NCBI GenBank assembly: GCA_013327885.1
Contig: JABUMY010000003.1
Span: 124,001 to 188,000 of the forward strand
Source: Flavisolibacter longurius
GTDB lineage: Bacteria > Bacteroidota > Bacteroidia > Chitinophagales > Chitinophagaceae
Direction: 5' to 3'
DNA: 64,000 nt
The translations under genes and the position numbers were made by a program. The notes below the pieces were generated by a model. It saw only the letters and a list, made by a program, of their open reading frames with translations. It had not been told where the DNA came from and ran no database searches. Of the stretch, positions 1 through 64,000 are shown piece by piece; the stretch's first letter is position 1; the number at the start of each line of letters is the position of its first letter.

Positions 1-710
1 TGCCTGTTGGCGGTGGCGGACTGGCTGCCGGCGTAGGCTCTTATTTTAAAACCTTTTCTCCCAAAACAACCCTGGTAGGATTGGAGCCGCAAGGTGCACC
101 TTCCATGCAGGCTGCTTTTGATGCCGGGCAACCGGTGGCGTTGGAAAACATTGAGCGGTTTGTAGATGGCGCCGCCGTTAAGCGGGTGGGTGACCTGAAC
201 TATGCCATCTGCAAAGAAGTGTTGGACCAGGTTCAACTGGTGCCCGAAGGAAAAGTGTGCACCACCATCCTGAAATTGTACAACGAAGAAGCCATCGTAG
301 TAGAACCGGCCGGTGCACTTTCCATTGCGGCACTGGATCTTTTTGCCGAACAGATCAAGGGCAAGAAGGTCGTCTGCATTATCAGTGGCGGCAACAACGA
401 TATCGACCGCATGCAGGAGATCAAAGAAAGGTCGCTGCAATACGAAGGCCTCAAGCATTATTTTCTTATCCGCTTTGCTCAGCGGCCTGGTGCGCTAAAG
501 GAATTTGTTAACCATGTGCTGGGACCAACTGATGACATTACACGCTTTGAGTACATGCAAAAGCACAACAAAGAAACCGGCCCGGCGCTGGTAGGCGTGG
601 AACTCAAATCAAGGGAAGACTATGACACGCTTCTCGCTAATTTGAGTAAGTACAAATTCAGCTACACAGAGCTGAATAAAGACGACAACTTGTTTGGTTA
701 CCTGGTGTAG
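1..710 (+). CDS. ilvA: Threonine ammonia-lyase (threonine deaminase), 3' part
   Basis: PLP enzyme that deaminates threonine to 2-oxobutyrate, the first step towards isoleucine; cytosolic. The gene is open to the left edge in the frame beginning at base 3, so its start is outside. The first visible residues, PVGGGGLAAG, are the glycine loop that grips the PLP phosphate, and VVEPAGA and ISGGNND follow as expected for the fold type II core. The last 80 or so residues (from about HYFLIRF) form one ACT-like regulatory domain, as in the short bacterial IlvA form. The stop is at 708-710, followed by a stem-loop. A TTG at 81 is not the start, because conserved sequence continues upstream of it. Feedback by isoleucine is expected from the family but cannot be read here. 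Confidence 0.93.
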   Translation, partial: PVGGGGLAAGVGSYFKTFSPKTTLVGLEPQGAPSMQAAFDAGQPVALENIERFVDGAAVKRVGDLNYAICKEVLDQVQLVPEGKVCTTILKLYNEEAIVVEPAGALSIAALDLFAEQIKGKKVVCIISGGNNDIDRMQEIKERSLQYEGLKHYFLIRFAQRPGALKEFVNHVLGPTDDITRFEYMQKHNKETGPALVGVELKSREDYDTLLANLSKYKFSYTELNKDDNLFGYLV

Positions 711-743
711 TACGATGCAGCAGTCCTAACTCTTTCAAACAAA

Positions 744-777
744 TAAAAAAAGAGCCCTTTGCAAAAGAGCTCTTTTC
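744..777. terminator. Bidirectional intrinsic terminator between ilvA and the 123-aa gene
   Basis: AAAAGAGC and GCTCTTTT form an 8-bp stem around a 13-nt loop, with an A-run on the left and a T-run on the right. It sits between two convergent genes, so it can stop transcription from both sides. Confidence 0.75.
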
Positions 778-796
778 TGTTTATACAATAACGGTA

Positions 797-1168
797 CTAT
801 TTCGTTTCCCGCTTGCCCGTAAAGCTATCTCCCTGGTAATCGATCTGCAGGTCAGTTACTTTGTTTTCGCTGTTGCGGCGAAAGGTGAACAAGGCTTCGC
901 CATTAGCGGCATCAAACACGTCTTTTTTGTCTTTTACCGGCGTTAGAAAACCGCTGTATTCACCACCAAAAAAATAAAGCTTGCCTTCTTTAACGCTAAC
1001 GGTCATATAGTCGAAGGGTAGCCCTTCGTACTTGTATTTACCAATATAGGTAGCGCTGTCTGAAATTTCGAAAACCGGTCCGCTGCTGGAAGGCGTTGAT
1101 GTTTGCGCTGCAGCATCCAAGGTGCCAAGGCAAATGGCGAGCAAGGCTAATAAAACTGTCTTTTTCAT
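797..1168 (-). CDS. Small secreted protein, DUF3471-like
   Basis: A 123-residue protein with a clear Sec signal peptide (MKKTVLLALLAICLG, cleavage near AAAQ-T) and a mature part of about 100 residues. The pattern YIGKYKYEG, then EGKLYF, then a closing DLQIDYQGDSFTGKR resembles the small beta-rich DUF3471 domain often found on beta-lactamase-related proteins, here standing alone. No catalytic residues are visible. It is a single gene convergent with ilvA. Location is probably periplasm or cell surface. Family assignment is by pattern only. Confidence 0.7.
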   Translation of the reverse strand: MKKTVLLALLAICLGTLDAAAQTSTPSSSGPVFEISDSATYIGKYKYEGLPFDYMTVSVKEGKLYFFGGEYSGFLTPVKDKKDVFDAANGEALFTFRRNSENKVTDLQIDYQGDSFTGKRETK

Positions 1169-1366
1169 ATGTTATAACGAGGGATTATTGAACCGACAAT
1201 ATATAGGTTTCCGGTTATATTTTACCGATTTAGTTTTTGACAACTGGCTGCAAGGCCAGTACCAGCGCTCCTGGCAGTCGTTGACATGTTGGTTTTTCGT
1301 GATACAAGGCGTAAAGGAGTTGGTTTTTCCTCTTTTGATTTACAAGCGGTAATACGCAACCGTTTT

Positions 1367-2158
1367 TTACATCTGACTAGGCTTGATAAGACAGATCAAG
1401 TCCTCGTCTTTGTTAACGCCATAATAGGTGGCATCTTCCGGGCTGAATAGCGTATTGTGTGGAACAATATTCAACCGGAAACCAGTATCTGTAAAACCCT
1501 GTAACAAGTCTCTTTCACTGAAGATCCGGACGTGGTCTTCCTGCCCGTAATACAACAATCGCAATTCGTCGGTGTTAATGCCTTCGTCTTCAAAATTGCG
1601 CTGCAACAATTTTGAAAAAGGCGTTTGCATAATGGCCACACCGTTTGGTTTTAAAACCCTGTATAAGCCTGCCAATGCTTTTTTATAGTCGGGAATATGC
1701 TCGAGGATATGATTAAAAATGAGGAAATCAAATGTAGCTTCTTTGTAGGGGATCGAGGTGGCATCCATCTGCTGTATGCTGTCGTCGGAAGGGAACAAGT
1801 CCGCTTTTACATACATGGCAGGCGAAAGGCTTTCAATCTTTTTTGAAAGGTGATACTCCGGTGCAAAATGCAGCACATTGCCGCCTTTGATCCTATGCCA
1901 AAGCGAAAGTTTGTCGAAGTACATAAACAGGTGTCTTTCCCTGTCAAAGCATTCGCAATACGGACAATAAAAATTATCAATATCGCTTCCCATTTCCTGG
2001 AGCTTTTGAAACCAGGGACTGACGTTTTTCGATCCGCCGAGGTAGGGAAGAAAGTAGTTGAACGTTTGCTTGCAGATATAGCATTTTCGTTTCGTGCCCT
2101 TTTTATTCAGGATCGTTTCAATTTTTTGAAACGGTTTGCGCAAAGAAGAATTTTCCAT
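1367..2158 (-). CDS. Class I SAM-dependent methyltransferase with zinc-ribbon N-terminus
   Basis: A 263-residue cytosolic enzyme. Two Cys pairs (C26-x2-C29 and C65-x2-C68, then ECFDRERH) make a zinc-ribbon-like module. It is followed by a Rossmann methyltransferase: NVLHFAPE at motif I, a DATSIPY segment, and NHILEHIPDY...LKPNG, the usual motif of Methyltransf_11-type enzymes. The acceptor cannot be read; relatives with this ribbon plus methyltransferase layout are often found near glycan or surface-modification genes. The start codon overlaps the stop of the small upstream ORF (TAATG), which suggests coupled translation if that ORF is real. Confidence 0.85.
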   Translation of the reverse strand: MENSSLRKPFQKIETILNKKGTKRKCYICKQTFNYFLPYLGGSKNVSPWFQKLQEMGSDIDNFYCPYCECFDRERHLFMYFDKLSLWHRIKGGNVLHFAPEYHLSKKIESLSPAMYVKADLFPSDDSIQQMDATSIPYKEATFDFLIFNHILEHIPDYKKALAGLYRVLKPNGVAIMQTPFSKLLQRNFEDEGINTDELRLLYYGQEDHVRIFSERDLLQGFTDTGFRLNIVPHNTLFSPEDATYYGVNKDEDLICLIKPSQM

Positions 2159-2439
2159 TAAAAGCAGTTTTCATTTTTATTGCCGAAAAGGTGTTCGCTC
2201 CAAAAGCTCGTTCCGTTTTGCTGATTCATTTCAGTACGAAGAAGGCTTTCTCCGGCGATCATCGGTCCGCACCAGGTTGTTTTCGTTGTAAGATAAGGCT
2301 TGTGGCCAATTTTCAAAATCGCGGCGTTTTGCGCAGAATCGATAGAAGTGAGATTCAGCCTTAAAAGACGAATGCCGCTATAATGTGTTTTCAATTTGTT
2401 GTGGTAGAACAAAATATTCCTGACTACATTTCGTAACAA
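2158..2439 (-). CDS. Hypothetical small protein upstream of the methyltransferase
   Basis: A 93-residue ORF that I do not recognise. It has no signal peptide, no long hydrophobic segment and only two cysteines. Support comes from position: it fills the space between the terminator of the oxidase gene and the methyltransferase start, and its TAA overlaps the next ATG by one base, as in coupled genes. It could equally be a remnant or a chance ORF. No homologue is known to me. Confidence 0.35.
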   Translation of the reverse strand: MLRNVVRNILFYHNKLKTHYSGIRLLRLNLTSIDSAQNAAILKIGHKPYLTTKTTWCGPMIAGESLLRTEMNQQNGTSFWSEHLFGNKNENCF

Positions 2440-2449
2440 AGATTAATAA

Positions 2450-2504
2450 CCCTAAAAAGCATTGCCCGGTAAAAATATGATAACATGCTTTCACCAGGCA
2501 ATGC
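2450..2504 (-). terminator. Intrinsic terminator of the multicopper oxidase gene
   Basis: On the minus strand GCATTGCCTGG pairs with CCGGGCAATGC (11 positions, one wobble) and TTTTTA follows directly. It lies about 20 nt after the oxidase stop codon. Confidence 0.75.
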
Positions 2505-2524
2505 GTTTACAAACAGGTCAACGC

Positions 2525-4528
2525 TTATTTTTCAAGCACCATTTTTCGTACTGTTTTAATTCTATCAACCAGTAGCTCGCAGAAATAAATGCCGTTTCGC
2601 CAGGCTTGCCCCTCGATGCTGAGTTCCCGCGGCCCGGCGTTTTCATTGCCCCGGTAGATCTTTTTCACCACGGCTCCTTTTTCATCGTAGATCGTCACCA
2701 CAACATTTGCGGGTTTATCCAGTTGATAACGCAACTGAAAGCTGCCGGCAAATGGATTGGGAACCGTTTGCAGATTAAGCGACGACAATCCTTCGGTAGC
2801 CTCATTATCCACAACCTTTGCTGTAACCAGGTTGCCAGCTTTTTCTACCACATAGGGGCGCATCATTTCGTGATCTTCATGCGAAAGAATGTGGCAGTGC
2901 CAGACATATTTTCCGGCTAGGTCAAACTTGGCAATCACCCGCAATACTTCGCCAGGATAGCTGATGTAGGTATCTTTCCAGCCGGCCTCACTGGCATCTG
3001 CCGTTTGGGGCTGGCCCTGGAAACGGATGCCAGAGGGTTGGCCCGTTACCAAGTCAACATTGGCCCGGAACTTTTGTCGGTTCACAAGCTGCATAGTCAC
3101 CATGTGCAAGTGCACCGGGTGCGCATCGGGAGTGAGGTTGTAAATTTCCCACACCTCCGTGTCGTTTTGCTTTACGATTTCCGTTACCGGATCTTCAAAA
3201 CTTTTGGTTCCTTCTTCCACAGTTCCCAGCATTGGTTTCAGCCGGCCCATTTCATCGGACCCTTCAAATAAAATAAGCTTCCGCGGCGGCAATACTGTTT
3301 GCAACGGTGCGATGGAAGGCCGCAGATTGGCCGGTAAACTGGTCATGGCAATAGCCGTATTCAAAGGCTTACTCACCCTGAACGCCATGATCTGGCCCGT
3401 GGTGGCCGGGTCGGGCGGCGTGCCTTTGGGGAAAGGTGTTTTGGCGTTATTCTGCAGGATGATGGTCTTCCCCCACAAACCCGGGTTTGAAAAATCAAGC
3501 ACAACATCTTTTCGTTCGCCGGGAGCCAGGAGCAGGTTGTTGGTGGTAAATGGTGCCCGGAGTAGACCATTGTCTGAACCGATCTGCACAAATTTTAAGC
3601 TGCCGGGAAAATTCAGGTTGTAAAAGCGGGAGTCGGAGCCATTGAGCAAGCGAAAACGGTACATGCGGGGTTCCACTTCCAGTACCGGCCAGGCTTTTCC
3701 ATTGACAAGAATGACATCGCCAAACATTTCCGGCATGATGCTGTTGTCGTCACCACCCATCGCATGCGGTATGGCTGGGTAATGTAATTGCCCGTCTTCG
3801 GTAAAAATGCGGTCCTGAATGGCAAGCCCCAGGTCGTACGGTGGCTTTGGCAACTGGTTGGCGTTTTGCAGGGCCATTTCATTTTCATCGGTCACCAGGT
3901 AAAAGCCTGCCAACCCTGCATACACGTTCAGCCGTGTAATGCCCAGCGCATGATCGTGGTACCAGATAGTGGCCGCTTCCTGGTCATTAGCATAGTGGTA
4001 AACCTGCTTGACAAAATCTAGTCCTGTGAGAGAAAAGTTGGGTGTGAACCAGGCATCGGGCAGACCGTCGCTGGCCGACTCGGTATGGCCGCCGTGCAGG
4101 TGGGTGACGAGCGGTACACCCAGTTTTTGGTAATCATCCTTTCCTTTAAGGGCCCAGTGCAAACTGGGGTCGATAGGCAAGAGGTGAGGCAGCGGCGTGC
4201 TGCCATTGGTTAACTGGTTTTTCCAGAGAATGTCAACGGGCTTGCCCTTTTTTGCCAGGATGGTAGGACCGGGGTAAGTGCCGTTGTAACCCCAGACAGT
4301 GGTGAGCAAGGGTTGTTTTGTGACGGGGTTCACCAGTCCGAGGTCTTGCCGGAATTGGGTAGCGGCAATTGAATAGTTGCCGCCATTGCGTGCATCCAGT
4401 GCAGCGGGAACGGGCAAGGGGTTTACAAATTTTGGCTGCGTCTTTGGATCGAGCAGCGGTTGCGCCACGGCACTGGTAAAAAGCAGTTCAAGTGCAACAA
4501 GACAAATTGATGCATGATGCCTTTTCAT
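2525..4528 (-). CDS. Secreted multicopper oxidase with type IX sorting domain
   Basis: CotA/bilirubin-oxidase-like multicopper oxidase, 667 residues from the chosen start. Copper ligands are visible in the usual four motifs: THLHGGH (about residue 144), WYHDHALG, HPVHLHMV (about 470) and the type 1/type 3 motif HCHILSHED (about 543). The final 80 residues, beginning NPFAG and ending RKMVLEK, are a type A C-terminal sorting domain of the type IX secretion system, so the enzyme should be exported across the outer membrane and held at the surface or released. An ATG at 4690 gives a 54-residue extension without signal-peptide character; the ATG at 4528 starts a proper signal peptide ending TSAVAQ. 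The substrate may be phenolics, bilirubin-like compounds or metal ions; sequence alone does not decide. Confidence 0.9.
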   Translation of the reverse strand: MKRHHASICLVALELLFTSAVAQPLLDPKTQPKFVNPLPVPAALDARNGGNYSIAATQFRQDLGLVNPVTKQPLLTTVWGYNGTYPGPTILAKKGKPVDILWKNQLTNGSTPLPHLLPIDPSLHWALKGKDDYQKLGVPLVTHLHGGHTESASDGLPDAWFTPNFSLTGLDFVKQVYHYANDQEAATIWYHDHALGITRLNVYAGLAGFYLVTDENEMALQNANQLPKPPYDLGLAIQDRIFTEDGQLHYPAIPHAMGGDDNSIMPEMFGDVILVNGKAWPVLEVEPRMYRFRLLNGSDSRFYNLNFPGSLKFVQIGSDNGLLRAPFTTNNLLLAPGERKDVVLDFSNPGLWGKTIILQNNAKTPFPKGTPPDPATTGQIMAFRVSKPLNTAIAMTSLPANLRPSIAPLQTVLPPRKLILFEGSDEMGRLKPMLGTVEEGTKSFEDPVTEIVKQNDTEVWEIYNLTPDAHPVHLHMVTMQLVNRQKFRANVDLVTGQPSGIRFQGQPQTADASEAGWKDTYISYPGEVLRVIAKFDLAGKYVWHCHILSHEDHEMMRPYVVEKAGNLVTAKVVDNEATEGLSSLNLQTVPNPFAGSFQLRYQLDKPANVVVTIYDEKGAVVKKIYRGNENAGPRELSIEGQAWRNGIYFCELLVDRIKTVRKMVLEK

Positions 4529-4690
4529 AAACAGCATTTTAAGGTGAGAAAATGATAATGCTTTCACAGCATGCGGTGGGGGATTTTCCAGGGGAAAGGA
4601 AAAAGGCGTAATGCGGGTGGCGAAAGATCGGGTGGACCCGGAAATTTCATCCTGATGGCTTCTCCGTGAAGCCAGGTTCCAGCGAAACAT

Positions 4691-5190
4691 TTCGGGAAAC
4701 CTGGATCAAGGTAGTGCCTTCTGAAAAAGGTTGTGGTGAGCAGAATCAGCGGGTGTTTTGATTGTTCTCAGAAGGTGTGGTATGGCAAAAATTGCCTTAC
4801 ACTGTTTATAAAATGGAATGGACAGTTGCCAGATGAAATGGTAGCATACCTCCAAAAAAGTTCTTAGCGGTTCCGCTTATTACCGGTGAAAATGAATGCA
4901 CCTTGATGGGAAATTCAAGTGCTTTAATTCGAGTTCAAACTGTTCCTCTTGCTGTAAAAGAGTGCCTGAGCATTGCCGTTATTTGAATTTTACTGCAAAT
5001 ATGTTCTGAAAGGAAAGTAAAAAGGCGTCGTTATAAATGAAGGCTCATAGTCGCAAAATTTGATTTGGAACGACTGGCTGAAAGATGGCGAATAATGGGC
5101 AGCAAGGGCATGAGTGAACCTAAAGTGGAGAGTTTTCCTTCAACCCGCTTTTACAAAAATATCTGGTTGTGTGCAAACGCCTGTCAAGCC
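4691..5190. other. Non-coding stretch upstream of the oxidase gene
   Basis: About 500 bases without a supported gene. It lies upstream of the oxidase start and downstream of the small basic gene that ends at 5191. It must hold the oxidase promoter, but I see no convincing promoter box, repeat or hairpin. Confidence 0.6.
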
Positions 5191-5367
5191 TTAGGCCGAA
5201 GCTTTTTTACGTTTTGTCACTTTGGTTGATTTGTTGCTAATTTTCTTTACTTTCTCCTTAGCCTTGTAATCACGGATGTATTCACTGATGGCCGCTCTGT
5301 CGTAATCTGTCAATGGTTTGCTTTCAATAATAAAGTCTACGCCTTTCGGTTCTTTTATGTGTCCCAT
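5191..5367 (-). CDS. Small basic hypothetical protein (MGHIKEPKG family)
   Basis: A 58-residue protein starting MGHIKEPKGVDFIIES and ending in a Lys-rich tail (KVTKRKKASA). I recall short Bacteroidota proteins with the same MGHIKEPKG...DF opening, all annotated hypothetical. An ATG nine codons upstream (5394) would overlap the preceding gene; the ATG at 5367 begins the conserved part and falls a few bases after the stop of that gene (5372), so this start is preferred. The pairing with the acetyltransferase-like gene suggests an operon. Function unknown; the basic tail could bind nucleic acid, but that is a guess. Confidence 0.65.
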   Translation of the reverse strand: MGHIKEPKGVDFIIESKPLTDYDRAAISEYIRDYKAKEKVKKISNKSTKVTKRKKASA

Positions 5368-5371
5368 TGTT

Positions 5372-5900
5372 TTAGCTTTTAAAGTATTTGTCAATCAAAT
5401 TCTGTGCAGTATGTGTAGGTATAAGCATTCTTTGTCCTCGAAACTGCACAGCGCCTAACGTTTTTTCATCATGTGGAATCAGCCTTGTCTTTGCGTCAAA
5501 TGCAACAAAGCCATCAAAACCCCGCTGAAAAGAAAGTTGAGACGCAAATGCCACCAGGTTTCCGGGAACACCTTCATAAAGTTTGTTTTTGCCGATATTT
5601 AATGGTGCACTTTCGACAAGATTCATAAAAACGTGGTCAGTTTCAATTGTCAGGCTTAATAAACCCTGGATGATTTCCGGGCTGCTTGAAAATAATGAGT
5701 TTGTAAACCTCTTTTGTATTGTCATCAAGCTCTTTTTTCCAATTGAAGTTCCAGCCGCTCTTCTTCGACAATTGTTTTAGGTCAGGTTTTGTCAACCGAA
5801 TAACATCAGTTGTAAAACTGTCACCAGAAATTGTGTTTTGGATAGAATTTGTTAACCGGTCGATAAGGAAATCCAGGTATATTTTTCTTTGTCTTGCCAC
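5372..5900 (-). pseudogene. Acetyltransferase-like gene split by a frameshift
   Basis: Two overlapping minus-strand frames together make one protein of about 175 residues. The first part (start 5900, MARQRKIYLDFLIDRLTN...) runs to EVYKLIIF. The second frame continues from SSSPEIIQGLLSLT to the end DKYFKS at 5372. The N-terminal frame would stop soon after the junction and the C-terminal frame lacks a sensible start there. The change of frame lies around 5683-5700, near a T/A-rich ttattttcaagcagc stretch. The C-terminal half (ESAPLNIGKNKLYEGVPGNLVAFASQLS...) looks like the acetyl-CoA-binding part of a GNAT-like fold: it has the alternating pattern but no textbook Q/RxxGxG/A loop. It may be a true pseudogene, a programmed frameshift or a sequencing error. 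Confidence 0.6.
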
Positions 5901-6093
5901 CGAACGAAAATACTAAAATGGCAAGTGTCTGCCGAAAGCGCTTTGCCTGAACCTGCTAATTACCCCTATAAGCATATCTTTGTTTCTTTATTTTCTGGTT
6001 GTATAGTTGCTCCTTCTGAAAGTTCAATAAGAACGATTGGAACGAAACACGCTGCAGCCATGCATAAATTCTATAAACTTTAAATTTAATTGT

Positions 6094-6189
6094 ATGCCGA
6101 AAAAGACAGCTGAACCGAAGAAGAATAAGCCTACGAAAAAGAAAAGTTCAGCGCAGAAGAAAGCGGACCCAAAGAAAAAAGCACGCTAA
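6094..6189 (+). CDS. Lysine-rich 31-residue peptide
   Basis: ATG at 6094, TAA at 6187-6189. The peptide is almost half Lys, with Pro, Ala and Ser (MPKKTAEPKKNKPTKKK...), like the disordered basic tails of histone-H1-like proteins. A strong intrinsic terminator begins 16 nt after the stop, which supports a real transcript. Very low complexity makes homology hard to judge. A nucleic-acid-binding role is inference from charge only. Confidence 0.5.
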   Translation: MPKKTAEPKKNKPTKKKSSAQKKADPKKKAR

Positions 6190-6204
6190 GTTCAAAAAAC
6201 AGAG

Positions 6205-6235
6205 AAGCCCGGATCACAACTCCGGGCTTTTTTTT
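6205..6235 (+). terminator. Intrinsic terminator after the Lys-rich peptide gene
   Basis: AAGCCCGG and CCGGGCTT form an 8-bp stem around a 9-nt loop, followed by a run of eight T. The right arm lies inside the last codons of the convergent DUF1801 gene, whose stop is at 6214-6216. Confidence 0.85.
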
Positions 6236-6624
6236 ACGTCTTTGCCGAAGTTTGGTGTCTGACTTCTGGCACCAAGTTTCCGGTCGATTTCTTTCTTTCT
6301 CGCCAGTACGAGTTTTTTGATAAGGGCTTCCGGAAGAGGATTGTCTGCCGTGAACCTAATGACTGTAGATGAATTGTCGAAGCCTGTCATTTCCTTGCGC
6401 AGTTCATTCATCACATTGCCCTCCATGATAAAAAAGGAAAAATGCGTTTTTGACAATCTGAATCCGACGGCTCTCTTGCCACGATAATAAAAGAAGGGCA
6501 CGCCACGACTTAACCGCTCTTCTGCACCAGGAAGTAGTTGAAGGATCTGCTGGCGTAAAAAACGTAATGCCTTTTGCTCATCACCAGCCACGGTTGCGAT
6601 ATATTTTGTGACGTCGTTTTCCAT
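6214..6624 (-). CDS. DUF1801 domain protein (YdhG-like)
   Basis: A 136-residue cytosolic protein. The opening (YIATVAGDEQKALRFLRQQI..LLPGAEERLSRGVPFFYYRGKRAVGF) and the strand KTHFSFFIMEG match the YdhG/DUF1801 fold, a small alpha/beta domain shared with frataxin-like proteins. No catalytic residues are known for the family. Its 3' end forms one arm of the terminator of the convergent peptide gene, so the final PEL codons are constrained by RNA structure. Confidence 0.85.
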   Translation of the reverse strand: MENDVTKYIATVAGDEQKALRFLRQQILQLLPGAEERLSRGVPFFYYRGKRAVGFRLSKTHFSFFIMEGNVMNELRKEMTGFDNSSTVIRFTADNPLPEALIKKLVLARKKEIDRKLGARSQTPNFGKDVKKSPEL

Positions 6625-6727
6625 CGTTAAAAGCTCAGTTTTGGCTGTATTGATTTTCGTCCGTTTTTAGAGATTTTTTCGGTTCTTCTCATGAACTCGG
6701 TAGAACATGCCAGGTGACGGGAAGAAT

Positions 6728-7258
6728 TTAGATCAACCGGTTCAGGAATTCAAACGTTGGGTAGTCTTTGAATTCTGAGCCAAAGTGACCTTCATCCATG
6801 ATAATTAATTTGCCACCCAATTGATCAAATAACATTCGCCCTTGTTTGTCGTCACAGCCATAAGGAACGTTTATAGAATTTATAAAGATCAATTCAGCTG
6901 CATTTGACCTGATCTTTTCCCAGTTATACGTTTCTTGCAATACGGGCTCATCCGCGGTATTTGGTGGCGTCAGGTAACCAGCCACTAAAATGGCTTTTTC
7001 TACTTTCGTTTCAATAGTTTCCATTATACTCAATAGCAAGGGGGCGCCGCCCGAATGGCCAATTAAGATGGTGTCAGGTGTAAAGTCAAGACCGGCTAAA
7101 ACTTTCGGGAGAAACGTTTCAATCGGTTCCATATTTAAGTCAGGAAAATAAGGACGTGTAACGTCGTGCCCTTTCTTTGTCAATTCAGTTGCCAGCCATG
7201 GATACCAACACACATCCGGATTTGCGCCGGTGCCATGAAAGATAATTACTTTACCCAT
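6728..7258 (-). CDS. Alpha/beta serine hydrolase, RBBP9/YdeN type
   Basis: A 176-residue cytosolic hydrolase. The oxyanion-side motif FHGTGANP follows the first strand, the nucleophile elbow is GHSGG (Ser69), and the catalytic His is in DEGHFG near residue 158. Length and layout match the small RBBP9/YdeN family rather than larger esterases. The substrate is unknown; small serine or ester substrates are known for relatives. It is a single gene between two minus-strand neighbours with wide spacing, so it probably has its own promoter. Confidence 0.85.
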   Translation of the reverse strand: MGKVIIFHGTGANPDVCWYPWLATELTKKGHDVTRPYFPDLNMEPIETFLPKVLAGLDFTPDTILIGHSGGAPLLLSIMETIETKVEKAILVAGYLTPPNTADEPVLQETYNWEKIRSNAAELIFINSINVPYGCDDKQGRMLFDQLGGKLIIMDEGHFGSEFKDYPTFEFLNRLI

Positions 7259-7438
7259 AAACTTATTTTGTGTGATTCGCTTCTCCTACAATATCAACTC
7301 CGGCCGAAAGGAACCTGTGGTATTTGCAAAAGGACAGCTTCAAATAACCACAAAAGCAAAAAAGCGATTTTTAATTGTGTGCTCATTCATTCCGCTGCAA
7401 GTTAAGAAACACGCTAGTTGTGCATTCGTTTTATGGCA

Positions 7439-7474
7439 TTAAAAAACGCCCCTTTTCAGGGCGTTTTTTAATAC
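7439..7474. terminator. Intrinsic terminator downstream of the 140-aa secreted protein
   Basis: AAAAAACGCCC and GGGCGTTTTTT form an 11-bp stem with a short loop; A-run and T-run flank it, so it works on either strand. It lies about 15 nt after the stop of the minus-strand gene that ends at 7488. Confidence 0.8.
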
Positions 7475-7487
7475 AACTTTTGTTGCC

Positions 7488-7910
7488 TCATTCTATTAAC
7501 CAATCCGTGTAAATGTCAGCAGTATTCGATCGTACTATGTACTTGTCGTACTCTTTGCCAAGACTGCTCAATTTTGCACCTGCAGCTTTACCGAGTTCAG
7601 TCGCTGTACCGTCGTTATTGAAGTACTTGTCTCTGACAGCTTCACTATCAAACATGAGAATAAAACCCATACTGCTCGAATCTTGTCCGCGCAAACGTTT
7701 TGTTAGATACATCTTCAGGCCAGGAAAAGCTTTTTCATAAGCAGGTATTACCGTAGTCTTGTTAAACTTTACAAAGTCTTCCATCGTTACACCTTCCTTT
7801 AACGTAGGGGTAGCACTGTGTACACTGATCAGGCTTCCTTTGTGTACCGTTTGACTAAAAGAGAAAAGGGACAATAGGGCAAAAGCGAGGCATAAGAATC
7901 CTTTTTTCAT
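7488..7910 (-). CDS. Secreted dimeric-barrel-like protein (hypothetical)
   Basis: A 140-residue protein with a signal peptide (MKKGFLCLAFALLSLFSFSQ). The mature part, with EDFVKFNKTTVIPAYEKAFPGLKMYLTKRLRGQD and then SMGFILMFDSEAVRDKYF, has the beta-alpha-beta pattern of small dimeric alpha/beta barrels (NIPSNAP/EthD-like). There is no metal or haem ligand I can name. It is likely periplasmic. It is a single gene with its own terminator. The fold call is by pattern; function unknown. Confidence 0.65.
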   Translation of the reverse strand: MKKGFLCLAFALLSLFSFSQTVHKGSLISVHSATPTLKEGVTMEDFVKFNKTTVIPAYEKAFPGLKMYLTKRLRGQDSSSMGFILMFDSEAVRDKYFNNDGTATELGKAAGAKLSSLGKEYDKYIVRSNTADIYTDWLIE

Positions 7911-8054
7911 TGTTGTTTTATTTGGCGGTAAAAAATACAGGTTTATATGATCTTACCTGGCAACCGCTGCTCTTTTGACGCCGACAGTTGGTTTGGTGTA
8001 ACCAATATAAATAAACGTTTATTGATATTCATAATCGTTTATAAATGTTTTTGC

Positions 8055-8083
8055 ATAAAAAAATCCCGCCTTTCGGCGGGATG
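8055..8083 (-). terminator. Intrinsic terminator of the gltB-gltD operon
   Basis: On the minus strand ATCCCGCC-GAAA-GGCGGGAT, an 8-bp stem with a stable GAAA tetraloop, is followed by six T. It lies about 30 nt after the gltD stop. Confidence 0.9.
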
Positions 8084-8112
8084 TACAACTAAAAACAACC
8101 AGTATCTATTCT

Positions 8113-9585
8113 TTAGGCGATCAGCACCGCAGAGCGGTCTTTGCTTTCCAAAACAGTGGGTCTTGCCATCAGGTATTCATCCACCGCCCGGGCACATTCG
8201 CGGCCTTCGGAGATGGCCCAAACGACCAGCGATTGCCCGCGGCGCATGTCACCGGCGGCAAATACTTTTGGGATGTTAGTTTTGTAAACGCCTTCGGGTG
8301 CCCTTACGTTTCCGCGTTCATCCTTTTCCACGTCCAGCTCCGCTAACAAGCCCTCGTGCTGCGGGTGTACAAAACCCATGGCCAACAGGCTTAGTTCACA
8401 GGGAATCTCCCGTTCAGAGCCAGCCTTTTCCACAAACGCCGGTCTTCCGTCAGCGCCTGTTTTCCATTCCAGGTCAACGATCTTCAGGGCTTTGAGGTTG
8501 CCGTTTTCATCGCCAACAAATTCCTTGGTGGCTACAGCCCAATGCCGCTCAGCACCTTCTTCATGCGAAGAAGTGAATTTTTCGATCATGGGGTAGGAGG
8601 GCCATGGCATCTGTGGCGTTCGCTCTTTGGGCGGACGGGGCAAGAGTTCGAATTGCGTGACCGAGGCAGCGCCATGACGGTTGGATGTGCCCACGCAGTC
8701 GCTGCCGGTATCACCGCCGCCAATCACCACTACGTTTTTGGCTGTGGCGAAAATGTCTTCTTCGTTAAAGACTTCGTTGCCTACCCGCTTGTTTTGCTGC
8801 GTCAAAAAATCCATCGCAAAATGTACGCCTTTCAGGTGGCGGCCCGGTATATCGAGGTTGCGGGGGATGGTGGAGCCACCGGCGAGCACCACCGCGTTAA
8901 ATTCACGCAGGATATCGTTGATGGAAACGTTCACGCCTACGTTGGCATTGCAGCGGAATTGAACGCCTTCTTCTTCCAGCAAGGATATCCGTCTTTCTAC
9001 CACCCACTTCTCCAGCTTAAAATCGGGTATGCCGTACCGTAAGAGGCCACCCGGTTGCGCCGCCCGTTCAAAAACTGTAACGGAATGGCCGGCATAATTC
9101 AATTGTGCCGCTGCGGCAAGGCCTGCAGGACCGGAGCCGATCACCGCTACTTTTTTCCCTGTACGGCTCGACGGTTTGTATGGCTTTACAAAGCCTTTAT
9201 CAAAGGCGATCTCGATAATGTGTTTTTCAATTTCTTCAATGGCCACCGGTGGCTGGTTGATGCCCAGCACACAGGCGCTTTCGCAAGGCGCCGGGCAAAT
9301 ACGGCCTGTAAACTCAGGGAAGTTGTTGGTGGACGAAAGAATGCTGTAGGCTTCTTCCCAGTCCTGGCGGTACACGGCATCGTTAAACTCGGGAATGATG
9401 TTGCCTAAAGGGCAGCCGCTGTGGCAAAACGGGATGCCGCAATTCATGCAGCGGGCTGCCTGATGGTTAAGTTCCTCATCGCCGTAGCGCTGCACAAATT
9501 CCTTGTAATCGTGCACCCTTTCAGCCGCCGGCCGCTTGGCCGGTTGCTCCCTGGTAAATTCTAAAAAACCGGTAACCTTACCCAT
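8113..9585 (-). CDS. gltD: Glutamate synthase (NADPH) small subunit
   Basis: The beta subunit of GOGAT takes electrons from NAD(P)H through FAD to the large subunit. At 490 residues it has the usual length. The N-terminal cysteine block CMNCGIPFCHSGCPLGN and a second set (CPAPCESACVLG) bind the iron-sulfur clusters. GSGPAGLAAA (near residue 150) is the FAD dinucleotide fold, GGGDTGSDCVG the NAD(P) fold, and FAAGDMRRGQSLVVWAI the C-terminal FAD signature. It is the second gene of an operon after gltB, with a 100-nt spacer that holds a short repeat array and a perfect hairpin. A terminator follows. Confidence 0.97.
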   Translation of the reverse strand: MGKVTGFLEFTREQPAKRPAAERVHDYKEFVQRYGDEELNHQAARCMNCGIPFCHSGCPLGNIIPEFNDAVYRQDWEEAYSILSSTNNFPEFTGRICPAPCESACVLGINQPPVAIEEIEKHIIEIAFDKGFVKPYKPSSRTGKKVAVIGSGPAGLAAAAQLNYAGHSVTVFERAAQPGGLLRYGIPDFKLEKWVVERRISLLEEEGVQFRCNANVGVNVSINDILREFNAVVLAGGSTIPRNLDIPGRHLKGVHFAMDFLTQQNKRVGNEVFNEEDIFATAKNVVVIGGGDTGSDCVGTSNRHGAASVTQFELLPRPPKERTPQMPWPSYPMIEKFTSSHEEGAERHWAVATKEFVGDENGNLKALKIVDLEWKTGADGRPAFVEKAGSEREIPCELSLLAMGFVHPQHEGLLAELDVEKDERGNVRAPEGVYKTNIPKVFAAGDMRRGQSLVVWAISEGRECARAVDEYLMARPTVLESKDRSAVLIA

Positions 9586-9592
9586 TGTGTAT

Positions 9593-9627
9593 GTTTATGG
9601 TTTGTCGTTTGTTGTTTGTAGTTGTTG
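9593..9627. repeat. Degenerate heptamer array in the gltB-gltD spacer
   Basis: Five 7-nt units on the plus strand: GTTTATG, GTTTGTC, GTTTGTT, GTTTGTA, GTTGTTG. In the sense of the operon (minus) these read as ACAAAC-like units ending a few bases before the gltD ATG. The core matches the array between scoA and scoB. Confidence 0.7.
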
Positions 9628-9642
9628 ACAGTTGGCGATAGG

Positions 9643-9669
9643 CATTCCATATCTGGGAGATATGGAATG
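9643..9669. repeat. Perfect 12-bp hairpin in the gltB-gltD spacer
   Basis: CATTCCATATCT, loop GGG, AGATATGGAATG. It starts 16 nt after the gltB stop. There is no T-run, so it is more likely an mRNA stability or processing element than a terminator. Confidence 0.75.
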
Positions 9670-9685
9670 TCTAGCTGGCTATGCC

Positions 9686-12600
9686 TTACAGCGTATGCAC
9701 CGCCTCCCGCTTTGAAAGCAACACTTTTTTGTAATCTCTTGGAAATACCTTGACAAAGTTTTTCAACTGGTTGTCAAAATCGTCCAGCACAAATTGGGCA
9801 ACGGTGCTGCCGGTATATTGGTAATGCGCTTCAATCATGGCCCGCAATTCAGCGGCTTCGCCAGCTTCAACCGGATCAAGATCTACCATCTCCTTGTTGC
9901 AAAGCGTGGCAAATACGCCTTTTACATCGTATACATAGGCAATGCCGCCGCTCATGCCGGCCGCAAAGTTTCGCCCGGTGTTACCCAGGATTACCACGCG
10001 ACCGCCGGTCATGTACTCACAGCCATGGTCACCCACACCTTCCACTACCGCGTTGGCGCCGGAGTTGCGTACGCAAAAGCGTTCGCCGGCCTTGCCGCGG
10101 ATAAAGGCATTGCCCGATGTAGCGCCGTAAAAAGCTACGTTACCGATGATGATGTTTTCTTCGGGAACAAAGCTGGCGGCTGCCGATGGATAAGCGATCA
10201 GCCTGGCACCGGACAAACCCTTGCCAAAATAATCGTTGGCATCACCTTCCAATTCCAGCGTAACGCCTTTGGTATTAAAGGCGCCAAAACTTTGGCCTGC
10301 CGTACCGGTAAACTTGAAATGAATGGTATCATCGGGCAATCCCTGTGTGCCGTATTTCTTTGAGATTTCGTTGGAGACAATCGTGCCGATGGTGCGGTCG
10401 ATATTGAGTATATGAAAGGTGCCGCTTACGTTTTCACCCTTTTCCAGGGCAGGTTTGGCGGCTTCCAATAATTCCCAATCCAGCACTTTGTCAATGCCGT
10501 GATCCTGCTCCTGTTGCTTGTACAAACCGGTATAGAGCGAACCGGGTTCTTTAAACAGGATAGGCGAAAGATCGAGCTTGCTGTATTTCCAATGCTTGAT
10601 ATCGGGTTTTGCTTCCAGGCAGTCTACCTGTCCCACCATTTCATTTACGGTGCGGAAGCCCAGTTCGGCCATGATCTCGCGGAATTCCTGCACTACCATG
10701 TTGAAATAATTCACAACGTGGTCGGCATCGCCGTTAAAGCGTGCCCGCAGCTCGGGGTTTTGCGTAGCAATACCAACAGGACAGGTATTCTCATGACACT
10801 TGCGCATCATGATGCAGCCTTCCACTACTAGTGCAGCCGTGGCAATGCCCCATTCTTCGGCTCCCAGCAAGGTGGCAATGGCAATATCGCGGCCTGTACG
10901 CAACTGGCCGTCGCTTTGCACCACCACGCGGTTGCGCAGCTTGTTTTTTACAAGTGTTTGGTGCGTTTCGGCAAGACCCAATTCCCAAGGCAAGCCTGCA
11001 TGCTTAATGGACGATTGCGGTGAGGCGCCGGTACCGCCATCATGACCCGCGATGAGCACCACATCGGCCTTTGCTTTTACCACGCCGGCAGCAATGGTTC
11101 CTACGCCGGCTTTTGATACCAGCTTAACGGAAATGCGTGCCTGCCGGTTGGCATTCTTTAAATCAAAAATGAGTTGTGCCAGGTCTTCAATGGAATAAAT
11201 ATCGTGGTGCGGCGGCGGCGAAATAAGGCCTACACCCGGCGTGGCGTGGCGCACCTTACCGATCCACTCATCCACTTTGTGACCGGGCAGCTGACCGCCT
11301 TCACCCGGCTTGGCACCCTGCGCCATTTTTATCTGCAGCTCGTCAGCCATGGTAAGGTAGTAGCTGGTTACGCCAAACCGTGCGGACGCCACCTGCTTGA
11401 TGGCCGATCGCATGCTGTCGCCATTGGGCAGCGGCTGGTAACGCATCTCGTCTTCACCGCCTTCACCCGTATTGCTTTTGGCACCAATTCGGTTCATGGC
11501 AATGGCCAGCGTGCTATGGGCTTCATGCGAAATCGAGCCAAAGCTCATGGCGCCGGTGGCAAAACGTTTAAGGATAGCCGTTGCCGGTTCCACTTCATCA
11601 ATGGAAATGGAAGAGCGGTTGCGCTTGAACTGGAATAGACTGCGCAGTGTGCAGGCTTTCTGATCCTGTTCGTTCACCAGCTTCGAATACTTTTTGAACG
11701 TGGCGTAGTCGTTCCGGCTGGTGGCGTATTGCAGCAGGTGAATGGTTTGCGGATTAAACAGGTGGGCTTCCCCTTTGCGCTTCCATTGGTAGATGCCGCC
11801 AACAGGCAGGCGCTCAAACGGAAGGCTTTTTTTGGTAAATGCAAATTGGTGTTTTGCCAGCGTTTCCCTGGCAATTTCATCCAGCCCCATGCCCTCGATG
11901 CGGGAAATGGCACCGGTGAAATACTGGTCTACAACGGCCTTGTTGATACCGATGATCTCAAAGATCTGCGCACCCTGGTACGATTGCAGAGTGGAGATCC
12001 CCATTTTAGAAAACACTTTTAGCAAGCCATCGTTAACCGCTTTGATATAGTTTTTGCGCAGCGCTTCTTCTTCGTACGCCACACCTTTCAGCAAACTGCT
12101 GTTCTTTAAATCTTTTATTGAGTGCAGGGCGAGGTAGGGATTGATAGCCGTGGCACCAAAGCCAATAAGGCAGGCAAAATGGTGCACTTCCCACACATCG
12201 CCGGCTTCCACTACAATGCCCACTTGTCCGCGCAGGCCTTTGCGGATCAGGTGATGGTGCACGGCCGCCGTTGCCAGTAGCGAAGGGATCGGTGCGTGTT
12301 CGCTGTCAATGGCACGGTCGGACAGGATCAGTACTTCAAAGCCATCTTCCACCGCATCCACTGCGTAGCGGCAAAGGCGTTCCAGTCCCCGCTTTAACGA
12401 ACCCGGTTTGCCATCGGCACGGAAGTAGGCCTGCAATGTTTTTGCCTGGAAGATACCGGTATCAATGCTGCGGATCTTTTCCAATTCGTAATTGGTTAAT
12501 ACGGGATGCTTCAGTGCTACACTGTGACAAGCCAGGGGGTCTTCCTGCAGCAGGTTGCCGTTGTTGCCCACAAAGGTGGCCAGCGACATGACCATGCGTT

Positions 12601-14206
12601 CGCGAATGGGATCGATAGGCGGGTTGGTCACCTGCGCAAACAATTGCTTGAAGTAGGATGAAAGATGTTGGGGCTGATCGCTCAACACAGCCAGTGGTAC
12701 ATCAGACCCCATGGAGCCGATCGGCTCTTTGCCATCGATGGCCATGGGTGCAATGATCACCTCCAGGTCTTCTTTTGTATAGCCAAATCCTTTCTGGTAC
12801 TGGAACACCTGCTCGTGGTGCAGGTCGGTGAACATCACCCTTGGCTCGGGCAGTTCTTCCAGGCGGATCTTGTACCTATTCAGCCACTCGGCATACGGCT
12901 TTTGCGAGCAGATGCTTTGCTTTAATTCATCATCAGAAATAATGCGTCCCTGCTCCAGGTCTACCACGAACATTTTGCCCGGCTGCAAGCGTCCCTGCTC
13001 TTTAATCAAGCGTGGGTCGATGGGCAGGGCACCGGTTTCAGAGGCCATGATCACCCGGTCGTCGGTGGTAACGCAATAGCGGGAAGGACGAAGGCCGTTG
13101 CGGTCAAGTGTGGCGCCAATGACTTTTCCATCGGTAAAGGAAATAGAGGCGGGTCCGTCCCAGGGCTCCATAAACGAAGCATGAAACTCGTAAAACGCTT
13201 TTTTCACCGGGTCCATCAGGTCGTTGTCGTCCCAGGCTTCCGGTATCAGCATCATCATCACATGGGGCAGGGAGCGGCCGCAAAGTGTCAGCAATTCCAC
13301 CATGTTATCCAGGCAGGCACTGTCCGACTGGCCACCCGTAACAATGGGTGTCAGCAGGTCAATTTCTTCCTTGGTAAAATAGTTGGACGTGAAGTTTTTT
13401 TCGCTGGTCTTCAGCCAATTCAAATTGCCCTGCAGCGTATTGATCTCGCCGTTGTGTGCAATAAAGCGAAAGGGTTGCGCCAGCTTCCACGACGGGAAAG
13501 TATTGGTGGCAAAACGCGAATGCACCAGGCCAAAAGCTGATACCACCCGTTTGTTGTTCAGGTCGGGGAAGTAGCCACGAACCTGCAGGCTGGTAAGTTG
13601 TCCTTTGTAAACAATGGTCTTGTAAGAAAAGGACGCAATGTAAAAGCCGATGGCGTCTTTTTTTACTGTGTCGGCAACGGTATGCGTGGCATAGTTGCGC
13701 AGGAGAAAAAGCTTGCGCTCAAACTCTTCGGGGTTGGTAATGTTGTCGGGACAAGCCACAAATACATGCTCCATTTCCGGTTCAACGGAAAGCGCCGTCA
13801 GCCCTACGTCATCGGCGTTTACCGGTACTTTCCGGTACAGTAAAATTTCAAGTCCCAGCTTCTCCGCGCAGCGGTTTAAAATGTCGCGGCATTCTTCCCG
13901 CAGGCGAATGTCTTTTGGCAGGAACAACACGCCAACGCCATACCGGCCAAAGGGTGGCAGGTGCACACCCAGCTTCAGGCATTCGTCAAAGAAAAATTCG
14001 TGCGGCAACTGCAGCATAATGCCGGCGCCGTCGCCCGAATTGTTCTCGCAGCCACAGGCACCACGGTGCTCCATGTTTTCCAGGATGGTGAGTGCATCGG
14101 AGATGTTCTGGTGCGATTTGTTGCCCTTGATATTGGCGACAAAACCAATACCACAGGCATCGTGTTCAAACAGGGGAGAATAGAGTCCATTGTTGCTTGC
14201 CGTCAT
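9686..14206 (-). CDS. gltB: Glutamate synthase large subunit
   Basis: The alpha subunit of GOGAT makes two glutamate from glutamine and 2-oxoglutarate. It is 1506 residues, full length. After a 17-residue propeptide comes Cys18 in CGIGF, the N-terminal nucleophile of the glutaminase domain after processing. The glutaminase part runs to about residue 430. The FMN-binding synthase domain carries [22 protein letters not shown] and the 3Fe-4S cysteines in [17 protein letters not shown]. The C-terminal beta-helix has GGxxxVxG-type repeats ([20 protein letters not shown]). It is first gene of the gltB-gltD operon and divergent from ppc; the 377-nt gap between them must hold both promoters. Together with the ammonium transporter nearby it fits the GS-GOGAT route. 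Confidence 0.97.
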
Positions 14207-14583
14207 AGCTTGAGTTTAATTCATTAAAAAGGCCCGTAAGACCGAAGCAAGCAACCTGAGTGAAAATAACAAAAAATGCGTCGCTGAGCGTGCTGTTTGG
14301 ACAAAGGTTTTCATCCCCCGATTTTTTGGCGGTCATAAAATATTTCGCCGCAAATGCAGTGTGGGTAAGGATTTTAGGCCAATGTCAGCCGTATAGCTAA
14401 ACGGGGACGGTGGCAAAAAAGTCTCGTTGCCCTGATGGTCTGATGGCGCCGGAAAACTAATTTGATGCCTTGTAGAACAGCCCGCGCTGACGCTTGCCTG
14501 CTGTATATGATATCTCGAAGCCGGTCGAATGCTTTCGCCTACCTTCACAACACGTCTTTCCTATCTATATATAACCTTATCGC
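14207..14583. other. Divergent promoter region gltB/ppc
   Basis: A 377-base gap between divergent starts. It should carry promoters for both genes. I see no clear operator palindrome and no supported small gene; the short ORFs here look like chance. Confidence 0.6.
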
Positions 14584-17148
14584 ATGAATGCAATCCCAAG
14601 TCGCCAGTTAGAGAATTTCAAAAGTGCCGTCGCACTGAAATTCCAGTTGTACAACAGCCTGTTCACGTCGCTGCCGTTTCACCGCATCGAAAAAACAGGC
14701 ATTATGCTTTCCTTGTTTTTGGCCCACTGCGAAGAAGGTTACAAGAAACGGTGTAGTCCCAGGGAGATCATCGACAAGTTTTTTGAAAAATATACTTCGG
14801 TACAGAACGACACTGAAAAGGCGGACCTTCTTTTCCGCTTTATTCAGTATGCCGAGCGGCAGGTGGTGCTGTTTGATGCGCTGGAAGATGCGGCCTTCCG
14901 TGAGATCCACGATACCATGGGTGTGGGCACGCTAAAGCACCTGGAGAGCAAAGTGCTGCAGCAAGGCAAAGAAGCGGAACTAATGGAAAAGCTGGACTCG
15001 TTTGTGGTGATGCTGGTACTAACGGCGCACCCTACCCAATTTTATCCCGGCTCTGTTTTGGGCATTATCAACGACCTGGCAAAAGCCCTGAAAGAAAACA
15101 ACACGCCGCTGATCAATTCTTACCTGCAGCAACTGGGTAAAACACCCCTGTTTAAAAAAGAGCGGCCTTCGCCTTACGACGAGGCTATCAGCCTGGTGTG
15201 GTACCTGGAGAATGTCTTTTACAATGCGGTGGGAAAGATCATCGCTGCGCTTAAAGAGCAATTCCAGCAAATAGACCTGGCTAAGAATCCGATCATCAAA
15301 ATGGGTTTCTGGCCCGGCGGCGACAGGGATGGCAACCCGAACGTTTCCACGGCTATTACCCTGAAGGTGGCGCAGGCGCTTCGCTCCAGTATTATCAAAT
15401 GTTACTACCTGGATGTGCGCCGCTTAAAGCGCCGCCTGACCTTCAAAGGCATTGACACCATTCTTACCGACCTGGAAGCCAAGCTTTATAACAACATTTT
15501 TATCCCGGACAACATCACTGACCTGTCGAAAGAAGAGATCCTGCAGCCGATGTTTGCCATCCGGGAGATCCTTGTTTACCAGCACAACGGGCTTTTCCTC
15601 AACCTGCTGGATGATTTTATTTACAAGGTGCAGGTCTTTGGGTTGCATTTCGCTTCGCTTGACATCCGGCAGGAGAGTAGTGTGCACGGCAGCGTGCTGG
15701 AAGCGGTAGCCGAAGGCGGCGGTCCTTTGCCAAAAGAGTATGCATCTCTTCCGGATGAAGAAAAATGCCGGCTGCTTGTTTCCATTGGGGACGCGGTTGA
15801 TCCGGATGCGTATGAGGGAGTTGTAAAAGATACCCTGCAGTCCACGGCTGCTGTGGCTACGATACAGCAATTGAACGGGAAAGAAGGCTGCAGTCGTTAC
15901 ATCATCAGCCAGTGCAACAGTGCGCTGAACGTGCTGGAAGTGTACGGTCTTTTCCTGCTCAGTGGCTGGAAGCGGGAATCGCTTGCCGTTGACATTGTGC
16001 CCCTTTTTGAAACCATCGACGACCTGAAGGCGGCGTCCGGCATCATGCGGTCGTTATACACCAACGAAGCCTACCGGCAGCATTTGGCCATGCGGGGTAA
16101 CAAGCAAACCATCATGGTAGGCTTTTCGGACGGTACCAAAGACGGTGGTTATTTTATGGCCAACTGGAGCATCTACAAAGCCAAAACCGAACTGACATCC
16201 ATCTCGGAAGAATACGGCATTGCCGTGGTGTTTTTCGATGGCCGGGGTGGTCCTCCTGCACGGGGCGGTGGCAAAACGCATAAATATTATGCTTCGATGG
16301 GTAACCGCATTGCCATGAAAGAGCTGCAGTTGACCATACAGGGACAAACGGTCAGTTCCAATTTTGGTAACCGCGAGGCGGCGCAGTTCAACATTGAGCA
16401 ATTGCTGCATGCGGGCATCAGCAACACGCTTTTCCCTGAGCCATCGTTCTCGCTGAACCCGCAGCACCTCCGTACCTTGCAGGACCTGGCCGACCGTAGC
16501 TACCAAAGCTACAAGGCCTTAAAAGAGCACCCGCAGTTTCTATCCTACCTGTCGGAGGTAAGCCCGGTAAATTATTACAGCGAGACCAATATCAGCAGCC
16601 GGCCGGCCAAGCGGGGGAAAAACTCGCGGCTGTCCTTGTCCGATCTGCGGGCCATTCCGTTTGTCGGCGCCTGGAGCCAGCTTAAGCAAAACGTGCCCGG
16701 GTTTTATGGCGTGGGTACGGCGCTGGAGGGTATGGAAAAGGAAGGGAAGCTGGGAGAAGTGGCTGCCATTTACCAGGAGTCGCTTTATTTCCGCACCATT
16801 ATCGAAAACTGCGAAATGGCGATGAAAAAGTCATTTTTCCCCCTGACAGCATACCTAGCCGAAGACCCTGCCTTTAAAGAGTTGTGGATGGCGATCTATG
16901 AAGAATACGAACGAACCCTGAAATACGTGGCCAAGCTTTCGAAGAACAGCGACCTGATGGCCTCTTATCCCGTAGACCAGTTGTCGATCCAGATGCGGGA
17001 AAAGATCGTGCTGCCGCTGACAACCATCCAGCAGTATGTATTGGCGATGCTGCGGGAGAACAAGGAGCGTAGCGACCGGGAAGTATTGGAAAGGCTGGTG
17101 GTACGGTCTTCTTTTGGAATCATCAACGCCGGAAGAAACTCTGTTTAA
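14584..17148 (+). CDS. ppc: Phosphoenolpyruvate carboxylase
   Basis: Adds bicarbonate to PEP to give oxaloacetate, refilling the TCA cycle and feeding the aspartate family made by the thr operon downstream. It is 854 residues, near family length. Catalytic motifs are all present: LTAHPTQ (His about 149), GGDRDGNPNVS (about 245), VGFSDGTKDGG (about 514) and the glycine loop GRGGPPARGGGKTH (about 554). The end RNSV differs from the classic C-terminal NTG. The sequence differs from the enterobacterial enzyme, so allosteric control cannot be assumed. The ATG at 14584 is the first Met of the conserved reading and gives normal length. Confidence 0.95.
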   Translation: MNAIPSRQLENFKSAVALKFQLYNSLFTSLPFHRIEKTGIMLSLFLAHCEEGYKKRCSPREIIDKFFEKYTSVQNDTEKADLLFRFIQYAERQVVLFDALEDAAFREIHDTMGVGTLKHLESKVLQQGKEAELMEKLDSFVVMLVLTAHPTQFYPGSVLGIINDLAKALKENNTPLINSYLQQLGKTPLFKKERPSPYDEAISLVWYLENVFYNAVGKIIAALKEQFQQIDLAKNPIIKMGFWPGGDRDGNPNVSTAITLKVAQALRSSIIKCYYLDVRRLKRRLTFKGIDTILTDLEAKLYNNIFIPDNITDLSKEEILQPMFAIREILVYQHNGLFLNLLDDFIYKVQVFGLHFASLDIRQESSVHGSVLEAVAEGGGPLPKEYASLPDEEKCRLLVSIGDAVDPDAYEGVVKDTLQSTAAVATIQQLNGKEGCSRYIISQCNSALNVLEVYGLFLLSGWKRESLAVDIVPLFETIDDLKAASGIMRSLYTNEAYRQHLAMRGNKQTIMVGFSDGTKDGGYFMANWSIYKAKTELTSISEEYGIAVVFFDGRGGPPARGGGKTHKYYASMGNRIAMKELQLTIQGQTVSSNFGNREAAQFNIEQLLHAGISNTLFPEPSFSLNPQHLRTLQDLADRSYQSYKALKEHPQFLSYLSEVSPVNYYSETNISSRPAKRGKNSRLSLSDLRAIPFVGAWSQLKQNVPGFYGVGTALEGMEKEGKLGEVAAIYQESLYFRTIIENCEMAMKKSFFPLTAYLAEDPAFKELWMAIYEEYERTLKYVAKLSKNSDLMASYPVDQLSIQMREKIVLPLTTIQQYVLAMLRENKERSDREVLERLVVRSSFGIINAGRNSV

Positions 17149-17330
17149 ATACATTAATAATAAATATATATGTAATAATTCTTCACAATTTTGATTTTTA
17201 ATTGAATGATAGTGTTTAAAAGCTGAATTTTAGTTTGAAGTGCCTACATTTTTTATGGTTATCCACAATAAATTTTCACATTGTTTTAAAATTTATTTGT
17301 TTTTTCTATTTGATTTATTCAACTTAGAGA
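17149..17330. other. AT-rich stretch with a perfect DnaA box
   Basis: About 180 bases of very AT-rich DNA after ppc. TTATCCACA at 17259-17267 is a perfect DnaA-box match; TTCTTCACA (about 17178) differs at one position and ATTTTCACA (about 17272) is a weaker match, all in the same direction. No gene is seen. Confidence 0.5.
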
Positions 17331-17430
17331 AAGATTAGCCCGGTAAATGAGTAAAGATTGAGGGAGAAGGGCGAAGGGTGATAGCGGAAAAAGTGAGAGC
17401 ACAGGTCGTTTTTTCAATTCAGCTATAAAC

Positions 17431-17497
17431 AAAAGGTATTGCTTGCGAACGATGGCTTCTGGAACAAGCCCCGGACGAGCAATACCTTTCTTTTTTT
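17431..17497 (+). terminator. Strong two-part stem-loop with T-run in the leader of the porin-amt operon
   Basis: AAAGGTATTGCT (17432-17443) pairs perfectly with AGCAATACCTTT (17478-17489). An apical stem GGCTT/AAGCC sits inside, and TTTTTTT follows at 17491-17497. The porin ATG is at 17516, only 18 nt away, too close for a promoter in between. It is therefore probably a conditional terminator (attenuator) in the leader; simple termination of ppc is the alternative. Confidence 0.75.
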
Positions 17498-17515
17498 CAA
17501 TTAAAAACCAGAACA

Positions 17516-18577
17516 ATGTTACGAAAAATTCTCTCCGCAGCCATTGGCATGGCTACCCTTAACACCGCGTTGGCACAAGACAGTACACAGGCTTCTTCGC
17601 TGGCAATCAGCGGTTCGGCCGATGTGTATTACAAGTATGATTTCGGAAAAACAAGGGCCAACAACCTGACCTCCTTTACCGCCTCGCACAACAGTTTTGA
17701 ACTTGGGATGGCTTCCATCAAGTTCGACTACACGGCAGGCAAGGTAGAGATGGTGGCCGACCTGGGTTTTGGCAAACGTGCCCAGGATTTTTCGTATAAT
17801 GATGACGGCATTCTTGCCGCTGTTAAACAGCTTTATCTGTCCTATGCAGCCAATAGCTGGCTGAAACTCACCGCTGGAAGCTGGGCCACCCATATTGGGT
17901 ATGAATTGGTGGATGCCTATGCAAACCGTAACTACAGCATGTCGTACATGTTCACCAATGGCCCCTTCTTCCACACGGGTGTAAAGGCGGAGATTGCCAC
18001 CGGTAAAAGCGGTATCATGATCGGTATCGTCAATCCCACCGATTTTAAGTATGTGCCTGATGGGTACCTGAACAAAAAATTCCTGGTGGCCCAGTACAGC
18101 TTTTCGGCCGGCGATGCCTTCAAAGCCTTTTTGAACTATGCCGGCGGGCAGGGGCTCGACACCTCCAAATCGCAGCAGTACGACCTGGCCCTTACCAGTA
18201 AGGTCAGCAACAAGTTCAACCTGGCCTTTAACGGCACAGTGGGACGTGTAAATGCGTACACCGGCGACAGCAAGTACGATGGCTACAAAAGCTGGTGGGG
18301 AAGTGCCGTGTATGCCAACTTCGATCCCTCTGAAAAACTGGGCTTCACCCTTCGCCAGGAATATTTCAGTGATGGCAGTGGCCTGAAATACGGCGGCCTG
18401 GCCGGCGACGGCTCCATCATGGCTACTACGCTTTCCGCTCAATTACGTTCCGGCAACCTCACCCTCATTCCTGAATTCCGCATCGATGCGGCCAACAAAG
18501 AGATCTTTTCCAAAAGCAATGGCGTCGCAACCAAATCTGCTGCAAACTTTTTAATCGCTGCCGTCTACCAGTTTTAA
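17516..18577 (+). CDS. Outer-membrane beta-barrel porin (BBP2-like) paired with amt
   Basis: A 353-residue protein with a signal peptide (MLRKILSAAIGMATLNTALAQ) and then alternating polar/aromatic beta strands to a C-terminal aromatic residue (AAVYQF), the mark of an outer-membrane barrel. Segments such as SGSADVYYKYDF, MASIKFDYTAGKVEMVADLGFG and LAFNGTVGRVNAYTGDSKYDGY fit the BBP2/OmpL-like porin family of Bacteroidota. It is 28 nt upstream of the ammonium transporter, so it likely lets ammonium or other small N-sources through the outer membrane. Expression should be governed by the leader stem-loop. Confidence 0.85.
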   Translation: MLRKILSAAIGMATLNTALAQDSTQASSLAISGSADVYYKYDFGKTRANNLTSFTASHNSFELGMASIKFDYTAGKVEMVADLGFGKRAQDFSYNDDGILAAVKQLYLSYAANSWLKLTAGSWATHIGYELVDAYANRNYSMSYMFTNGPFFHTGVKAEIATGKSGIMIGIVNPTDFKYVPDGYLNKKFLVAQYSFSAGDAFKAFLNYAGGQGLDTSKSQQYDLALTSKVSNKFNLAFNGTVGRVNAYTGDSKYDGYKSWWGSAVYANFDPSEKLGFTLRQEYFSDGSGLKYGGLAGDGSIMATTLSAQLRSGNLTLIPEFRIDAANKEIFSKSNGVATKSAANFLIAAVYQF

Positions 18578-18605
18578 TCCCATTCATTCATCAAAACTTC
18601 TCAAC

Positions 18606-20048
18606 ATGAACAAACTCAAATTGAAAAACGTATTGCCCTTTCTTGTACTGGCGGTCATTGCCATTGGCGCCATGTTTGTACCCGCCCTGCCCAATTTCGA
18701 TGATGGAAAATTCAGCAGTGCTGATATTGCCTGGGTCCTGATCGCATCGGCTCTTGTATTTCTAATGACACCGGGACTGGCTTTCTTCTACGGCGGCATG
18801 GTCAACCGTAAGAACGTGCTTTCCACTATGATGAAAAGCGTGGTGGCTGCCGGCGTGGTTGGTGTACTGTGGATCGTGGTGGGCTTTAGCTTGTGCTTCG
18901 GCGATAGCATGGGTGGCTTTATCGGTAACCCCGGCACACACCTTTTCTTTAAAGGCGTGGCTTCCGGTGAGCCCTGGTCGCTGGCCACCAGTATTCCCAA
19001 GCCGCTGTTCTCCATGTTCCAGCTGATGTTTGCCATTATCACCCCGGGACTGGTGGTTGGTGCCATTGCGGAGCGGATGCGCTTCCAGGCTTACGTTTTA
19101 TTTACTGTTTTGTTTGGGTTGCTCGTGTATGCACCGCTGGCCCACTGGAGCTGGCACCCTGAAGGGTTCCTCTTTCAAATGGGAGCGCTGGATTTTGCCG
19201 GTGGAACCGTAGTGCATATTTCTGCCGGTTGTGCCGCCCTTGCCGGCGCCCTTGTGCTGAAGCGCCGGAAAGCCCACCTGCATGGCCATGCGCATGAGCC
19301 GGCCAATATTCCGTATGTTTTGATCGGTACCGGGTTGCTGTGGTTTGGCTGGTTTGGCTTTAACGCCGGCTCTGCCCTCGGTGCCAACGTGCTGGCGGTT
19401 TCGGCTTTTGCCACTACCAATACGGCTGCTGCTGCTGCCGGTTTGTCCTGGATGTTCTTTGATGTATTGCGTGGTAAAAAGCCTTCTGTTGTTGGTTTTT
19501 GCCTCGGTGCGGTGGTAGGTCTTGTGGCCATTACACCGGCTGCCGGTTTCGTGGCCATTCCGCAAAGCATTTTTATCGGCTTTATTGCTGCCGTTGTTTC
19601 CAATGTTGCTGTGCAGATAAAATCCCGCTCTTCGCTGGACGATACCCTGGATGTGTTTCCTTGTCACGGCTTGGGCGGTATGGTAGGCATGCTGCTAACC
19701 GGCGTGTTTGCCACCAAAGCGGTGAACGCAGCGGGTGCTGATGGCTGGGCGCTGGGTAATTTTGATTTTTTCCTTACGCAGGCCAAAGCGATGCTGATTG
19801 CTGTAGGCTACAGCTTCGCGGTTTCGTTTGTCATCTTTAAGTTCATCAACTTTATCATTCCGCTCCGCGTATCGGGTGAGGAAGAAGAAGCCGGCCTGGA
19901 TGCCAGTCAGCACGATGAAAAATACGTACAGGGTACCCTGTTAGTGACCACCCAAACCGGTGAGGTGATTGAAAAAGAATCCTTCCGGGAAGAAGTGGAA
20001 ATGGTGAGCCGGGTACGTACCAATGGAGTGGAGAAGCAAGAAGTTTAG
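18606..20048 (+). CDS. amt: Ammonium transporter
   Basis: Inner-membrane ammonium channel/transporter of the Amt/Mep/Rh family, 480 residues. About eleven hydrophobic helices follow a short N-terminal anchor. Family marks are FFYGGMVNRKNVLSTMM, the recruitment Asp in GALDFAGGTVVHISAG, and the pore twin histidines in VVHISAG (about 203) and FPCHGLGGMVG (about 353). The last 60 residues are charged and cytosolic (EEEEAGLDASQHDEKYVQ...), a longer tail than in AmtB. No glnK-like gene is next to it. It is the second gene after the porin and ends in its own terminator. It supplies ammonium for the GS-GOGAT route. Confidence 0.95.
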   Translation: MNKLKLKNVLPFLVLAVIAIGAMFVPALPNFDDGKFSSADIAWVLIASALVFLMTPGLAFFYGGMVNRKNVLSTMMKSVVAAGVVGVLWIVVGFSLCFGDSMGGFIGNPGTHLFFKGVASGEPWSLATSIPKPLFSMFQLMFAIITPGLVVGAIAERMRFQAYVLFTVLFGLLVYAPLAHWSWHPEGFLFQMGALDFAGGTVVHISAGCAALAGALVLKRRKAHLHGHAHEPANIPYVLIGTGLLWFGWFGFNAGSALGANVLAVSAFATTNTAAAAAGLSWMFFDVLRGKKPSVVGFCLGAVVGLVAITPAAGFVAIPQSIFIGFIAAVVSNVAVQIKSRSSLDDTLDVFPCHGLGGMVGMLLTGVFATKAVNAAGADGWALGNFDFFLTQAKAMLIAVGYSFAVSFVIFKFINFIIPLRVSGEEEEAGLDASQHDEKYVQGTLLVTTQTGEVIEKESFREEVEMVSRVRTNGVEKQEV

Positions 20049-20077
20049 TTTGTTCATTGTTCCATAGCTTGAATGAG

Positions 20078-20106
20078 AGCCCGCTTGTCTAAGCGGGCTT
20101 TTTTTA
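20078..20106 (+). terminator. Intrinsic terminator after amt
   Basis: AGCCCGCTT-GTCT-AAGCGGGCT, a 9-bp stem with a tetraloop, followed by a T-run of about seven. Confidence 0.9.
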
Positions 20107-20139
20107 TGGGCAAGGGTTTTTGCAAAAGAGAGCGTTTTG

Positions 20140-20167
20140 CCAATCGGCAATGGGCAATGTGCAATCT
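20140..20167. repeat. Four degenerate heptamers between amt and thrC
   Basis: CCAATCG, GCAATGG, GCAATGT, GCAATCT: a 7-nt unit nCAATnn repeated four times in the gap between two convergent genes, after the amt terminator. Confidence 0.65.
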
Positions 20168-20273
20168 TCTTCGGCAAAAGAAGGATAGCTGGCGAAAAGA
20201 TAGTTACCTCGATAACGCATAAACTCCTTTTCTCCTTTGCTCCGTGCGAAATTAAACAACACGCTTCAGCGTA

Positions 20274-21596
20274 TTACCTGTAATCAAGGCTCACCTTCGC
20301 CGTTCGTTCGAGAAGTAATGATTTCAGGGCTGTGTCCTCCGGTTTCATACGAATCGTTTTTTTCTCTTTCTCCAGCAGGACAGCAATGCTCTCCGGGATG
20401 GGAATCTTTTGGTTGATGACCGGTTCAATGACATCGTAAAACTTCACCGGGTGAGCGGTTTCCAAAAAATAACCTTTTGCGTCAGGAGAAGTTGCGAGGT
20501 AACGCTGCAGGGAAAGAAAACCAACAGCGCCATGCGGGTCAAGCATGTATCCTGTTTTCGTGTACACATCAGCGATAGTATCCCTGGTCTCTTCATCTGA
20601 TATGCTGTAGGCGGTGAGCATTTCCGTTAACAAGGGCAGGTTGTTTTGGAACAATTGGAGAATGCGCACAAAATTACTTGGATTGCCCACATCCATGGCA
20701 TTGGAGATCGTAGCTACGGAAGGCTTTGCACTGTAATTGCCCGTTTGTAAAAACTGCGGCACCGTATCGTTGGCATTGCAGGCTGCAATAAAATGCTGTA
20801 CAGGTAAGCCCGATGCATGGGCCAGCAAGCCTGCGCAGATATTGCCAAAATTGCCGCTGGGTACCGAGATCACCGGGGCGTTTTCGCCCTTCCATTGTTG
20901 GTGTGCAAAGAAATAATACAGTTGCTGCGGCAGCCAGCGGGCCACGTTGATGGAATTGGCGGAAGTAAGAAAAAGTGCTTTTTGTAGGTCTCCATCCATA
21001 AAGGCATTTTTCACCAGCCGCTGGCAGTCGTCGAAGCTGCCGTCAATTTCGATGGCCGTTATGTTTTTGCCCAGTGTTGTCAGTTGCACTTCCTGTGTAC
21101 GGCTTACTTTTCCCGAAGGGTAAAGGATTACCACGTTCACGCCTTCCACCCCATAAAAACCGGCGGCTACAGCGCCACCGGTATCGCCGGATGTGGCCAC
21201 CAGCACGGTAATCTCCCTGTCGTTGTCTTTTACAAAATGACCAAGGCAACGGCTCATAAACCGGGCACCCACGTCTTTGAATGCCAGTGTTGGTCCATGA
21301 AACAATTCCAGCGTAGAAATCGCTTCGGTAACCTGAACAAGCGGAAAAGGGAAATCAACGGTTTGCGAAACGATCGTCTGCAGCTCATTGTCGGAAATGG
21401 TATCGCCAACAAAAGGCTTCATTACCGTGTAGGCAATTTCTTCCTTTGGCAGCCCTTTTAAGGCATCGACAAAACCTTTTGGCAACTGCGGAATTTTTTC
21501 CGGGAAATACAAGCCTTTGTCAGGCGCCTGTCCCTGGACGGTCGCTTCTTTAAAACTGGCCTGCAGGGATCTATTGCTGGTGCTGTAATACTTCAT
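20274..21596 (-). CDS. thrC: Threonine synthase
   Basis: PLP enzyme that converts O-phosphohomoserine to threonine; last step of the pathway. It is 440 residues, with the typical N-terminus MKYYSTSNR. HGPTLAFKDVGARF holds the PLP lysine, SGDTGGA and SVPSGNFGNICAG bind cofactor phosphate, and TAHPVKF is near the C-terminus. The gene overlaps the end of thrB by 26 bases, which fits a tight operon thrA-thrB-thrC with a shared leader. Confidence 0.96.
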   Translation of the reverse strand: MKYYSTSNRSLQASFKEATVQGQAPDKGLYFPEKIPQLPKGFVDALKGLPKEEIAYTVMKPFVGDTISDNELQTIVSQTVDFPFPLVQVTEAISTLELFHGPTLAFKDVGARFMSRCLGHFVKDNDREITVLVATSGDTGGAVAAGFYGVEGVNVVILYPSGKVSRTQEVQLTTLGKNITAIEIDGSFDDCQRLVKNAFMDGDLQKALFLTSANSINVARWLPQQLYYFFAHQQWKGENAPVISVPSGNFGNICAGLLAHASGLPVQHFIAACNANDTVPQFLQTGNYSAKPSVATISNAMDVGNPSNFVRILQLFQNNLPLLTEMLTAYSISDEETRDTIADVYTKTGYMLDPHGAVGFLSLQRYLATSPDAKGYFLETAHPVKFYDVIEPVINQKIPIPESIAVLLEKEKKTIRMKPEDTALKSLLLERTAKVSLDYR

Positions 21597-22524
21597 GTTG
21601 TTGTTGATTAAGGCGTGTGCAGCCTTGTTGATTGATGGTTGTTACGTAGGTATAATAAGCCAGCCCTAGCTCTTCGTAGGTTTCTTTCATGATGCCTTCC
21701 ACGGCTTTTGCTGTTGCAAGGTCTTTGCTGAGCATAAAAAGCGAAGGACCTGAGCCGGAAATGCCGCCACCGAGAGCGCCGGCTTCCTTGCATTCCCGCT
21801 TTACTTTTTCAAAGCCAGGGATAAGAATGCTGCGCACCGGTTCAATGATGATGTCTTCCATGGAGCGACCAATGAGGTCATAATCGCCCTTGATAAAACC
21901 CGTTACCAGGCCGGCAATGTTGCCCCATTGCCGGATGGCATCTTTCAGTTGTACTTCCTTGCGCAGGATCTGCCGGGCATCGGATGTTTTTACTTCTATC
22001 TGCGGGTGCACCACCGTAACAAAAAGCGGCGGGTGGGGGATGGCCACAATGTCAAGCGGGAAGATGCAGCGGATCAGTGTAATGCCGCCGTAGATGGCCG
22101 GTGCTACGTTGTCGGCATGCTTCACACCCGAAGCTGCTTTTTCGCCAAACATGGCAAACTGCACCAGTTCTTCCTTGCTGAAGCGATTCCCCAGCAATTC
22201 GTTGGCAGCCACCACGGCGCCGGCCGCACTGGCCGCACTGGAACCAAGTCCGCTCCCAGGCTTTATATTCTTGTGGATAAGCACCTCAAAACCGACTTCC
22301 TCTTCCAGGTCTTTCAACATTTCAAGGAGTGGAGCGCCGGCTGTGTTTTGCGCAGGGTCTTTGGGCAGGGGATAACCATCAGCGCTTTCAATGATGACCT
22401 TTTTTTCATCCAGCAGGCGCACTTCCATCACGTCGTTTGGGTCGTGCAGACACATGCCCAGCACATCAAACCCGCAGACAAGATTGGCCACCGTTGCCGG
22501 TGCTTTTATTTTAATTGCATTCAT
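21571..22524 (-). CDS. thrB: Homoserine kinase
   Basis: GHMP-family kinase that phosphorylates homoserine. It is 317 residues. The N-terminal IKAPATVANLVCGFDVLG, the ATP loop PGSGLGSSAASAAGAVVA (near residue 90) and the C-terminal GGGISGSGPSLFML are the three family motifs. It is the middle gene of the thr operon; the spacer from thrA is 75 bases and holds two short-period arrays. Confidence 0.95.
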   Translation of the reverse strand: MNAIKIKAPATVANLVCGFDVLGMCLHDPNDVMEVRLLDEKKVIIESADGYPLPKDPAQNTAGAPLLEMLKDLEEEVGFEVLIHKNIKPGSGLGSSAASAAGAVVAANELLGNRFSKEELVQFAMFGEKAASGVKHADNVAPAIYGGITLIRCIFPLDIVAIPHPPLFVTVVHPQIEVKTSDARQILRKEVQLKDAIRQWGNIAGLVTGFIKGDYDLIGRSMEDIIIEPVRSILIPGFEKVKRECKEAGALGGGISGSGPSLFMLSKDLATAKAVEGIMKETYEELGLAYYTYVTTINQQGCTRLNQQQHEVLQHQQ

Positions 22525-22540
22525 GTTGATCTTTTATTCT

Positions 22541-22594
22541 TTCACGGGTTCACAAGTTCACATGTTTTTTCCGCTAACCCGTAAACTCGTGAAC
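22541..22594. repeat. Two octamer arrays in the thrA-thrB spacer
   Basis: TTCACGGG, TTCACAAG, TTCACATG at 22541-22564, then a T-run, then CCGCTAAC, CCGTAAAC, TCGTGAAC at 22571-22594. Each has an exact 8-nt period. The arrays are partly inverse to one another (ACGGGTT/AACCCGT), so the RNA could fold into a hairpin. Confidence 0.7.
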
Positions 22595-22599
22595 TGTTC

Positions 22600-25035
22600 C
22601 TACCCCCTGAGAGTCCGGATAATATCCGCAAACACACCGGAAGCGGTTACTTCTGCACCGGCGCCGGCACCTTTTACTACCATGGGCTGATCGGTATAGC
22701 GGTTGGTAAAAAATGTTACAATGTTATCCTTGCCATACAGGTGGTAAAAATCGTGGGCAGGGTCGATGTGCTTTAAGCCAACGGCCGCTTTGCCGTCTTC
22801 GTAGGTTGCCACGAACTTCAACTTTTTGCCTTCGGCCTTTGCGCTTTCGTACAGCTTTTTAAAATGGGCTTCCTGCTTTTCCATCTCGGCATAAAAATCA
22901 TCCACGCTTCCTTGCATGCAGCTTTCCGGCATAAAGGTGTGATTGGTGATGGCATCCATCTCCAGGGGCTCACCGGCTTCCCTTGCCAGGATCATGATCT
23001 TGCGCATTACATCCATGCCGCTCAGGTCAAGCCGCGGATCGGGTTCGGTGTATCCTTCGGCCTGGGCCTGCCGCACTACGTCGGCAAAACTTCTTTCGCC
23101 GTTGTAATTGTTGAAAACAAAATTCAGCGTGCCACTTAGTACCGCTTCAATTTTTGTGATGGTGTCGCCGCTGCGCAGGAGGTCATTCAGTGTTCCGATA
23201 ATGGGCAGGCTGGCGCCAACATTGGTCTCAAACAAAAACGAAACATTGTGATCCCTTGCCGCTTCTTTCAACTGGCTGTAATAGGGATAAGGCGATGAGC
23301 AGGCGATCTTGTTGCACGCAACAATGGAAATGCTTTTTTGAAACACCTTGTCATAGGCCATAGCTACCGACTCGTTGGCGGTAATGTCAACAAACACAGC
23401 GTTGCGCAGGTTTTTTTCCTGCATGGTTTCGATAAAGCTGGCCAGGTTCGAAACTTCGCCATCGGCCAGGCGTTCCCGCCAGGTGCTGAGGTCAATGCCT
23501 TCGTCGGCAAATAACATCCGACGGCTGTTGGCCAAACCAACAACCCTTACCTGTAACCGTAAATGTTGCTGCAGGTAGGCTTGCTGTTGTGCGATCTGCG
23601 CCAGCAGCTTGCTGCCCACGTTGCCGGTGCCGGCTATAAAAAGATTGAGCTGTTTGTACGCGGTTTCAAAAAACTCCTCGTGCAAAACGTTCATTGCTTT
23701 TTTGATGTCGCCGGAAGCAATGACAGCTGAAATATTGCGTTCGGATGACCCTTGTGCAATGGCCCTTACATTCACGCCGTTACGACCCAGTGTACTGAAC
23801 ATGCGGCCGCTGATGCCGGGATGACTTTTCATTTTATCTCCCACCAGGGCAACAATGGAAAGTTCCCGTTCAATGCTCAAGGGATTTACTTTTTCCTTTT
23901 CAATCTCAAAGCTGAATGCTTGGTCGACGATTGTTTTTGCTTTCTCCGCCAGGGCTTCGTCTACGCCTACACAAATGGAGTGCTCCGAAGAAGCCTGCGT
24001 GATAAGAATTACGTTGATGTTGTGCGTGGCCAGGGCTTCAAACAGGCGCTTGGAAAACCCCGGGATGCCCACCATGCCGCTGCCTTCGAGCAGGAGCAGG
24101 GCCAGCTTGCCAATGCTCGAGATACCGGTAATGATATCGCCGTTACGATGCGTGGATTGTATTAATGTGCCTTCGTCCTCCGGCTGAAAGGTATTTTTGA
24201 TCCACACGGGGATGCCCTTTTTCATCAGGGGCTGAATGGTGGGCGGGTAAATGACCTTGGCGCCAAAATGCGAAAGCTCCATGGCTTCATGGTAGGAGAT
24301 GCGGCGGATCACTTTGGCGTTGGGCACACTACGTGGGTCGGCGGTCATCATCCCCGAAACATCGGTCCAGATCTCCACAACGGGGGCATCCAGCGCAGCG
24401 CCAGCAATGGCGGCCGTATAATCCGATCCGCCGCGGCCCAGCGTGGTGGTGTTGCCGCTTTCATCGGCAGCAATAAATCCGGGCAGCACAAACACGTCCG
24501 CTGTTGCCGTTGCAAAATAATTGCGGAAAGCTTCTTCGGTTTGGTGAAAATCAACAGTGGCCTTCGTAAAATCAGAATTGGTAACGATCAGTTTTCGCGA
24601 ATCGACCCACTGGGCATTCAGTCCGTCTGCGTTGAAAAAGGCAGCGATGATCTGCGAAGAGATCAACTCGCCATAACTAACGATGCGGTCCCTTGTGCGG
24701 TCGGTAAAATCGCGAAGCAGGAAAATGCCATTGCAGATGTCTTCCACTTCATTGAACTGCTGCATCACAAAACTGAGAACAGCGCTTTGGTTGTTCAGCG
24801 GAAGCAATTCTTTTACGGCTGCCAGGTGGCGGTCGGTGAGTTTTTGCAGGGTTGTTTTGTAGCAGCTTTCACCGCGACAGGCAAGGTTGCCGCATTCGAG
24901 CAACATGTCGGTAACACCGCCAAGTGCCGATACCACTACGGCGGTCTTGCCCTGTTTGCCCTGGATAATTTCTTTTACTTTTTTGATGTTGGCCGCATTT
25001 GCAACAGAGGTGCCGCCAAATTTTAAAACCTGCAT
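22600..25035 (-). CDS. thrA: Bifunctional aspartokinase / homoserine dehydrogenase
   Basis: Catalyses the first and third steps from aspartate to threonine. It is 811 residues from the chosen ATG. The kinase domain starts at once with MQVLKFGGTSVAN and has GRGGSDYTAA. Two ACT domains lie near 320-460 (VALVGDKMKSHPGISGRMFS...). The dehydrogenase begins near 470 with FIAGTGNVGSKLL (NAD(P) fold) and has GTLNFVFNN and the catalytic stretch YTEPDPRLDLSGMD. An ATG 20 codons upstream gives an unlikely extension; family alignment favours MQVLKFGG. It is first gene of thrA-B-C, preceded by a Thr-rich leader peptide. Confidence 0.96.
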   Translation of the reverse strand: MQVLKFGGTSVANAANIKKVKEIIQGKQGKTAVVVSALGGVTDMLLECGNLACRGESCYKTTLQKLTDRHLAAVKELLPLNNQSAVLSFVMQQFNEVEDICNGIFLLRDFTDRTRDRIVSYGELISSQIIAAFFNADGLNAQWVDSRKLIVTNSDFTKATVDFHQTEEAFRNYFATATADVFVLPGFIAADESGNTTTLGRGGSDYTAAIAGAALDAPVVEIWTDVSGMMTADPRSVPNAKVIRRISYHEAMELSHFGAKVIYPPTIQPLMKKGIPVWIKNTFQPEDEGTLIQSTHRNGDIITGISSIGKLALLLLEGSGMVGIPGFSKRLFEALATHNINVILITQASSEHSICVGVDEALAEKAKTIVDQAFSFEIEKEKVNPLSIERELSIVALVGDKMKSHPGISGRMFSTLGRNGVNVRAIAQGSSERNISAVIASGDIKKAMNVLHEEFFETAYKQLNLFIAGTGNVGSKLLAQIAQQQAYLQQHLRLQVRVVGLANSRRMLFADEGIDLSTWRERLADGEVSNLASFIETMQEKNLRNAVFVDITANESVAMAYDKVFQKSISIVACNKIACSSPYPYYSQLKEAARDHNVSFLFETNVGASLPIIGTLNDLLRSGDTITKIEAVLSGTLNFVFNNYNGERSFADVVRQAQAEGYTEPDPRLDLSGMDVMRKIMILAREAGEPLEMDAITNHTFMPESCMQGSVDDFYAEMEKQEAHFKKLYESAKAEGKKLKFVATYEDGKAAVGLKHIDPAHDFYHLYGKDNIVTFFTNRYTDQPMVVKGAGAGAEVTASGVFADIIRTLRG

Positions 25036-25124
25036 GAATGATAAGGTTAAATAAGATAGATGATGAATAAATGATTTGTTCCGGAAAACCAGCACGAAGC
25101 CCAGGGGGTAATATGGTTATTTCA

Positions 25125-25140
25125 ATCCGCGTTAGCGGAT
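25125..25140 (-). promoter_or_regulatory. Hairpin over the stop codon of the thr leader peptide
   Basis: On the minus strand ATCCGC-TAAC-GCGGAT, a perfect 6-bp stem with the leader stop codon TAA in its loop. A second hairpin, GTAGCC-ACTTC-GGCTAC, lies at 25163-25179 just before the Thr/Ile codons. CACGTAGCC (25174-25182) could instead pair with GGCTTCGTG (25093-25101), one mismatch, so two alternative folds exist. I see no classical long T-run; only TTTT follows near 25085. Confidence 0.55.
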
Positions 25141-25215
25141 CGTAGTTGTGGTAATGGTAATGGTAGCCGAAGTGGCTACGTGACCGGAGAGAATATGGTG
25201 GTTTACCCTTTTCAC
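25132..25215 (-). CDS. thrL: Threonine operon leader peptide (attenuator peptide)
   Basis: A 27-residue ORF from a GTG at 25215 to TAA at 25132-25134. It starts MKRVNHH and ends ATITITTTTIR, with eight Thr and Ile codons in a row near the end (ATT ACC ATT ACC ACA ACT ACG ATC). It is about 100 nt upstream of thrA on the same strand. Thr- and Ile-rich leader peptides control thrABC by attenuation in enterobacteria, where the peptide also begins MKR. Hairpins flank the run. The GTG start is inferred; no ATG lies close by, but a promoter-like pair ends just upstream. The match of codon content to the operon product makes chance unlikely. Confidence 0.7.
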   Translation of the reverse strand: MKRVNHHILSGHVATSATITITTTTIR

Positions 25216-25233
25216 AACTTTTTGATAGATGCA

Positions 25234-25264
25234 CAAAATAAGGGATGTGTCCGAACAAACAAAA
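25234..25264 (-). promoter_or_regulatory. Possible promoter of the thr operon
   Basis: On the minus strand TTTTG, 19 bases, then TATTTTG, close to the Bacteroidota pattern TTTG...TAnnTTTG (one base short in the -7 box). The expected start of transcription is near 25226, about 11 nt before the leader GTG. Confidence 0.4.
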
Positions 25265-25420
25265 TCTTGTTTCGAAAGTTCATAGCATGGCCAGGAGGGG
25301 CCCAATGGGCCAGGATGCTGATAAAACCTAGGGAAAACGAGGGTGCTCACCATTGTTGGTAACAGTGGTGCAGGCGCAGTAACACCGAAAAACGGTGGAC
25401 GATTAAAGCTTGTCGATGGC

Positions 25421-25663
25421 TTAGTTCAGAGAAAATCTTGTTTTGCTTTCGATCAGGACAGGGCGGAAGGTCTGGTCCCACAATTCGGCTTCTTCTTCCA
25501 GGGTGTAGTAAAACAAAAAAGCTTCGAGTAAGGTTGGGAAACGGCGACTGTAACAACTCTGGCAACGCACTTCAAACACACCTTTCCCCTCGTTGTAATA
25601 TTCGGCATTGTTGCTCATGCGGAAAAGAACGGTTCCTTCAGTGGATTGGATAAAGCGGTTCAT
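25421..25663 (-). CDS. Hypothetical small protein
   Basis: An 80-residue cytosolic protein, not assigned to a family. The sequence is compositionally normal (FRMSNNAEYYNEGKGVFEVRCQSC..., then FLFYYTLEEEAELWDQT) with a Cys-x2-Cys (RCQSCYSRR) that might bind metal, although a second pair is missing. It is rich in aromatic and acidic residues at the C-terminus. It stands alone, with the thr leader downstream and a response regulator upstream. Confidence 0.6.
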   Translation of the reverse strand: MNRFIQSTEGTVLFRMSNNAEYYNEGKGVFEVRCQSCYSRRFPTLLEAFLFYYTLEEEAELWDQTFRPVLIESKTRFSLN

Positions 25664-25802
25664 TTTGGATATTGGTTTGAAAGCTTAAAAGTAGAGCGTT
25701 ATTTCTAGGTGGACAATGGGGAAAGAACGGAAGTTTTGCGTAGAAATACGGTTGGGCTGCCACGTTGGTAAAAACTGTTGTCGCAATAAGCAAAAAAGAG
25801 GG

Positions 25803-26258
25803 TCAGGTGTAGGCCTCTTCATTGGAGAAAGCCGTATAACGGCCATCAACAAGGTATTTTTCACGAATGTCAAGCGGCTTCTCCCAGTCAAGGGCAATGA
25901 TCTTCTTCAGCGCAGCAATCAGGGTGGAGATTTCCGTCGGCTTTCGGAAATACAAAACGGCACCGGCGTCGTAGGATTGCTGCAGGTCGCGTGGCAGTTC
26001 CGAGCTGCTGTACATTACTACCGGGATGTGTTTTCCCCGTTCGTCGTTTTGCAACTGCTGCAAGCATTCAATGCCGTTGATGCGCGGCAGGTTAATGTCG
26101 AGAAAGATTAGCTGCGGGGTTGTTTGCAAAAGCAAATCAGAAATGTCATCGGCACAACTGCCGTAAAAAAGCTGGATGGCCTCGTTTATTTCGGAGAGAG
26201 CAAGCTTGAAGACCACGTAATCGTCCTCGTCATCATCGATTAGCAGGATCTTGAGCAT
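25803..26258 (-). CDS. Single-domain response regulator
   Basis: A CheY-like receiver without an output domain, 151 residues from the ATG at 26258 (MLKILLIDDDEDD). The acidic pocket IDDDEDD, the phosphate acceptor Asp in FLDINLPRING, the Thr/Ser position YSSSE and the Lys in FRKPTEI are all present. The double acidic start resembles the Rcp1-like receivers that pair with bacteriophytochromes, but no kinase is adjacent. A Met 11 codons upstream (26291) would add residues outside the fold. Confidence 0.88.
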   Translation of the reverse strand: MLKILLIDDDEDDYVVFKLALSEINEAIQLFYGSCADDISDLLLQTTPQLIFLDINLPRINGIECLQQLQNDERGKHIPVVMYSSSELPRDLQQSYDAGAVLYFRKPTEISTLIAALKKIIALDWEKPLDIREKYLVDGRYTAFSNEEAYT

Positions 26259-26543
26259 TGCGTTTTGATCTGGTGTCATAGTAACTAACAAAAAATAACG
26301 TTTGGTTTCTTCGATCTAACAGAAAGATAGAATACCAAACTTAGTGATTCCATTTGCTGCATAATAGTAAAATCTGCCATATGGGTAATTCGGCAGGTGA
26401 AGCCTATCCCTGTGGTGTTAAGATAATTATGGATGGCAAATGGCCGGGGACGTTTGCATTCGGCGAAGCCGGATTTTCTCGCCAAAAAGCTAAAATAATT
26501 AGCAATATTGGTATGGTCTTGGTACAAGAGAAAGAAAACAGTT

Positions 26544-26795
26544 ATGCGAAACGATGAACAACGCGATATGCCAGGACAAAACAGGGCACAGCAAAATGAG
26601 GTTCCGGATAATACAAACAAGCACCCCGATGATTGGGCTACGGGTGATGAGTCGATGACCGGTGCACAGCAGTCTTACCTGCAAACGCTTTCTGGAGAAG
26701 CGGGGGAGGCGGTACCCGAAGATCTTACCAAAGCAGAAGCCTCAAAAAAGATCGATGAGTTGCAGCATAAAACCGGTCGCGGCCTCGATCATTGA
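26544..26795 (+). CDS. DUF3072 protein
   Basis: An 83-residue hydrophilic protein. The C-terminal half MTGAQQSYLQTLSGEAGE, then LTKAEASKKIDELQHKTGRG, is the DUF3072 signature as I recall it; the N-terminal 40 residues are Gln/Asn/Asp-rich and probably disordered. The function of the family is unknown. The ATG at 26544 is chosen because the twelve codons before it show no conservation. A strong terminator follows at once. Confidence 0.8.
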   Translation: MRNDEQRDMPGQNRAQQNEVPDNTNKHPDDWATGDESMTGAQQSYLQTLSGEAGEAVPEDLTKAEASKKIDELQHKTGRGLDH

Positions 26796-26801
26796 TACAG
26801 C

Positions 26802-26838
26802 AACCCTGCGGAAACAGCAAGCTTCCGCAGGGTTTTAT
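26802..26838 (+). terminator. Intrinsic terminator after the DUF3072 gene
   Basis: AACCCTGCGGAA pairs with TTCCGCAGGGTT (12 bp) and TTTTATTG follows. It lies between this gene and proB. Confidence 0.85.
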
Positions 26839-26995
26839 TGAATGTTTTTCGCCAGTAACTAAGAATCATTTTTTCTTTCGGCCTCACCGGTTTTTTTATT
26901 CTCTTCTCTTACCTGAGAGACAAGAAATTTGCACTCTCCCGGAAATTTGCAAAGGCTATACAGGCAAATCGTTTTATTTTGGAAACGATAATTGT

Positions 26996-28027
26996 ATGGA
27001 AAAGCCCGTTGTTGTTATAAAAATAGGATCGTCAATTCTCGCCAATTCATCCGGCAACCTGGCGGAAGAAAAAGTTGCAAGGATCGCCGCGGAAGTGGCA
27101 CAGCTCAGCACAACCTACCGCGTAGTGCTGGTGTCGAGTGGTGCAGTCAGCAGCGGCAAATTTGCCCTGCCGCACTACAAAGGAAAGCTGGCCGAGCGAA
27201 AGGCGGCTGCCGCTATTGGCAATCCCATCCTTATTGCCGCCTATAGCCGGGCTTTTGAGCAATATAACATCAAAGTAGCGCAGGCGCTCCTGGAACGGCA
27301 CCATTTCTCCCACCGGCAACAGTTTCTCCAGCTAAAGGAAACGATCACGGAACTCTGGCGCAACAACATCCTGGCCATCGTCAACGAAAATGATTTTGTA
27401 AGCGATCACGAATTAAAGTTTTCAGACAACGACGAACTGGCAACGCTCATTGCTGTAGCCTTCAATGCACAAACACTGCTTCTTTGTACCACCAGTGGCG
27501 GCTTTCTTGACAGGCAAGGAAAGGTTATTCCCGCTATCGATAAGATCGACGAAAACCTGCTTTCCCTGCTTCGTAATGAAACCTCGGCACACGGCACGGG
27601 TGGTATGGCTTCCAAACTTACGTTCACGAAGTTGGCAACGCGGTTGGGCATTACCGTTATTATGTGCGGACTGCAGGCGGAAGACGCTTTCAGCAAAGCC
27701 GTTCGGGGTGAAGAAGGCACCACCTTCCGGGCACAGGCCTCCGCTCTAAAGGACAGGCAAAAATGGCTGGCCAGCGGTTCCATTACCAGTGGCGCTGTGC
27801 AGCTTGACAACGGTGCCTGCAAAGCACTGACCGAACGAAAAAGCCTGCTGGCCATTGGCATTACGGCTGTGCCGCGGCCGTTCTCTGTAGGCGAGATTGT
27901 GGAGTTGCTTGATCCTGCCGGCGAAACCATCGGCGTGGCCCAGATGCGGCTTTCTTCTTCTGATCTCGAAGCCGGAGGGCAACACAATGGAATGGCAGCA
28001 CATGCCGATAACATTGTGATCTTTTAA
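26996..28027 (+). CDS. proB: Glutamate 5-kinase
   Basis: First step of proline synthesis: phosphorylates glutamate. It is 343 residues from the ATG at 26996 (MEKPVVVIKIGSSIL). The amino-acid kinase domain has VVLVSSGAVSSGK, NENDFVSDHELKFSDNDELA and GTGGMASKL (substrate and ATP loops). The C-terminal 75 residues (LASGSITSGAVQLDNGACKAL...VPRPFSVGEIVEL) form the PUA domain seen in long ProB proteins. Upstream codons in the same frame are not conserved and run through the terminator of the previous gene. Its stop is 11 nt before proA, so the two form an operon. Confidence 0.95.
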   Translation: MEKPVVVIKIGSSILANSSGNLAEEKVARIAAEVAQLSTTYRVVLVSSGAVSSGKFALPHYKGKLAERKAAAAIGNPILIAAYSRAFEQYNIKVAQALLERHHFSHRQQFLQLKETITELWRNNILAIVNENDFVSDHELKFSDNDELATLIAVAFNAQTLLLCTTSGGFLDRQGKVIPAIDKIDENLLSLLRNETSAHGTGGMASKLTFTKLATRLGITVIMCGLQAEDAFSKAVRGEEGTTFRAQASALKDRQKWLASGSITSGAVQLDNGACKALTERKSLLAIGITAVPRPFSVGEIVELLDPAGETIGVAQMRLSSSDLEAGGQHNGMAAHADNIVIF

Positions 28028-28038
28028 AACAACCAACC

Positions 28039-29280
28039 ATGCACACAGTTGATAAGCTGATAAAGCAGACCTACGAGGCTTCTTTTCTCTTGCAGGAAGC
28101 AAAAGACGCCCAAACAAAAAAAGCACTGCTTTCACTCGGCAAGTTGCTGGTAGAACAGGCACTGGCCCTGCTAAAAGCAAATGAAAAAGACCTGGCAAAA
28201 CTGTTGCCGGATGACCCGAAAAGAGACCGCCTGCTTTTAAATGAAGCCCGTATCAAAAACATTGCGACGGCACTTAAAACCATTGCGCTGCTTCCCTGTC
28301 CGTCGGGGAGATTGCTGGAAGAAAAGACCTTACCAAACGGTCTTCGGCTGCAGCGGCACACGGCACCACTGGGCGTCGTAGGTGTTATTTATGAATCGCG
28401 GCCCAATGTCACCTTTGACATTGCTGCGCTTTGCCTGCGGAGTAAAAATGCCTGCCTGCTCAAAGGCAGTCGGGATGCCGATGAAACCAACAAAGCCGCC
28501 GTTGCCCTCATTAAAAAAGCACTAAAGGAAGCAGGTCTCCCTGCCCACTGTGTTACCCTGCTGCCACCCGAAAGGGAGGTGTTGCAACAAGTGTTTACCG
28601 CAACCCGCTACATCGATGTGATCATTCCCCGCGGCTCTGCCTCCCTGATTGCGCATGTGCGGCAAAACAGCCTTGTACCGACCATTGAAACCGGTGCCGG
28701 TGTTTGCCATATTTATGTGGAAAAAAGTGCGAATATTTCAAAAGCAGCCAGCATTGTTGCCAACGCCAAAATTTCCCGTCCTACTGTGTGCAACGCCGTA
28801 GATACGGTGCTGGTGGATAAAAGCATTGCCAGCGATTTTTTTGAAAAGCTGTTGCCCGCGTTTGAAGAACAGGGTGTAAAAATTTTTGCCGAACGAAAGG
28901 CCTGTGCTTTGCTGAAAGGTTATCCTTATTTGGAAAAAGCAACACCCGAAAGTTTTGGGCATGAATACCTCAGTTTGCAGTGTTCCGTGAAACTAGTCGA
29001 TGGACTGGAAGAAGCGCTGGCACATATCCGTGAACATTCTACCCGGCATTCCGAAGCAATCGTTTCTGAAAACAAAAAAGTATGCAACCGTTTTATCCAG
29101 GCCGTGGATGCCGCGGTGGTGTATGCCAATGCATCGACCCGCTTTACAGATGGTGAAGAATTTGGGCTGGGTGCGGAGATCGGGATCTCCACGCAAAAGC
29201 TGCACGCACGGGGACCGTTTGCGCTGGAAAAGCTGGTGACTGAAAAATGGATCGGCATTGGCAACGGGCAAGTGCGGTAG
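28039..29280 (+). CDS. proA: Gamma-glutamyl phosphate reductase
   Basis: NADPH-dependent reduction of glutamyl phosphate to the semialdehyde, second step of proline synthesis. It is 413 residues, family length. GVVGVIYESRPNVTFD, LKGSRDADETN, PRGSASLIAHV and the catalytic Cys in RPTVCNAVDT (about residue 254) are present, and so is FGLGAEIGISTQKLHARGPF near the end. It is the second gene of proB-proA. No intrinsic terminator is obvious before the convergent neighbour at 29288. Confidence 0.96.
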   Translation: MHTVDKLIKQTYEASFLLQEAKDAQTKKALLSLGKLLVEQALALLKANEKDLAKLLPDDPKRDRLLLNEARIKNIATALKTIALLPCPSGRLLEEKTLPNGLRLQRHTAPLGVVGVIYESRPNVTFDIAALCLRSKNACLLKGSRDADETNKAAVALIKKALKEAGLPAHCVTLLPPEREVLQQVFTATRYIDVIIPRGSASLIAHVRQNSLVPTIETGAGVCHIYVEKSANISKAASIVANAKISRPTVCNAVDTVLVDKSIASDFFEKLLPAFEEQGVKIFAERKACALLKGYPYLEKATPESFGHEYLSLQCSVKLVDGLEEALAHIREHSTRHSEAIVSENKKVCNRFIQAVDAAVVYANASTRFTDGEEFGLGAEIGISTQKLHARGPFALEKLVTEKWIGIGNGQVR

Positions 29281-29287
29281 TGTTTTT

Positions 29288-29671
29288 TTAGTCCTTTTGG
29301 ATAACGAAAAAAAGAAGCGGCAACAATAGGATAGAAAGCGGGACCAGTGCCCATAATTTGCCTTTGAAAAGATTGTATTCCTGCAGCATGGTTTGCCAGC
29401 TTATTCCCCGGTAGCGGCCAAAGCCAACTTCAAACAAGAGTGTTAGCACCACCCAAGCCGCACCGGTTAATAGCGCTTTTCCGGCCGATGCCGGCGGGTA
29501 CCACCTGACAAAAAGAAAACTATACATACCTAACAGGGAAATCAGCAGGAGCGTGGAAACCTGGTGAGCCTTTTCCAGTGCCATTCGTTTGCGCAAAACC
29601 GCTTCGCGAAAGACACCATTGCCTACGGCCAGCAAAAGCATCGGCAACCAGGCAAAAACGGTAATTAGCAT
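29288..29671 (-). CDS. Four-helix membrane protein (hypothetical)
   Basis: A 127-residue inner-membrane protein with about four transmembrane helices (ITVFAWLPMLLLAVGNG; STLLLISLLGMYSFLF; AAWVVLTLLFEVGFG; ALVPLSILLLPLLFFVI). The motif FEVGFGRYRGISWQTMLQEYNLFKG lies on a loop. I do not assign a family. It is six bases downstream of another small membrane gene, so the pair is co-transcribed. Confidence 0.7.
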   Translation of the reverse strand: MLITVFAWLPMLLLAVGNGVFREAVLRKRMALEKAHQVSTLLLISLLGMYSFLFVRWYPPASAGKALLTGAAWVVLTLLFEVGFGRYRGISWQTMLQEYNLFKGKLWALVPLSILLLPLLFFVIQKD

Positions 29672-29677
29672 GGCACT

Positions 29678-30097
29678 TTATTTTTGGTTACACAAAAGAA
29701 TTTCATCTTCCGATCGAAAGAGGATATACCCGCAAGCAACGAGCAGAAGTCCAGTCAGTCCCATAACAACCTGCAGCGGATGATAGACCTGTGTTAGCAG
29801 GTACTGCGCGGTTATCCACCCCGTCAGCAGGATACCTTCGGCAAGAACAAGCCAGGAAAAACGTGGCTGCAGCAAGAGCATGGCAAAAATGGCCAAGAGG
29901 CTGAAAAGCCCGATGCAGAGAAAGAGCACAATGCCCGGAATTAAAAAGTCGGGAAAAGGAGTTTGGTCCAGGGTAGTATGTGATAGCCGGATGTTGGCGC
30001 CGGAAGGATCCGTCATCAGCGACCAGCCGCCGTACACCGCACCGGCACCGTTAAAAAGCAGCAGGCAAAGCGAAATGATATAAGCAAGTTTTTTCAT
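29678..30097 (-). CDS. Small membrane protein (hypothetical)
   Basis: A 139-residue protein with about four hydrophobic helices (MKKLAYIISLCLLLFNGAGAV; FLIPGIVLFLCIGLFSLLAIF; WLVLAEGILLTGWITAQYLL; VVMGLTGLLLVACGYILF). The ATG at 30097 starts a proper first helix; an upstream ATG at 30238 adds 47 polar residues that lack support. It is first gene of a two-gene operon of small membrane proteins. Function unknown. Confidence 0.7.
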   Translation of the reverse strand: MKKLAYIISLCLLLFNGAGAVYGGWSLMTDPSGANIRLSHTTLDQTPFPDFLIPGIVLFLCIGLFSLLAIFAMLLLQPRFSWLVLAEGILLTGWITAQYLLTQVYHPLQVVMGLTGLLLVACGYILFRSEDEILLCNQK

Positions 30098-30261
30098 GAC
30101 CTGCACCAAATCTACGGAGGCAGGAGAGGGCCCTGGCTGACGGCTATCACCCCACTTTATGATTTTCTGTTGGCTGCTTGGCCGTTTTAAGGCCAGGGCT
30201 TTGGGCACCTGCAACCGGCAGCAAAAAAGGCGGTACATTTATTCACTTTCAAATCTATCCA

Positions 30262-31089
30262 ATGACATTTTTTAGCCTTTTTTTTATTGGCAAAAGCCGC
30301 CTGCGTTCTTTTGCCATTCTCCTTTTTTTGTGCTGCTTTCTCGTTTTACCAAGTAGTGTTTTGCTGTCGCAAAAAAAAGCTGCTGCCAGGGAATACATTG
30401 CCCTGAAAATTTACCATGCAGCCAGTGCCGAACAACTGGCTACAATCGACCGTTACCTGCAGGCTTCGCTGCTGCCCAGTTTGGAGAAAGCCGGTTTCCG
30501 GAAGATCGGTGTGTTCAACGCCATCGCCAACGATACGGCTGCCGATAAAAAAATGGTTGTGCTGATCCCGATGAGTGGGTTGGCCAAACTGGAGGCAATC
30601 ACGTCTCTCACAGAAACTACCTTGCGTGATACCGTTAGTGGTGCAGGCTATGCCAACGCAGCGCACAATCGTCCCGCTTTTACCCGCCTGGAAACCGTGT
30701 TGCTGAAGGCTTTTGCCGGTATGCCGACTGTAAAGGCAGCGGCACCGGGTGGTAACCGCGAAGAGCAGGTGTACGAATTGCGCAGCTACGAAGCTTCGAG
30801 CGAAGCGCTTTACCTCAACAAAGTAAAAATGTTTAACGAGGGCGAAGTGGCACTTTTTGACCGCCTTGGCTTTAATGCGGTTTTTTATGGAAAGGTCATT
30901 GCCGGCAGCCGCATGCCCAACCTGATGTACATGACTTCTTTTGCCAGCAAAGCGTCGCGGGACGAGCACTGGAAGGCATTTGGCAGCGATCCCGAATGGA
31001 AAAAAATGTCGGCCCTGCCCGAGTACCAGAACAATGTTTCCAAAATCGATATCACTTTTCTGCGGCCCGCCGCTTATTCAAAACTGTAA
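30262..31089 (+). CDS. Secreted NIPSNAP-family protein
   Basis: A 275-residue protein with an N-terminal membrane/signal segment (SFAILLFLCCFLVLPSSVLLS). Two ferredoxin-like barrels follow: one from EYIALKIYHAAS, the second from QVYELRSYEASSEALYLNKVKMF to a C-terminal end with EHWKAFGSDPEWKKMS, typical of the NIPSNAP domain. Probably periplasmic. Function in bacteria is unknown; relatives sit near catabolic genes. The stop is 8 nt before the GH16 gene, so the two are likely co-transcribed. Confidence 0.85.
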   Translation: MTFFSLFFIGKSRLRSFAILLFLCCFLVLPSSVLLSQKKAAAREYIALKIYHAASAEQLATIDRYLQASLLPSLEKAGFRKIGVFNAIANDTAADKKMVVLIPMSGLAKLEAITSLTETTLRDTVSGAGYANAAHNRPAFTRLETVLLKAFAGMPTVKAAAPGGNREEQVYELRSYEASSEALYLNKVKMFNEGEVALFDRLGFNAVFYGKVIAGSRMPNLMYMTSFASKASRDEHWKAFGSDPEWKKMSALPEYQNNVSKIDITFLRPAAYSKL

Positions 31090-31097
31090 ACTAATTG

Positions 31098-31925
31098 ATG
31101 GCTATGCTTCGTATTTTTTCTTTCGTTTTTTCCCTTTTTCTTTTTGCCTGTGCCCGGCAGACAACGGGAAGCACAGCTTCACAAAAACAGGCCGATGCCT
31201 TTGAATCCGTACCCGTGTGGCAGGATGAATTCAATTACAATGGGCTGCCGGATTCAACCAAATGGAGCTTTGCTGTTGGTGGCCATGGCTGGGGTAATAA
31301 CGAAGCGCAGTATTATACCAATGCTTCCAGTAATGCCAATGTAGGTGAGGGGAAACTGACCATTACCGCGAGGAAAGAATCCAGGGAAGACAGGAACTAT
31401 ACATCAGCAAGGCTGGTGTCGAAAAACAAGGGCGATTTTTTATACGGCAGGATAGAAGTAAGGGCCAAGCTGCCGGCGGGTCGTGGCACCTGGCCGGCCA
31501 TCTGGATGTTACCCACGGATGATGCTTACGGCGGCTGGCCGGCATCGGGTGAGATCGATATCATGGAGCATGTGGGGTATGATCCCAAGCGGATTTTGGT
31601 AACCGTGCATACCGAAGCCTACAACCATACAAAGGGCACGCAAAAAGCGGGTGAGAAGATTATTCCCACCGCCATGACCGATTTCCATCTTTACCGCGTG
31701 GACTGGTTGCCAGACACCGTCCGTGGTTATGTTGACAACAGCCTTGTTTTTTCCTTTGCCAACGAAGGCAAAGGGTACACCTCATGGCCCTTTGATAAAC
31801 GGTTTCACATCCTGCTGAACCTTGCCATTGGCGGCAACTGGGGCGGACAAAAAGGGATTGACGACGCCATCTTTCCGGCCCGTTTCGAAATTGATTATGT
31901 ACGGGTTTACCGGTTGAAGGAATAG
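31098..31925 (+). CDS. Family 16 glycoside hydrolase lipoprotein (beta-glucanase type)
   Basis: About 275 residues. A short lipoprotein signal ends LFACARQ. The domain has WQDEFNYNG at the start, WGNNEAQYYT, the catalytic motif GEIDIMEH (nucleophile Glu about 152, acid/base Glu about 157) and GNWGGQKGID. These match the laminarinase branch of GH16 (endo-beta-1,3- or 1,3-1,4-glucanase). The lipoprotein anchor puts it on the outer membrane. ATG at 31098 or 31104 are both possible; the first is annotated. It follows the NIPSNAP gene closely. Confidence 0.93.
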   Translation: MAMLRIFSFVFSLFLFACARQTTGSTASQKQADAFESVPVWQDEFNYNGLPDSTKWSFAVGGHGWGNNEAQYYTNASSNANVGEGKLTITARKESREDRNYTSARLVSKNKGDFLYGRIEVRAKLPAGRGTWPAIWMLPTDDAYGGWPASGEIDIMEHVGYDPKRILVTVHTEAYNHTKGTQKAGEKIIPTAMTDFHLYRVDWLPDTVRGYVDNSLVFSFANEGKGYTSWPFDKRFHILLNLAIGGNWGGQKGIDDAIFPARFEIDYVRVYRLKE

Positions 31926-31943
31926 GCGTGGGGCAATTCGTTT

Positions 31944-32501
31944 TTATACCAGGGAACGGATAACACGGCAGGGATTACCGGCGGCAAAAACATCGACCGG
32001 TATATCCTTGGTTACCACGCTGCCGGCACCAATCACACTGCGGTCGCCAATGGTTACGCCGGGACAGATCACCGCACTGCCACCAACCCAAACATCTTGG
32101 CCGATGGTAATTGGTTTGGCATTCTCCAGTCCTGAAGCCCGTACCTTATGATCCATCGGGTGCGTGGCGGTATAGATCTGCACGTTGGGACCAAACAATG
32201 TGCGACTGCCGATCACTACTTCTGCTACATCCAGCACCACGCAATTAAAATTGAAAAAAACTTTTTCGCCGATCAGCAGATTGTAGCCATAATCGCAAAA
32301 AAAAGGCGGCTGCAACCAAAGACCCTCACCAGCATTGGGGATAAGGTCTTTGAGGATGCGCATTCTTTCTTCCGCCTCGTCTTCCCGAGAATCATTCAGC
32401 TCTTTCAGCAGGAGCCGGGTGCGTAGCCTGTCTTCCACCAGTTGCGGGTCAAGGGCATCATAAAGCTCGCCGGCCAGCATTTTTTCTTTTTCTGATTTCA
32501 T
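31944..32501 (-). CDS. Sugar O-acetyltransferase (maltose/galactoside type)
   Basis: A 185-residue acyltransferase. The N-terminal helical part MLAGELYDALDPQLVEDR is the Maa/LacA cap, followed by left-handed beta-helix hexapeptide turns (VVIGSRTLFGPNVQIYTATHP with the catalytic His, then ITIGQDVWVGGSAVICPGVTIGD). It uses acetyl-CoA to acetylate sugar hydroxyls in the cytosol. The exact sugar is not readable. It is convergent with the GH16 gene. Confidence 0.92.
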   Translation of the reverse strand: MKSEKEKMLAGELYDALDPQLVEDRLRTRLLLKELNDSREDEAEERMRILKDLIPNAGEGLWLQPPFFCDYGYNLLIGEKVFFNFNCVVLDVAEVVIGSRTLFGPNVQIYTATHPMDHKVRASGLENAKPITIGQDVWVGGSAVICPGVTIGDRSVIGAGSVVTKDIPVDVFAAGNPCRVIRSLV

Positions 32502-32806
32502 ATTTTTTGGTTTGGGGTGATGTGTTGTTAGTTGTCAAAAATAAACCGCAGGGCCAAATGGTGTCCCCCAATCGGTGTATAACAAATGCTCATGTTGGCG
32601 CCCTCGTTAACGTGCTTTCCTTCATCATTTTCGCTTGCACTGTGCCGCTAGCAAGGATGCCAACGACAGTACCTTCCATTTTTGTGATCGTGCAATCTGT
32701 CATGCACCCCTAAGACCCTGCTGTGATGCAATTCAGTAGCAATTCCGCTAAACAGCTTTTCTCCATTCTTTGCCACGTCTGCAATTGGAGAAGTTTTTTC
32801 TGCACT
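32502..32806. other. Non-coding gap
   Basis: A 305-base gap upstream of the acetyltransferase. On the minus strand short open pieces occur in two or three frames, but none has a plausible start, length or recognisable motif. I annotate nothing. Confidence 0.5.
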
Positions 32807-33622
32807 TCAGCTCGTGCTATCTGGTGCTTTTGCATCGCGTAAACGCTGTTTTATTTCCAAAAAATAGTGCATTACCTTTTCTTCTGTAGTGGCATGCTTT
32901 GTTACTGTTGTTGGAAAAAGTTCTTCCCGCAACTCCCGGTACAATGCAACAGCATTTTCCAGGCTTTGCAGCAACGCATCAGCATCATAGGAAGAAATGG
33001 TGGCTTTCAGTTGCGCCAGGTCGTTTTCGGGCAAGTGTACTTCTACTTTTCGAACGCCCCTGGGCAGGTTGTTATTCCGGATGTGTAGCAAGGGGCCAAA
33101 GACAACCATGCGTAGAAAGCCAAAAAAATCAAATGCTTCCATCAATTCGCCACGGCCAATTTTCAGCAAAGCATAATGCACCCAGGTCCAGAACCTGTCT
33201 TCAATCCATTGGTAGTCGGGGTAGAGGAACTGAGCTTTTGATTGATCCAATGCTTTTTGCAGCTCGCCGTTTTCATCCAGTAAAAGAACAGGTGTTTCAA
33301 GGCGGTGGCGGAATTCATCCAGCGTGACAAATTTAACGTCCACATGAAGCAAGGGATTGTCGTAAAGGCAGATCATAACCCTAGGCTCACCCACATGCTC
33401 ACCCGTAAATCCGGTCAGCAGTTGGCCAAATCGGTTGGCGTACGCCAGCATTTTTTGCTTATCACCGCCAACCTTTTCATTGGTGACAACAATAAGGTCG
33501 AGATCAGAGAATTCGTCCATTTCGCCAGTGATCCAGGATCCGGCCGCAGCGAGGCCAATAACAGCATCATCAAACCGTAAAATCTCGACTGCATGTCTTG
33601 CAAAGGCCTCCTGTATGGTCAT
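32807..33622 (-). CDS. Nucleotidyltransferase-fold protein
   Basis: A 271-residue cytosolic protein of the DNA polymerase beta-like superfamily. GSWITGEMDEFSDLDLIVV carries the GS...DxD metal motif, and a further Asp occurs at HVDVKFV. The C-terminal half is helical (WVHYALLKIGRGELMEAFDFFGFLR), as in aminoglycoside adenylyltransferase-like proteins. The substrate is unknown. The ATG at 33622 (MTIQEAF) is chosen because 28 codons upstream have no homology-like features. Confidence 0.8.
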   Translation of the reverse strand: MTIQEAFARHAVEILRFDDAVIGLAAAGSWITGEMDEFSDLDLIVVTNEKVGGDKQKMLAYANRFGQLLTGFTGEHVGEPRVMICLYDNPLLHVDVKFVTLDEFRHRLETPVLLLDENGELQKALDQSKAQFLYPDYQWIEDRFWTWVHYALLKIGRGELMEAFDFFGFLRMVVFGPLLHIRNNNLPRGVRKVEVHLPENDLAQLKATISSYDADALLQSLENAVALYRELREELFPTTVTKHATTEEKVMHYFLEIKQRLRDAKAPDSTS

Positions 33623-33770
33623 CGGGTGAAAAGTGTTGCGATTAAGAATTGTAAGCCCGGCTACCAGTTTCCTCTTGACAAGATAATGGTTGCCGCAAAA
33701 ACGCAAACCTATTGCTTTTGCCTGTGTAAACGTTGCCCTTCGGCTGGAAACATTTTAAGCCATCAAACAG

Positions 33771-34286
33771 TTAAGGGAAGTTTTTTTCGATCCGGTAAAT
33801 TAAACTTTGCTCCTCACCCGGCACATCGTCGAGAGTGCCAATCAATTGCAGGCCGCATTTTTCCAGCACCTTAATGGAAGCTGCGTGGTTGGGCCTTACA
33901 AGAGCAAACAGGCTGTCAGCATTCAGTTCCGAAAAACCGAAACGAATGGCATGCAGGGAAAGTTCCGTAGCATAGCCTCGCCCCCAAAAATCTTTATCAA
34001 ACCTGTATCCCAGGTTCAACCTGACTTCATCTCCATAAAGCCTGTAGGACAAGCCACCAAAGCCTGCAATCACAGCCGGTGCATTATTTAGTTTGATGGT
34101 CCAGCTGCCAAAGTGATGCTCTTCCCAATGCCTGATTAAGTTGTTGAAAGCTTCACCCGACCTTTCCAGGTTTAACGGACCATTCGGATTGAATAGATTG
34201 GTTTGCGGATCGGAATGAATGGCATAAAACCTTTCAAAATCTTCACGTTTTGGTCTGTCAAAAAGTAGGCGTTCTGAGTGATGCAT
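33771..34286 (-). CDS. GNAT acetyltransferase, RimJ/RimL type
   Basis: A 171-residue enzyme. It opens SERLLFDRPKREDFERFYAIHSDP and has YRFDKDFWGRGYATEL (acetyl-CoA pyrophosphate loop) and RPNHAASIKVLEKCGLQLIG (C-terminal signature of the RimJ/RimL branch). It acetylates an amine of unknown identity. The ATG at 34286 (MHHSERLLF) starts the fold; a Met 17 codons upstream is less likely. Cytosolic, single gene. Confidence 0.9.
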   Translation of the reverse strand: MHHSERLLFDRPKREDFERFYAIHSDPQTNLFNPNGPLNLERSGEAFNNLIRHWEEHHFGSWTIKLNNAPAVIAGFGGLSYRLYGDEVRLNLGYRFDKDFWGRGYATELSLHAIRFGFSELNADSLFALVRPNHAASIKVLEKCGLQLIGTLDDVPGEEQSLIYRIEKNFP

Positions 34287-34422
34287 TTTGTCGTATTGTC
34301 TGCGATGTTTTACATACTGGAAACCTTGTTTCTGCAACTTTGTTAATGCAATGTCATGTTGCTTTAAAGTATTCGTTTGATTTAGTGCTTACCCTGCCAT
34401 TTTACCCCCTTTCTGCGCAGTC

Positions 34423-34674
34423 CTACTTTAAATTTTTCCTGGCTATAATTTCCGATTTTATTTTGGCAAGCGAGGTGATATTTAAAATCAACAGTGGAAG
34501 CAACGCCACCGGTACAATTGTTAGCGGCGTAAACTTTTTTGTGAAGGCAAGGTAAGTCGAAACAAAAAATAAGATCAGTAATGCGCCTGCAAATAGACCG
34601 GTTACCGTTCTTGTGATTTTGAGCCTGTTCTTTAATTCTTCTGCCGTTAGGCTATTTAATTTCTTATTTCCCAT
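34423..34674 (-). CDS. Small two-helix membrane protein (hypothetical)
   Basis: An 83-residue protein with two transmembrane helices (VTGLFAGALLILFFVSTYLAF; LTIVPVALLPLLILNITSL) after a charged N-terminus. The chosen ATG overlaps the end of the upstream membrane gene by 11 bases, a sign of coupled translation. It is more AT-rich than its neighbours. I do not recognise a family. Confidence 0.65.
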   Translation of the reverse strand: MGNKKLNSLTAEELKNRLKITRTVTGLFAGALLILFFVSTYLAFTKKFTPLTIVPVALLPLLILNITSLAKIKSEIIARKNLK

Positions 34675-35266
34675 AATTCTTTTTAAGAAGCTCAATTGTT
34701 TTGATTGCCCCAACGGGTGAGATCTTCACATTGCTGTTTCCTTCTTCTACATAAAAGAAATTTGAACTGTTTGAACCGATCAGGTAAACCTGTTTTGATT
34801 CGTCTGTATTGTAAGTAAGTACATGATTGTACTTTAACTTGTTAGCTGCAATTCTATCAGCCACTTTTTTCCCATTGCCCAATCCAATACCCAGGAAAAA
34901 GCACATGATACAAACCATTAATACCGAGAGGAATTTATTCGCAAGTTTTGTTTCTATTTGTTCTATTGTAAATGTCTCTGTTCCCCCTCTCTTATCAATT
35001 AATTTTTTGACCCATGTTTTGTTGGTGTTTTTAGCAGCATACAAAAACAATACGTAAACTGCAACCATGTACGACACAAACACTATGAAAATAATGGGAT
35101 AGGATGTCAGGTCTGAAATGGGACTGATCAAGACATCCATTAAGTTTGAATATTTTAGAATGTTTATCCCGATCTGGTAGTAGAAAACACTTTCTTTTAT
35201 AATGCCAAGCACAACCAAAACCAAATAGCCGAAAGGAAGTATTCTTTCTAAATTCGTAAATCTCAT
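34664..35266 (-). CDS. Membrane protein (hypothetical)
   Basis: A 200-residue protein with about three transmembrane helices (LPFGYLVLVVLGIIKESVF; YPIIFIVFVSYMVAVYVLFLY; FLSVLMVCIMCFFLGIGLG) and a C-terminal soluble part of 70 residues (NHVLTYNTDESKQVYLIGSNSSNFFYVEEG...). The tail reads like a small beta domain. First gene of an overlapping pair. The DNA is clearly AT-richer than the rest of the window, which may indicate recent gain. Not assigned to a family. Confidence 0.7.
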   Translation of the reverse strand: MRFTNLERILPFGYLVLVVLGIIKESVFYYQIGINILKYSNLMDVLISPISDLTSYPIIFIVFVSYMVAVYVLFLYAAKNTNKTWVKKLIDKRGGTETFTIEQIETKLANKFLSVLMVCIMCFFLGIGLGNGKKVADRIAANKLKYNHVLTYNTDESKQVYLIGSNSSNFFYVEEGNSNVKISPVGAIKTIELLKKNYGK

Positions 35267-35378
35267 TCAATCGTTCAGTTTATCACTTTTTTTTAAAGCA
35301 TTGCACATAACTCCTATCCGAAACTTCATGCCCTGTTCACTTCTCTATTTTAACAGCAAAGCTTATACGTAAATTTAG

Positions 35379-35681
35379 TTAAATCGATTCCGAATCGTAA
35401 ATAAGCACACGGTCCCAAAGATGGGAGCAGCTTTCTACAAAGGCTTTGTGCACCGGGTGTGGCTGGTAAGCATCGTGGTCTGCCCTGTCTTCAAAACAAA
35501 GCAAAAGGGAGTAGGAATAGGAGCGTTCGATCACGGGCCGGTCGGTTGCTGCCGGCTTGCCAACATCACCCGTCTTTACGTGTTCAATGGAAAGGAGAGA
35601 GGAAACGCCGTTCTCAAATTTTGCCTGGTCGGCTTCTGCCAGCCCTGGCTTCAGCCAGAAAAAAACATGGTGAACAAACAT
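35379..35681 (-). CDS. Dabb-family protein (stress-responsive A/B barrel)
   Basis: A 100-residue protein. FVHHVFFWLKPGLAEADQAKFENG at the start, and YSLLLCFEDRADHDAYQPHPVHKAFVE with the family's HPxHxxF-type motif, are standard Dabb signs. It forms a dimeric barrel; the function is usually unknown. It lies 26 bases downstream of the dehydrogenase gene's stop... on the same strand, so the two may share a transcript. Confidence 0.9.
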   Translation of the reverse strand: MFVHHVFFWLKPGLAEADQAKFENGVSSLLSIEHVKTGDVGKPAATDRPVIERSYSYSLLLCFEDRADHDAYQPHPVHKAFVESCSHLWDRVLIYDSESI

Positions 35682-35729
35682 GGGACAAGTCGATTAAAAA
35701 ATGAATGGTGTAAATGTAACTTTCGTCCG

Positions 35730-36707
35730 CTATTTTCCCGTCATGCTGTCCATCATTTTCATCACGGCTGCACCGTCTTCGGCTGAACAAGGGTTTTCTC
35801 TCTCCCCTAAAAAATGTGCAACAACCTGCTCAATCATGGGCTGCTGTACATGCGGCAGCGAGTCAAAGTCAAATTTCGTTTCTGCATCGCCGTTTTTCAG
35901 CACCAACCCATTCTGTGCAAACACAGAAAACCGCAGCGATCCCGCGGTGCCTATGATCTCGCAACTATCTTTTTTGTCCCCGGCGGTAAAACACCAGGCG
36001 CCGTTAAACAGAACGTCTCTGGGAAACTGCGCCTGACCAACCGTGGTATCGTCGGCATTGTACAGCCGCGAAGCATTCAGGGAAAAACCGGCAACCTTTT
36101 CGGGCCTGCCAAAAAAATAAAGCAGCAGGTCAAGCTGGTGCGGCGCCAGGTCGTAAAACAGCCCGCCGCCTGCAAACGCGGGGTCATACCGCCAGGCATC
36201 TTCCGTTTGGGTAATCATCTTATCCTGGTGTGGCTGCAGGCATTGCAGGGTTACGATCCTTGGGTCGCCGATAGCGCCTTCTGCCAGCAGCGACCTCACT
36301 TTTAAAAACAGGGGCTGCTGGCGGCGGTAATGCGCCACGCAAAGCTTTATGCCGGTATCTTTAGCGGCGGCTGCCATTTCTTCTGCTTCGCCAGCATGCA
36401 AGGCCATGGGTTTTTCCACGTACACCGGCTTGCCTGCATGCAGGGCTTGTAACGTATATTCCTTGTGAAACCGTGGCGGCGTGGCAATATAAATGGCATC
36501 GACCGCAGGATCTTTGATCAGGTCTTCGGCATTGCTGTACCACCTGTCTACGCAATGCCTTTTTGCATAATCGGCCGCCTTTTCGGCATTGCGCCGCATC
36601 ACTGCTACCAGCTTTGAATGCGGAACTTTTGAAAATGCCGGGCCGCTTTTTACTTCGGTTACATCGCCGCAACCAATAATGCCCCACTGAATGGTTTTTT
36701 CCTGCAT
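35730..36707 (-). CDS. Gfo/Idh/MocA family oxidoreductase
   Basis: A 325-residue NAD(P)-dependent sugar or polyol dehydrogenase-like enzyme. The Rossmann start is IQWGIIGCGDVTEVKSGPAF, then IYIATPPRFHKEYTLQALHAGKPVYVEKPMAL with the conserved EKP lysine, and a C-terminal alpha/beta domain (DLAPHQLDLLLYFFG). The ATG at 36707 (MQEKTIQ) is chosen; an ATG at 36782 adds 25 residues without support. The substrate is not readable. It is divergent from the esterase gene. Confidence 0.93.
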   Translation of the reverse strand: MQEKTIQWGIIGCGDVTEVKSGPAFSKVPHSKLVAVMRRNAEKAADYAKRHCVDRWYSNAEDLIKDPAVDAIYIATPPRFHKEYTLQALHAGKPVYVEKPMALHAGEAEEMAAAAKDTGIKLCVAHYRRQQPLFLKVRSLLAEGAIGDPRIVTLQCLQPHQDKMITQTEDAWRYDPAFAGGGLFYDLAPHQLDLLLYFFGRPEKVAGFSLNASRLYNADDTTVGQAQFPRDVLFNGAWCFTAGDKKDSCEIIGTAGSLRFSVFAQNGLVLKNGDAETKFDFDSLPHVQQPMIEQVVAHFLGERENPCSAEDGAAVMKMMDSMTGK

Positions 36708-36829
36708 AAGGACTAAAGATAGGGTGGGTGGAAATGTGATAGTAGGATATTGAGATATTGCGACATTGTTTTTATTCGCCAACTACAAAGCTTTGCCAAC
36801 GGAAAGGGTTTTATCTTCCGCCAATAATA

Positions 36830-37948
36830 ATGGTGATGTTTATGCTTGCAGATTTACGAATGATTTTGATTGCCGGTTTTTTTGTGTTGACCGGTTGTAT
36901 GAGCACACAAAAAACAGTTGTTACAAAAGAGGGCAATGTGCTTTCTGCAGCCGACCTCAAACCCTTTGGCCGTACCGTTTTGCAGGCCGAAGGGCTTTCG
37001 CTGGTAAGTTCCGCTTCTCACGTTGGCTTTCGCTTCGAGGGAAGAGAATGCCGCATTTTGGTGTCACTGCCATCCTGGCTGCCTCACAATTACCTGCAAT
37101 ACGAATTGGATGGCCAATACATGGGGCGTTTGAAAGTATCGGCAAAGGATACTGCGGTATGGATCTTTGCCGGGAATGAAGGCCCTCACACCGTTTGGCT
37201 GTACAAAGCCACAGAGGCACATACCGGTCCAGTTTTCATCCAGCGTATCGAAGCAAAAAACGTCACCGCCCTGCAGCGGCCTTCCGCTCCGCTGATCGAG
37301 TTTATCGGCAACAGCATAACCTGCGGCGCTGCGGCCGATCCATCGGAAGTGCCCTGCGGTACCGGTGTGTACCACGACCAGCACAATGCCTACCTGGCTT
37401 ATGGTCCGCGGGTAGCAAGAGCATTGGGTGCAAACTTCCTTCTCAGCAGTGTCAGCGGCATTGGCGTGTACCGCAACTGGAACAGCAATGGGCCCACGAT
37501 GCCGCAGGTTTATGAAAAAACAGATTTTCAGCAAGGCAGCAACCTGTCGTGGAATTTTGCCACCTATTCGCCGGCCATCGTTGCCATAGCCCTTGGCACC
37601 AATGATCTTAGCCGCGGTGATGGCAAGACAGAACGACCGCCTTTCGACAGTGCCCAATTCATCGGCAACTATATCAAATTTGTACAGCAGGTGCAGGGAA
37701 AATACCCGGCGGCTCAAGTTGTTTTGCTCAGCAGCCCTATGGCAAATGGTGCTGCACGGGAATTTTTGCAGGCTTGTTTAACGGCTGTAAAAGCAGGCGC
37801 AGATGCTGCGCAACCCCATAGCAAGCCGCTGGCGCTTTTCTTTTTCGAACCCATGCAGGCCAGTGGTTGCACCGGACATCCCAGCGTGGCAGAACACGGC
37901 CGCATGGCAGAGAGCTTGCTGCCATTTTTTCGAAAGCTGCTGCCATAA
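36830..37948 (+). CDS. Lipoprotein SGNH esterase, CE2-like
   Basis: About 372 residues with a lipoprotein signal (MILIAGFFVLTGC, so the mature start is the Cys). An N-terminal beta-sandwich of about 130 residues (GFRFEGRECRILVS..., YLQYELDGQYMGRL) is followed by an SGNH domain: EFIGNSITCGAA (catalytic Ser), ALGTNDLS, and the C-terminal SGCTGHPSVAEH with catalytic His. This layout matches carbohydrate esterase family 2 (acetylxylan/deacetylase). Several in-frame Met codons precede the signal; the start is uncertain by up to ten codons. It probably removes acetyl groups from plant polysaccharides at the outer membrane. Confidence 0.87.
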   Translation: MVMFMLADLRMILIAGFFVLTGCMSTQKTVVTKEGNVLSAADLKPFGRTVLQAEGLSLVSSASHVGFRFEGRECRILVSLPSWLPHNYLQYELDGQYMGRLKVSAKDTAVWIFAGNEGPHTVWLYKATEAHTGPVFIQRIEAKNVTALQRPSAPLIEFIGNSITCGAAADPSEVPCGTGVYHDQHNAYLAYGPRVARALGANFLLSSVSGIGVYRNWNSNGPTMPQVYEKTDFQQGSNLSWNFATYSPAIVAIALGTNDLSRGDGKTERPPFDSAQFIGNYIKFVQQVQGKYPAAQVVLLSSPMANGAAREFLQACLTAVKAGADAAQPHSKPLALFFFEPMQASGCTGHPSVAEHGRMAESLLPFFRKLLP

Positions 37949-38053
37949 TCTGTTGCCTTTCCCTTTTGGCACAATTGTGTGGCCTTTGTCGGAAATTCAG
38001 CACAAAGGGCAAGTGTTAAACGAATGCAAATGGCTGTTGCTGCTGTTGTGCTG

Positions 38054-38061
38054 AAAGGAGA
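38054..38061 (+). promoter_or_regulatory. Shine-Dalgarno site of the luciferase-like gene
   Basis: AAAGGAGA about 8 nt before ATG at 38069. Most genes of this window lack such a site, so it decides the start. Confidence 0.7.
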
Positions 38062-38068
38062 AAACACT

Positions 38069-39088
38069 ATGAGCAATCTATTATCACAAATACCTGTATC
38101 CGTTCTGGATCTTGCTACCATCGTGCACGGCGAAACCGCAGGCGATGCCTTTCGGCGCAGCCTTGCGTTGGCACAGGAAGCAGAAAAGAGTGGCTATACC
38201 CGTTACTGGTTTGCTGAACACCACAACATGGAAAGCGTGGCTTCGGCCGCAACAGCAGTCCTCATTGGTTATGTTGCCGGTGGCACAAAAACCATCCGTG
38301 TTGGCTCGGGCGGAATAATGCTGCCCAACCATGCGCCATTGATGGTGGCTGAGCAGTTTGGTACGCTGGCAGCCCTTTATCCGGATCGCATTGACCTTGG
38401 CCTTGGCCGTGCGCCGGGCACCGATCCTGTTACGTCATATGCCTTGCGGAGAAGCCTGAAAGGTGACGTGGATTCGTTCCCGAACGATGTGGTGGAGTTG
38501 ATCAATTACCTGGGTCCCAAAGACCCTGAAGCCAAAGTGCGGGCCATTCCCGGCGAAGATTCAAACATACCGGTCTGGCTCCTGGGCTCCAGCACCTACA
38601 GTGCGCAGTTGGCAGCTATGCTGGGATTACCCTTTGCTTTTGCCTCGCATTTTGCACCCACCAATCTTTACGATGCGCTGCAGATTTACAAGGATAATTT
38701 CAGGCCCTCCCAGTTTTTGCAAAGCCCCTACAGCATGGCGTGTGTGAACGTAATTGCGGCGGACACCGACGAAGAAGCCGAGGTGTTGGCCACCTCGTTC
38801 TACCAGATGGCACTTGGCATGATCCGCAACAAGCGGCAGGCCATGCAACCACCCATTCCAACCATGGAAGGTGTATGGAGCGATCCCGAAAGAGCGGCCG
38901 TGCAACACATGATGCATTATTCGTTTGTCGGCAGTGCCGAAACGGTGAAAAAGGAGCTGGAAGCTTTTGTAGGCTCAACCGGTATACAGGAACTCATGAT
39001 CACGTCGCATGTTTATGACCTGGAAGCAAAAAAAGCCTGTTACCGCCTGGTGGCGCCTTTTTTTAAGGCCAGCGAACTCACCGTGTAA
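38069..39088 (+). CDS. Luciferase-like flavin monooxygenase (LLM class)
   Basis: A 339-residue enzyme of the bacterial luciferase-like fold that uses reduced [82 protein letters not shown] are typical of the YhbW/LLM subgroup. The start ATG is preceded at a good distance by AAAGGAG, a rare Shine-Dalgarno here, which supports this start over upstream codons. Substrate unknown. Its end overlaps the convergent kinase gene by 11 bases. Confidence 0.93.
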
Positions 39089-41021
39089 GGCTGTTGCCGT
39101 TTTCGTGTGTGGCTTGCCGTGAGAGGCCGGGGTTTCGCTCAGGATCGTAGGGCAGGGTAAGAAAGAATGACGTTCCCTTGCCCGGTTCGCTGCTGACCGT
39201 AATCCAGCCGCCATGGCTTTCGATGATCTTTTTGCAAAGGGCCAGTCCAATGCCTGTACCGTCAAACCTGTCAACCGCATGCAGGCGCTGAAAGATGGAA
39301 AAAATCCGGTCGGCATATTTCTGTTCAAAGCCAATGCCGTTATCGCTGAAAATGATCTGTACATAGGCTCCGTCCCTGGGGCTCCCATCGGCTTGCGTTG
39401 CTTCTTCCGGCAGCGGCCGGGCACGGATGGTGATGTGCGGCGTTTTGTCGGTAAATTTTAGCGAATTGGTAAACAGGTTTAGAAAAAGCTGGCTTAGTTG
39501 CAAGGGAATTCCCTGGATAAGGGGAAGCCGGTCAGATTCGATGACCGCGCCTTTTTCTGCAAGACTCAATTCAAGATCGTCTTTTATCTGCTCCACAACC
39601 GCATTCAAATCCACTTCAGTAAACGAGGGCATATTGTTGTTGGAAAGACGGCTGTAATTCAGCACTTCCTTGATCAGCGATGTCATTCGCTCTGCCGACG
39701 AAGAGATCTTTTGCAGGTAACGTTTTTGTATCTCCGGGTTACTGGCATTGCGTTCGCTCAGGTCCGAAAAGGTCATGATCTTGCGCAGCGGTTCCTGCAG
39801 GTCGTGACTGGCCACATAGGCAAACTGCTCCAGGTCGCGGTTCGATTTTTCCAGCTCGGTGTTCAGTTGCTGCAGCTTTTCCTTGGCTTTCATAATGCTG
39901 GTGATCTCGTGGGCAATCACAAGCACACGGTCCACCTGATTGTCTTTGTCCCGCAGGGGAATAAAAAAGTTCTCAAACCAGGCATCCGTTATCTTCGAAC
40001 GGTAGGCTTCTACATGCACAAATTCACCCCTTACCGCACTGTTCAAATTGTGGTGGACAGCAGTATTCACCAGATTTGGAAAAATTTCCGTGAAATTCCG
40101 GCCGATCACGTCTTCCCGTTTTTTGTTATAAACCCTTAATGCTTGCGTGTTCAGCATCAGGTAATTCAGGTCTTTGTCATACACAACAATCACGTCAACC
40201 GAAGCGTCGATAATGGTCTGTATAAATTCATTTTGTTCGGTCAGGGCATAGTTGGCCTGCTGCAGCTCCCAGGTCCGCATCACGATCTTTTCTTCCAGGG
40301 TTGCGTTCAGCGACCGGATCTCGTCATTCTGTCGTTCGATCTGCGTTAGCATGCTATTCAGCGATTCGGTAAGGGCACCAATTTCGTCGTTGCTCTTTTT
40401 TTCGGCCCGAACAGAATAGTCCTTCCGGTTTGATACCTGCTGGGCAATGCCGGCTAGGTAAAGGATCGGCTCTGTTACACTTCGCTGCAGGCGCCTCGAA
40501 AAAAGGTAGGTCAGCAGGAAAACAACCACGAAAAAACAAACGGCAGCAATACCAAATACGGCAAAGCGGTTGTACACCGTCTGCATGTCGGCTTTGAGAA
40601 ATAATGTGCCAACACGCTTGCCATCTTCCATCACCGATTCATATCCGGTAATAAAGCTTCCTTCAAGGTGGTAGCTGCTGTCTTGGGGACCAACCGGTAG
40701 GTCACCGGCCTGTAACGAGTCCGGGTAGGAAGCCAACATAGCTCCTTTCCGGTCATACAGCGCAGCGGCAACAATATTTTTGTGTGCCTTCAAGGCAAGC
40801 AGAGTTTGTTCTCCGGCATCTTTATCTCCGAACATTACCGCGGCCGAACTATTAAAAGCTGTTATCCTTCCAAGCGTGGCAAGTTCGTTCCGCGAAATAT
40901 TTCGGTAGGTAATAAATTCATAAATAAAAAATGCAATACAGGCCACAAGCAGGGCAGTGCCGCAGATGAGTAGTATCATCCGCATCAGCTTTGCCTGTAT
41001 AGATTGCAACATTGGTTTCAT
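39078..41021 (-). CDS. Sensor histidine kinase with CHASE8-like sensor, HAMP and PAS
   Basis: A 647-residue inner-membrane kinase. TM1 is about 14-35; the periplasmic part has [35 protein letters not shown], as in CHASE8 sensors; TM2 is about 155-177. A HAMP follows, then a coiled coil, a PAS domain ([20 protein letters not shown]...), HisKA with the phospho-His in ASHDLQEP (about 405), and an ATPase with [16 protein letters not shown] and [12 protein letters not shown]. It is the last gene of the operon TonB receptor-yfiR-kinase, 2 nt after yfiR. In pseudomonads YfiR inhibits YfiN, which carries CHASE8; here the output would be phosphotransfer instead of cyclic-di-GMP. No response regulator is adjacent. 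Confidence 0.92.
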
Positions 41022-41023
41022 GG

Positions 41024-41587
41024 TTACTCTTCTATCACATTGGCCAGGCGCAGCAGCTTTGAGCTGATGTCGATGTTGGCCGCCCTGGCCGTTTTGGTAT
41101 TAATGTAAAAACGGATTTTGTTTTTGTCCAGGTAAAACCCGATCATGCCACCGGAGCGGACAAAGTTTTCCCTGTCGCCAACGGTAAGGATGGCGTTGCC
41201 GGCCAGTTCAGTCAGCACGTCACGCGGATTTTCTTTGTTGATAAAAAGAAGATGGCAGTTTCGCACCTCACCCGGTTCGGTATAATAGCGGATAACGATC
41301 TGGCGTCCCCTGACGGTTTCCTCTTCTACCACTTTTTCCAGGTACGTACCAAAAGGATTGCTTCCCAGCACGCCAATCACAAACGGACTGTTGGTGCCAG
41401 CAAACGCTTCGGGTGGCCAGGTAACAAACTGCGTGAAATTGTATAAAAAAACAGCCTTGACCTGGTTGATGGCAGAGGGTGGCGTTTGCGCTTTGCCTAC
41501 CACTGCCGCAACATGAAACAACAGTACTAAAACCAGTTTTTGCAAGGGCTTTCTGCAATTTTCGATATGGTAATGCTGGGCTCTCAA
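41024..41587 (-). CDS. YfiR-family periplasmic protein
   Basis: A 187-residue protein with a signal peptide (LVLVLLFHVAAVVGKAQ). The mature part has INQVKAVFLYNFTQFVTWPPEAF, IGVLGSNPFG, HLLFINKE, AILTVGDRENFVRSGGMIGFYLDKNKIRFYINTKTA, the standard YfiR (DUF4154) pattern. YfiR is a periplasmic regulator that binds the sensor of a partner protein. The gene overlaps the TonB receptor by 4 bases (ATGA) and is followed 2 nt later by the CHASE8-like kinase, so the three are translated together. Confidence 0.93.
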   Translation of the reverse strand: MRAQHYHIENCRKPLQKLVLVLLFHVAAVVGKAQTPPSAINQVKAVFLYNFTQFVTWPPEAFAGTNSPFVIGVLGSNPFGTYLEKVVEEETVRGRQIVIRYYTEPGEVRNCHLLFINKENPRDVLTELAGNAILTVGDRENFVRSGGMIGFYLDKNKIRFYINTKTARAANIDISSKLLRLANVIEE

Positions 41588-43545
41588 AACCGGGCACTGA
41601 TTTTAGCAAATACGCTTCGTGGAATGGGGATCATCCCATACTCGGTGTGTTGATTCCTTGTCAGGTTTTGGCCCACCACGGCAAGCTCCCAACCCTTGCT
41701 GGCCCAGGCCAGGCGGGTATCTACGGCAAGATAGGAGGGCACTTTCGGCGTGGCCGGCGTTTCGGGCAGCGGGTCAGTGTAACGGGCCACCACATCCAGT
41801 TGCAGGTTGGCGGGCAGGTCAAGGATCGACTGCAGCATGCCACGGTTGCGGGCATCGTTGGCCAGGAAATTCGGATTGAAGATGCTGCCTCTTTCTACTT
41901 CCAGGTCTTTTGCAAAAAACGTATAGCCGCCTCTCAGCCGCCAGCTTTTCAGCAATTGGTGATTGGCCTGCAGCTCTGCGCCCCACGATTGGCCTCTCGA
42001 TCCGTTTTGAATCTGGTAGGTCAATGTATTGGGGAGCTGCTCTACACTGTAAAGGTCCCTGTACACATTATAAAAGGTAGAAAGCGAAAGCGATGTTTTG
42101 GCTGTAGGTTGCAAGCGGTAGCCAACTTCGTAGGCCAACAGTTTTTCCGAAACAAAACCAGGGCCACCGGCAATGCTGGGTATTGTTGGCGGCTGTGGTG
42201 TGTAGGGTTGATAATAGTCTACATCCAGCCGGCTGGGTGTACGAACGGCTCTTGACACGGCAGCCCACACCGTGCTTTTGGGCATTTGCCAGGCCAGGCG
42301 GGCATTCGGCTGCCATTCCCAGTTGCTGTAAACGTTGTGCAGCAGCTTAGTGCCCAGTACCAGCCGCAGGCGATTGGTTAATGAAATCTCGTCCTGTACA
42401 AAGGCATCAAACAGATCAAGCCGTTTGTGCCGCGGCCGAAAGCCGGCGCCGGAACGGGGCTCGTAATCGGCATTGTCCTTTACATAACGGTAACCCGCAC
42501 CCCAAATTAAGGTGTGTCGCTTGCCAAGCCCAAAGCGGTGCTGGAAATCGGCGTCCACCGTATTCATTTGATCCGATGAAACCCTTGGAATATCGCCGCG
42601 GTAATACCGGTCGAAATAAACTTCCAGCGCCAGGCTGGAGCGGGGCGAATATTGTCTTGACCAGCGGGCCAACAGGTTTTGTCCGTTGAGCGGCGAATGG
42701 TTTCCCGCTGTTTTGCGCTTACCATCGTAATAACTTCCCTGCACCGTCAGGGCGTCCTTTGCCGACATTTCCCAATCCACTTTAAAGCCAACGTTTGTCA
42801 TTTGCCAGGCATCGTCATTGTGGTCGCCGGTGGGTAAGGTAGTGTTGTCGCGGTTGAAGTATTGCCCGTAAAGGCTGAACCATGCTTTTTTACCAAGCTG
42901 ACCACCATAGCGAAGCGAGGCCTTGTTGCGTACAAGGCTGCCCGCGGTGAAGGAGGCATATAGGCCTTGCGATGCTTTGGCAGTTTTGGTAATAATATTA
43001 ATGACGCCATTAACCGCATTGGCACCCCAAAGGGTTCCACCGGGACCGCTGACCACCTCGATCCGTTCGATGTCTTCCAGAATAAGGTTGTGTTGTTCCC
43101 ACAGCACACCGCCATATAGCGGGGTATACACCGAGCGGCCATCGATCATCACCAGCAGCTTGTTGGCAAAAATGTTGTTGAAGCCCCGGGCACTGATGAT
43201 CCAGGTGCTGGCATTTACCTGCGCCACCTGCAGATTGGGGGCCAGTCGCAGCACTTCGGCAAGGTGCGTGGCGCCGGAACGGCGAATGTCTTCGTTGGTG
43301 ATCACCTGGATGGCCGATGCCGCATCGGCTAATTTTTCCGGCGTGCGGGAAACCAGCGTTACCTCCAGGTTCATGAGCTCTTCTACCGAAAGGTTTTTAA
43401 GGTCGCGGGGCGAAAACACCGCCTGGCCTTTTGCCGGGTTGATTCCGGCCAGCAGGGAAGCAAGAAAAACCAGAGCGAAAGCTCTTCGCTTGACAACACC
43501 ACAAAACTGGCGAGAGGTGTAAATTATTTTTTGTTGCTTGTTCAT
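41584..43545 (-). CDS. TonB-dependent outer-membrane receptor
   Basis: A 653-residue receptor. After a signal peptide (ALVFLASLLAGINPAKGQ) comes FSPRDLKNLSVEELMNLEVTLVSRTPEKL, the short N-terminal segment found in many receptors next to YfiR or sensor genes. The plug has AIQVITNEDIRRSGATHLAEVLRLAP and GPGGTLWGANAVNGVINIITK; the barrel ends in FAKISARF with a terminal Phe. No carboxypeptidase-like repeat or SusD partner is present, so it is not a SusC-type receptor. An AGGAGG lies only 2 nt before the ATG, which is unusually close. Ligand unknown. Confidence 0.93.
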   Translation of the reverse strand: MNKQQKIIYTSRQFCGVVKRRAFALVFLASLLAGINPAKGQAVFSPRDLKNLSVEELMNLEVTLVSRTPEKLADAASAIQVITNEDIRRSGATHLAEVLRLAPNLQVAQVNASTWIISARGFNNIFANKLLVMIDGRSVYTPLYGGVLWEQHNLILEDIERIEVVSGPGGTLWGANAVNGVINIITKTAKASQGLYASFTAGSLVRNKASLRYGGQLGKKAWFSLYGQYFNRDNTTLPTGDHNDDAWQMTNVGFKVDWEMSAKDALTVQGSYYDGKRKTAGNHSPLNGQNLLARWSRQYSPRSSLALEVYFDRYYRGDIPRVSSDQMNTVDADFQHRFGLGKRHTLIWGAGYRYVKDNADYEPRSGAGFRPRHKRLDLFDAFVQDEISLTNRLRLVLGTKLLHNVYSNWEWQPNARLAWQMPKSTVWAAVSRAVRTPSRLDVDYYQPYTPQPPTIPSIAGGPGFVSEKLLAYEVGYRLQPTAKTSLSLSTFYNVYRDLYSVEQLPNTLTYQIQNGSRGQSWGAELQANHQLLKSWRLRGGYTFFAKDLEVERGSIFNPNFLANDARNRGMLQSILDLPANLQLDVVARYTDPLPETPATPKVPSYLAVDTRLAWASKGWELAVVGQNLTRNQHTEYGMIPIPRSVFAKISARF

Positions 43546-43876
43546 GGCCTCCTGTTTCCGTTGCGGTGAAAAAGAGATGCCATCTCCCTTGCGGTGACAA
43601 TTAAAAAATTACTTTGACAGGCTATGGTGCCTGCATAGGGTGCTGCAACGGCGGCTGACTGCCTGGAAAGATTGCGAAAGACTGTTGGTAGAAAATACAT
43701 GGATTTGGATTCAGGATTTCTTTTCGTTTTAGCTGATAGTTTATTAAAAATAGGGATAGAAAAGCTACGGTGTTTTTTTTGTTGAAAACAGTGTAGGCTA
43801 AAGGTTGCGCTGGCAGTTGAATGGTTCCTGTTTTTTCCCGGCAAAGATTTTAGGAGAATAGAAGCGGATGCTGCCT
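43546..43876. other. Divergent intergenic region TonB receptor / scoA
   Basis: A gap of about 400 bases up to the scoA start. It should hold the promoters of the receptor operon and of scoA. I looked for a cobalamin riboswitch upstream of the receptor and saw none of the conserved boxes. Confidence 0.5.
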
Positions 43877-43884
43877 TATGTTTG
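43877..43884 (+). promoter_or_regulatory. Possible -7 promoter box of scoA
   Basis: TATGTTTG matches the Bacteroidota -7 consensus TAnnTTTG exactly. No good -33 TTTG lies at the expected spacing, so support is partial. The predicted leader is about 55 nt. Confidence 0.35.
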
Positions 43885-43947
43885 TTCCTATCTTCCGGTG
43901 GGATTCTTTTTTCGTTTTGCGATTGTCTGCCGGTTAAAACAGGCTAT

Positions 43948-44652
43948 ATGAAAAAACTTTTTGCTTCCGCAAGCGAAGCGCTGCATGATGTTGCGGATGG
44001 CGCAACCCTGATGCTTGGCGGCTTTGGCCTTTGCGGCATCCCCGAAAATTCAATTACCGCCCTGCAGCAAATGGGTGTGAAAAATTTAACCTGTATCTCC
44101 AACAATGCCGGTGTAGATGATTTTGGGCTGGGCCTTCTCCTGCAGAACCGCCAGATCAAAAAAATGCTTTCTTCTTACGTGGGGGAAAATGCCGAGTTTG
44201 AACGGCAATTGCTTTCCGGCGAACTCGAAGTAGACCTGATTCCGCAGGGTACGCTGGCCACCCGCATTCAAATGGCGGCCATGGGCATCCCTGCGTTTTA
44301 CACCCCGGCTGGTTACGGCACCGAGGTAGCCGAAGGAAAAGAAGTGCGGGAATTTGGCGGCAAGCAATACCTGATGGAAACGGCCCTGCACGCCGATTTT
44401 GCCATTGTGAAAGCCTGGAAAGGTGACCCTTACGGGAACCTTGTTTTCCGGAAGACCACCCGCAATTTTTCCATGGCCATGGCAAAGGCTGGGACCATTA
44501 CCATTGCCGAAGTGGAAGAACTGGTGGCTCCCGGTGAGATCGATCCTGATGACGTACACGTAGCCAGTGTATACGTGCACCGCATCTTCCAGGGAAAAGA
44601 TTACGAAAAGCGCATCGAACGCCGCACCGTAAAGCTGTCAACCAACCCATAG
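43948..44652 (+). CDS. scoA: 3-oxoacid CoA-transferase subunit A
   Basis: A 234-residue alpha subunit. [21 protein letters not shown] and [19 protein letters not shown] carry the CoA-binding glycine loop; [32 protein letters not shown] and [22 protein letters not shown] follow. It moves CoA between succinyl-CoA and acetoacetate, working with subunit B. The ATG at 43948 (MKKLFAS) is preferred over 22 upstream codons. Subunit B starts 91 bases later, after a striking heptamer array. Confidence 0.95.
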
Positions 44653-44656
44653 GATG

Positions 44657-44740
44657 CAAACGACAAACGTCAAACGACAAACGTGAAACGGTAAACGAGA
44701 AACAGTAAACAGTAAACTTTAAACTGTAAACTTCAAACTG
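44657..44740 (+). repeat. Twelve-copy degenerate heptamer array between scoA and scoB
   Basis: Twelve units of nAAACnn in exact 7-nt register, from CAAACGA, CAAACGT at the left to TAAACTT, CAAACTG at the right, filling the spacer and ending 3 nt before the scoB ATG. The AAAC core is constant; the flanking bases drift. Confidence 0.9.
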
Positions 44741-44743
44741 ATC

Positions 44744-45409
44744 ATGGCTTTAGATAAATACGGCATTGCAAAACGCATTGCACAGGAATTACGGGATGGC
44801 ATGTACGTAAATCTCGGCATTGGCATTCCCACCCTTGTGTCGAACTATATTCCAAAAGGCATGTTTGTGATGCTGCAAAGCGAGAACGGCATGATGGGCA
44901 TGGGGCCTTACCCGCAGGAAGAGGAGATCGATGCAGACCTGATCAACGCCGGGAAAGAAACCGTTACAGTAGTTCCTGGCGGCGCTTTTTTTGATTCGGC
45001 CGAAAGCTTTGGCATGATCCGCGCCGGCAAGATCGACCTGACCGTGTTAGGCGCTATGGAAGTGTCGGAGAGGGGCGATATCGCCAACTGGAAGATTCCT
45101 GGTAAAATGGTAAAAGGCATGGGTGGTGCCATGGACCTCGTCGCATCGGCCCGCAACATTATTGTTGCGATGCAGCACACCAATCCCAAAGGCGAAAGCA
45201 AACTCTTACCCCAATGCACCCTGCCGCTGACAGGTGTTGGCTGTGTAAAAAAAGTGGTGACCGAACTGGCCGTCATCGATATTACGCCGGAGGGTTTCCT
45301 GCTGCGTGAACGGGCGCCGGGTGTTAGCGTCGAAGAGATTCGGCAAAAAACGGCCGGTACGCTCCTGGTGGATGGCGATGTGCCGGAAATGACGTTTGGG
45401 GAAAGTTGA
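44744..45409 (+). CDS. scoB: 3-oxoacid CoA-transferase subunit B
   Basis: A 221-residue beta subunit. [19 protein letters not shown] and then [13 protein letters not shown] hold the catalytic Glu (SENG); [30 protein letters not shown] and [12 protein letters not shown] are standard. With scoA it forms the full enzyme used for ketone-body or acetoacetate metabolism. The repeat array in the spacer may affect translation or mRNA stability; no Shine-Dalgarno is visible. Confidence 0.96.
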
Positions 45410-45563
45410 AAATCAGGGGTGCGAAGATTTGGTTAGCCAATGATTTCTCGCCAATTTGTGTAAAGTTTTATACAGGCCGGCCCTTGCCATTATAAACAGT
45501 TTCCTCTAAAACGGTTTGCGGCACTGGTTTTGTGCGATCATGGCTTTCAAACAACAAATGCTT

Positions 45564-45818
45564 ATGACAATCGAGCAGTTCAAGGCGCTGCCAAAAGACA
45601 TCCAACGCACCGTAGTCAAACACTACGGGGTTTTTCTTTTTGGCCGGTCAGGCGTTGGTGTGAACGTAATTCTTTACCAGGTAGAAGGGTTTTATGTAGA
45701 GATCTTTTTTGATGAACGAATGTCGGAGTGTACCCGCATCCGGTCTTTTTCGGATACGCGTCACCTTGAACCCTACCTGCGCATGGTAGATGTTTCGGAA
45801 GTGCAGATGCTGCTCTGA
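45564..45818 (+). CDS. Hypothetical protein
   Basis: An 84-residue cytosolic protein from MTIEQFKALPKDIQ, with a compact alpha-plus-beta look (GVFLFGRSGVGVNVILYQVEGFYVEIFFDE, then LEPYLRMVDVSEVQMLL). I believe similar short proteins occur in Chitinophagaceae but cannot name a family. Earlier in-frame starts at 45540 and 45558 are possible. Single gene with no clear partner. Confidence 0.6.
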   Translation: MTIEQFKALPKDIQRTVVKHYGVFLFGRSGVGVNVILYQVEGFYVEIFFDERMSECTRIRSFSDTRHLEPYLRMVDVSEVQMLL

Positions 45819-46092
45819 GTGTACTGGTGATGTACTCTAAAATCATTTTGTAAAGAAGTTGGAAGCTGCGTTTTCAATTCAGGGCTTTTTTCCTTAACCA
45901 ACTTACAGTAGCGGAACAGCTCCACTCCTTGACTTTTCCCCGCTAAACATTTCACGCTGATTTTTCATCTTTTGTTCCATTGGCAACATCCGGTTTTTTC
46001 ACAGGAAAATGTATCTTGTCGGTGATATGAAACGTTCCGCCTGTGAGGAACGAGGCCTTGTTATTTACCCGAAAAGCTTTCGATTGCGCTGT

Positions 46093-48249
46093 ATGCAACT
46101 CCTTTTTCGCTGCTTTCTTTTTTTATTTGCCTGTTATGGTTGCCAGCAGGAAAAAGGCCACACCACCTGGAGCCATTACAAGGGCTCGCCGGAAAACATT
46201 CACTATTCTTCGTTAACCCAGATCGATACCGCCACGGTAAAAAACCTGCAGGTAGCCTGGACCTTTCGCACCGGTGATGCTGACACGGCGCACAGTTCGC
46301 AAATTCAGTGCAACCCGATCATTGTTGACGGGCGCCTTTACGGCACCACCCCGCAAATGGCTTTGTTTTCGCTTGATGCCGCCACGGGAAAAGAGCTCTG
46401 GCGCTTTGACCCTTTTGATACAACAGGCGGCCTCGATAACAAAGGCCTTTTCTTTATCCTGAACAATTCCCGCGGCGTGGCTTATTGGTCGGATGCAAAA
46501 AAGGAAAGCCGCATTTTTTACACCGCCGGTTCGCATCTCTATTGTATTGACGCCGGTACCGGCCGGCCAGTAAAAGCTTTTGGCAAAGGCGGCCGGCTCG
46601 ATCTGCATACGGGTCTCGACCGCGATGTGGCCAATCTTTTTATCACGGCCACATCGCCTCCTATTATTTTCAATGACCTGCTTATTATCGGGTCAAGGGT
46701 AGATGAAGGCCCGATGGCGGCACCCGGCCACATTCGTGCTTATGATGTGCGGACAGGGGAGCGGCGCTGGATTTTTCACACCATTCCTTTTCCCGGCGAG
46801 GAAGGCTACAATACCTGGGACGATTCAACTGCATACAAATTCATTGGCGGCGCCAATAGCTGGAGCGGCTTTAGCCTTGATAAAGAGCGGGGAATCCTGT
46901 TTGCCTGCACCGGCTCCGCTTCTTATGATTTTTATGGCGGCCGCCGTACCGGCGACAATCTTTTTGCCAATTGCCTGTTGGCGTTGGATGCTGCCACCGG
47001 CAAACGAAAATGGCATTTCCAGTTCGTGCACCACGATGTATGGGACCGCGATGTGCCCTCAGCACCGGCCCTGGTGCGGTACAAAAAAGAAGGGGCCTGG
47101 ATAGACGCTGCTGCCGTTACCACCAAAACGGGTTATGTATATGTTTTCGACCGGGAAACCGGCAAGCCGCTTTTCGACATCGAAGAAAGACCGGTGCCCA
47201 CCGTTTCGGAATTAACGGGTGAAAAACTTTCGCCAACCCAGCCTTTTCCCGTAGCACCGGCTTCGTTTATGCGGCAGCGGTTTACGGAGAACGATATCAA
47301 TCCTTATCTTTCCGACAGCTCTTTTGCCGATGTGAAAAGGCGGCTTCTTTCGTATAAGAACGGCCATGTTTATGAGCCCATCTCACGCCAAGGCACAATC
47401 GTTTTTCCGGGACTGGATGGCGGTGCCGAATGGGGCGGGCCGAGCTTCGATCCTGAAACAGGTCTGTTGTATATCAATGCTAACGAAATGCCTTGGGTAT
47501 TGCAGGCGGTTGCCATCAACAAGCAACCGGTGAAAGCCGAAAATTTCGAGCAGGCCGGTCGGCGGCTTTACCAGCGAAACTGCATGACCTGCCACGGTGC
47601 GGAGCGGCAGGGTTCCGGTAACAACCCTTCGTTGCTGGGAATAGAAAAAAAATATTCTGCAGAAGCTTTTCACACCCTGGTGCGATCCGGTAGAAGGATG
47701 ATGCCGGCCTTTCAGCAACTCAACGAAAACGAACGCGAAGCCATTGCCACCTACGTGCTGAACAAAACGGAGTCAAAAAGCAAAGCATTTGCGGCAAAGG
47801 AAAGCGATGAACGTTTTCAATTGCCGTATACCATCACGGGTTACAACAAGTTTTTAAGCAAAGAAGGTTACCCGGCCATTGCACCACCCTGGGGAACACT
47901 GCAGGCCCTGGATATTGCTACCGGAAATTATGTGTGGAAACAGGTATTGGGTCACGACACAGCAGTGAAAGGTGCCAAAGGCCCAACCGGCACAGAGAAC
48001 TATGGTGCGTCGGTGGTAACAAAGGGCGGGCTGCTGCTGATAGCGGCCACCAAGGATGGAAAGTTCAGGGCCTTCAACAAACGTAATGGACAGTTGCTTT
48101 GGGAAACAGACCTGCCAGCGCCAGCCTTTGCCACGCCGGCTGTTTACGAATCAGGAGGAAAACAATTCATCGTGATCGCCTGTGGCGGCGGCAAACTAAA
48201 AACGAGGTCCGGCGACAGTTATGTTGCGTTTGCATTACCCGGTAAATAA
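46093..48249 (+). CDS. PQQ-dependent dehydrogenase with cytochrome c domain
   Basis: A 718-residue exported protein, lipoprotein-like signal (LFRCFLFLFACYGC). Eight-bladed propeller repeats show the tryptophan-docking pattern (LDAATGKELWRFDP, YDVRTGERRWIFHT, LDAATGKRKWHFQFVHHDVWDRD, YVFDRETGKPLFDIEE). A cytochrome c insert carries the haem site CMTCHG (about residue 497) with a distal Met in RRMMPAFQQL. This domain order matches membrane-linked quinoprotein glucose or alcohol dehydrogenases. Start: the ATG at 46093 gives the signal; upstream codons are weak. It is 30 bases before the GMC oxidoreductase, so the three-gene operon is likely. Confidence 0.9.
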   Translation: MQLLFRCFLFLFACYGCQQEKGHTTWSHYKGSPENIHYSSLTQIDTATVKNLQVAWTFRTGDADTAHSSQIQCNPIIVDGRLYGTTPQMALFSLDAATGKELWRFDPFDTTGGLDNKGLFFILNNSRGVAYWSDAKKESRIFYTAGSHLYCIDAGTGRPVKAFGKGGRLDLHTGLDRDVANLFITATSPPIIFNDLLIIGSRVDEGPMAAPGHIRAYDVRTGERRWIFHTIPFPGEEGYNTWDDSTAYKFIGGANSWSGFSLDKERGILFACTGSASYDFYGGRRTGDNLFANCLLALDAATGKRKWHFQFVHHDVWDRDVPSAPALVRYKKEGAWIDAAAVTTKTGYVYVFDRETGKPLFDIEERPVPTVSELTGEKLSPTQPFPVAPASFMRQRFTENDINPYLSDSSFADVKRRLLSYKNGHVYEPISRQGTIVFPGLDGGAEWGGPSFDPETGLLYINANEMPWVLQAVAINKQPVKAENFEQAGRRLYQRNCMTCHGAERQGSGNNPSLLGIEKKYSAEAFHTLVRSGRRMMPAFQQLNENEREAIATYVLNKTESKSKAFAAKESDERFQLPYTITGYNKFLSKEGYPAIAPPWGTLQALDIATGNYVWKQVLGHDTAVKGAKGPTGTENYGASVVTKGGLLLIAATKDGKFRAFNKRNGQLLWETDLPAPAFATPAVYESGGKQFIVIACGGGKLKTRSGDSYVAFALPGK

Positions 48250-48279
48250 AATATAAAACTCAAATCACAAAACAGATAC

Positions 48280-49989
48280 ATGCCAGGGGATACACTCAAT
48301 GTGGCGACCAAAGCCGCCGCGCAAAATCAGTACGATGCCATTGTGATCGGCTCCGGGATTTCGGGCGGATGGGCAGCGAAAGAGCTTACAGAAAAAGGAT
48401 TAAAAGTGTTGATGCTTGAACGCGGCCGTCCGCTGGAGCATATAAGGGATTACAAAACAGCGCAACAGTCGCCCTGGGATGCACCGCACCGCGGAACGGC
48501 CACACCCGCCGACAAAGAAAAGTACAAGGTGGTCAACCGCGGCTGGGCCATCGGTCATCCTGACCTCAGCTTTTGGACCGATGAAGAAGACTCTCCGTAT
48601 ACCGAGATAAAGCCCTTTACCTGGTGGCGCAGTTACCAGATGGGAGGCCGCTCTATTCTTTGGGGTCGGCAGAGTTATCGCCTGGGTGATATTGATTTTG
48701 AAGCGAACGCAAAAGACGGCATCGCCATCGACTGGCCGATCCGTTACAAAGACATTGAACCCTGGTACACCTACGTGGAAGGCTTTGCCGGTATCAGCGG
48801 GTCAAAAGAAGGCCTGCCGCAAATTCCCGATGGCAATTTCCTGCCACCCATGGAACTGAACTGCGTGGAAAAAGATGTGGCGGCACGCATCAAGCAAAAG
48901 CTCAATCGCCACCTGATCATTGGCCGTACGGCAAACGTAACAGGTTCGCTGAGTGGCCGAACACAGTGCCAGTTTCGCAACCGCTGCTGGGAAGGTTGCC
49001 CCTTCGGCGCTTATTTCAGCACGCAATCATCTACACTGCCAGCAGCGCAAAAAACAGGCAACCTTACGGTGCGGCCTTACTCCATTGTCACCAGGATTCT
49101 TTACGACAAGGACAGCAAAAAAGCAACCGGTGTGGAAGTGCTGGATGCGGAAAACAACAAAACCTACACATACACATCATCGATCGTTTTTCTCAACGCC
49201 TCTGCCCTGAACTCGGCCTGGGTGCTGATGAATTCCGCTACCGATGTTTGGCCCGAAGGCCTTGGTAGCAGCAGCGGTGAGCTGGGGCACAACGTAATGG
49301 ACCACCACTACAACCTGGGCGCCTCCGGCAAAGTGGAAGGTTATCTTGACCAGTATTATTACGGCAAACGGGCCAATGGTTTCTATGTGGCCCGCTTTGC
49401 CAATCTTTTTGGCGACAAGCGTGATTACCTTCGTGGCTTTGGTTACCAGGGCAGTGCCAGCCGGCAGGGGTGGGCCCGTGACATTGCCGAAATGAACATT
49501 GGTAGTGCTTACAAAGATGCCCTTTGTGAGCCGGGCGAATGGAGCATTGGCATGACGGGTTTTGGCGAAGTGCTGCCTTACCACGAGAACCGCATCATGC
49601 TGGATAAGACCCGCAAAGACAAATGGGGATTGCCCGTGCTGGCCATGGATGCAGAGCTGAAAGAAAACGAGATGAAGATGCGGGAAGACATTAAAAAAGA
49701 AGGGGCGGCCATGCTGGAAGCGGCCGGTATCAAAGACGTACATACCTGGGACAGCGGCCATGCCATGGGACACGGTATTCATGAAATGGGAACGGCCCGC
49801 ATGGGACATGATCCCAAAACATCTGTGCTCAACAAATGGAACCAGGTGTGGGATGCAAAGAATGTGTTTGTGACCGATGGCGCCTGCATGACATCCAGCG
49901 CCTGCCAGAATCCTTCACTGACCTACATGGCACTCACAGCCCGTGCGGCCGATTATGCCGTGCAGGAATTAAAAAAACGATCACTTTAA
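48280..49989 (+). CDS. GMC family oxidoreductase
   Basis: A 569-residue FAD enzyme. VIGSGISGGWAAKELTEKGLKVLMLERG (residues 22-50) binds FAD, GGRSILWGRQSYR and WEGCPFGAYFSTQSS follow, and the C-terminal HGIHEMGTARMGHDPKTSVL with TDGACMTSSACQNPSLTYMAL is the GMC active-site end. No signal peptide is visible at its N-terminus. Relatives include gluconate 2-dehydrogenase and glycoside 3-dehydrogenase large subunits. The position between a quinoprotein and a DUF1080 gene favours sugar oxidation at C3. Confidence 0.93.
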   Translation: MPGDTLNVATKAAAQNQYDAIVIGSGISGGWAAKELTEKGLKVLMLERGRPLEHIRDYKTAQQSPWDAPHRGTATPADKEKYKVVNRGWAIGHPDLSFWTDEEDSPYTEIKPFTWWRSYQMGGRSILWGRQSYRLGDIDFEANAKDGIAIDWPIRYKDIEPWYTYVEGFAGISGSKEGLPQIPDGNFLPPMELNCVEKDVAARIKQKLNRHLIIGRTANVTGSLSGRTQCQFRNRCWEGCPFGAYFSTQSSTLPAAQKTGNLTVRPYSIVTRILYDKDSKKATGVEVLDAENNKTYTYTSSIVFLNASALNSAWVLMNSATDVWPEGLGSSSGELGHNVMDHHYNLGASGKVEGYLDQYYYGKRANGFYVARFANLFGDKRDYLRGFGYQGSASRQGWARDIAEMNIGSAYKDALCEPGEWSIGMTGFGEVLPYHENRIMLDKTRKDKWGLPVLAMDAELKENEMKMREDIKKEGAAMLEAAGIKDVHTWDSGHAMGHGIHEMGTARMGHDPKTSVLNKWNQVWDAKNVFVTDGACMTSSACQNPSLTYMALTARAADYAVQELKKRSL

Positions 49990-50020
49990 AAACCTACTTT
50001 ACCTTAAGAAAATAAAATTG

Positions 50021-50791
50021 ATGACCATGTATAAAAAGCTCATATTTTTTTCTGCTACTCTGCTGCTGCTTTCCCGTGTTGACGCCCAGCAAAAAGCAAA
50101 ACCCGAGGATACTGAATTTTACACACCTGTTCCGAAAACGGTTGACCCGGGATCAATGGCAAGCCCTGTTCCTTCAGATGCCATTGTATTGTTTGATGGC
50201 ACCAGCGATGCCAAGTGGGTAAATGGCAAAGACACCACGAAAGCATCAGGGTGGACCGTGCAAAACGGCGTGCTGAAAGTAAACAAGCAGGCCGGCGACA
50301 TTCGTACCAAAGAGTCGTTTACGGACTACCAATTGCACCTGGAGTGGCGGGTACCGGAGCATATCACGGGCAAGGGCCAGGGCCGTGGCAACAGTGGTAT
50401 TTTCCTTGCTTCTGTTTTTGGCGGCGGCTACGAGATCCAGATTCTCGACAATTACAACAATACCACTTATACCAACGGGCAGGTGGGCAGCATTTACAAG
50501 CAGCACGTTCCGCTGGCCAACCCGGTGCGTCCGCCCGGTGAGTGGCAGGTGTATGATATTGTATGGACAGCTCCGCGTTTCAAAGCCGATGGCTCACTGG
50601 CCTCACCGGCACGGGTAACCGCTTTTTTAAACGGCGTGCTGGTGCAAAACAACGTGGAGTTGAAAGGTCGCACGGAATACATTGGGCAGCCGACGTATAA
50701 GGCTCACGGCGCAGCACCCATCCTCCTGCAGTCGCATGGCGATCCCAGCGAACCGATCTCTTTCCGCAACATCTGGCTGCGGCCGTTGTAA
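50021..50791 (+). CDS. DUF1080 protein (3-keto-disaccharide hydrolase-like)
   Basis: A 256-residue secreted protein with signal peptide (MTMYKKLIFFSATLLLLSRVDAQ). The domain has IVLFDGTSDAKWV, GWTVQNGVLKVNKQAGDIRTKESFTDYQLHLEWRVPE, GRGNSGIFL, YEIQILDNYNN, VGSIYKQHVPLANPVRPPGEWQVYDIVW, the DUF1080 signature of a concanavalin-like jelly roll. Some members act on 3-keto-glycosides. It follows the GMC gene by about 30 bases and is last in the operon, with a strong terminator after it. Confidence 0.93.
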   Translation: MTMYKKLIFFSATLLLLSRVDAQQKAKPEDTEFYTPVPKTVDPGSMASPVPSDAIVLFDGTSDAKWVNGKDTTKASGWTVQNGVLKVNKQAGDIRTKESFTDYQLHLEWRVPEHITGKGQGRGNSGIFLASVFGGGYEIQILDNYNNTTYTNGQVGSIYKQHVPLANPVRPPGEWQVYDIVWTAPRFKADGSLASPARVTAFLNGVLVQNNVELKGRTEYIGQPTYKAHGAAPILLQSHGDPSEPISFRNIWLRPL

Positions 50792-50843
50792 TAAAATTAC
50801 CGGAGAGAGTTTGCCGTTTTCCTTGTACGGTTTGCCCCTGAGC

Positions 50844-50893
50844 AAAAGGCTTTCATCATTGAAGTTTAGCCGCAATGATGAAAGCCTTTTTGT
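50844..50893. terminator. Bidirectional intrinsic terminator
   Basis: AAAAGGCTTTCATCATT pairs with AATGATGAAAGCCTTTT (17 bp) around a 13-nt loop, with A- and T-runs on the two sides. It separates two convergent genes. Confidence 0.9.
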
Positions 50894-50912
50894 TTTCTGT
50901 ATCTGCAGAAAC

Positions 50913-52298
50913 TTATTCTTCGTCTTTGGGGTTGATGTTCTGGTTCATGTGAAACAGGTTTTCCGGGTCCCATTTTTTCTTCAGGCGAAGCAGCCGCGGG
51001 TAGTTATCACCGTAAGCTTCTTTTACCCGGTCGCCGCCTTCTGTTCCAAGGGTGTTCACATAAACTTTGTTGGCGGTGAAAGGCTGAACGGCTTCCCATA
51101 AGCCTCTTGCCCAGGCAATATTTTTTTCGTCTTCTTCCGGAGCCGTCCACGACGAAACGATGACCAGGTCGTACAACGCCTGCCGGTGCGGAAACGCAGT
51201 GCCGCCTTCCGGTTCTGCGGTTGCTTTTCCACCATACATTTCAATGATAATGGGAGAGAAGGGCGATGGAACCGTGGCGCCATGCGCAATAATGGTGTCA
51301 ATGGCCTCATCGCTTAACGCCTGTAAAAAACCCGACTTCCAGTAATACCGGTTGTAATGGGGCAGGGAGGCATCCAGCATGGTTTGCATCTGCTGGTAAG
51401 GCTGTTGCCCAAACAGGTCGGCAATAGGTGCGCCAAAGGAGCGGATGGGTTTCAGCACTTCTTCCCCTTTTTGCATGTCGCCATTGTAGCAACCCATGAT
51501 CGCCACCACGGGCACACCATCGGGTGAATGCAGCAAGGCTGCGTACAGGGTGAGTTCATCCGGCGCCGTTTCCATAAACGCACGGAAATGCTGAATAACG
51601 CTTTTAGCTTCCTGCCTTGGGTAAAGCAGCATGCCGCCTAAAACGGTGGCTACGGGATGCAGCCGAAACGTAAGCGAAGTAACAACACCAAAGTTGCTGC
51701 CGGCGCCACGCAGTCCCCAGAACAGGTCAGGATTCTGGTGGAGGCTGGCTGTTTGCAGTGTGCCATCTGCGGTTACAATCTCTGCGCTGAGCAGGTTATC
51801 GCAACTCATGCCGTATTTGCGCACAAGCCAGCCAACGCCGCCGCCCAGGGTAAGTCCGCCGATGCCGGTGCTGGAAATAATGCCGCCGGTGGTGGCCAGG
51901 CCAAACACCTGCGTTGCCTTGTCAAGGTCACCCCAGGTAGCGCCACCCTGTGCTTTTGCCGTTAGGCCTTCGGGGTCTACCTGCACTTTTTTCATAAGCG
52001 ACAGGTCAACCATAATGCCGCCATCACAAACAGCGTTGCCCGAAACATTGTGGCCGCCACCACGGATGGCAAGGGGTAAGTTGTTCTCCCTGGCGGTGTT
52101 CACGGCCAACTGCACATCACCAACCGTTTGGCAGCGAATGATCAGGGCCGGCTTGCGGTCGATCATGCCATTCCAGATCTTCCGGGCCTCATGGTAACCG
52201 GCATCTCCTGGTGTCAAAACATCGCCGCTGGCTTTTTCTTTGATACCCGCAAGTAAAGACAGTGGAAGGGTCTCCAGAACCGTGTTTAAGCTTTCCAT
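50913..52298 (-). CDS. FAD-linked oxidase, berberine-bridge/6-hydroxynicotine type
   Basis: A 461-residue flavoprotein of the PCMH/BBE family. IRGGGHNVSGNAVCDGGIMVDLS carries the His that usually binds FAD covalently; the GGGVGWLVRKYGMSCDNLLSAEIVTADG and GLRGAGSNFGVVTSLTF segments complete the FAD domain. The C-terminus YPRLLRLKKKWDPENLFHMNQN is the berberine-bridge tail. No signal peptide is seen. Substrate unknown (amines or sugars in relatives). The candidate RNA ends about 150 bases upstream on the same strand, so it could be a leader for this gene. Confidence 0.92.
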   Translation of the reverse strand: MESLNTVLETLPLSLLAGIKEKASGDVLTPGDAGYHEARKIWNGMIDRKPALIIRCQTVGDVQLAVNTARENNLPLAIRGGGHNVSGNAVCDGGIMVDLSLMKKVQVDPEGLTAKAQGGATWGDLDKATQVFGLATTGGIISSTGIGGLTLGGGVGWLVRKYGMSCDNLLSAEIVTADGTLQTASLHQNPDLFWGLRGAGSNFGVVTSLTFRLHPVATVLGGMLLYPRQEAKSVIQHFRAFMETAPDELTLYAALLHSPDGVPVVAIMGCYNGDMQKGEEVLKPIRSFGAPIADLFGQQPYQQMQTMLDASLPHYNRYYWKSGFLQALSDEAIDTIIAHGATVPSPFSPIIIEMYGGKATAEPEGGTAFPHRQALYDLVIVSSWTAPEEDEKNIAWARGLWEAVQPFTANKVYVNTLGTEGGDRVKEAYGDNYPRLLRLKKKWDPENLFHMNQNINPKDEE

Positions 52299-52451
52299 TT
52301 TTGTTTATTTACTGGTGAAGGAATAGTGGTTTACCCAACCGGATAAAGAGGGATCCTGTCTTCATGCAGGCGATAGGGGTCATCGTAGAGTGGAAAGGAA
52401 ACGGTATTAAATCTACAAAACTTTAGTGGTTATTGTACGTAGGGTTTGGGG

Positions 52452-52632
52452 CAAAAAAAAGTCCACTGTAGAAACAGCGGACGCTAACGATTGCTTGCTA
52501 TATAAAGAGTTTGTGATTTCTGAATCAAATCTACAACCTCCAGACAGAGGTAGAGGAACCAACTTCCCCGCTTTACTACGTTCTTAAGAACCTGCGCATT
52601 TGGCTGTATTGCAGCAGGGGCAAGGGTTCCGT
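52452..52632 (-). ncRNA. Candidate structured small RNA with own terminator
   Basis: About 180 nt on the minus strand in a 660-base gap without ORFs. The 5' hairpin pairs GGAACC (52625-52630) with GGTTCC (52555-52560) and CTTGCCCC with GGGGAAG inside it, with GCTG/CAGC and GTTC-TTAA-GAAC sub-hairpins. Two more stems follow (ACCTC/GAGGT and GATTT/AAATC). The 3' end is a strong terminator, GTCCGCTGT-TTCT-ACAGTGGAC with one G-U pair and eight T (52453-52482). A -7-like box, TAAATTTC, lies at 52633-52640, placing the start at the first stem. I cannot match it to 4.5S, 6S, tmRNA or a known riboswitch; a leader/attenuator for the oxidase downstream is the alternative. Confidence 0.5.
52453..52482 (-). 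terminator. Intrinsic terminator of the candidate RNA
   Basis: GTCCGCTGT-TTCT-ACAGTGGAC, 9 bp with one G-U, followed by eight T on the minus strand. No protein gene ends upstream of it on that strand within the gap. Confidence 0.85.
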
Positions 52633-52640
52633 GAAATTTA

Positions 52641-52958
52641 TCTTACGACATCCAGTGCTTTTTTGACCTGTTTTTTACTTTAAAATTGGTTGGCAGCCGC
52701 TATCAATAACCGGTTAGGGTAAGGAGTTAAAATATGACCTGGCGGTAAATGCACCAAGGGATAGTTAAATTGGCCCGGGCCATTGAGGACAAGCGTATTG
52801 GCGCAAGCAATGGTTTGGTATTGCGGAAAGGAAAGACTGCATGCCCATCTCCGGTTTGCTGCGACCCCTGAAATGGCCTAATTTCGACACCTGGCCACTG
52901 TAATCAAACCATACGAAAACGATAATCCCGGGCATATGCCTTAACCATTCAGCTATAC
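52641..52958. other. Promoter region of the signalling cluster
   Basis: About 320 bases before the first kinase gene, with a palindrome GGCCCGGGCC near 52773. No gene is seen; promoters for both the cluster (plus) and the RNA (minus) should be here. Confidence 0.5.
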
Positions 52959-54500
52959 ATGATCCTAATTGTTGACGACAGACAGGAAAACGTTTTTTCG
53001 CTCAGAACTGTATTGGAGCAATATGGCTTTCGTACCGATGCTGCATTGTCAGGTGAAGAAGCCCTCAAAAAAGTATTGAAGCAGGAGTATGCCCTCATTA
53101 TCCTGGATGTGCAGATGCCCGTGATGGACGGCTTTGAAGTGGCTGAAGCCCTCACGGGAATGAACAAGACCAAAGACATTCCCATTATCTTTCTTTCCGC
53201 GGTCAATACCCACAAGCGGTTTATTACCAAGGGGTTTGAATCCGGCGCAGTGGACTATCTCACCAAGCCTGTTGACCCGGATATCCTCATGCTGAAGGTG
53301 CGCAACTTTTACCGCCTGTACGAAAAAAACAGTGCGCTAAAGGAAGCTGAAAAAGAGCTCACCGCAACCGTGAACGAATTGCATTTCACGCTGGAGTCGC
53401 TGCCGCAATTGGCCTTTACCGCCAGCAAGGACGGAGCACTGCAGTTTGTCAACAAACAGTGGTTCCAGTTTGCCGGCACAAAGGACAGCTTCCCGGAAAC
53501 GCAGCCCGGAACGGCCTCGCTCCGTGACAGGTGGCTGGAATGCATACAAACCGAAGCTCCCATTGAAACGGAAGTTTGTATCAGGCGGCTTGACGATGAC
53601 CAGTATTATTATCACTTGCTGCGGGCCACGCCGATTTATGTGAACGAAAGTATCAGCCGCTGGGTGGGTACGCTGACATCCATCCACGAGCAAAAGCTGC
53701 TGAATGAAACACTGGAGCGAAAAGTGGCCGAACGGACCAAAGAGTTGCTGGAGATCAACCGCGAGCTGGAAATGAGCAACGATGAGCTGCAGCAGTTTAC
53801 CTCTGTTGCCTCTCACGATCTGAAAGAACCGCTACGGAAGATCCAGTTCTTCGGAAGCCTGATCATGGATGGCGCCGCGCTGGACGAAAAAACAACCGTT
53901 TACCTCGATAAGATCATCCGCTCCTCGCAGCGCATGAGCCAACTCATATCCGACCTGCTTTCGTTTGCCCGTCTTTCCGAAGAAATGGCCTTCACCGAGT
54001 CTAATATCAATGCCATTATCGAGGACATTTTGTTTGATCTTGAATTAAGCATCCGCGAAAAAGGTGCGGTGGTAGAGGTGCAACCCATTCCGCTGCTGCA
54101 GGTGATGCCTGCGCTCATCCGCCAGTTGTTTCAAAACCTTATCAGCAATGCCCTGAAGTTTACACGACCCGGTATTGCCCCGCAGATCCGCATTTGGGCC
54201 GCCAGGTCCGGCGAAGACCACGTCAATATTTTTATTGCCGATAATGGGATAGGGTTCGATGAAAAATACAAGGATAAGATCTTTACTCTTTTCCAGCGCC
54301 TGCATGCCCGGGAGGCCTATGAGGGAACAGGCATTGGGCTGACCATTGCCAAAAAAATTGTAGAAAAGCACAATGGAAGGATCGCCGTAAACAGTCATCC
54401 CGGCGAAGGCACCACGTTCGTGATCACCCTGCCTGCGCAGCAGCCCGGCAATTTGCTGGCAGCGCACCATTCCATTGCATTTAAAAGTCACCATACATGA
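52959..54500 (+). CDS. Response regulator-histidine kinase hybrid (REC-PAS-HK)
   Basis: A 513-residue cytosolic protein without membrane helices. The N-terminal receiver (ILIVDDRQENVF, phospho-Asp50 in LDVQMPVMDGFE, KPVD) is followed by a PAS-like domain (about 140-255), a coiled coil, HisKA with the phospho-His in ASHDLKEP (about 285) and an ATPase ([28 protein letters not shown]). Receiver-first kinases take a signal from another kinase and pass it on. It overlaps the next gene by 4 bases, so they are made together. Confidence 0.93.
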   Translation: MILIVDDRQENVFSLRTVLEQYGFRTDAALSGEEALKKVLKQEYALIILDVQMPVMDGFEVAEALTGMNKTKDIPIIFLSAVNTHKRFITKGFESGAVDYLTKPVDPDILMLKVRNFYRLYEKNSALKEAEKELTATVNELHFTLESLPQLAFTASKDGALQFVNKQWFQFAGTKDSFPETQPGTASLRDRWLECIQTEAPIETEVCIRRLDDDQYYYHLLRATPIYVNESISRWVGTLTSIHEQKLLNETLERKVAERTKELLEINRELEMSNDELQQFTSVASHDLKEPLRKIQFFGSLIMDGAALDEKTTVYLDKIIRSSQRMSQLISDLLSFARLSEEMAFTESNINAIIEDILFDLELSIREKGAVVEVQPIPLLQVMPALIRQLFQNLISNALKFTRPGIAPQIRIWAARSGEDHVNIFIADNGIGFDEKYKDKIFTLFQRLHAREAYEGTGIGLTIAKKIVEKHNGRIAVNSHPGEGTTFVITLPAQQPGNLLAAHHSIAFKSHHT

Positions 54501-57500
54501 AAGGATTTTTTAAGCGAATGCCCCTGCCGGCCAAATTGGTTTTGTTGGGTGCCATACCGTTGCTCTTCCTGATGGTTGTTGTGTTGCAATACAACACCGA
54601 AAAAAGAGAAAAGATCGCGATGCTGGATGGGTACCGTCAACGCATTCGCCAGGCCATTGATGTGAATGCGCTGATCGATGCCCTGCAAAACGAAAGGCGG
54701 TACAGCTTTATGTATGCCCTCAACGGTACGCAGCAAAACGAAATGCAGCAAAACCGGGCGCCTGTAGATGTGGCCATCCGGCGGTTGAAGGACAGCATTG
54801 ATACCATCAGCAAAGAATTTGAAGCCTATACGTTTCTTGACAATTTGGCTGCCACCCGGTCGCTGGTCAATAGCAGGGAAATAAAAGCAGAAGAAGTGCT
54901 GCAATACTATTCTAACATCATTTTTCGGCTCAATACCATGAACGCGGTTGCAGCCGGCAATGTACTTTACCTGCAGCCCATCATGCAAACAGTAGCCAGC
55001 CAGAAAGTGCTTTCCGATATCATTACCTACAAAGGCATGTTGTTGGCGCAGCTTTACCTCTACCTGGAAACCGGAGGACAAAACAAATCGCTGCTGACCA
55101 ATGTGTACCAGTACCAGGATATGCTGACGTCGTATCTCTACGAATTCAGGCAAAAAGCACCGGAAAACTGGGTCACTGCTTTTAATACGGTGCGGTCCGA
55201 TACCACAGCCCGGACGGCCATGGCCATCGAGCAACGCTTTCGGCAGAATCCTAACCTGGATACGGCACTAAATCCGTTTCATTATTGGGAAGTGGCCACC
55301 AAGACCGTGAACCGGTACAAGCTGATCCAGGCCGGCATGATGGAAGAGGGGCGGCAAGGTGCCAACGAGATCTACGAAGAAGAAAAACGCCAGCAAACCT
55401 TAAGCCTTGTAATGCTGGTGCTGGTAATGTGTTTTGTGGTGAGCTTTATTGTTTACACCATCGGCTTTATTACACAGCGACTGCAATACCTGCGCAATGC
55501 GGCCGAAAACCTGGCCTCCGGCAAAACCGGTTTAAAAATCATACCCGAGGCCAATGACGCCATCGGCTCACTTACCAAATCCATTCTTGCCATTGACCGC
55601 AACGACCGCAAGCTCGCCATTGCCGCAAAAGCCATTGGTGATGGTGATTTTAGCGTGGTGGTGGAACCCCGGAGCGAAGAAGATATCCTGGGCAATTCCA
55701 TTGCGCACATGAAAACCAGCCTGCAGACCTTTGCCAGATCAAGTGAAGAAAAAATTTGGGTGCAAACGGGCATCTCGCAGATCAACGACAGCCTGCGGGG
55801 TGACAAGAATGTAAGCACGCTTGGGCAGGATGCCCTCAATACCCTGGTGCCCTACCTCGAATGCGAAAGCGGATTGTTTTACGCCGCTAATGATAACTTT
55901 CTTCGATTTGAAGCGGGTTATGCTGTTGCCAACCTGGACGCGGTACCCAAAGAGATCAAGTTTGGCGAAACCCTTATTGGGCAGGCCGCCCTTACCCGGC
56001 AGGTAACGCTACTGGAAAATGTGCCCGATGCATTCCTCCAGATCCGTACAGGATTGGGTGCGGCCCAGCCTCGGCATACGCTGGTGGTGCCGCTGGTGAC
56101 CGACAATATTGTGGAGGGTGTAATTGAGCTTTCCTCTCTAAACAGCATCAATGCAGTAAAGGCCGAATTCCTGCGGGAAGCCGCCGGCGACATTGCCATT
56201 TCGCTGCGATCGGCCAAAAGCAAAATGCTGTTACAGCAATTGTTTGAGCAAACACAGGCCCAGGCAGAAGAGCTGCAGTCGCAGCACGCCGAATTGGAAA
56301 ACATCAATGCCGAGCTGGAAGCCCAGGCCGAAAAGCTGCAAACCTCCGAAGAAGAGTTAAAGGTGCAGCAGGAAGAACTGATGCAGGCCAACCAGGAACT
56401 GGAAGAACGGACCCGCCAGTTGGAAGAACGCAATGCCCTGATCGTGGAGCGCAACCTGGAGATTCAACAAAAAGCGGAAGAGCTGGAACTGACCACCAAA
56501 TACAAATCGGAGTTCCTGGCCAATATGTCGCATGAATTGCGAACACCGCTCAACTCTATCCTTCTTCTTTCGCGATTAATGGGAGAGAACACCGAAGCCA
56601 ATCTTACCGGTGAGCAGGTGGAATATGCCAAGGTGATCCAAAGCTCGGGACAGGGCTTGCTTTCACTGATCGACGAGATCCTGGACCTCTCCAAGATCGA
56701 AGCCGGCAAGATGGAGCTGGAGTTTAACAATGTGATGGTGCAGGAGATCATCACCGACATGAAAAACCTTTTCTCGCCGGTGGCCCGCGAAAAAGGCATT
56801 TCGTTTGAACTGGCCGTTGCGCCGGAAGTGCCCTCGCAGATCGAAACAGACAAGCTGCGGTTGGAGCAGGTGCTGCGCAACCTTCTTTCCAACGCCATTA
56901 AGTTTACGGACGAAGGCAGTGTAAGCCTGACCGTGAGTACCCTCCCGGAAAATCAATCCTTCCTTGCGTTCACGGTAAAAGATACCGGCATCGGCATCCC
57001 GGTGGAAAAGCAATCCCTCATCTTTGAAGCCTTTCAGCAGGCCGATGGTTCCACCCGCCGCAAGTATGGCGGTACAGGCCTGGGACTCTCCATCAGTCGT
57101 GAGTTGGTGCGGCTGCTTGGCGGTGAGATCAAGCTCACCAGCGAACCGGGAAAAGGAAGCGAGTTTACCGTGTATGTACCAAAGCGAAAAGTGGTCGCAG
57201 CCAAAAAAGAGGCCTTTTTTGCTACTGAAACGGTTCCTGAAAAGCAGGAAGCCCCGGCTGTAAAAACGGCGCCGAAGGATTTTAGGGTTGAACGCATACC
57301 CGAAGGCTTGCCCGATGACCGAAGCAGCCTTGTGCCCGAAGACAAGATCATCCTCATTATTGAGGACGACACCGCCTTTGCTAAGATCCTGTCGGATTTT
57401 GCCCACCAGCAGGGTTACAAAGCCCTGATGGCGGTGCGGGGCGATGAGGGACTGGCCCTGGCGCAGCAATACCGTCCCATTGGCATTTTGCTCGACATTC

Positions 57501-58522
57501 ACCTGCCGGTAAAAGATGGCTGGGAAGTGATGGAAGAACTAAAAAGCAATCCTGCCACCCGCCACATCCCGGTGCACATTATGTCGTCGGAAGAAGCCAA
57601 AAAAGAAAGCCTGAAAAAAGGTGCAATCGATTTTATTTCGAAGCCCATTGCGCTGGAGCAAATGCAAACGGTGTTTCAAAAGATCGAGCATGTGCTTTCC
57701 AAAAATCACAAGAAAGTGCTGATCGTGGAAGAAAACCCGCAACATGCCAAAGCGCTGGCTTATTTCCTCGAAACCTTTAATGTCAATGCCCAGATCTCCG
57801 CTTCGGTAACCGACAGTGTGCAGGCCTTGCAACGGGAGCAGGTTGACTGTGTGATCCTGGACATGGGCATACCCGATAAAAATGCCTACGAGACCCTGGA
57901 AACGGTCAAGCAAAACCCGGGGATGGAAAACCTGCCCATCATCATTTTCACGGGGAAAAACCTCTCCAAAACAGAAGAGTCCCGCATACGGCAATACGCT
58001 GATTCGATTGTGATCAAAACGGCACATTCATTCCAGCGCATCCTGGATGAAGTATCACTTTTCCTGCACCTGGTAGAAGAAAGCAGCCGGAAGGACAAGC
58101 CTTCGGGATACAAGCGGCTGGGTGCATTAAGCGAAGTGCTGGCAGGGAAAAAAATCCTTGTGGCCGATGATGATGTGCGGAATATTTTTTCGCTTACCAA
58201 AACATTGGAACTGCACAACGTAGACGTGGTGGCAGCCATGGATGGAAAAGAAGCCCTGCGAAAGCTGGAGGAGAACCCCGACGTCAATGCGGTACTGATG
58301 GACATTATGATGCCTGAAATGGATGGTTACGAGGCCATGCAGGCCATCCGCAAAAAGCCAAAATACCGCAACCTTCCCATTATTGCCATTACGGCCAAGG
58401 CCATGACCGGCGACCGCGAAAAATGCATCCGCGCCGGCGCCTCCGATTACATTTCAAAACCTGTGGATATCGACCAGTTGCTGTCCTTGTTACGGGTATG
58501 GTTATACGATAAAACCTTTTAA
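54497..58522 (+). CDS. Large hybrid kinase: NIT-like sensor, HAMP, GAF, kinase, three receivers
   Basis: 1341 residues. TM1 is about 13-31; an all-helical periplasmic sensor of about 270 residues has LQNERRYSFMYALNGTQ, like nitrate/nitrite (NIT) sensors; TM2 is about 303-325. Then HAMP, a GAF domain (about 435-575), a long coiled coil of Glu/Gln (575-660), HisKA with MSHELRTP (His about 678), an ATPase (NLLSNAIKF, DTGIGIP, GTGLGLSIS), and three receivers: IIEDD (about 950), IVEEN (about 1072) and VADDD (about 1218). Receiver 2 has LDMGIPD with a reduced acidic pocket (VEEN), so it may be partly degenerate. It is the core of the cluster with CheR and CheB. Confidence 0.93.
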   Translation: MKGFFKRMPLPAKLVLLGAIPLLFLMVVVLQYNTEKREKIAMLDGYRQRIRQAIDVNALIDALQNERRYSFMYALNGTQQNEMQQNRAPVDVAIRRLKDSIDTISKEFEAYTFLDNLAATRSLVNSREIKAEEVLQYYSNIIFRLNTMNAVAAGNVLYLQPIMQTVASQKVLSDIITYKGMLLAQLYLYLETGGQNKSLLTNVYQYQDMLTSYLYEFRQKAPENWVTAFNTVRSDTTARTAMAIEQRFRQNPNLDTALNPFHYWEVATKTVNRYKLIQAGMMEEGRQGANEIYEEEKRQQTLSLVMLVLVMCFVVSFIVYTIGFITQRLQYLRNAAENLASGKTGLKIIPEANDAIGSLTKSILAIDRNDRKLAIAAKAIGDGDFSVVVEPRSEEDILGNSIAHMKTSLQTFARSSEEKIWVQTGISQINDSLRGDKNVSTLGQDALNTLVPYLECESGLFYAANDNFLRFEAGYAVANLDAVPKEIKFGETLIGQAALTRQVTLLENVPDAFLQIRTGLGAAQPRHTLVVPLVTDNIVEGVIELSSLNSINAVKAEFLREAAGDIAISLRSAKSKMLLQQLFEQTQAQAEELQSQHAELENINAELEAQAEKLQTSEEELKVQQEELMQANQELEERTRQLEERNALIVERNLEIQQKAEELELTTKYKSEFLANMSHELRTPLNSILLLSRLMGENTEANLTGEQVEYAKVIQSSGQGLLSLIDEILDLSKIEAGKMELEFNNVMVQEIITDMKNLFSPVAREKGISFELAVAPEVPSQIETDKLRLEQVLRNLLSNAIKFTDEGSVSLTVSTLPENQSFLAFTVKDTGIGIPVEKQSLIFEAFQQADGSTRRKYGGTGLGLSISRELVRLLGGEIKLTSEPGKGSEFTVYVPKRKVVAAKKEAFFATETVPEKQEAPAVKTAPKDFRVERIPEGLPDDRSSLVPEDKIILIIEDDTAFAKILSDFAHQQGYKALMAVRGDEGLALAQQYRPIGILLDIHLPVKDGWEVMEELKSNPATRHIPVHIMSSEEAKKESLKKGAIDFISKPIALEQMQTVFQKIEHVLSKNHKKVLIVEENPQHAKALAYFLETFNVNAQISASVTDSVQALQREQVDCVILDMGIPDKNAYETLETVKQNPGMENLPIIIFTGKNLSKTEESRIRQYADSIVIKTAHSFQRILDEVSLFLHLVEESSRKDKPSGYKRLGALSEVLAGKKILVADDDVRNIFSLTKTLELHNVDVVAAMDGKEALRKLEENPDVNAVLMDIMMPEMDGYEAMQAIRKKPKYRNLPIIAITAKAMTGDREKCIRAGASDYISKPVDIDQLLSLLRVWLYDKTF

Positions 58523-58524
58523 TT

Positions 58525-58902
58525 ATGCAAGCAAACAGCATCTTGCTGATCGATGACGACAACCGGAACATCTTTGCCCTTTCGGCCGTGTTAAAGGCAA
58601 AAGGGTTTAGTGTGATCACAGCTACATCGGCCCTGGACGGTATCTCTCACCTGCAAAAAGACAAAGGCATCAAAGTTGTGTTGCTGGATATGATGATGCC
58701 GGAAATGGACGGATACGAAGCACTCAGGCAGATCAGGGGCGATGAAGATCTCTGTCACTTCCCGGTGTTTGCGGTAACGGCCCAGGCGATGGTTGGCGAC
58801 AAGGAGCGCTGCCTGGAAGCAGGTGCCGATGAATACCTTTCGAAACCTATAGACATCGACCTGTTGCTGGATTTGCTGGACAAGTACAAAGGAAGCGTAT
58901 AA
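58525..58902 (+). CDS. Single-domain response regulator
   Basis: A 125-residue receiver. SILLIDDDNRNIFALSAVLKAKG, the phospho-Asp in LLDMMMPEMDGYE (about 55), the AQAM segment and the Lys in LSKPIDIDLLL are all present. It starts 2 nt after the big kinase stop and ends 1 nt before cheR; it likely receives phosphate from the kinases upstream. It closely resembles the third receiver of the hybrid kinase, a sign of local duplication. Confidence 0.93.
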   Translation: MQANSILLIDDDNRNIFALSAVLKAKGFSVITATSALDGISHLQKDKGIKVVLLDMMMPEMDGYEALRQIRGDEDLCHFPVFAVTAQAMVGDKERCLEAGADEYLSKPIDIDLLLDLLDKYKGSV

Positions 58903-58903
58903 G

Positions 58904-59710
58904 ATGAAGGACGAAGAAGTGGACATACTGCTGAATGACCTGCTGGAGGTTTACGGATACGATTTTAATGAGTATGCCAAAGCTTCGTTGAAACGCCGCA
59001 TGCAACGGCTTTTTGCCCTGGACAAGTTTCCTTCGTTTGCCGAATTCCGTTACCGCGTACGCAACGATGAAGTTTACCTCAAGCGCTTTGTAGAAGAAAT
59101 AACGGTGAACGTAACCGAAATGTTCCGCGACCCGGAGTTTTATAAAATGCTGCGCAAAGAAGTGTTGCCCACGCTGGCCACTTATCCTTTTATCCGCATC
59201 TGGCATGCCGGCTGCTCTACAGGAGAAGAGGTCTATTCGATGGCCATCCTGCTGCAGGAAGCCAACCTGCTGCACAAATCTCTCCTGTACGCAACTGACC
59301 TGAATCCCGATGTGCTGGAAAAAGCCAAAGCAGGGATTTTTCCGCTGAGCGCTATGAAGCAGTATTCGGAGAATTATATCCTTTCGGGCGGGCCGCTTGA
59401 CTTTTCATCGTATTATACCACGCGGTACGACTACGCAAAGTTTCATCCCGACCTTTCTTCGAAGATGGTATTTGCCACGCACAACCTTGTTTCCGATGGC
59501 TCGTTCAACCGCTTTCAACTCATCATGTGCCGCAACGTGATGATCTATTTCGAAAAGACGTTGCAGGACCGGGTGCTGTCTCTTTTTGACCAAAGCCTGG
59601 AGTCGCTTGGCTTTTTAGCACTTGGCGCAAAAGAAACCATGCGGTTTTCGGGTGTGGCGTCGCGGTACAAACAAATGGGCAAAGAAAAAATATGGCGCAA
59701 AAGTCCCTAG
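58904..59710 (+). CDS. cheR: CheR-type protein glutamate methyltransferase
   Basis: A 268-residue SAM-dependent methyltransferase. The N-terminal helical cap ASLKRRMQRLFALDKF is the CheR_N domain; the catalytic domain has EITVNVTEMFRDPEFYKMLRKEVLP, IWHAGCSTGEEVYSMAILL (SAM loop), YATDLNPDVLEKAKAGIFP and LIMCRNVMIYFEK. It normally methylates receptor glutamates; no methyl-accepting receptor is in the window, so the long coiled coil of the neighbouring kinase may be the substrate. It overlaps cheB by 19 bases. Confidence 0.93.
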   Translation: MKDEEVDILLNDLLEVYGYDFNEYAKASLKRRMQRLFALDKFPSFAEFRYRVRNDEVYLKRFVEEITVNVTEMFRDPEFYKMLRKEVLPTLATYPFIRIWHAGCSTGEEVYSMAILLQEANLLHKSLLYATDLNPDVLEKAKAGIFPLSAMKQYSENYILSGGPLDFSSYYTTRYDYAKFHPDLSSKMVFATHNLVSDGSFNRFQLIMCRNVMIYFEKTLQDRVLSLFDQSLESLGFLALGAKETMRFSGVASRYKQMGKEKIWRKSP

Positions 59711-60267
59711 CATACAGCCTGCTCCTTATCGGCGGATCGGCTGGCAGCCTGGAAGCCATTTTGCAGTTTCTGCCGGGGCTGAAACGGGAGCCAACGCTGG
59801 CCATTGTGCTGGTGCTGCACCGGCGTGCCGGCGAATCGATGCTCACCGAATTGCTCCAGGATAAAACAGACTGGCAGGTAAAGGAAGCGGAAGAAAAAGA
59901 AGCCATAGTCCCCGGTACACTTTACATTGCCCCAGCGGATTACCACCTACTTGTTGAAAAAGACGGCAGCTTTTCGCTTGACTATTCCGAACGAGTGCAT
60001 TACAGCCGGCCGGCCATTGATGTAACCTTTGAAACAGCAGCAGAAGCGTATGGGCCGGCCGTGATAGCTCTCCTGCTTTCGGGTGCCAACCAGGATGGCA
60101 CGGCAGGCTTGCGAAAAATAAAAGAGGCCGGTGGGCTTGTGCTGGTGCAGGACCCGGAAGATGCCGTGGTTTCGTACATGCCAAAATTTGCACTTGATCA
60201 TATCGATGTTGACAAGGTGATGAAGGCTGGCGGTGTTGCCCTTTTTGTGAAGTCGCTTTTGCAATAG
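59692..60267 (+). CDS. cheB: CheB-type methylesterase, catalytic domain only
   Basis: A 191-residue protein that is only the esterase domain; the receiver of classic CheB is missing. LLLIGGSAGSLEAILQFLPGL holds the catalytic Ser, LVLHRRAGESMLTELL the His, and LLLSGANQDGTAGLRKIKEAGG the Asp. The N-terminus overlaps cheR. Control would have to come from other receivers in the cluster. It would remove methyl groups added by CheR. Confidence 0.92.
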   Translation: MAQKSLAYSLLLIGGSAGSLEAILQFLPGLKREPTLAIVLVLHRRAGESMLTELLQDKTDWQVKEAEEKEAIVPGTLYIAPADYHLLVEKDGSFSLDYSERVHYSRPAIDVTFETAAEAYGPAVIALLLSGANQDGTAGLRKIKEAGGLVLVQDPEDAVVSYMPKFALDHIDVDKVMKAGGVALFVKSLLQ

Positions 60268-60385
60268 GGCGGTGAAGACGGGTAAGGCATTTTACCATTT
60301 TTTGTTACATTGAAAAACAGCCTTTGCTCTTCTGCCACAGGTAAGCCACAAAATAGATTACCCATAAACGCACACAATAAAAATC

Positions 60386-60393
60386 AGGAGGAG
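60386..60393 (+). promoter_or_regulatory. Strong Shine-Dalgarno site for the GH43 gene
   Basis: AGGAGGAG followed by five bases and a TTG start at 60399. Such strong sites are rare here and decide the unusual start. Confidence 0.8.
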
Positions 60394-60398
60394 AATAA

Positions 60399-61472
60399 TT
60401 GAAACAGCATTTTATACCGATCCGGCACTTGTTTTTTTATGGCTTGCTCTTGTTGTCTGTAAGCCTTTCGGCACAAACGGAACGGACATTCGCTAACCCC
60501 TTGCTTGCTGCCGGTGCCGATCCCTGGACCATTTACAAGGATGGCTTTTATTACTATACGCATACGTTTGGCAATCGTATTGTGCTGTGGAAAACAAAAA
60601 GCATAGCCGACCTGAAAACCGCACAGCAAAAAACAGTGTTTACGCCACCACCCGGAACCTTGTACTCAAAACAGGTTTGGGCGCCGGAACTACACCACAT
60701 CAACAACAAGTGGTACATGTATTTTGCCGCCGACAGCGGCCGCAACGAAGATCACCGCATTTGGGTACTGGAGAACAGTGCAAAAGATCCGCTGCAGGGC
60801 GAATGGGTGATGAAAGGCAAAGTGGCCGATCCTTCGGATAAATGGGCGATCGATGCTTCTGTATTTCGGCACAGGGGCCAATGGTACATGGTATGGTCGG
60901 GGTGGGAAGGCGACACCAACGGACAGCAGGATATCTACATTGCCAGGCTGAAAAACCCCTGGACGATCGATGGCAAACGGGTACGGATTTCCAGTCCCAC
61001 CCATGCCTGGGAACGACACGGTACGCTGAACGATCCATCCAATCCACCGCATGTGGCCGTGAACGAAGGGCCGCAATTTTTAACACATGGTAACAAAGTT
61101 CACCTTGTGTTTTCGGCCAGCGGCTGCTGGACAGACAACTATGCCTTGGGTGTAATGTCAGCCGATGCCAACAGCAATTTGCTGGATTCGCTTTCCTGGA
61201 CAAAACATCCCGAACCCGTCTTTCAAACATCGGCTGAAAACGGCGTTTACGCACCGGGGCATAATTCGTTTTTTACATCGCCCGACGGCAAAGAAGACTG
61301 GATACTTTACCACGCCAACGGCGCACCGGGACAAGGTTGCGGCCGCAACCGTTCACCACGGGCCCAGCGGTTTACCTGGCGCAATGGCTTGCCCTTTTTT
61401 GGGGAACCAATAAAGCCTGGTGAAATGCTGGCTGTTCCGGGGGAGAAGAAGAGGAAGCAGGAGAGTTGGTAG
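60399..61472 (+). CDS. Family 43 glycoside hydrolase
   Basis: A 357-residue secreted enzyme with a signal peptide (LFFYGLLLLSVSLSAQ). Five-bladed propeller with the three acidic residues of GH43: Asp41 in GADPWTIY (base), Asp152 in AIDASVF (pKa modulator) and Glu about 223 in VNEGPQF (acid). WAPELHHINNKWYMYFAAD is typical. The start is TTG with a perfect Shine-Dalgarno. Likely acts on arabinose- or xylose-containing polymers; specificity cannot be read. It stands alone after cheB. Confidence 0.92.
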   Translation: MKQHFIPIRHLFFYGLLLLSVSLSAQTERTFANPLLAAGADPWTIYKDGFYYYTHTFGNRIVLWKTKSIADLKTAQQKTVFTPPPGTLYSKQVWAPELHHINNKWYMYFAADSGRNEDHRIWVLENSAKDPLQGEWVMKGKVADPSDKWAIDASVFRHRGQWYMVWSGWEGDTNGQQDIYIARLKNPWTIDGKRVRISSPTHAWERHGTLNDPSNPPHVAVNEGPQFLTHGNKVHLVFSASGCWTDNYALGVMSADANSNLLDSLSWTKHPEPVFQTSAENGVYAPGHNSFFTSPDGKEDWILYHANGAPGQGCGRNRSPRAQRFTWRNGLPFFGEPIKPGEMLAVPGEKKRKQESW

Positions 61473-61476
61473 GGTG

Positions 61477-61510
61477 AGGTTAAGGTTAAGGTTAAGGTTA
61501 AGGTTAAGGT
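61477..61510 (+). repeat. Hexamer tandem repeat AGGTTA
   Basis: Five perfect copies of AGGTTA plus AGGT directly after the GH43 gene. Simple repeat, prone to slippage. Confidence 0.9.
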
Positions 61511-61522
61511 GGAGTGGGAGAA

Positions 61523-61570
61523 GTTATTGGGTTATTGAGTTATTATGTTACTGGGGTAATGGAGTAAATT
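61523..61570 (+). repeat. Degenerate octamer array
   Basis: GTTATTGG, GTTATTGA, GTTATTAT, GTTACTGG, GGTAATGG, AGTAAATT: six units in an 8-nt register that drift from left to right. Confidence 0.7.
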
Positions 61571-61655
61571 TTTAAAAATAGTTTCGGATAAATAATACAG
61601 CTTAATCTACGCCGAAGGCTTCTGTGTATAAAGAAAAAAATGACAAGGATAAAAC

Positions 61656-61724
61656 CGGCTCCGTAGGAGCCGCACCTTGGTAGAAAACCAGAGATATCAT
61701 GCTCACCCGGCCCCGTAGGGGCCG
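61656..61724. repeat. Pair of REP-like GC palindromes
   Basis: CGGCTCC-GTA-GGAGCCG (61656-61672) and CGGCCCC-GTA-GGGGCCG (61708-61724), 7-bp stems with the same GTA loop, 35 bases apart. I recall such CCGTAGGnGCCG units as dispersed repeats in Chitinophagaceae genomes, but could not check. Confidence 0.7.
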
Positions 61725-61915
61725 AACGATAGGGAGCAAAAGAATCTATAAATACGACTCCGTCCTAACACAAACGGATGCCTTGTTTAAATGACAATTG
61801 AAACAGCTCTGAAGGTGACACACGTTTCTGTTTATTAGATACTAACGGAGCTAAGTAAGGGTAGTTTTTTGCCTAAACTTCTGATATAAAAAATGCTTAC
61901 CCTTGGAGACTAAGG

Positions 61916-62145
61916 GTGCGACATAAAAATACTTGATAGGTATGAGACTGTCCTCCAATTGCGTGATGCCTATAACTTGTAGCGAAATCCTCTCAATACA
62001 AAGCTACCCTCAAAAGAATGGAAGATGGCTTTGAACTGCCACCGGTGAACAAACGTTAGCAATGGAGCATCCTCCAGCAGTCAGAAACTACGGTGGTAAA
62101 TGATGTGCTTAATTTGGTGCCGGCGAATAGAGCGGTGCCAACTTA
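61916..62145 (+). other. Probable 5' fragment of a group II intron
   Basis: About 230 bases starting GTGCGAC, the 5' consensus of bacterial group II introns (GTGYG), followed by features I associate with domain I of such introns: TGTAGCGAAATCC, ACAAACGTTAGCAA, GAGCATCC, CAGTCAGAAACTACGGTGG and GTGCCGGCGAATAGAGCG. No intron-encoded reverse transcriptase and no domain V are present, so it would be a truncated remnant. No protein gene is seen. Identification is from memory of related sequences. Confidence 0.4.
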
Positions 62146-62172
62146 ATTGGCCTTTATATCCGTTCTTTAACT

Positions 62173-64000
62173 TTATTTCTTACTCAATTTTTCTGTAGGC
62201 ACGCCGGTTTCAGTTTGAAAAGGAAAGGTTACCTGCACCACCGTTCCGTTGCCTTCTGTTGAGCGGATGCGGAAATCGCCTTTGTACACTTCTGCACGGT
62301 TTTTCATGTTTTTTATGCCAAGTCCTTTGGTGGTCTTGCGCTTGTCAAAGCCAATGCCGTTATCGCTGATTACCACATCCAGGTTTTGCATGCAGGCCTG
62401 CACGGTGATTTGCACAACCGAAGCCTTTGCATATTTTACAATGTTGTTCATCTGTTCCTGGATAATGCGATAAATGGTAAGCTGCATTCCTTTTTCCAAA
62501 TGGTTTTCTTCCAGGTTATAGGAGAGGTCAATGTGGAAAAGGTTCATCGCGGAGTAGTGTTCAAGTAATTCGTCAAGCGTTGCTTTAAAGCCAATGTCAT
62601 TGATCACCGGTGTAATCAGTTGCTTGGAAAGACTACGGATCTCGCTGATGGAACGTTGGATCATGTCGATTCCTTTCTGCGCAAAGATTTCTTTTTGTTC
62701 GGGATAATAATTGATGTTTTCGATGTAGAGTTTCGCGGTGGTCAGCAACTGGTTTACATTGTCGTGCAGTTCCTTGGCAATTTCGCTGCGTTCGTTTTCC
62801 TGCGTGTTGATGATGGCTTTGGCCACCTCTTTTTGCGACGCAAATTTTTCTTCCAGCACCATTTGCTGCAAGGCTATTTTTTCAGTTACATCATCACCGA
62901 TCACAATAAAATGCCTGCCGGTTGGCAGCTCAATTGGTTGCGAGGTGACCTCCAATGAAAAAACATCGCCGTTCTTTTTTTGCTGCAATACAATGTCTTT
63001 GTACCGCGACAACTTTTCTTCGGAAATATTCTCCAGGTCCTGCCAGTCGTCGTCTACGATCAGGTCGTGCACGCTTAGCTGCAAAAACTCTTCTTTTGTG
63101 TAGCCAAATAAACGGAGCGCCGCTTCGTTTACTTCTACAATCTGCAGCGTGTCACCTTTGAACATCCATTTGGGTGTAGGGCTTTGGTAAAAAAGCAACC
63201 GGAAGCGTTCTTCTGAAAGGCGTAAAGCCGTTTCCGATTCTTTTTGCTGCGTAATGTCCTGCATGGCACCTACCATGCGAATGGCTTTGCCCTCTTCATT
63301 GCGAATCAAAAAACTTTTGTCAAGAACATAAGCATAGCTGCCGTCAGCACGCCGGATGCGGTATTCGGCCGACCAGTTGTTCTGCGTGCTTTCAATCACT
63401 TCCTGCAGGCTCTTATTTACACGGTCAATATCCTCTACATGCACCAGTCGCTGCCAGGTTGCGCTGTCCGAAACTTCCGAAATGTCGGTATGCCCAATCA
63501 TCTTCCGAAAACCTTCTCCCCAGTAAATGGTACGTGTTTGCAGGTCAAGGTCCCAGATCACGTCACTGGTAGCCCTTGATGCCAGCTCGTACCGCTGGTT
63601 GCTGATGCGCAAGGCCTCCTGGGCCTTTTTTTGTTCGGTGATATCTCTGAAATAAACCGAAATACCATCCGGTGACGGATAGGCACTAACGCCAACCCAC
63701 ACACCGGCACCAGCGTAGTGCTCTTCAAAGTGAACGGCTTTGTTTTCCCTGAAGGCCGTTTCATAGCGCACATAAAACCGTTGGGTAACGGGGTCATTGT
63801 ATTCGTGCCGAATGTTTTTGCCTAAAATGTCCTCCCGCTTCCGGTGCAGCAGTTCCTCTGCTTTGTGGTTCCAGTAGGTCACGATCCAGTTTTTATCAAG
63901 GGCAATAAAGCCGTCGCCGATACTTTCCAAAATGGTGATCAGCCGTTGCTCCGATTGGCGCAGTGTGATCTCTGCCTGCTTTGATTCGGTAATGTCGCGG
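62173..64000 (-). CDS. Multi-PAS sensor histidine kinase (HisKA_3), 5' part missing
   Basis: At least 608 residues are visible; the frame stays open to the right edge (upstream codons read RDITESKQAEITLRQSEQRLITI), so the apparent start at 63930 is a TTG inside a PAS linker. Three PAS domains are visible (ESIGDGFIALDKNWIVTYWN; ELASRATSDVIWDLDLQTRTIYWGEGF; FRLLFYQSPTPKWMFKGDTLQIVEVNEAA) and the upstream RDITE suggests a fourth. The kinase has NERSEIAKELHDNVNQLLTTAKLY, a HisKA_3 phospho-His, and an ATPase with DNGIGFD and GLGIKNMKNRAE. This NarX/DegS-like branch pairs with LuxR-type regulators. Soluble as far as seen. Confidence 0.93.
   Translation of the reverse strand, partial: RDITESKQAEITLRQSEQRLITILESIGDGFIALDKNWIVTYWNHKAEELLHRKREDILGKNIRHEYNDPVTQRFYVRYETAFRENKAVHFEEHYAGAGVWVGVSAYPSPDGISVYFRDITEQKKAQEALRISNQRYELASRATSDVIWDLDLQTRTIYWGEGFRKMIGHTDISEVSDSATWQRLVHVEDIDRVNKSLQEVIESTQNNWSAEYRIRRADGSYAYVLDKSFLIRNEEGKAIRMVGAMQDITQQKESETALRLSEERFRLLFYQSPTPKWMFKGDTLQIVEVNEAALRLFGYTKEEFLQLSVHDLIVDDDWQDLENISEEKLSRYKDIVLQQKKNGDVFSLEVTSQPIELPTGRHFIVIGDDVTEKIALQQMVLEEKFASQKEVAKAIINTQENERSEIAKELHDNVNQLLTTAKLYIENINYYPEQKEIFAQKGIDMIQRSISEIRSLSKQLITPVINDIGFKATLDELLEHYSAMNLFHIDLSYNLEENHLEKGMQLTIYRIIQEQMNNIVKYAKASVVQITVQACMQNLDVVISDNGIGFDKRKTTKGLGIKNMKNRAEVYKGDFRIRSTEGNGTVVQVTFPFQTETGVPTEKLSKK

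Follow-up and report, generated by a model that had tools for sequence, protein, structure and literature searches.

A conserved, probably translation-sensing leader upstream of the threonine operon in Flavisolibacter longurius and other Bacteroidota

The threonine operon of Flavisolibacter longurius is preceded by a short leader that is very probably a translation-sensing switch, because the leader open reading frame (ORF) and a hairpin around its stop codon are conserved in many relatives. Sensing of Thr and Ile through translation of the leader is very likely, judging from the codon run, its placement and its conservation. Sequence comparison establishes the conserved leader, the stop-codon hairpin (H2), a hairpin ahead of the codon run (H1), a pairing of the start region with the Thr run (H0), the overlap of the last Thr codons with H2 and the spacing of two CATAT motifs (M1 and M2). 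It also establishes that the window, which is the whole 64,000-nucleotide stretch analysed (contig JABUMY010000003.1, positions 124,001 to 188,000), has no U-run terminator. Our preferred reading, that a stalled ribosome directly occludes H2, has about an even chance of being right.

The leader ORF and its conservation

The leader element, thrA, thrB and thrC all lie on the minus strand of the window (Table 1). The reading frames of thrC and thrB share 26 nt (21571-21596). Among the 80 named relatives listed, the nearest thrA is that of Flavisolibacter nicotianae, with 85% identity. The preliminary description of this locus, made from the sequence, proposed a GTG-started ORF of 27 codons about 100 nt upstream of thrABC. 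Such an ORF is present, and 96 nt separate its stop codon from the ATG of thrA. The ORF was also said to end with eight consecutive Thr and Ile codons. The run is real, but the count and the ending are slightly off, because nine Thr/Ile codons are followed by one Arg codon and then TAA. In being short, conserved, full of cognate codons and placed immediately before a biosynthetic operon, the ORF resembles the ribosome-sensing amino-acid leader peptides, and it is predicted to be translated.

Table 1. Features of the threonine leader and operon, in window coordinates
Feature	Position	Strand	Detail and basis
thrC, threonine synthase	20274..21596	-	NCBIfam TIGR00260; ORF list
thrB, homoserine kinase	21571..22524	-	NCBIfam
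thrA, bifunctional aspartate kinase/homoserine dehydrogenase I	22600..25035	-	ATG 25035-25033; NCBIfam NF006959, 1051.6 bits, 811 aa
Block 3' of M2	25089..25104	-	CTGGGC...GCTGG; sequence conserved in alignment, folding unsupported in Chitinophagaceae
M2	25107..25115	-	CATATTACC, 7 nt 3' of H2; CATAT enrichment
H2, stop-codon hairpin	25123..25142	-	CGATCCGC / loop TAAC / GCGGATTG; 25142-25135 with 25130-25123; fold and covariation
Leader ORF, 27 codons	25132..25215	-	MKRVNHHILSGHVATSATITITTTTIR, then stop; GTG start 25215, TAA 25134-25132; sequence
Nine consecutive Thr/Ile codons	25138..25164	-	ACC ATT ACC ATT ACC ACA ACT ACG ATC
H0, 3' arm	25144..25150	-	CACAACT, within the Thr codon run; fold, cross-species pairing
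H1, hairpin ahead of the Thr run	25163..25179	-	GTAGCC ACTTC GGCTAC; 25179-25174 with 25168-25163; fold and cross-species pairing
M1	25186..25197	-	CATATTCTCTCC; CATAT starts 18 nt after first base of start codon; enrichment, offsets
H0, 5' arm	25213..25219	-	AGTTGTG, includes the start codon; fold, cross-species pairing
-7 promoter-like box	25233..25240	-	TATTTTGT; fits TAnnTTGY; enrichment upstream of leaders
Possible -33 element	25260..25263	-	TTTG, 19 nt from the -7 box; sequence

The leader is found before thrA in most relatives of the same family. In the 58 relatives searched, 33 have thrA at E <= 1e-100. At least six Thr/Ile codons within nine codons occur upstream of thrA at 19 of 22 same-family loci, the three others (L007, L019 and L025) being without the run. 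The stop codons of these 19 leaders are located 52-131 nt before the aligned thrA start, except one at 272 nt (L029). A covariance model was built from ten relatives, six of them of the window's genus and none with the window's form of H2. The window's own element, with its H2 form outside the training set, scores lower in this model, at 41.5 bits. The model matches 220 of 394 genomes of the family, which were taken irrespective of the presence of thrA, with one match in nearly every genome listed. In the F. longurius genome, the window site is the sole match up to E 10 among the 150 scored of 3131 first-look candidates. A model match precedes thrA at 73 of the 80 loci picked by thrA protein similarity, at least two of which (L106 and L157) lie on the same contigs as training sequences. 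The seven misses are L121, L124, L130, L142, L153, L163 and L165, the last with only 107 nt before thrA. A thrA motif follows 39-239 nt downstream of 80 of 81 model matches. The 82 sources that yielded these 81 matches do not give a prevalence, because they were mostly chosen by model match or codon run and ten of them trained the model; 73 of 80 is the fairer figure. At three loci of the family (L007, L019 and L142), neither a leader nor a model match precedes thrA, and the element is apparently absent. The comparison of thrA leaders across Chitinophagaceae, proposed with the preliminary description, finds the Thr-rich ORF kept in most relatives, and the description is not refuted by its own test.

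The leader design extends beyond the family. In a search of 296 genomes of the phylum, the model matches 16, eight in this family and eight in a family of another class (f42), and all eight of the latter are directly upstream of thrA. In a separate draw of 99 genomes of the phylum, 75 have a thrA match. Among the best 30 of these thrA loci, 17 have the run, 14 have in addition a hairpin with the stop codon in its loop, and 12 also have CATA[TC] after the hairpin. The 12 loci with the full design come from families f1, f23, f24, f27 and f42. Two loci of f22 have the run without the hairpin, and the run is absent at 13 loci, among them four of f42 and all those of f18, f28, f35, f36, f40 and f47 (one or two loci each). 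On these counts, the design is widespread in the phylum but not universal.

A promoter-like sequence just upstream of the leader had been proposed as well, and our data agree with it in that the class of the -7 box is enriched before leaders. In the 117 of 136 leaders with a usable start, TAnnTTGY lies 14-32 nt before the start codon in 30 leaders (3.3 after shuffling) and TAnnTTTG in 23 (2.0 after shuffling). A looser box, 6 of 7 positions of TATNTTG, occurs in 95 of the 117 but is weak evidence because 62.7 are expected after shuffling; the stricter boxes are the better test. By its consensus and spacing, TTTG is a possible -33 element. A further promoter pattern has zero matches in the window. 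Transcription is predicted to start at ~25228, so that a start downstream of 25132 looks unlikely. In its account of promoter motifs, a study of Flavobacterium psychrophilum gives two boxes at -12 to -5, TAnnTTTG for sigma-A and TAnnTTGY as motif SM5, for which it considers an alternative sigma factor the most likely (PMC9723704). Set against these two motifs, the -7 box of the leader fits the alternative-sigma motif rather than the sigma-A box.

Pairings, codon placement and CATAT motifs

The leader RNA is predicted to fold at -41.3 kcal/mol (z -2.25), and 5 of 200 shuffled sequences are equally low. Two hairpins of the preliminary description, one preceding the codon run and one enclosing the stop codon, correspond to H1 and H2, and the loop of H2 includes the leader stop codon TAA. 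H2 covaries in relatives: 96.3% of its cells are paired and four of seven pairs show double changes (12 such cells), compared with 0-2 double-change cells in controls slid by 1-3 columns. This sample comprises 78 distinct rows in an alignment fitted to the tested structure. RNAalifold on a MAFFT alignment returned only 2 pairs, because loop gaps are misplaced in that alignment, and was superseded by the model with stated structure.

An alignment-free test compares duplex energies within species with those of partners permuted between species, using representatives with <70% identity and no tree. On 111 leaders, which are those of the 136 with a start codon and NATA[TG] at +11..+21, the strongest of 867 segment pairs are H1, H2 and the start region with the Thr run. 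With 89 representatives, z is -11.9 for H1, -6.7 for H2 and -5.9 for H0, and in each case 0 of 300 permutations are as low; four control segment pairs for H0 give -0.6 to +1.2. H0 is the third pairing found. The earlier claim that a third pairing excludes the first is not borne out for H0, because H0 and H1 coexist in the predicted fold.

Other pairings were scored on the same representatives. The segment from +4 to +18 of the start gives z -3.0 with h+46..64 (h being the start of H2), the M1 region with the Thr run gives -1.9 (10 of 300 permutations), and M1 with M2 is weak at -2.7. The arms of H1 with the block after M2 (+0.3 and -0.7) and the Thr run with the spacer (-0.4) are unsupported. 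Three further candidates were rejected. Pairing of the 3' arm of H2 with M2 had appealed through the Y/R pattern of M2, but with M2 and downstream sequence the native partners are not better than permuted ones (z +1.7), and M2 is the same where the arm reads GCGGATTG. For the start region and the two CATAT copies (GUGGUA with UAUCAU), z is +1.2 and +0.8, and the start sequences differ in other families. A small hairpin 3' of M2 folds at -5.56 against -5.61 for shuffles, its arms at z +2.3 against permuted ones. In f42, the GGGC...GCY block shows changes on both arms by eye. Among the segment pairs tested, no conserved competitor of H2 was found; a competitor made of invariant bases would be invisible to the permutation test.

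The codon run is placed with respect to H2. In 136 non-identical leaders, the Thr/Ile enrichment covers eight codons, beginning 18 nt upstream of H2 and ending with the second codon inside it, and each position from -6 to +1 relative to H2 is Thr or Ile in 81-99% of leaders. Of the two codons inside H2, codon 0 is Thr in 96% of leaders and codon +1 in 87%. The stop codon falls at position +9 of H2, which is the loop, in 121 of the 136 leaders; in 13 of the remaining 15 it lies further downstream. The sensing codons thus share part of their nucleotides with the 5' arm of H2. Given the usual lengths of a ribosome footprint, H2 would be blocked by a stall at any of the last four or five codons and would be free to form once the ribosome had departed.

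Two CATAT motifs flank this arrangement at set distances. M2 has CATAT in 119 of 136 leaders (6.4 in shuffled sequences), its gap from H2 is 5-9 nt in 120 of 136, and it recurs in other families. At the position of M1, 64% of the 117 leaders for which a start is usable have [CA]ATAT[CTA][AT] at +11..+21; codon shuffles give 3.8%, with a maximum of 10%. The shorter [CA]ATA[TC] is found there in 94 of 117 thr leaders, compared with 3 of 36 ORFs of the window and 18 of 271 ORFs of relatives. M1 occurs in three reading frames (63/8/4, with 63 in frame 0 and 12 in the others), and therefore some selection acts on its nucleotides. Measured from the first base of the start codon, the last T of CATAT comes 22 nt on in 68 of 111 leaders. 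For the second copy, the distance of the last T from the stop codon, counted in the same way, is 20-24 nt (most commonly 21) in 103 of 123. M2 together with the block that follows was rejected as a genome-wide signal: the pattern gives 28 rows in 58 relatives, nine of them thr leaders by coordinates, and the reversed pattern gives five.

Termination signals and related leaders

No U-run terminator was found in the window by a scan for a hairpin with a T stretch, the best candidate reaching -2.4 kcal/mol, in line with the earlier remark that a classical one is not evident. In the same scan, 36 of 135 thr leaders reach -8 kcal/mol or better, and five of the six best matches shown are H2 itself followed by a broken T stretch. 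The tract 3' of H2 has a mean of 3.1 U in 8 nt, so that intrinsic termination at H2 would be weak. Two loci (L022 and L023) have a run of seven T after CCAGGA near thrA, possibly a true terminator.

Codon-run leader peptides also precede hisG and, at 4 of 35 loci, ilvD, in the same bacterial family, and they provide a comparison. The hisG loci of relatives reach -8 kcal/mol in 13 of 15 cases and hisG of the F. longurius genome reaches -15.9; in this genome, then, his has a textbook terminator, and for thr none was found. The his leaders differ also in exchange segments that look of the textbook type by eye, which the thr leaders do not show. In F. longurius (L284, G000:C48 near 228897), the His leader MNKNVHIHHHALPNR before hisG is accompanied by an apparent textbook exchange of GGTAAGC at the stop codon, GGCTTACC, and GGTAGGCC with a U run. 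In family f9 (L276), a His-rich leader before hisG with its stop codon in a CCTC-GTG-AGG hairpin is followed by CACATATAATC, a design of the thr type with His codons. At the hisG loci L291-L293 of f42, the His leaders have their stop codon in a GUGC...GCAC hairpin, and inspection by eye shows no U-run terminator. The four leaders before ilvD (L259 of G013, L323, L328 and L340) are rich in Ile/Val and are followed, by eye, by a classical hairpin and U run.

Many his leaders share the first CATAT copy. It is found near +15/+18 in 28 of the 41 his leaders with a located ORF (45 loci), compared with a mean of 6.8 and a maximum of 16 in 1000 codon shuffles. This is suggestive rather than proof that the copy is common to his leaders, because His codons favour CAT and the start codons were picked by rule, at least one (L280) wrongly by eye. 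In ilv leaders, CATAT is at +18 in one of four (L259, provided that translation begins at its first ATG).

The best-known cases of leader-peptide attenuation come from Proteobacteria. Like E. coli thrL of the thrABC attenuator (Thr_leader in Rfam), the leader described here is a short ORF with Thr and Ile codons before the fused aspartate kinase/homoserine dehydrogenase gene of thrABC, with hairpins around the run. Unlike thrL, it comes without a U-run terminator in the window and without a conserved terminator/antiterminator exchange among the segment pairs tested, its last Thr codons are contained in the 5' arm of a hairpin that has the stop codon in its loop, and it has CATAT motifs. The mutually exclusive antiterminator and terminator hairpins of the enterobacterial logic, which the preliminary description invoked, are therefore not supported, and its caution that the mechanism may differ from the classical one agrees with this outcome. 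Rfam gives no match at gathering, and Thr_leader is absent from the two matches up to E 5. In pyrBI- and tnaC-type control, whether a hairpin or Rho acts likewise depends on a ribosome at the leader end; the signals of these systems are different.

No description of this thr leader was found in the open-licence literature. A comparative attenuator study by Vitreschak and others (FEMS Microbiol Lett, 2004) reportedly mentions Bacteroidetes/Chlorobi, so priority for predicting such leaders may lie there. Within the phylum, the F. psychrophilum study describes 'strong clues' for attenuation before amino-acid operons, with conserved 5' elements of pheA and hisG, and thrA is not named in its attenuation section; it also reports, for F. 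psychrophilum, a lack of Shine-Dalgarno sequences (PMC9723704). Short ORFs in a map of B. thetaiotaomicron are described there as reminiscent of attenuator leader peptides (PMC7366714).

Proposed mechanism and alternatives

Our best guess is direct occlusion of H2 by the ribosome, which gives the correct sign at the last codons while needing the fewest parts. A ribosome would initiate at the GTG codon, possibly during a pause of RNA polymerase at M1. With ample Thr and Ile, the run would be read and the ribosome would release at the UAA in the H2 loop and depart. H2 could then close just behind the polymerase in the AU-rich CATAT region, and transcription would stop there or soon after, by weak intrinsic termination helped by a factor or by Rho. 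In addition, the Thr run would pair with the start codon in H0, so that no later ribosome could enter and reopen H2. Under a shortage of Thr or Ile, the ribosome would remain at the final Thr codons, which make up the 5' arm of H2; neither H2 nor H0 would form, and the polymerase would proceed into thrABC. Several points count against direct occlusion. At the first codons of the run the sign would be wrong, since a ribosome stalled there would not keep H2 from forming. The tract after H2 would make for weak intrinsic termination, the stop codon is not at position +9 of H2 in 15 leaders, the window's form of H2 is outside the training set and scores lower, and the small hairpin after M2 is no better than shuffles.

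The main rival for the transcription stop itself is Rho-dependent attenuation, which we consider rather unlikely as the account of the whole leader. The C-rich, G-poor Thr run and the spacer to thrA would serve as Rho entry, masked by a ribosome stalled on the run; on its departure, Rho would load and terminate at pauses near M2. This would have the right sign for every codon of the run and would fit the lack of a U-run terminator in the window. The base composition of 135 leaders points the same way, with 28.7% C and 10.0% G in the run and 19.2% C and 10.4% G in the spacer, compared with 17.7% C and 23.8% G over the opening 120 nt of thrA, although this excess of C over G is moderate and gauged against the thrA 5' region only. 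Rho would leave unexplained the covariation of H2, the stop codon in its loop and the sequence-specific CATAT.

Post-transcriptional control seems unlikely. Here, leader translation or H2/M2 would set the stability or translation of the thrA message, or a protein or nuclease would bind M1/M2. Both motifs do look sequence-specific, M1 through its occurrence in three frames and M2 through its recurrence in other families, and their local pairing partners are unsupported, M1 with M2 being weak. M2, however, lies tens of nucleotides upstream of the thrA start.

Classical attenuation of the E. coli type, with a terminator that is weak or unrecognised, is in our view quite improbable. A hairpin ~46-80 nt after the start of H2 would be one such terminator, and the pairing of h+46..62 with h+62..80 has cross-species support (z -4.5 on the 89 representatives); the leaders that pass the terminator scan, five of the six shown through H2, and the seven-T run at two loci could be read likewise. 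Against it stand the terminator scan, in which the window falls far short of the hisG loci, that of the same genome included, and the 3' arm of H2, which shows no preference for its native downstream partners. A functionless Thr/Ile-rich ORF arising by chance is extremely improbable, as nothing was found in its favour and conservation, covariation and codon placement all oppose it.

Beyond direct occlusion, a wider reading of CATAT is tentative, and we hold it to be possible without favouring it. CATAT may be a Bacteroidota-specific signal, most simply a pause of RNA polymerase ~22 nt past the leader start, which would allow ribosome loading, and again ~21 nt past the stop codon, which would hold the polymerase until the ribosome finishes. 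It could then be a module common to leaders that sense different amino acids and, together with the stop-codon hairpin, form an attenuator that needs neither an antiterminator nor a U run. If CATAT is indeed such a pause or loading signal, it would give a handle on transcription-translation coupling in a phylum that is reported to lack Shine-Dalgarno sequences. The covariance model is useful for annotating leaders outside the coverage of Rfam. A widespread Thr leader of Bacteroidota without a classical terminator would mean that the same sensing is joined to another way of stopping transcription.
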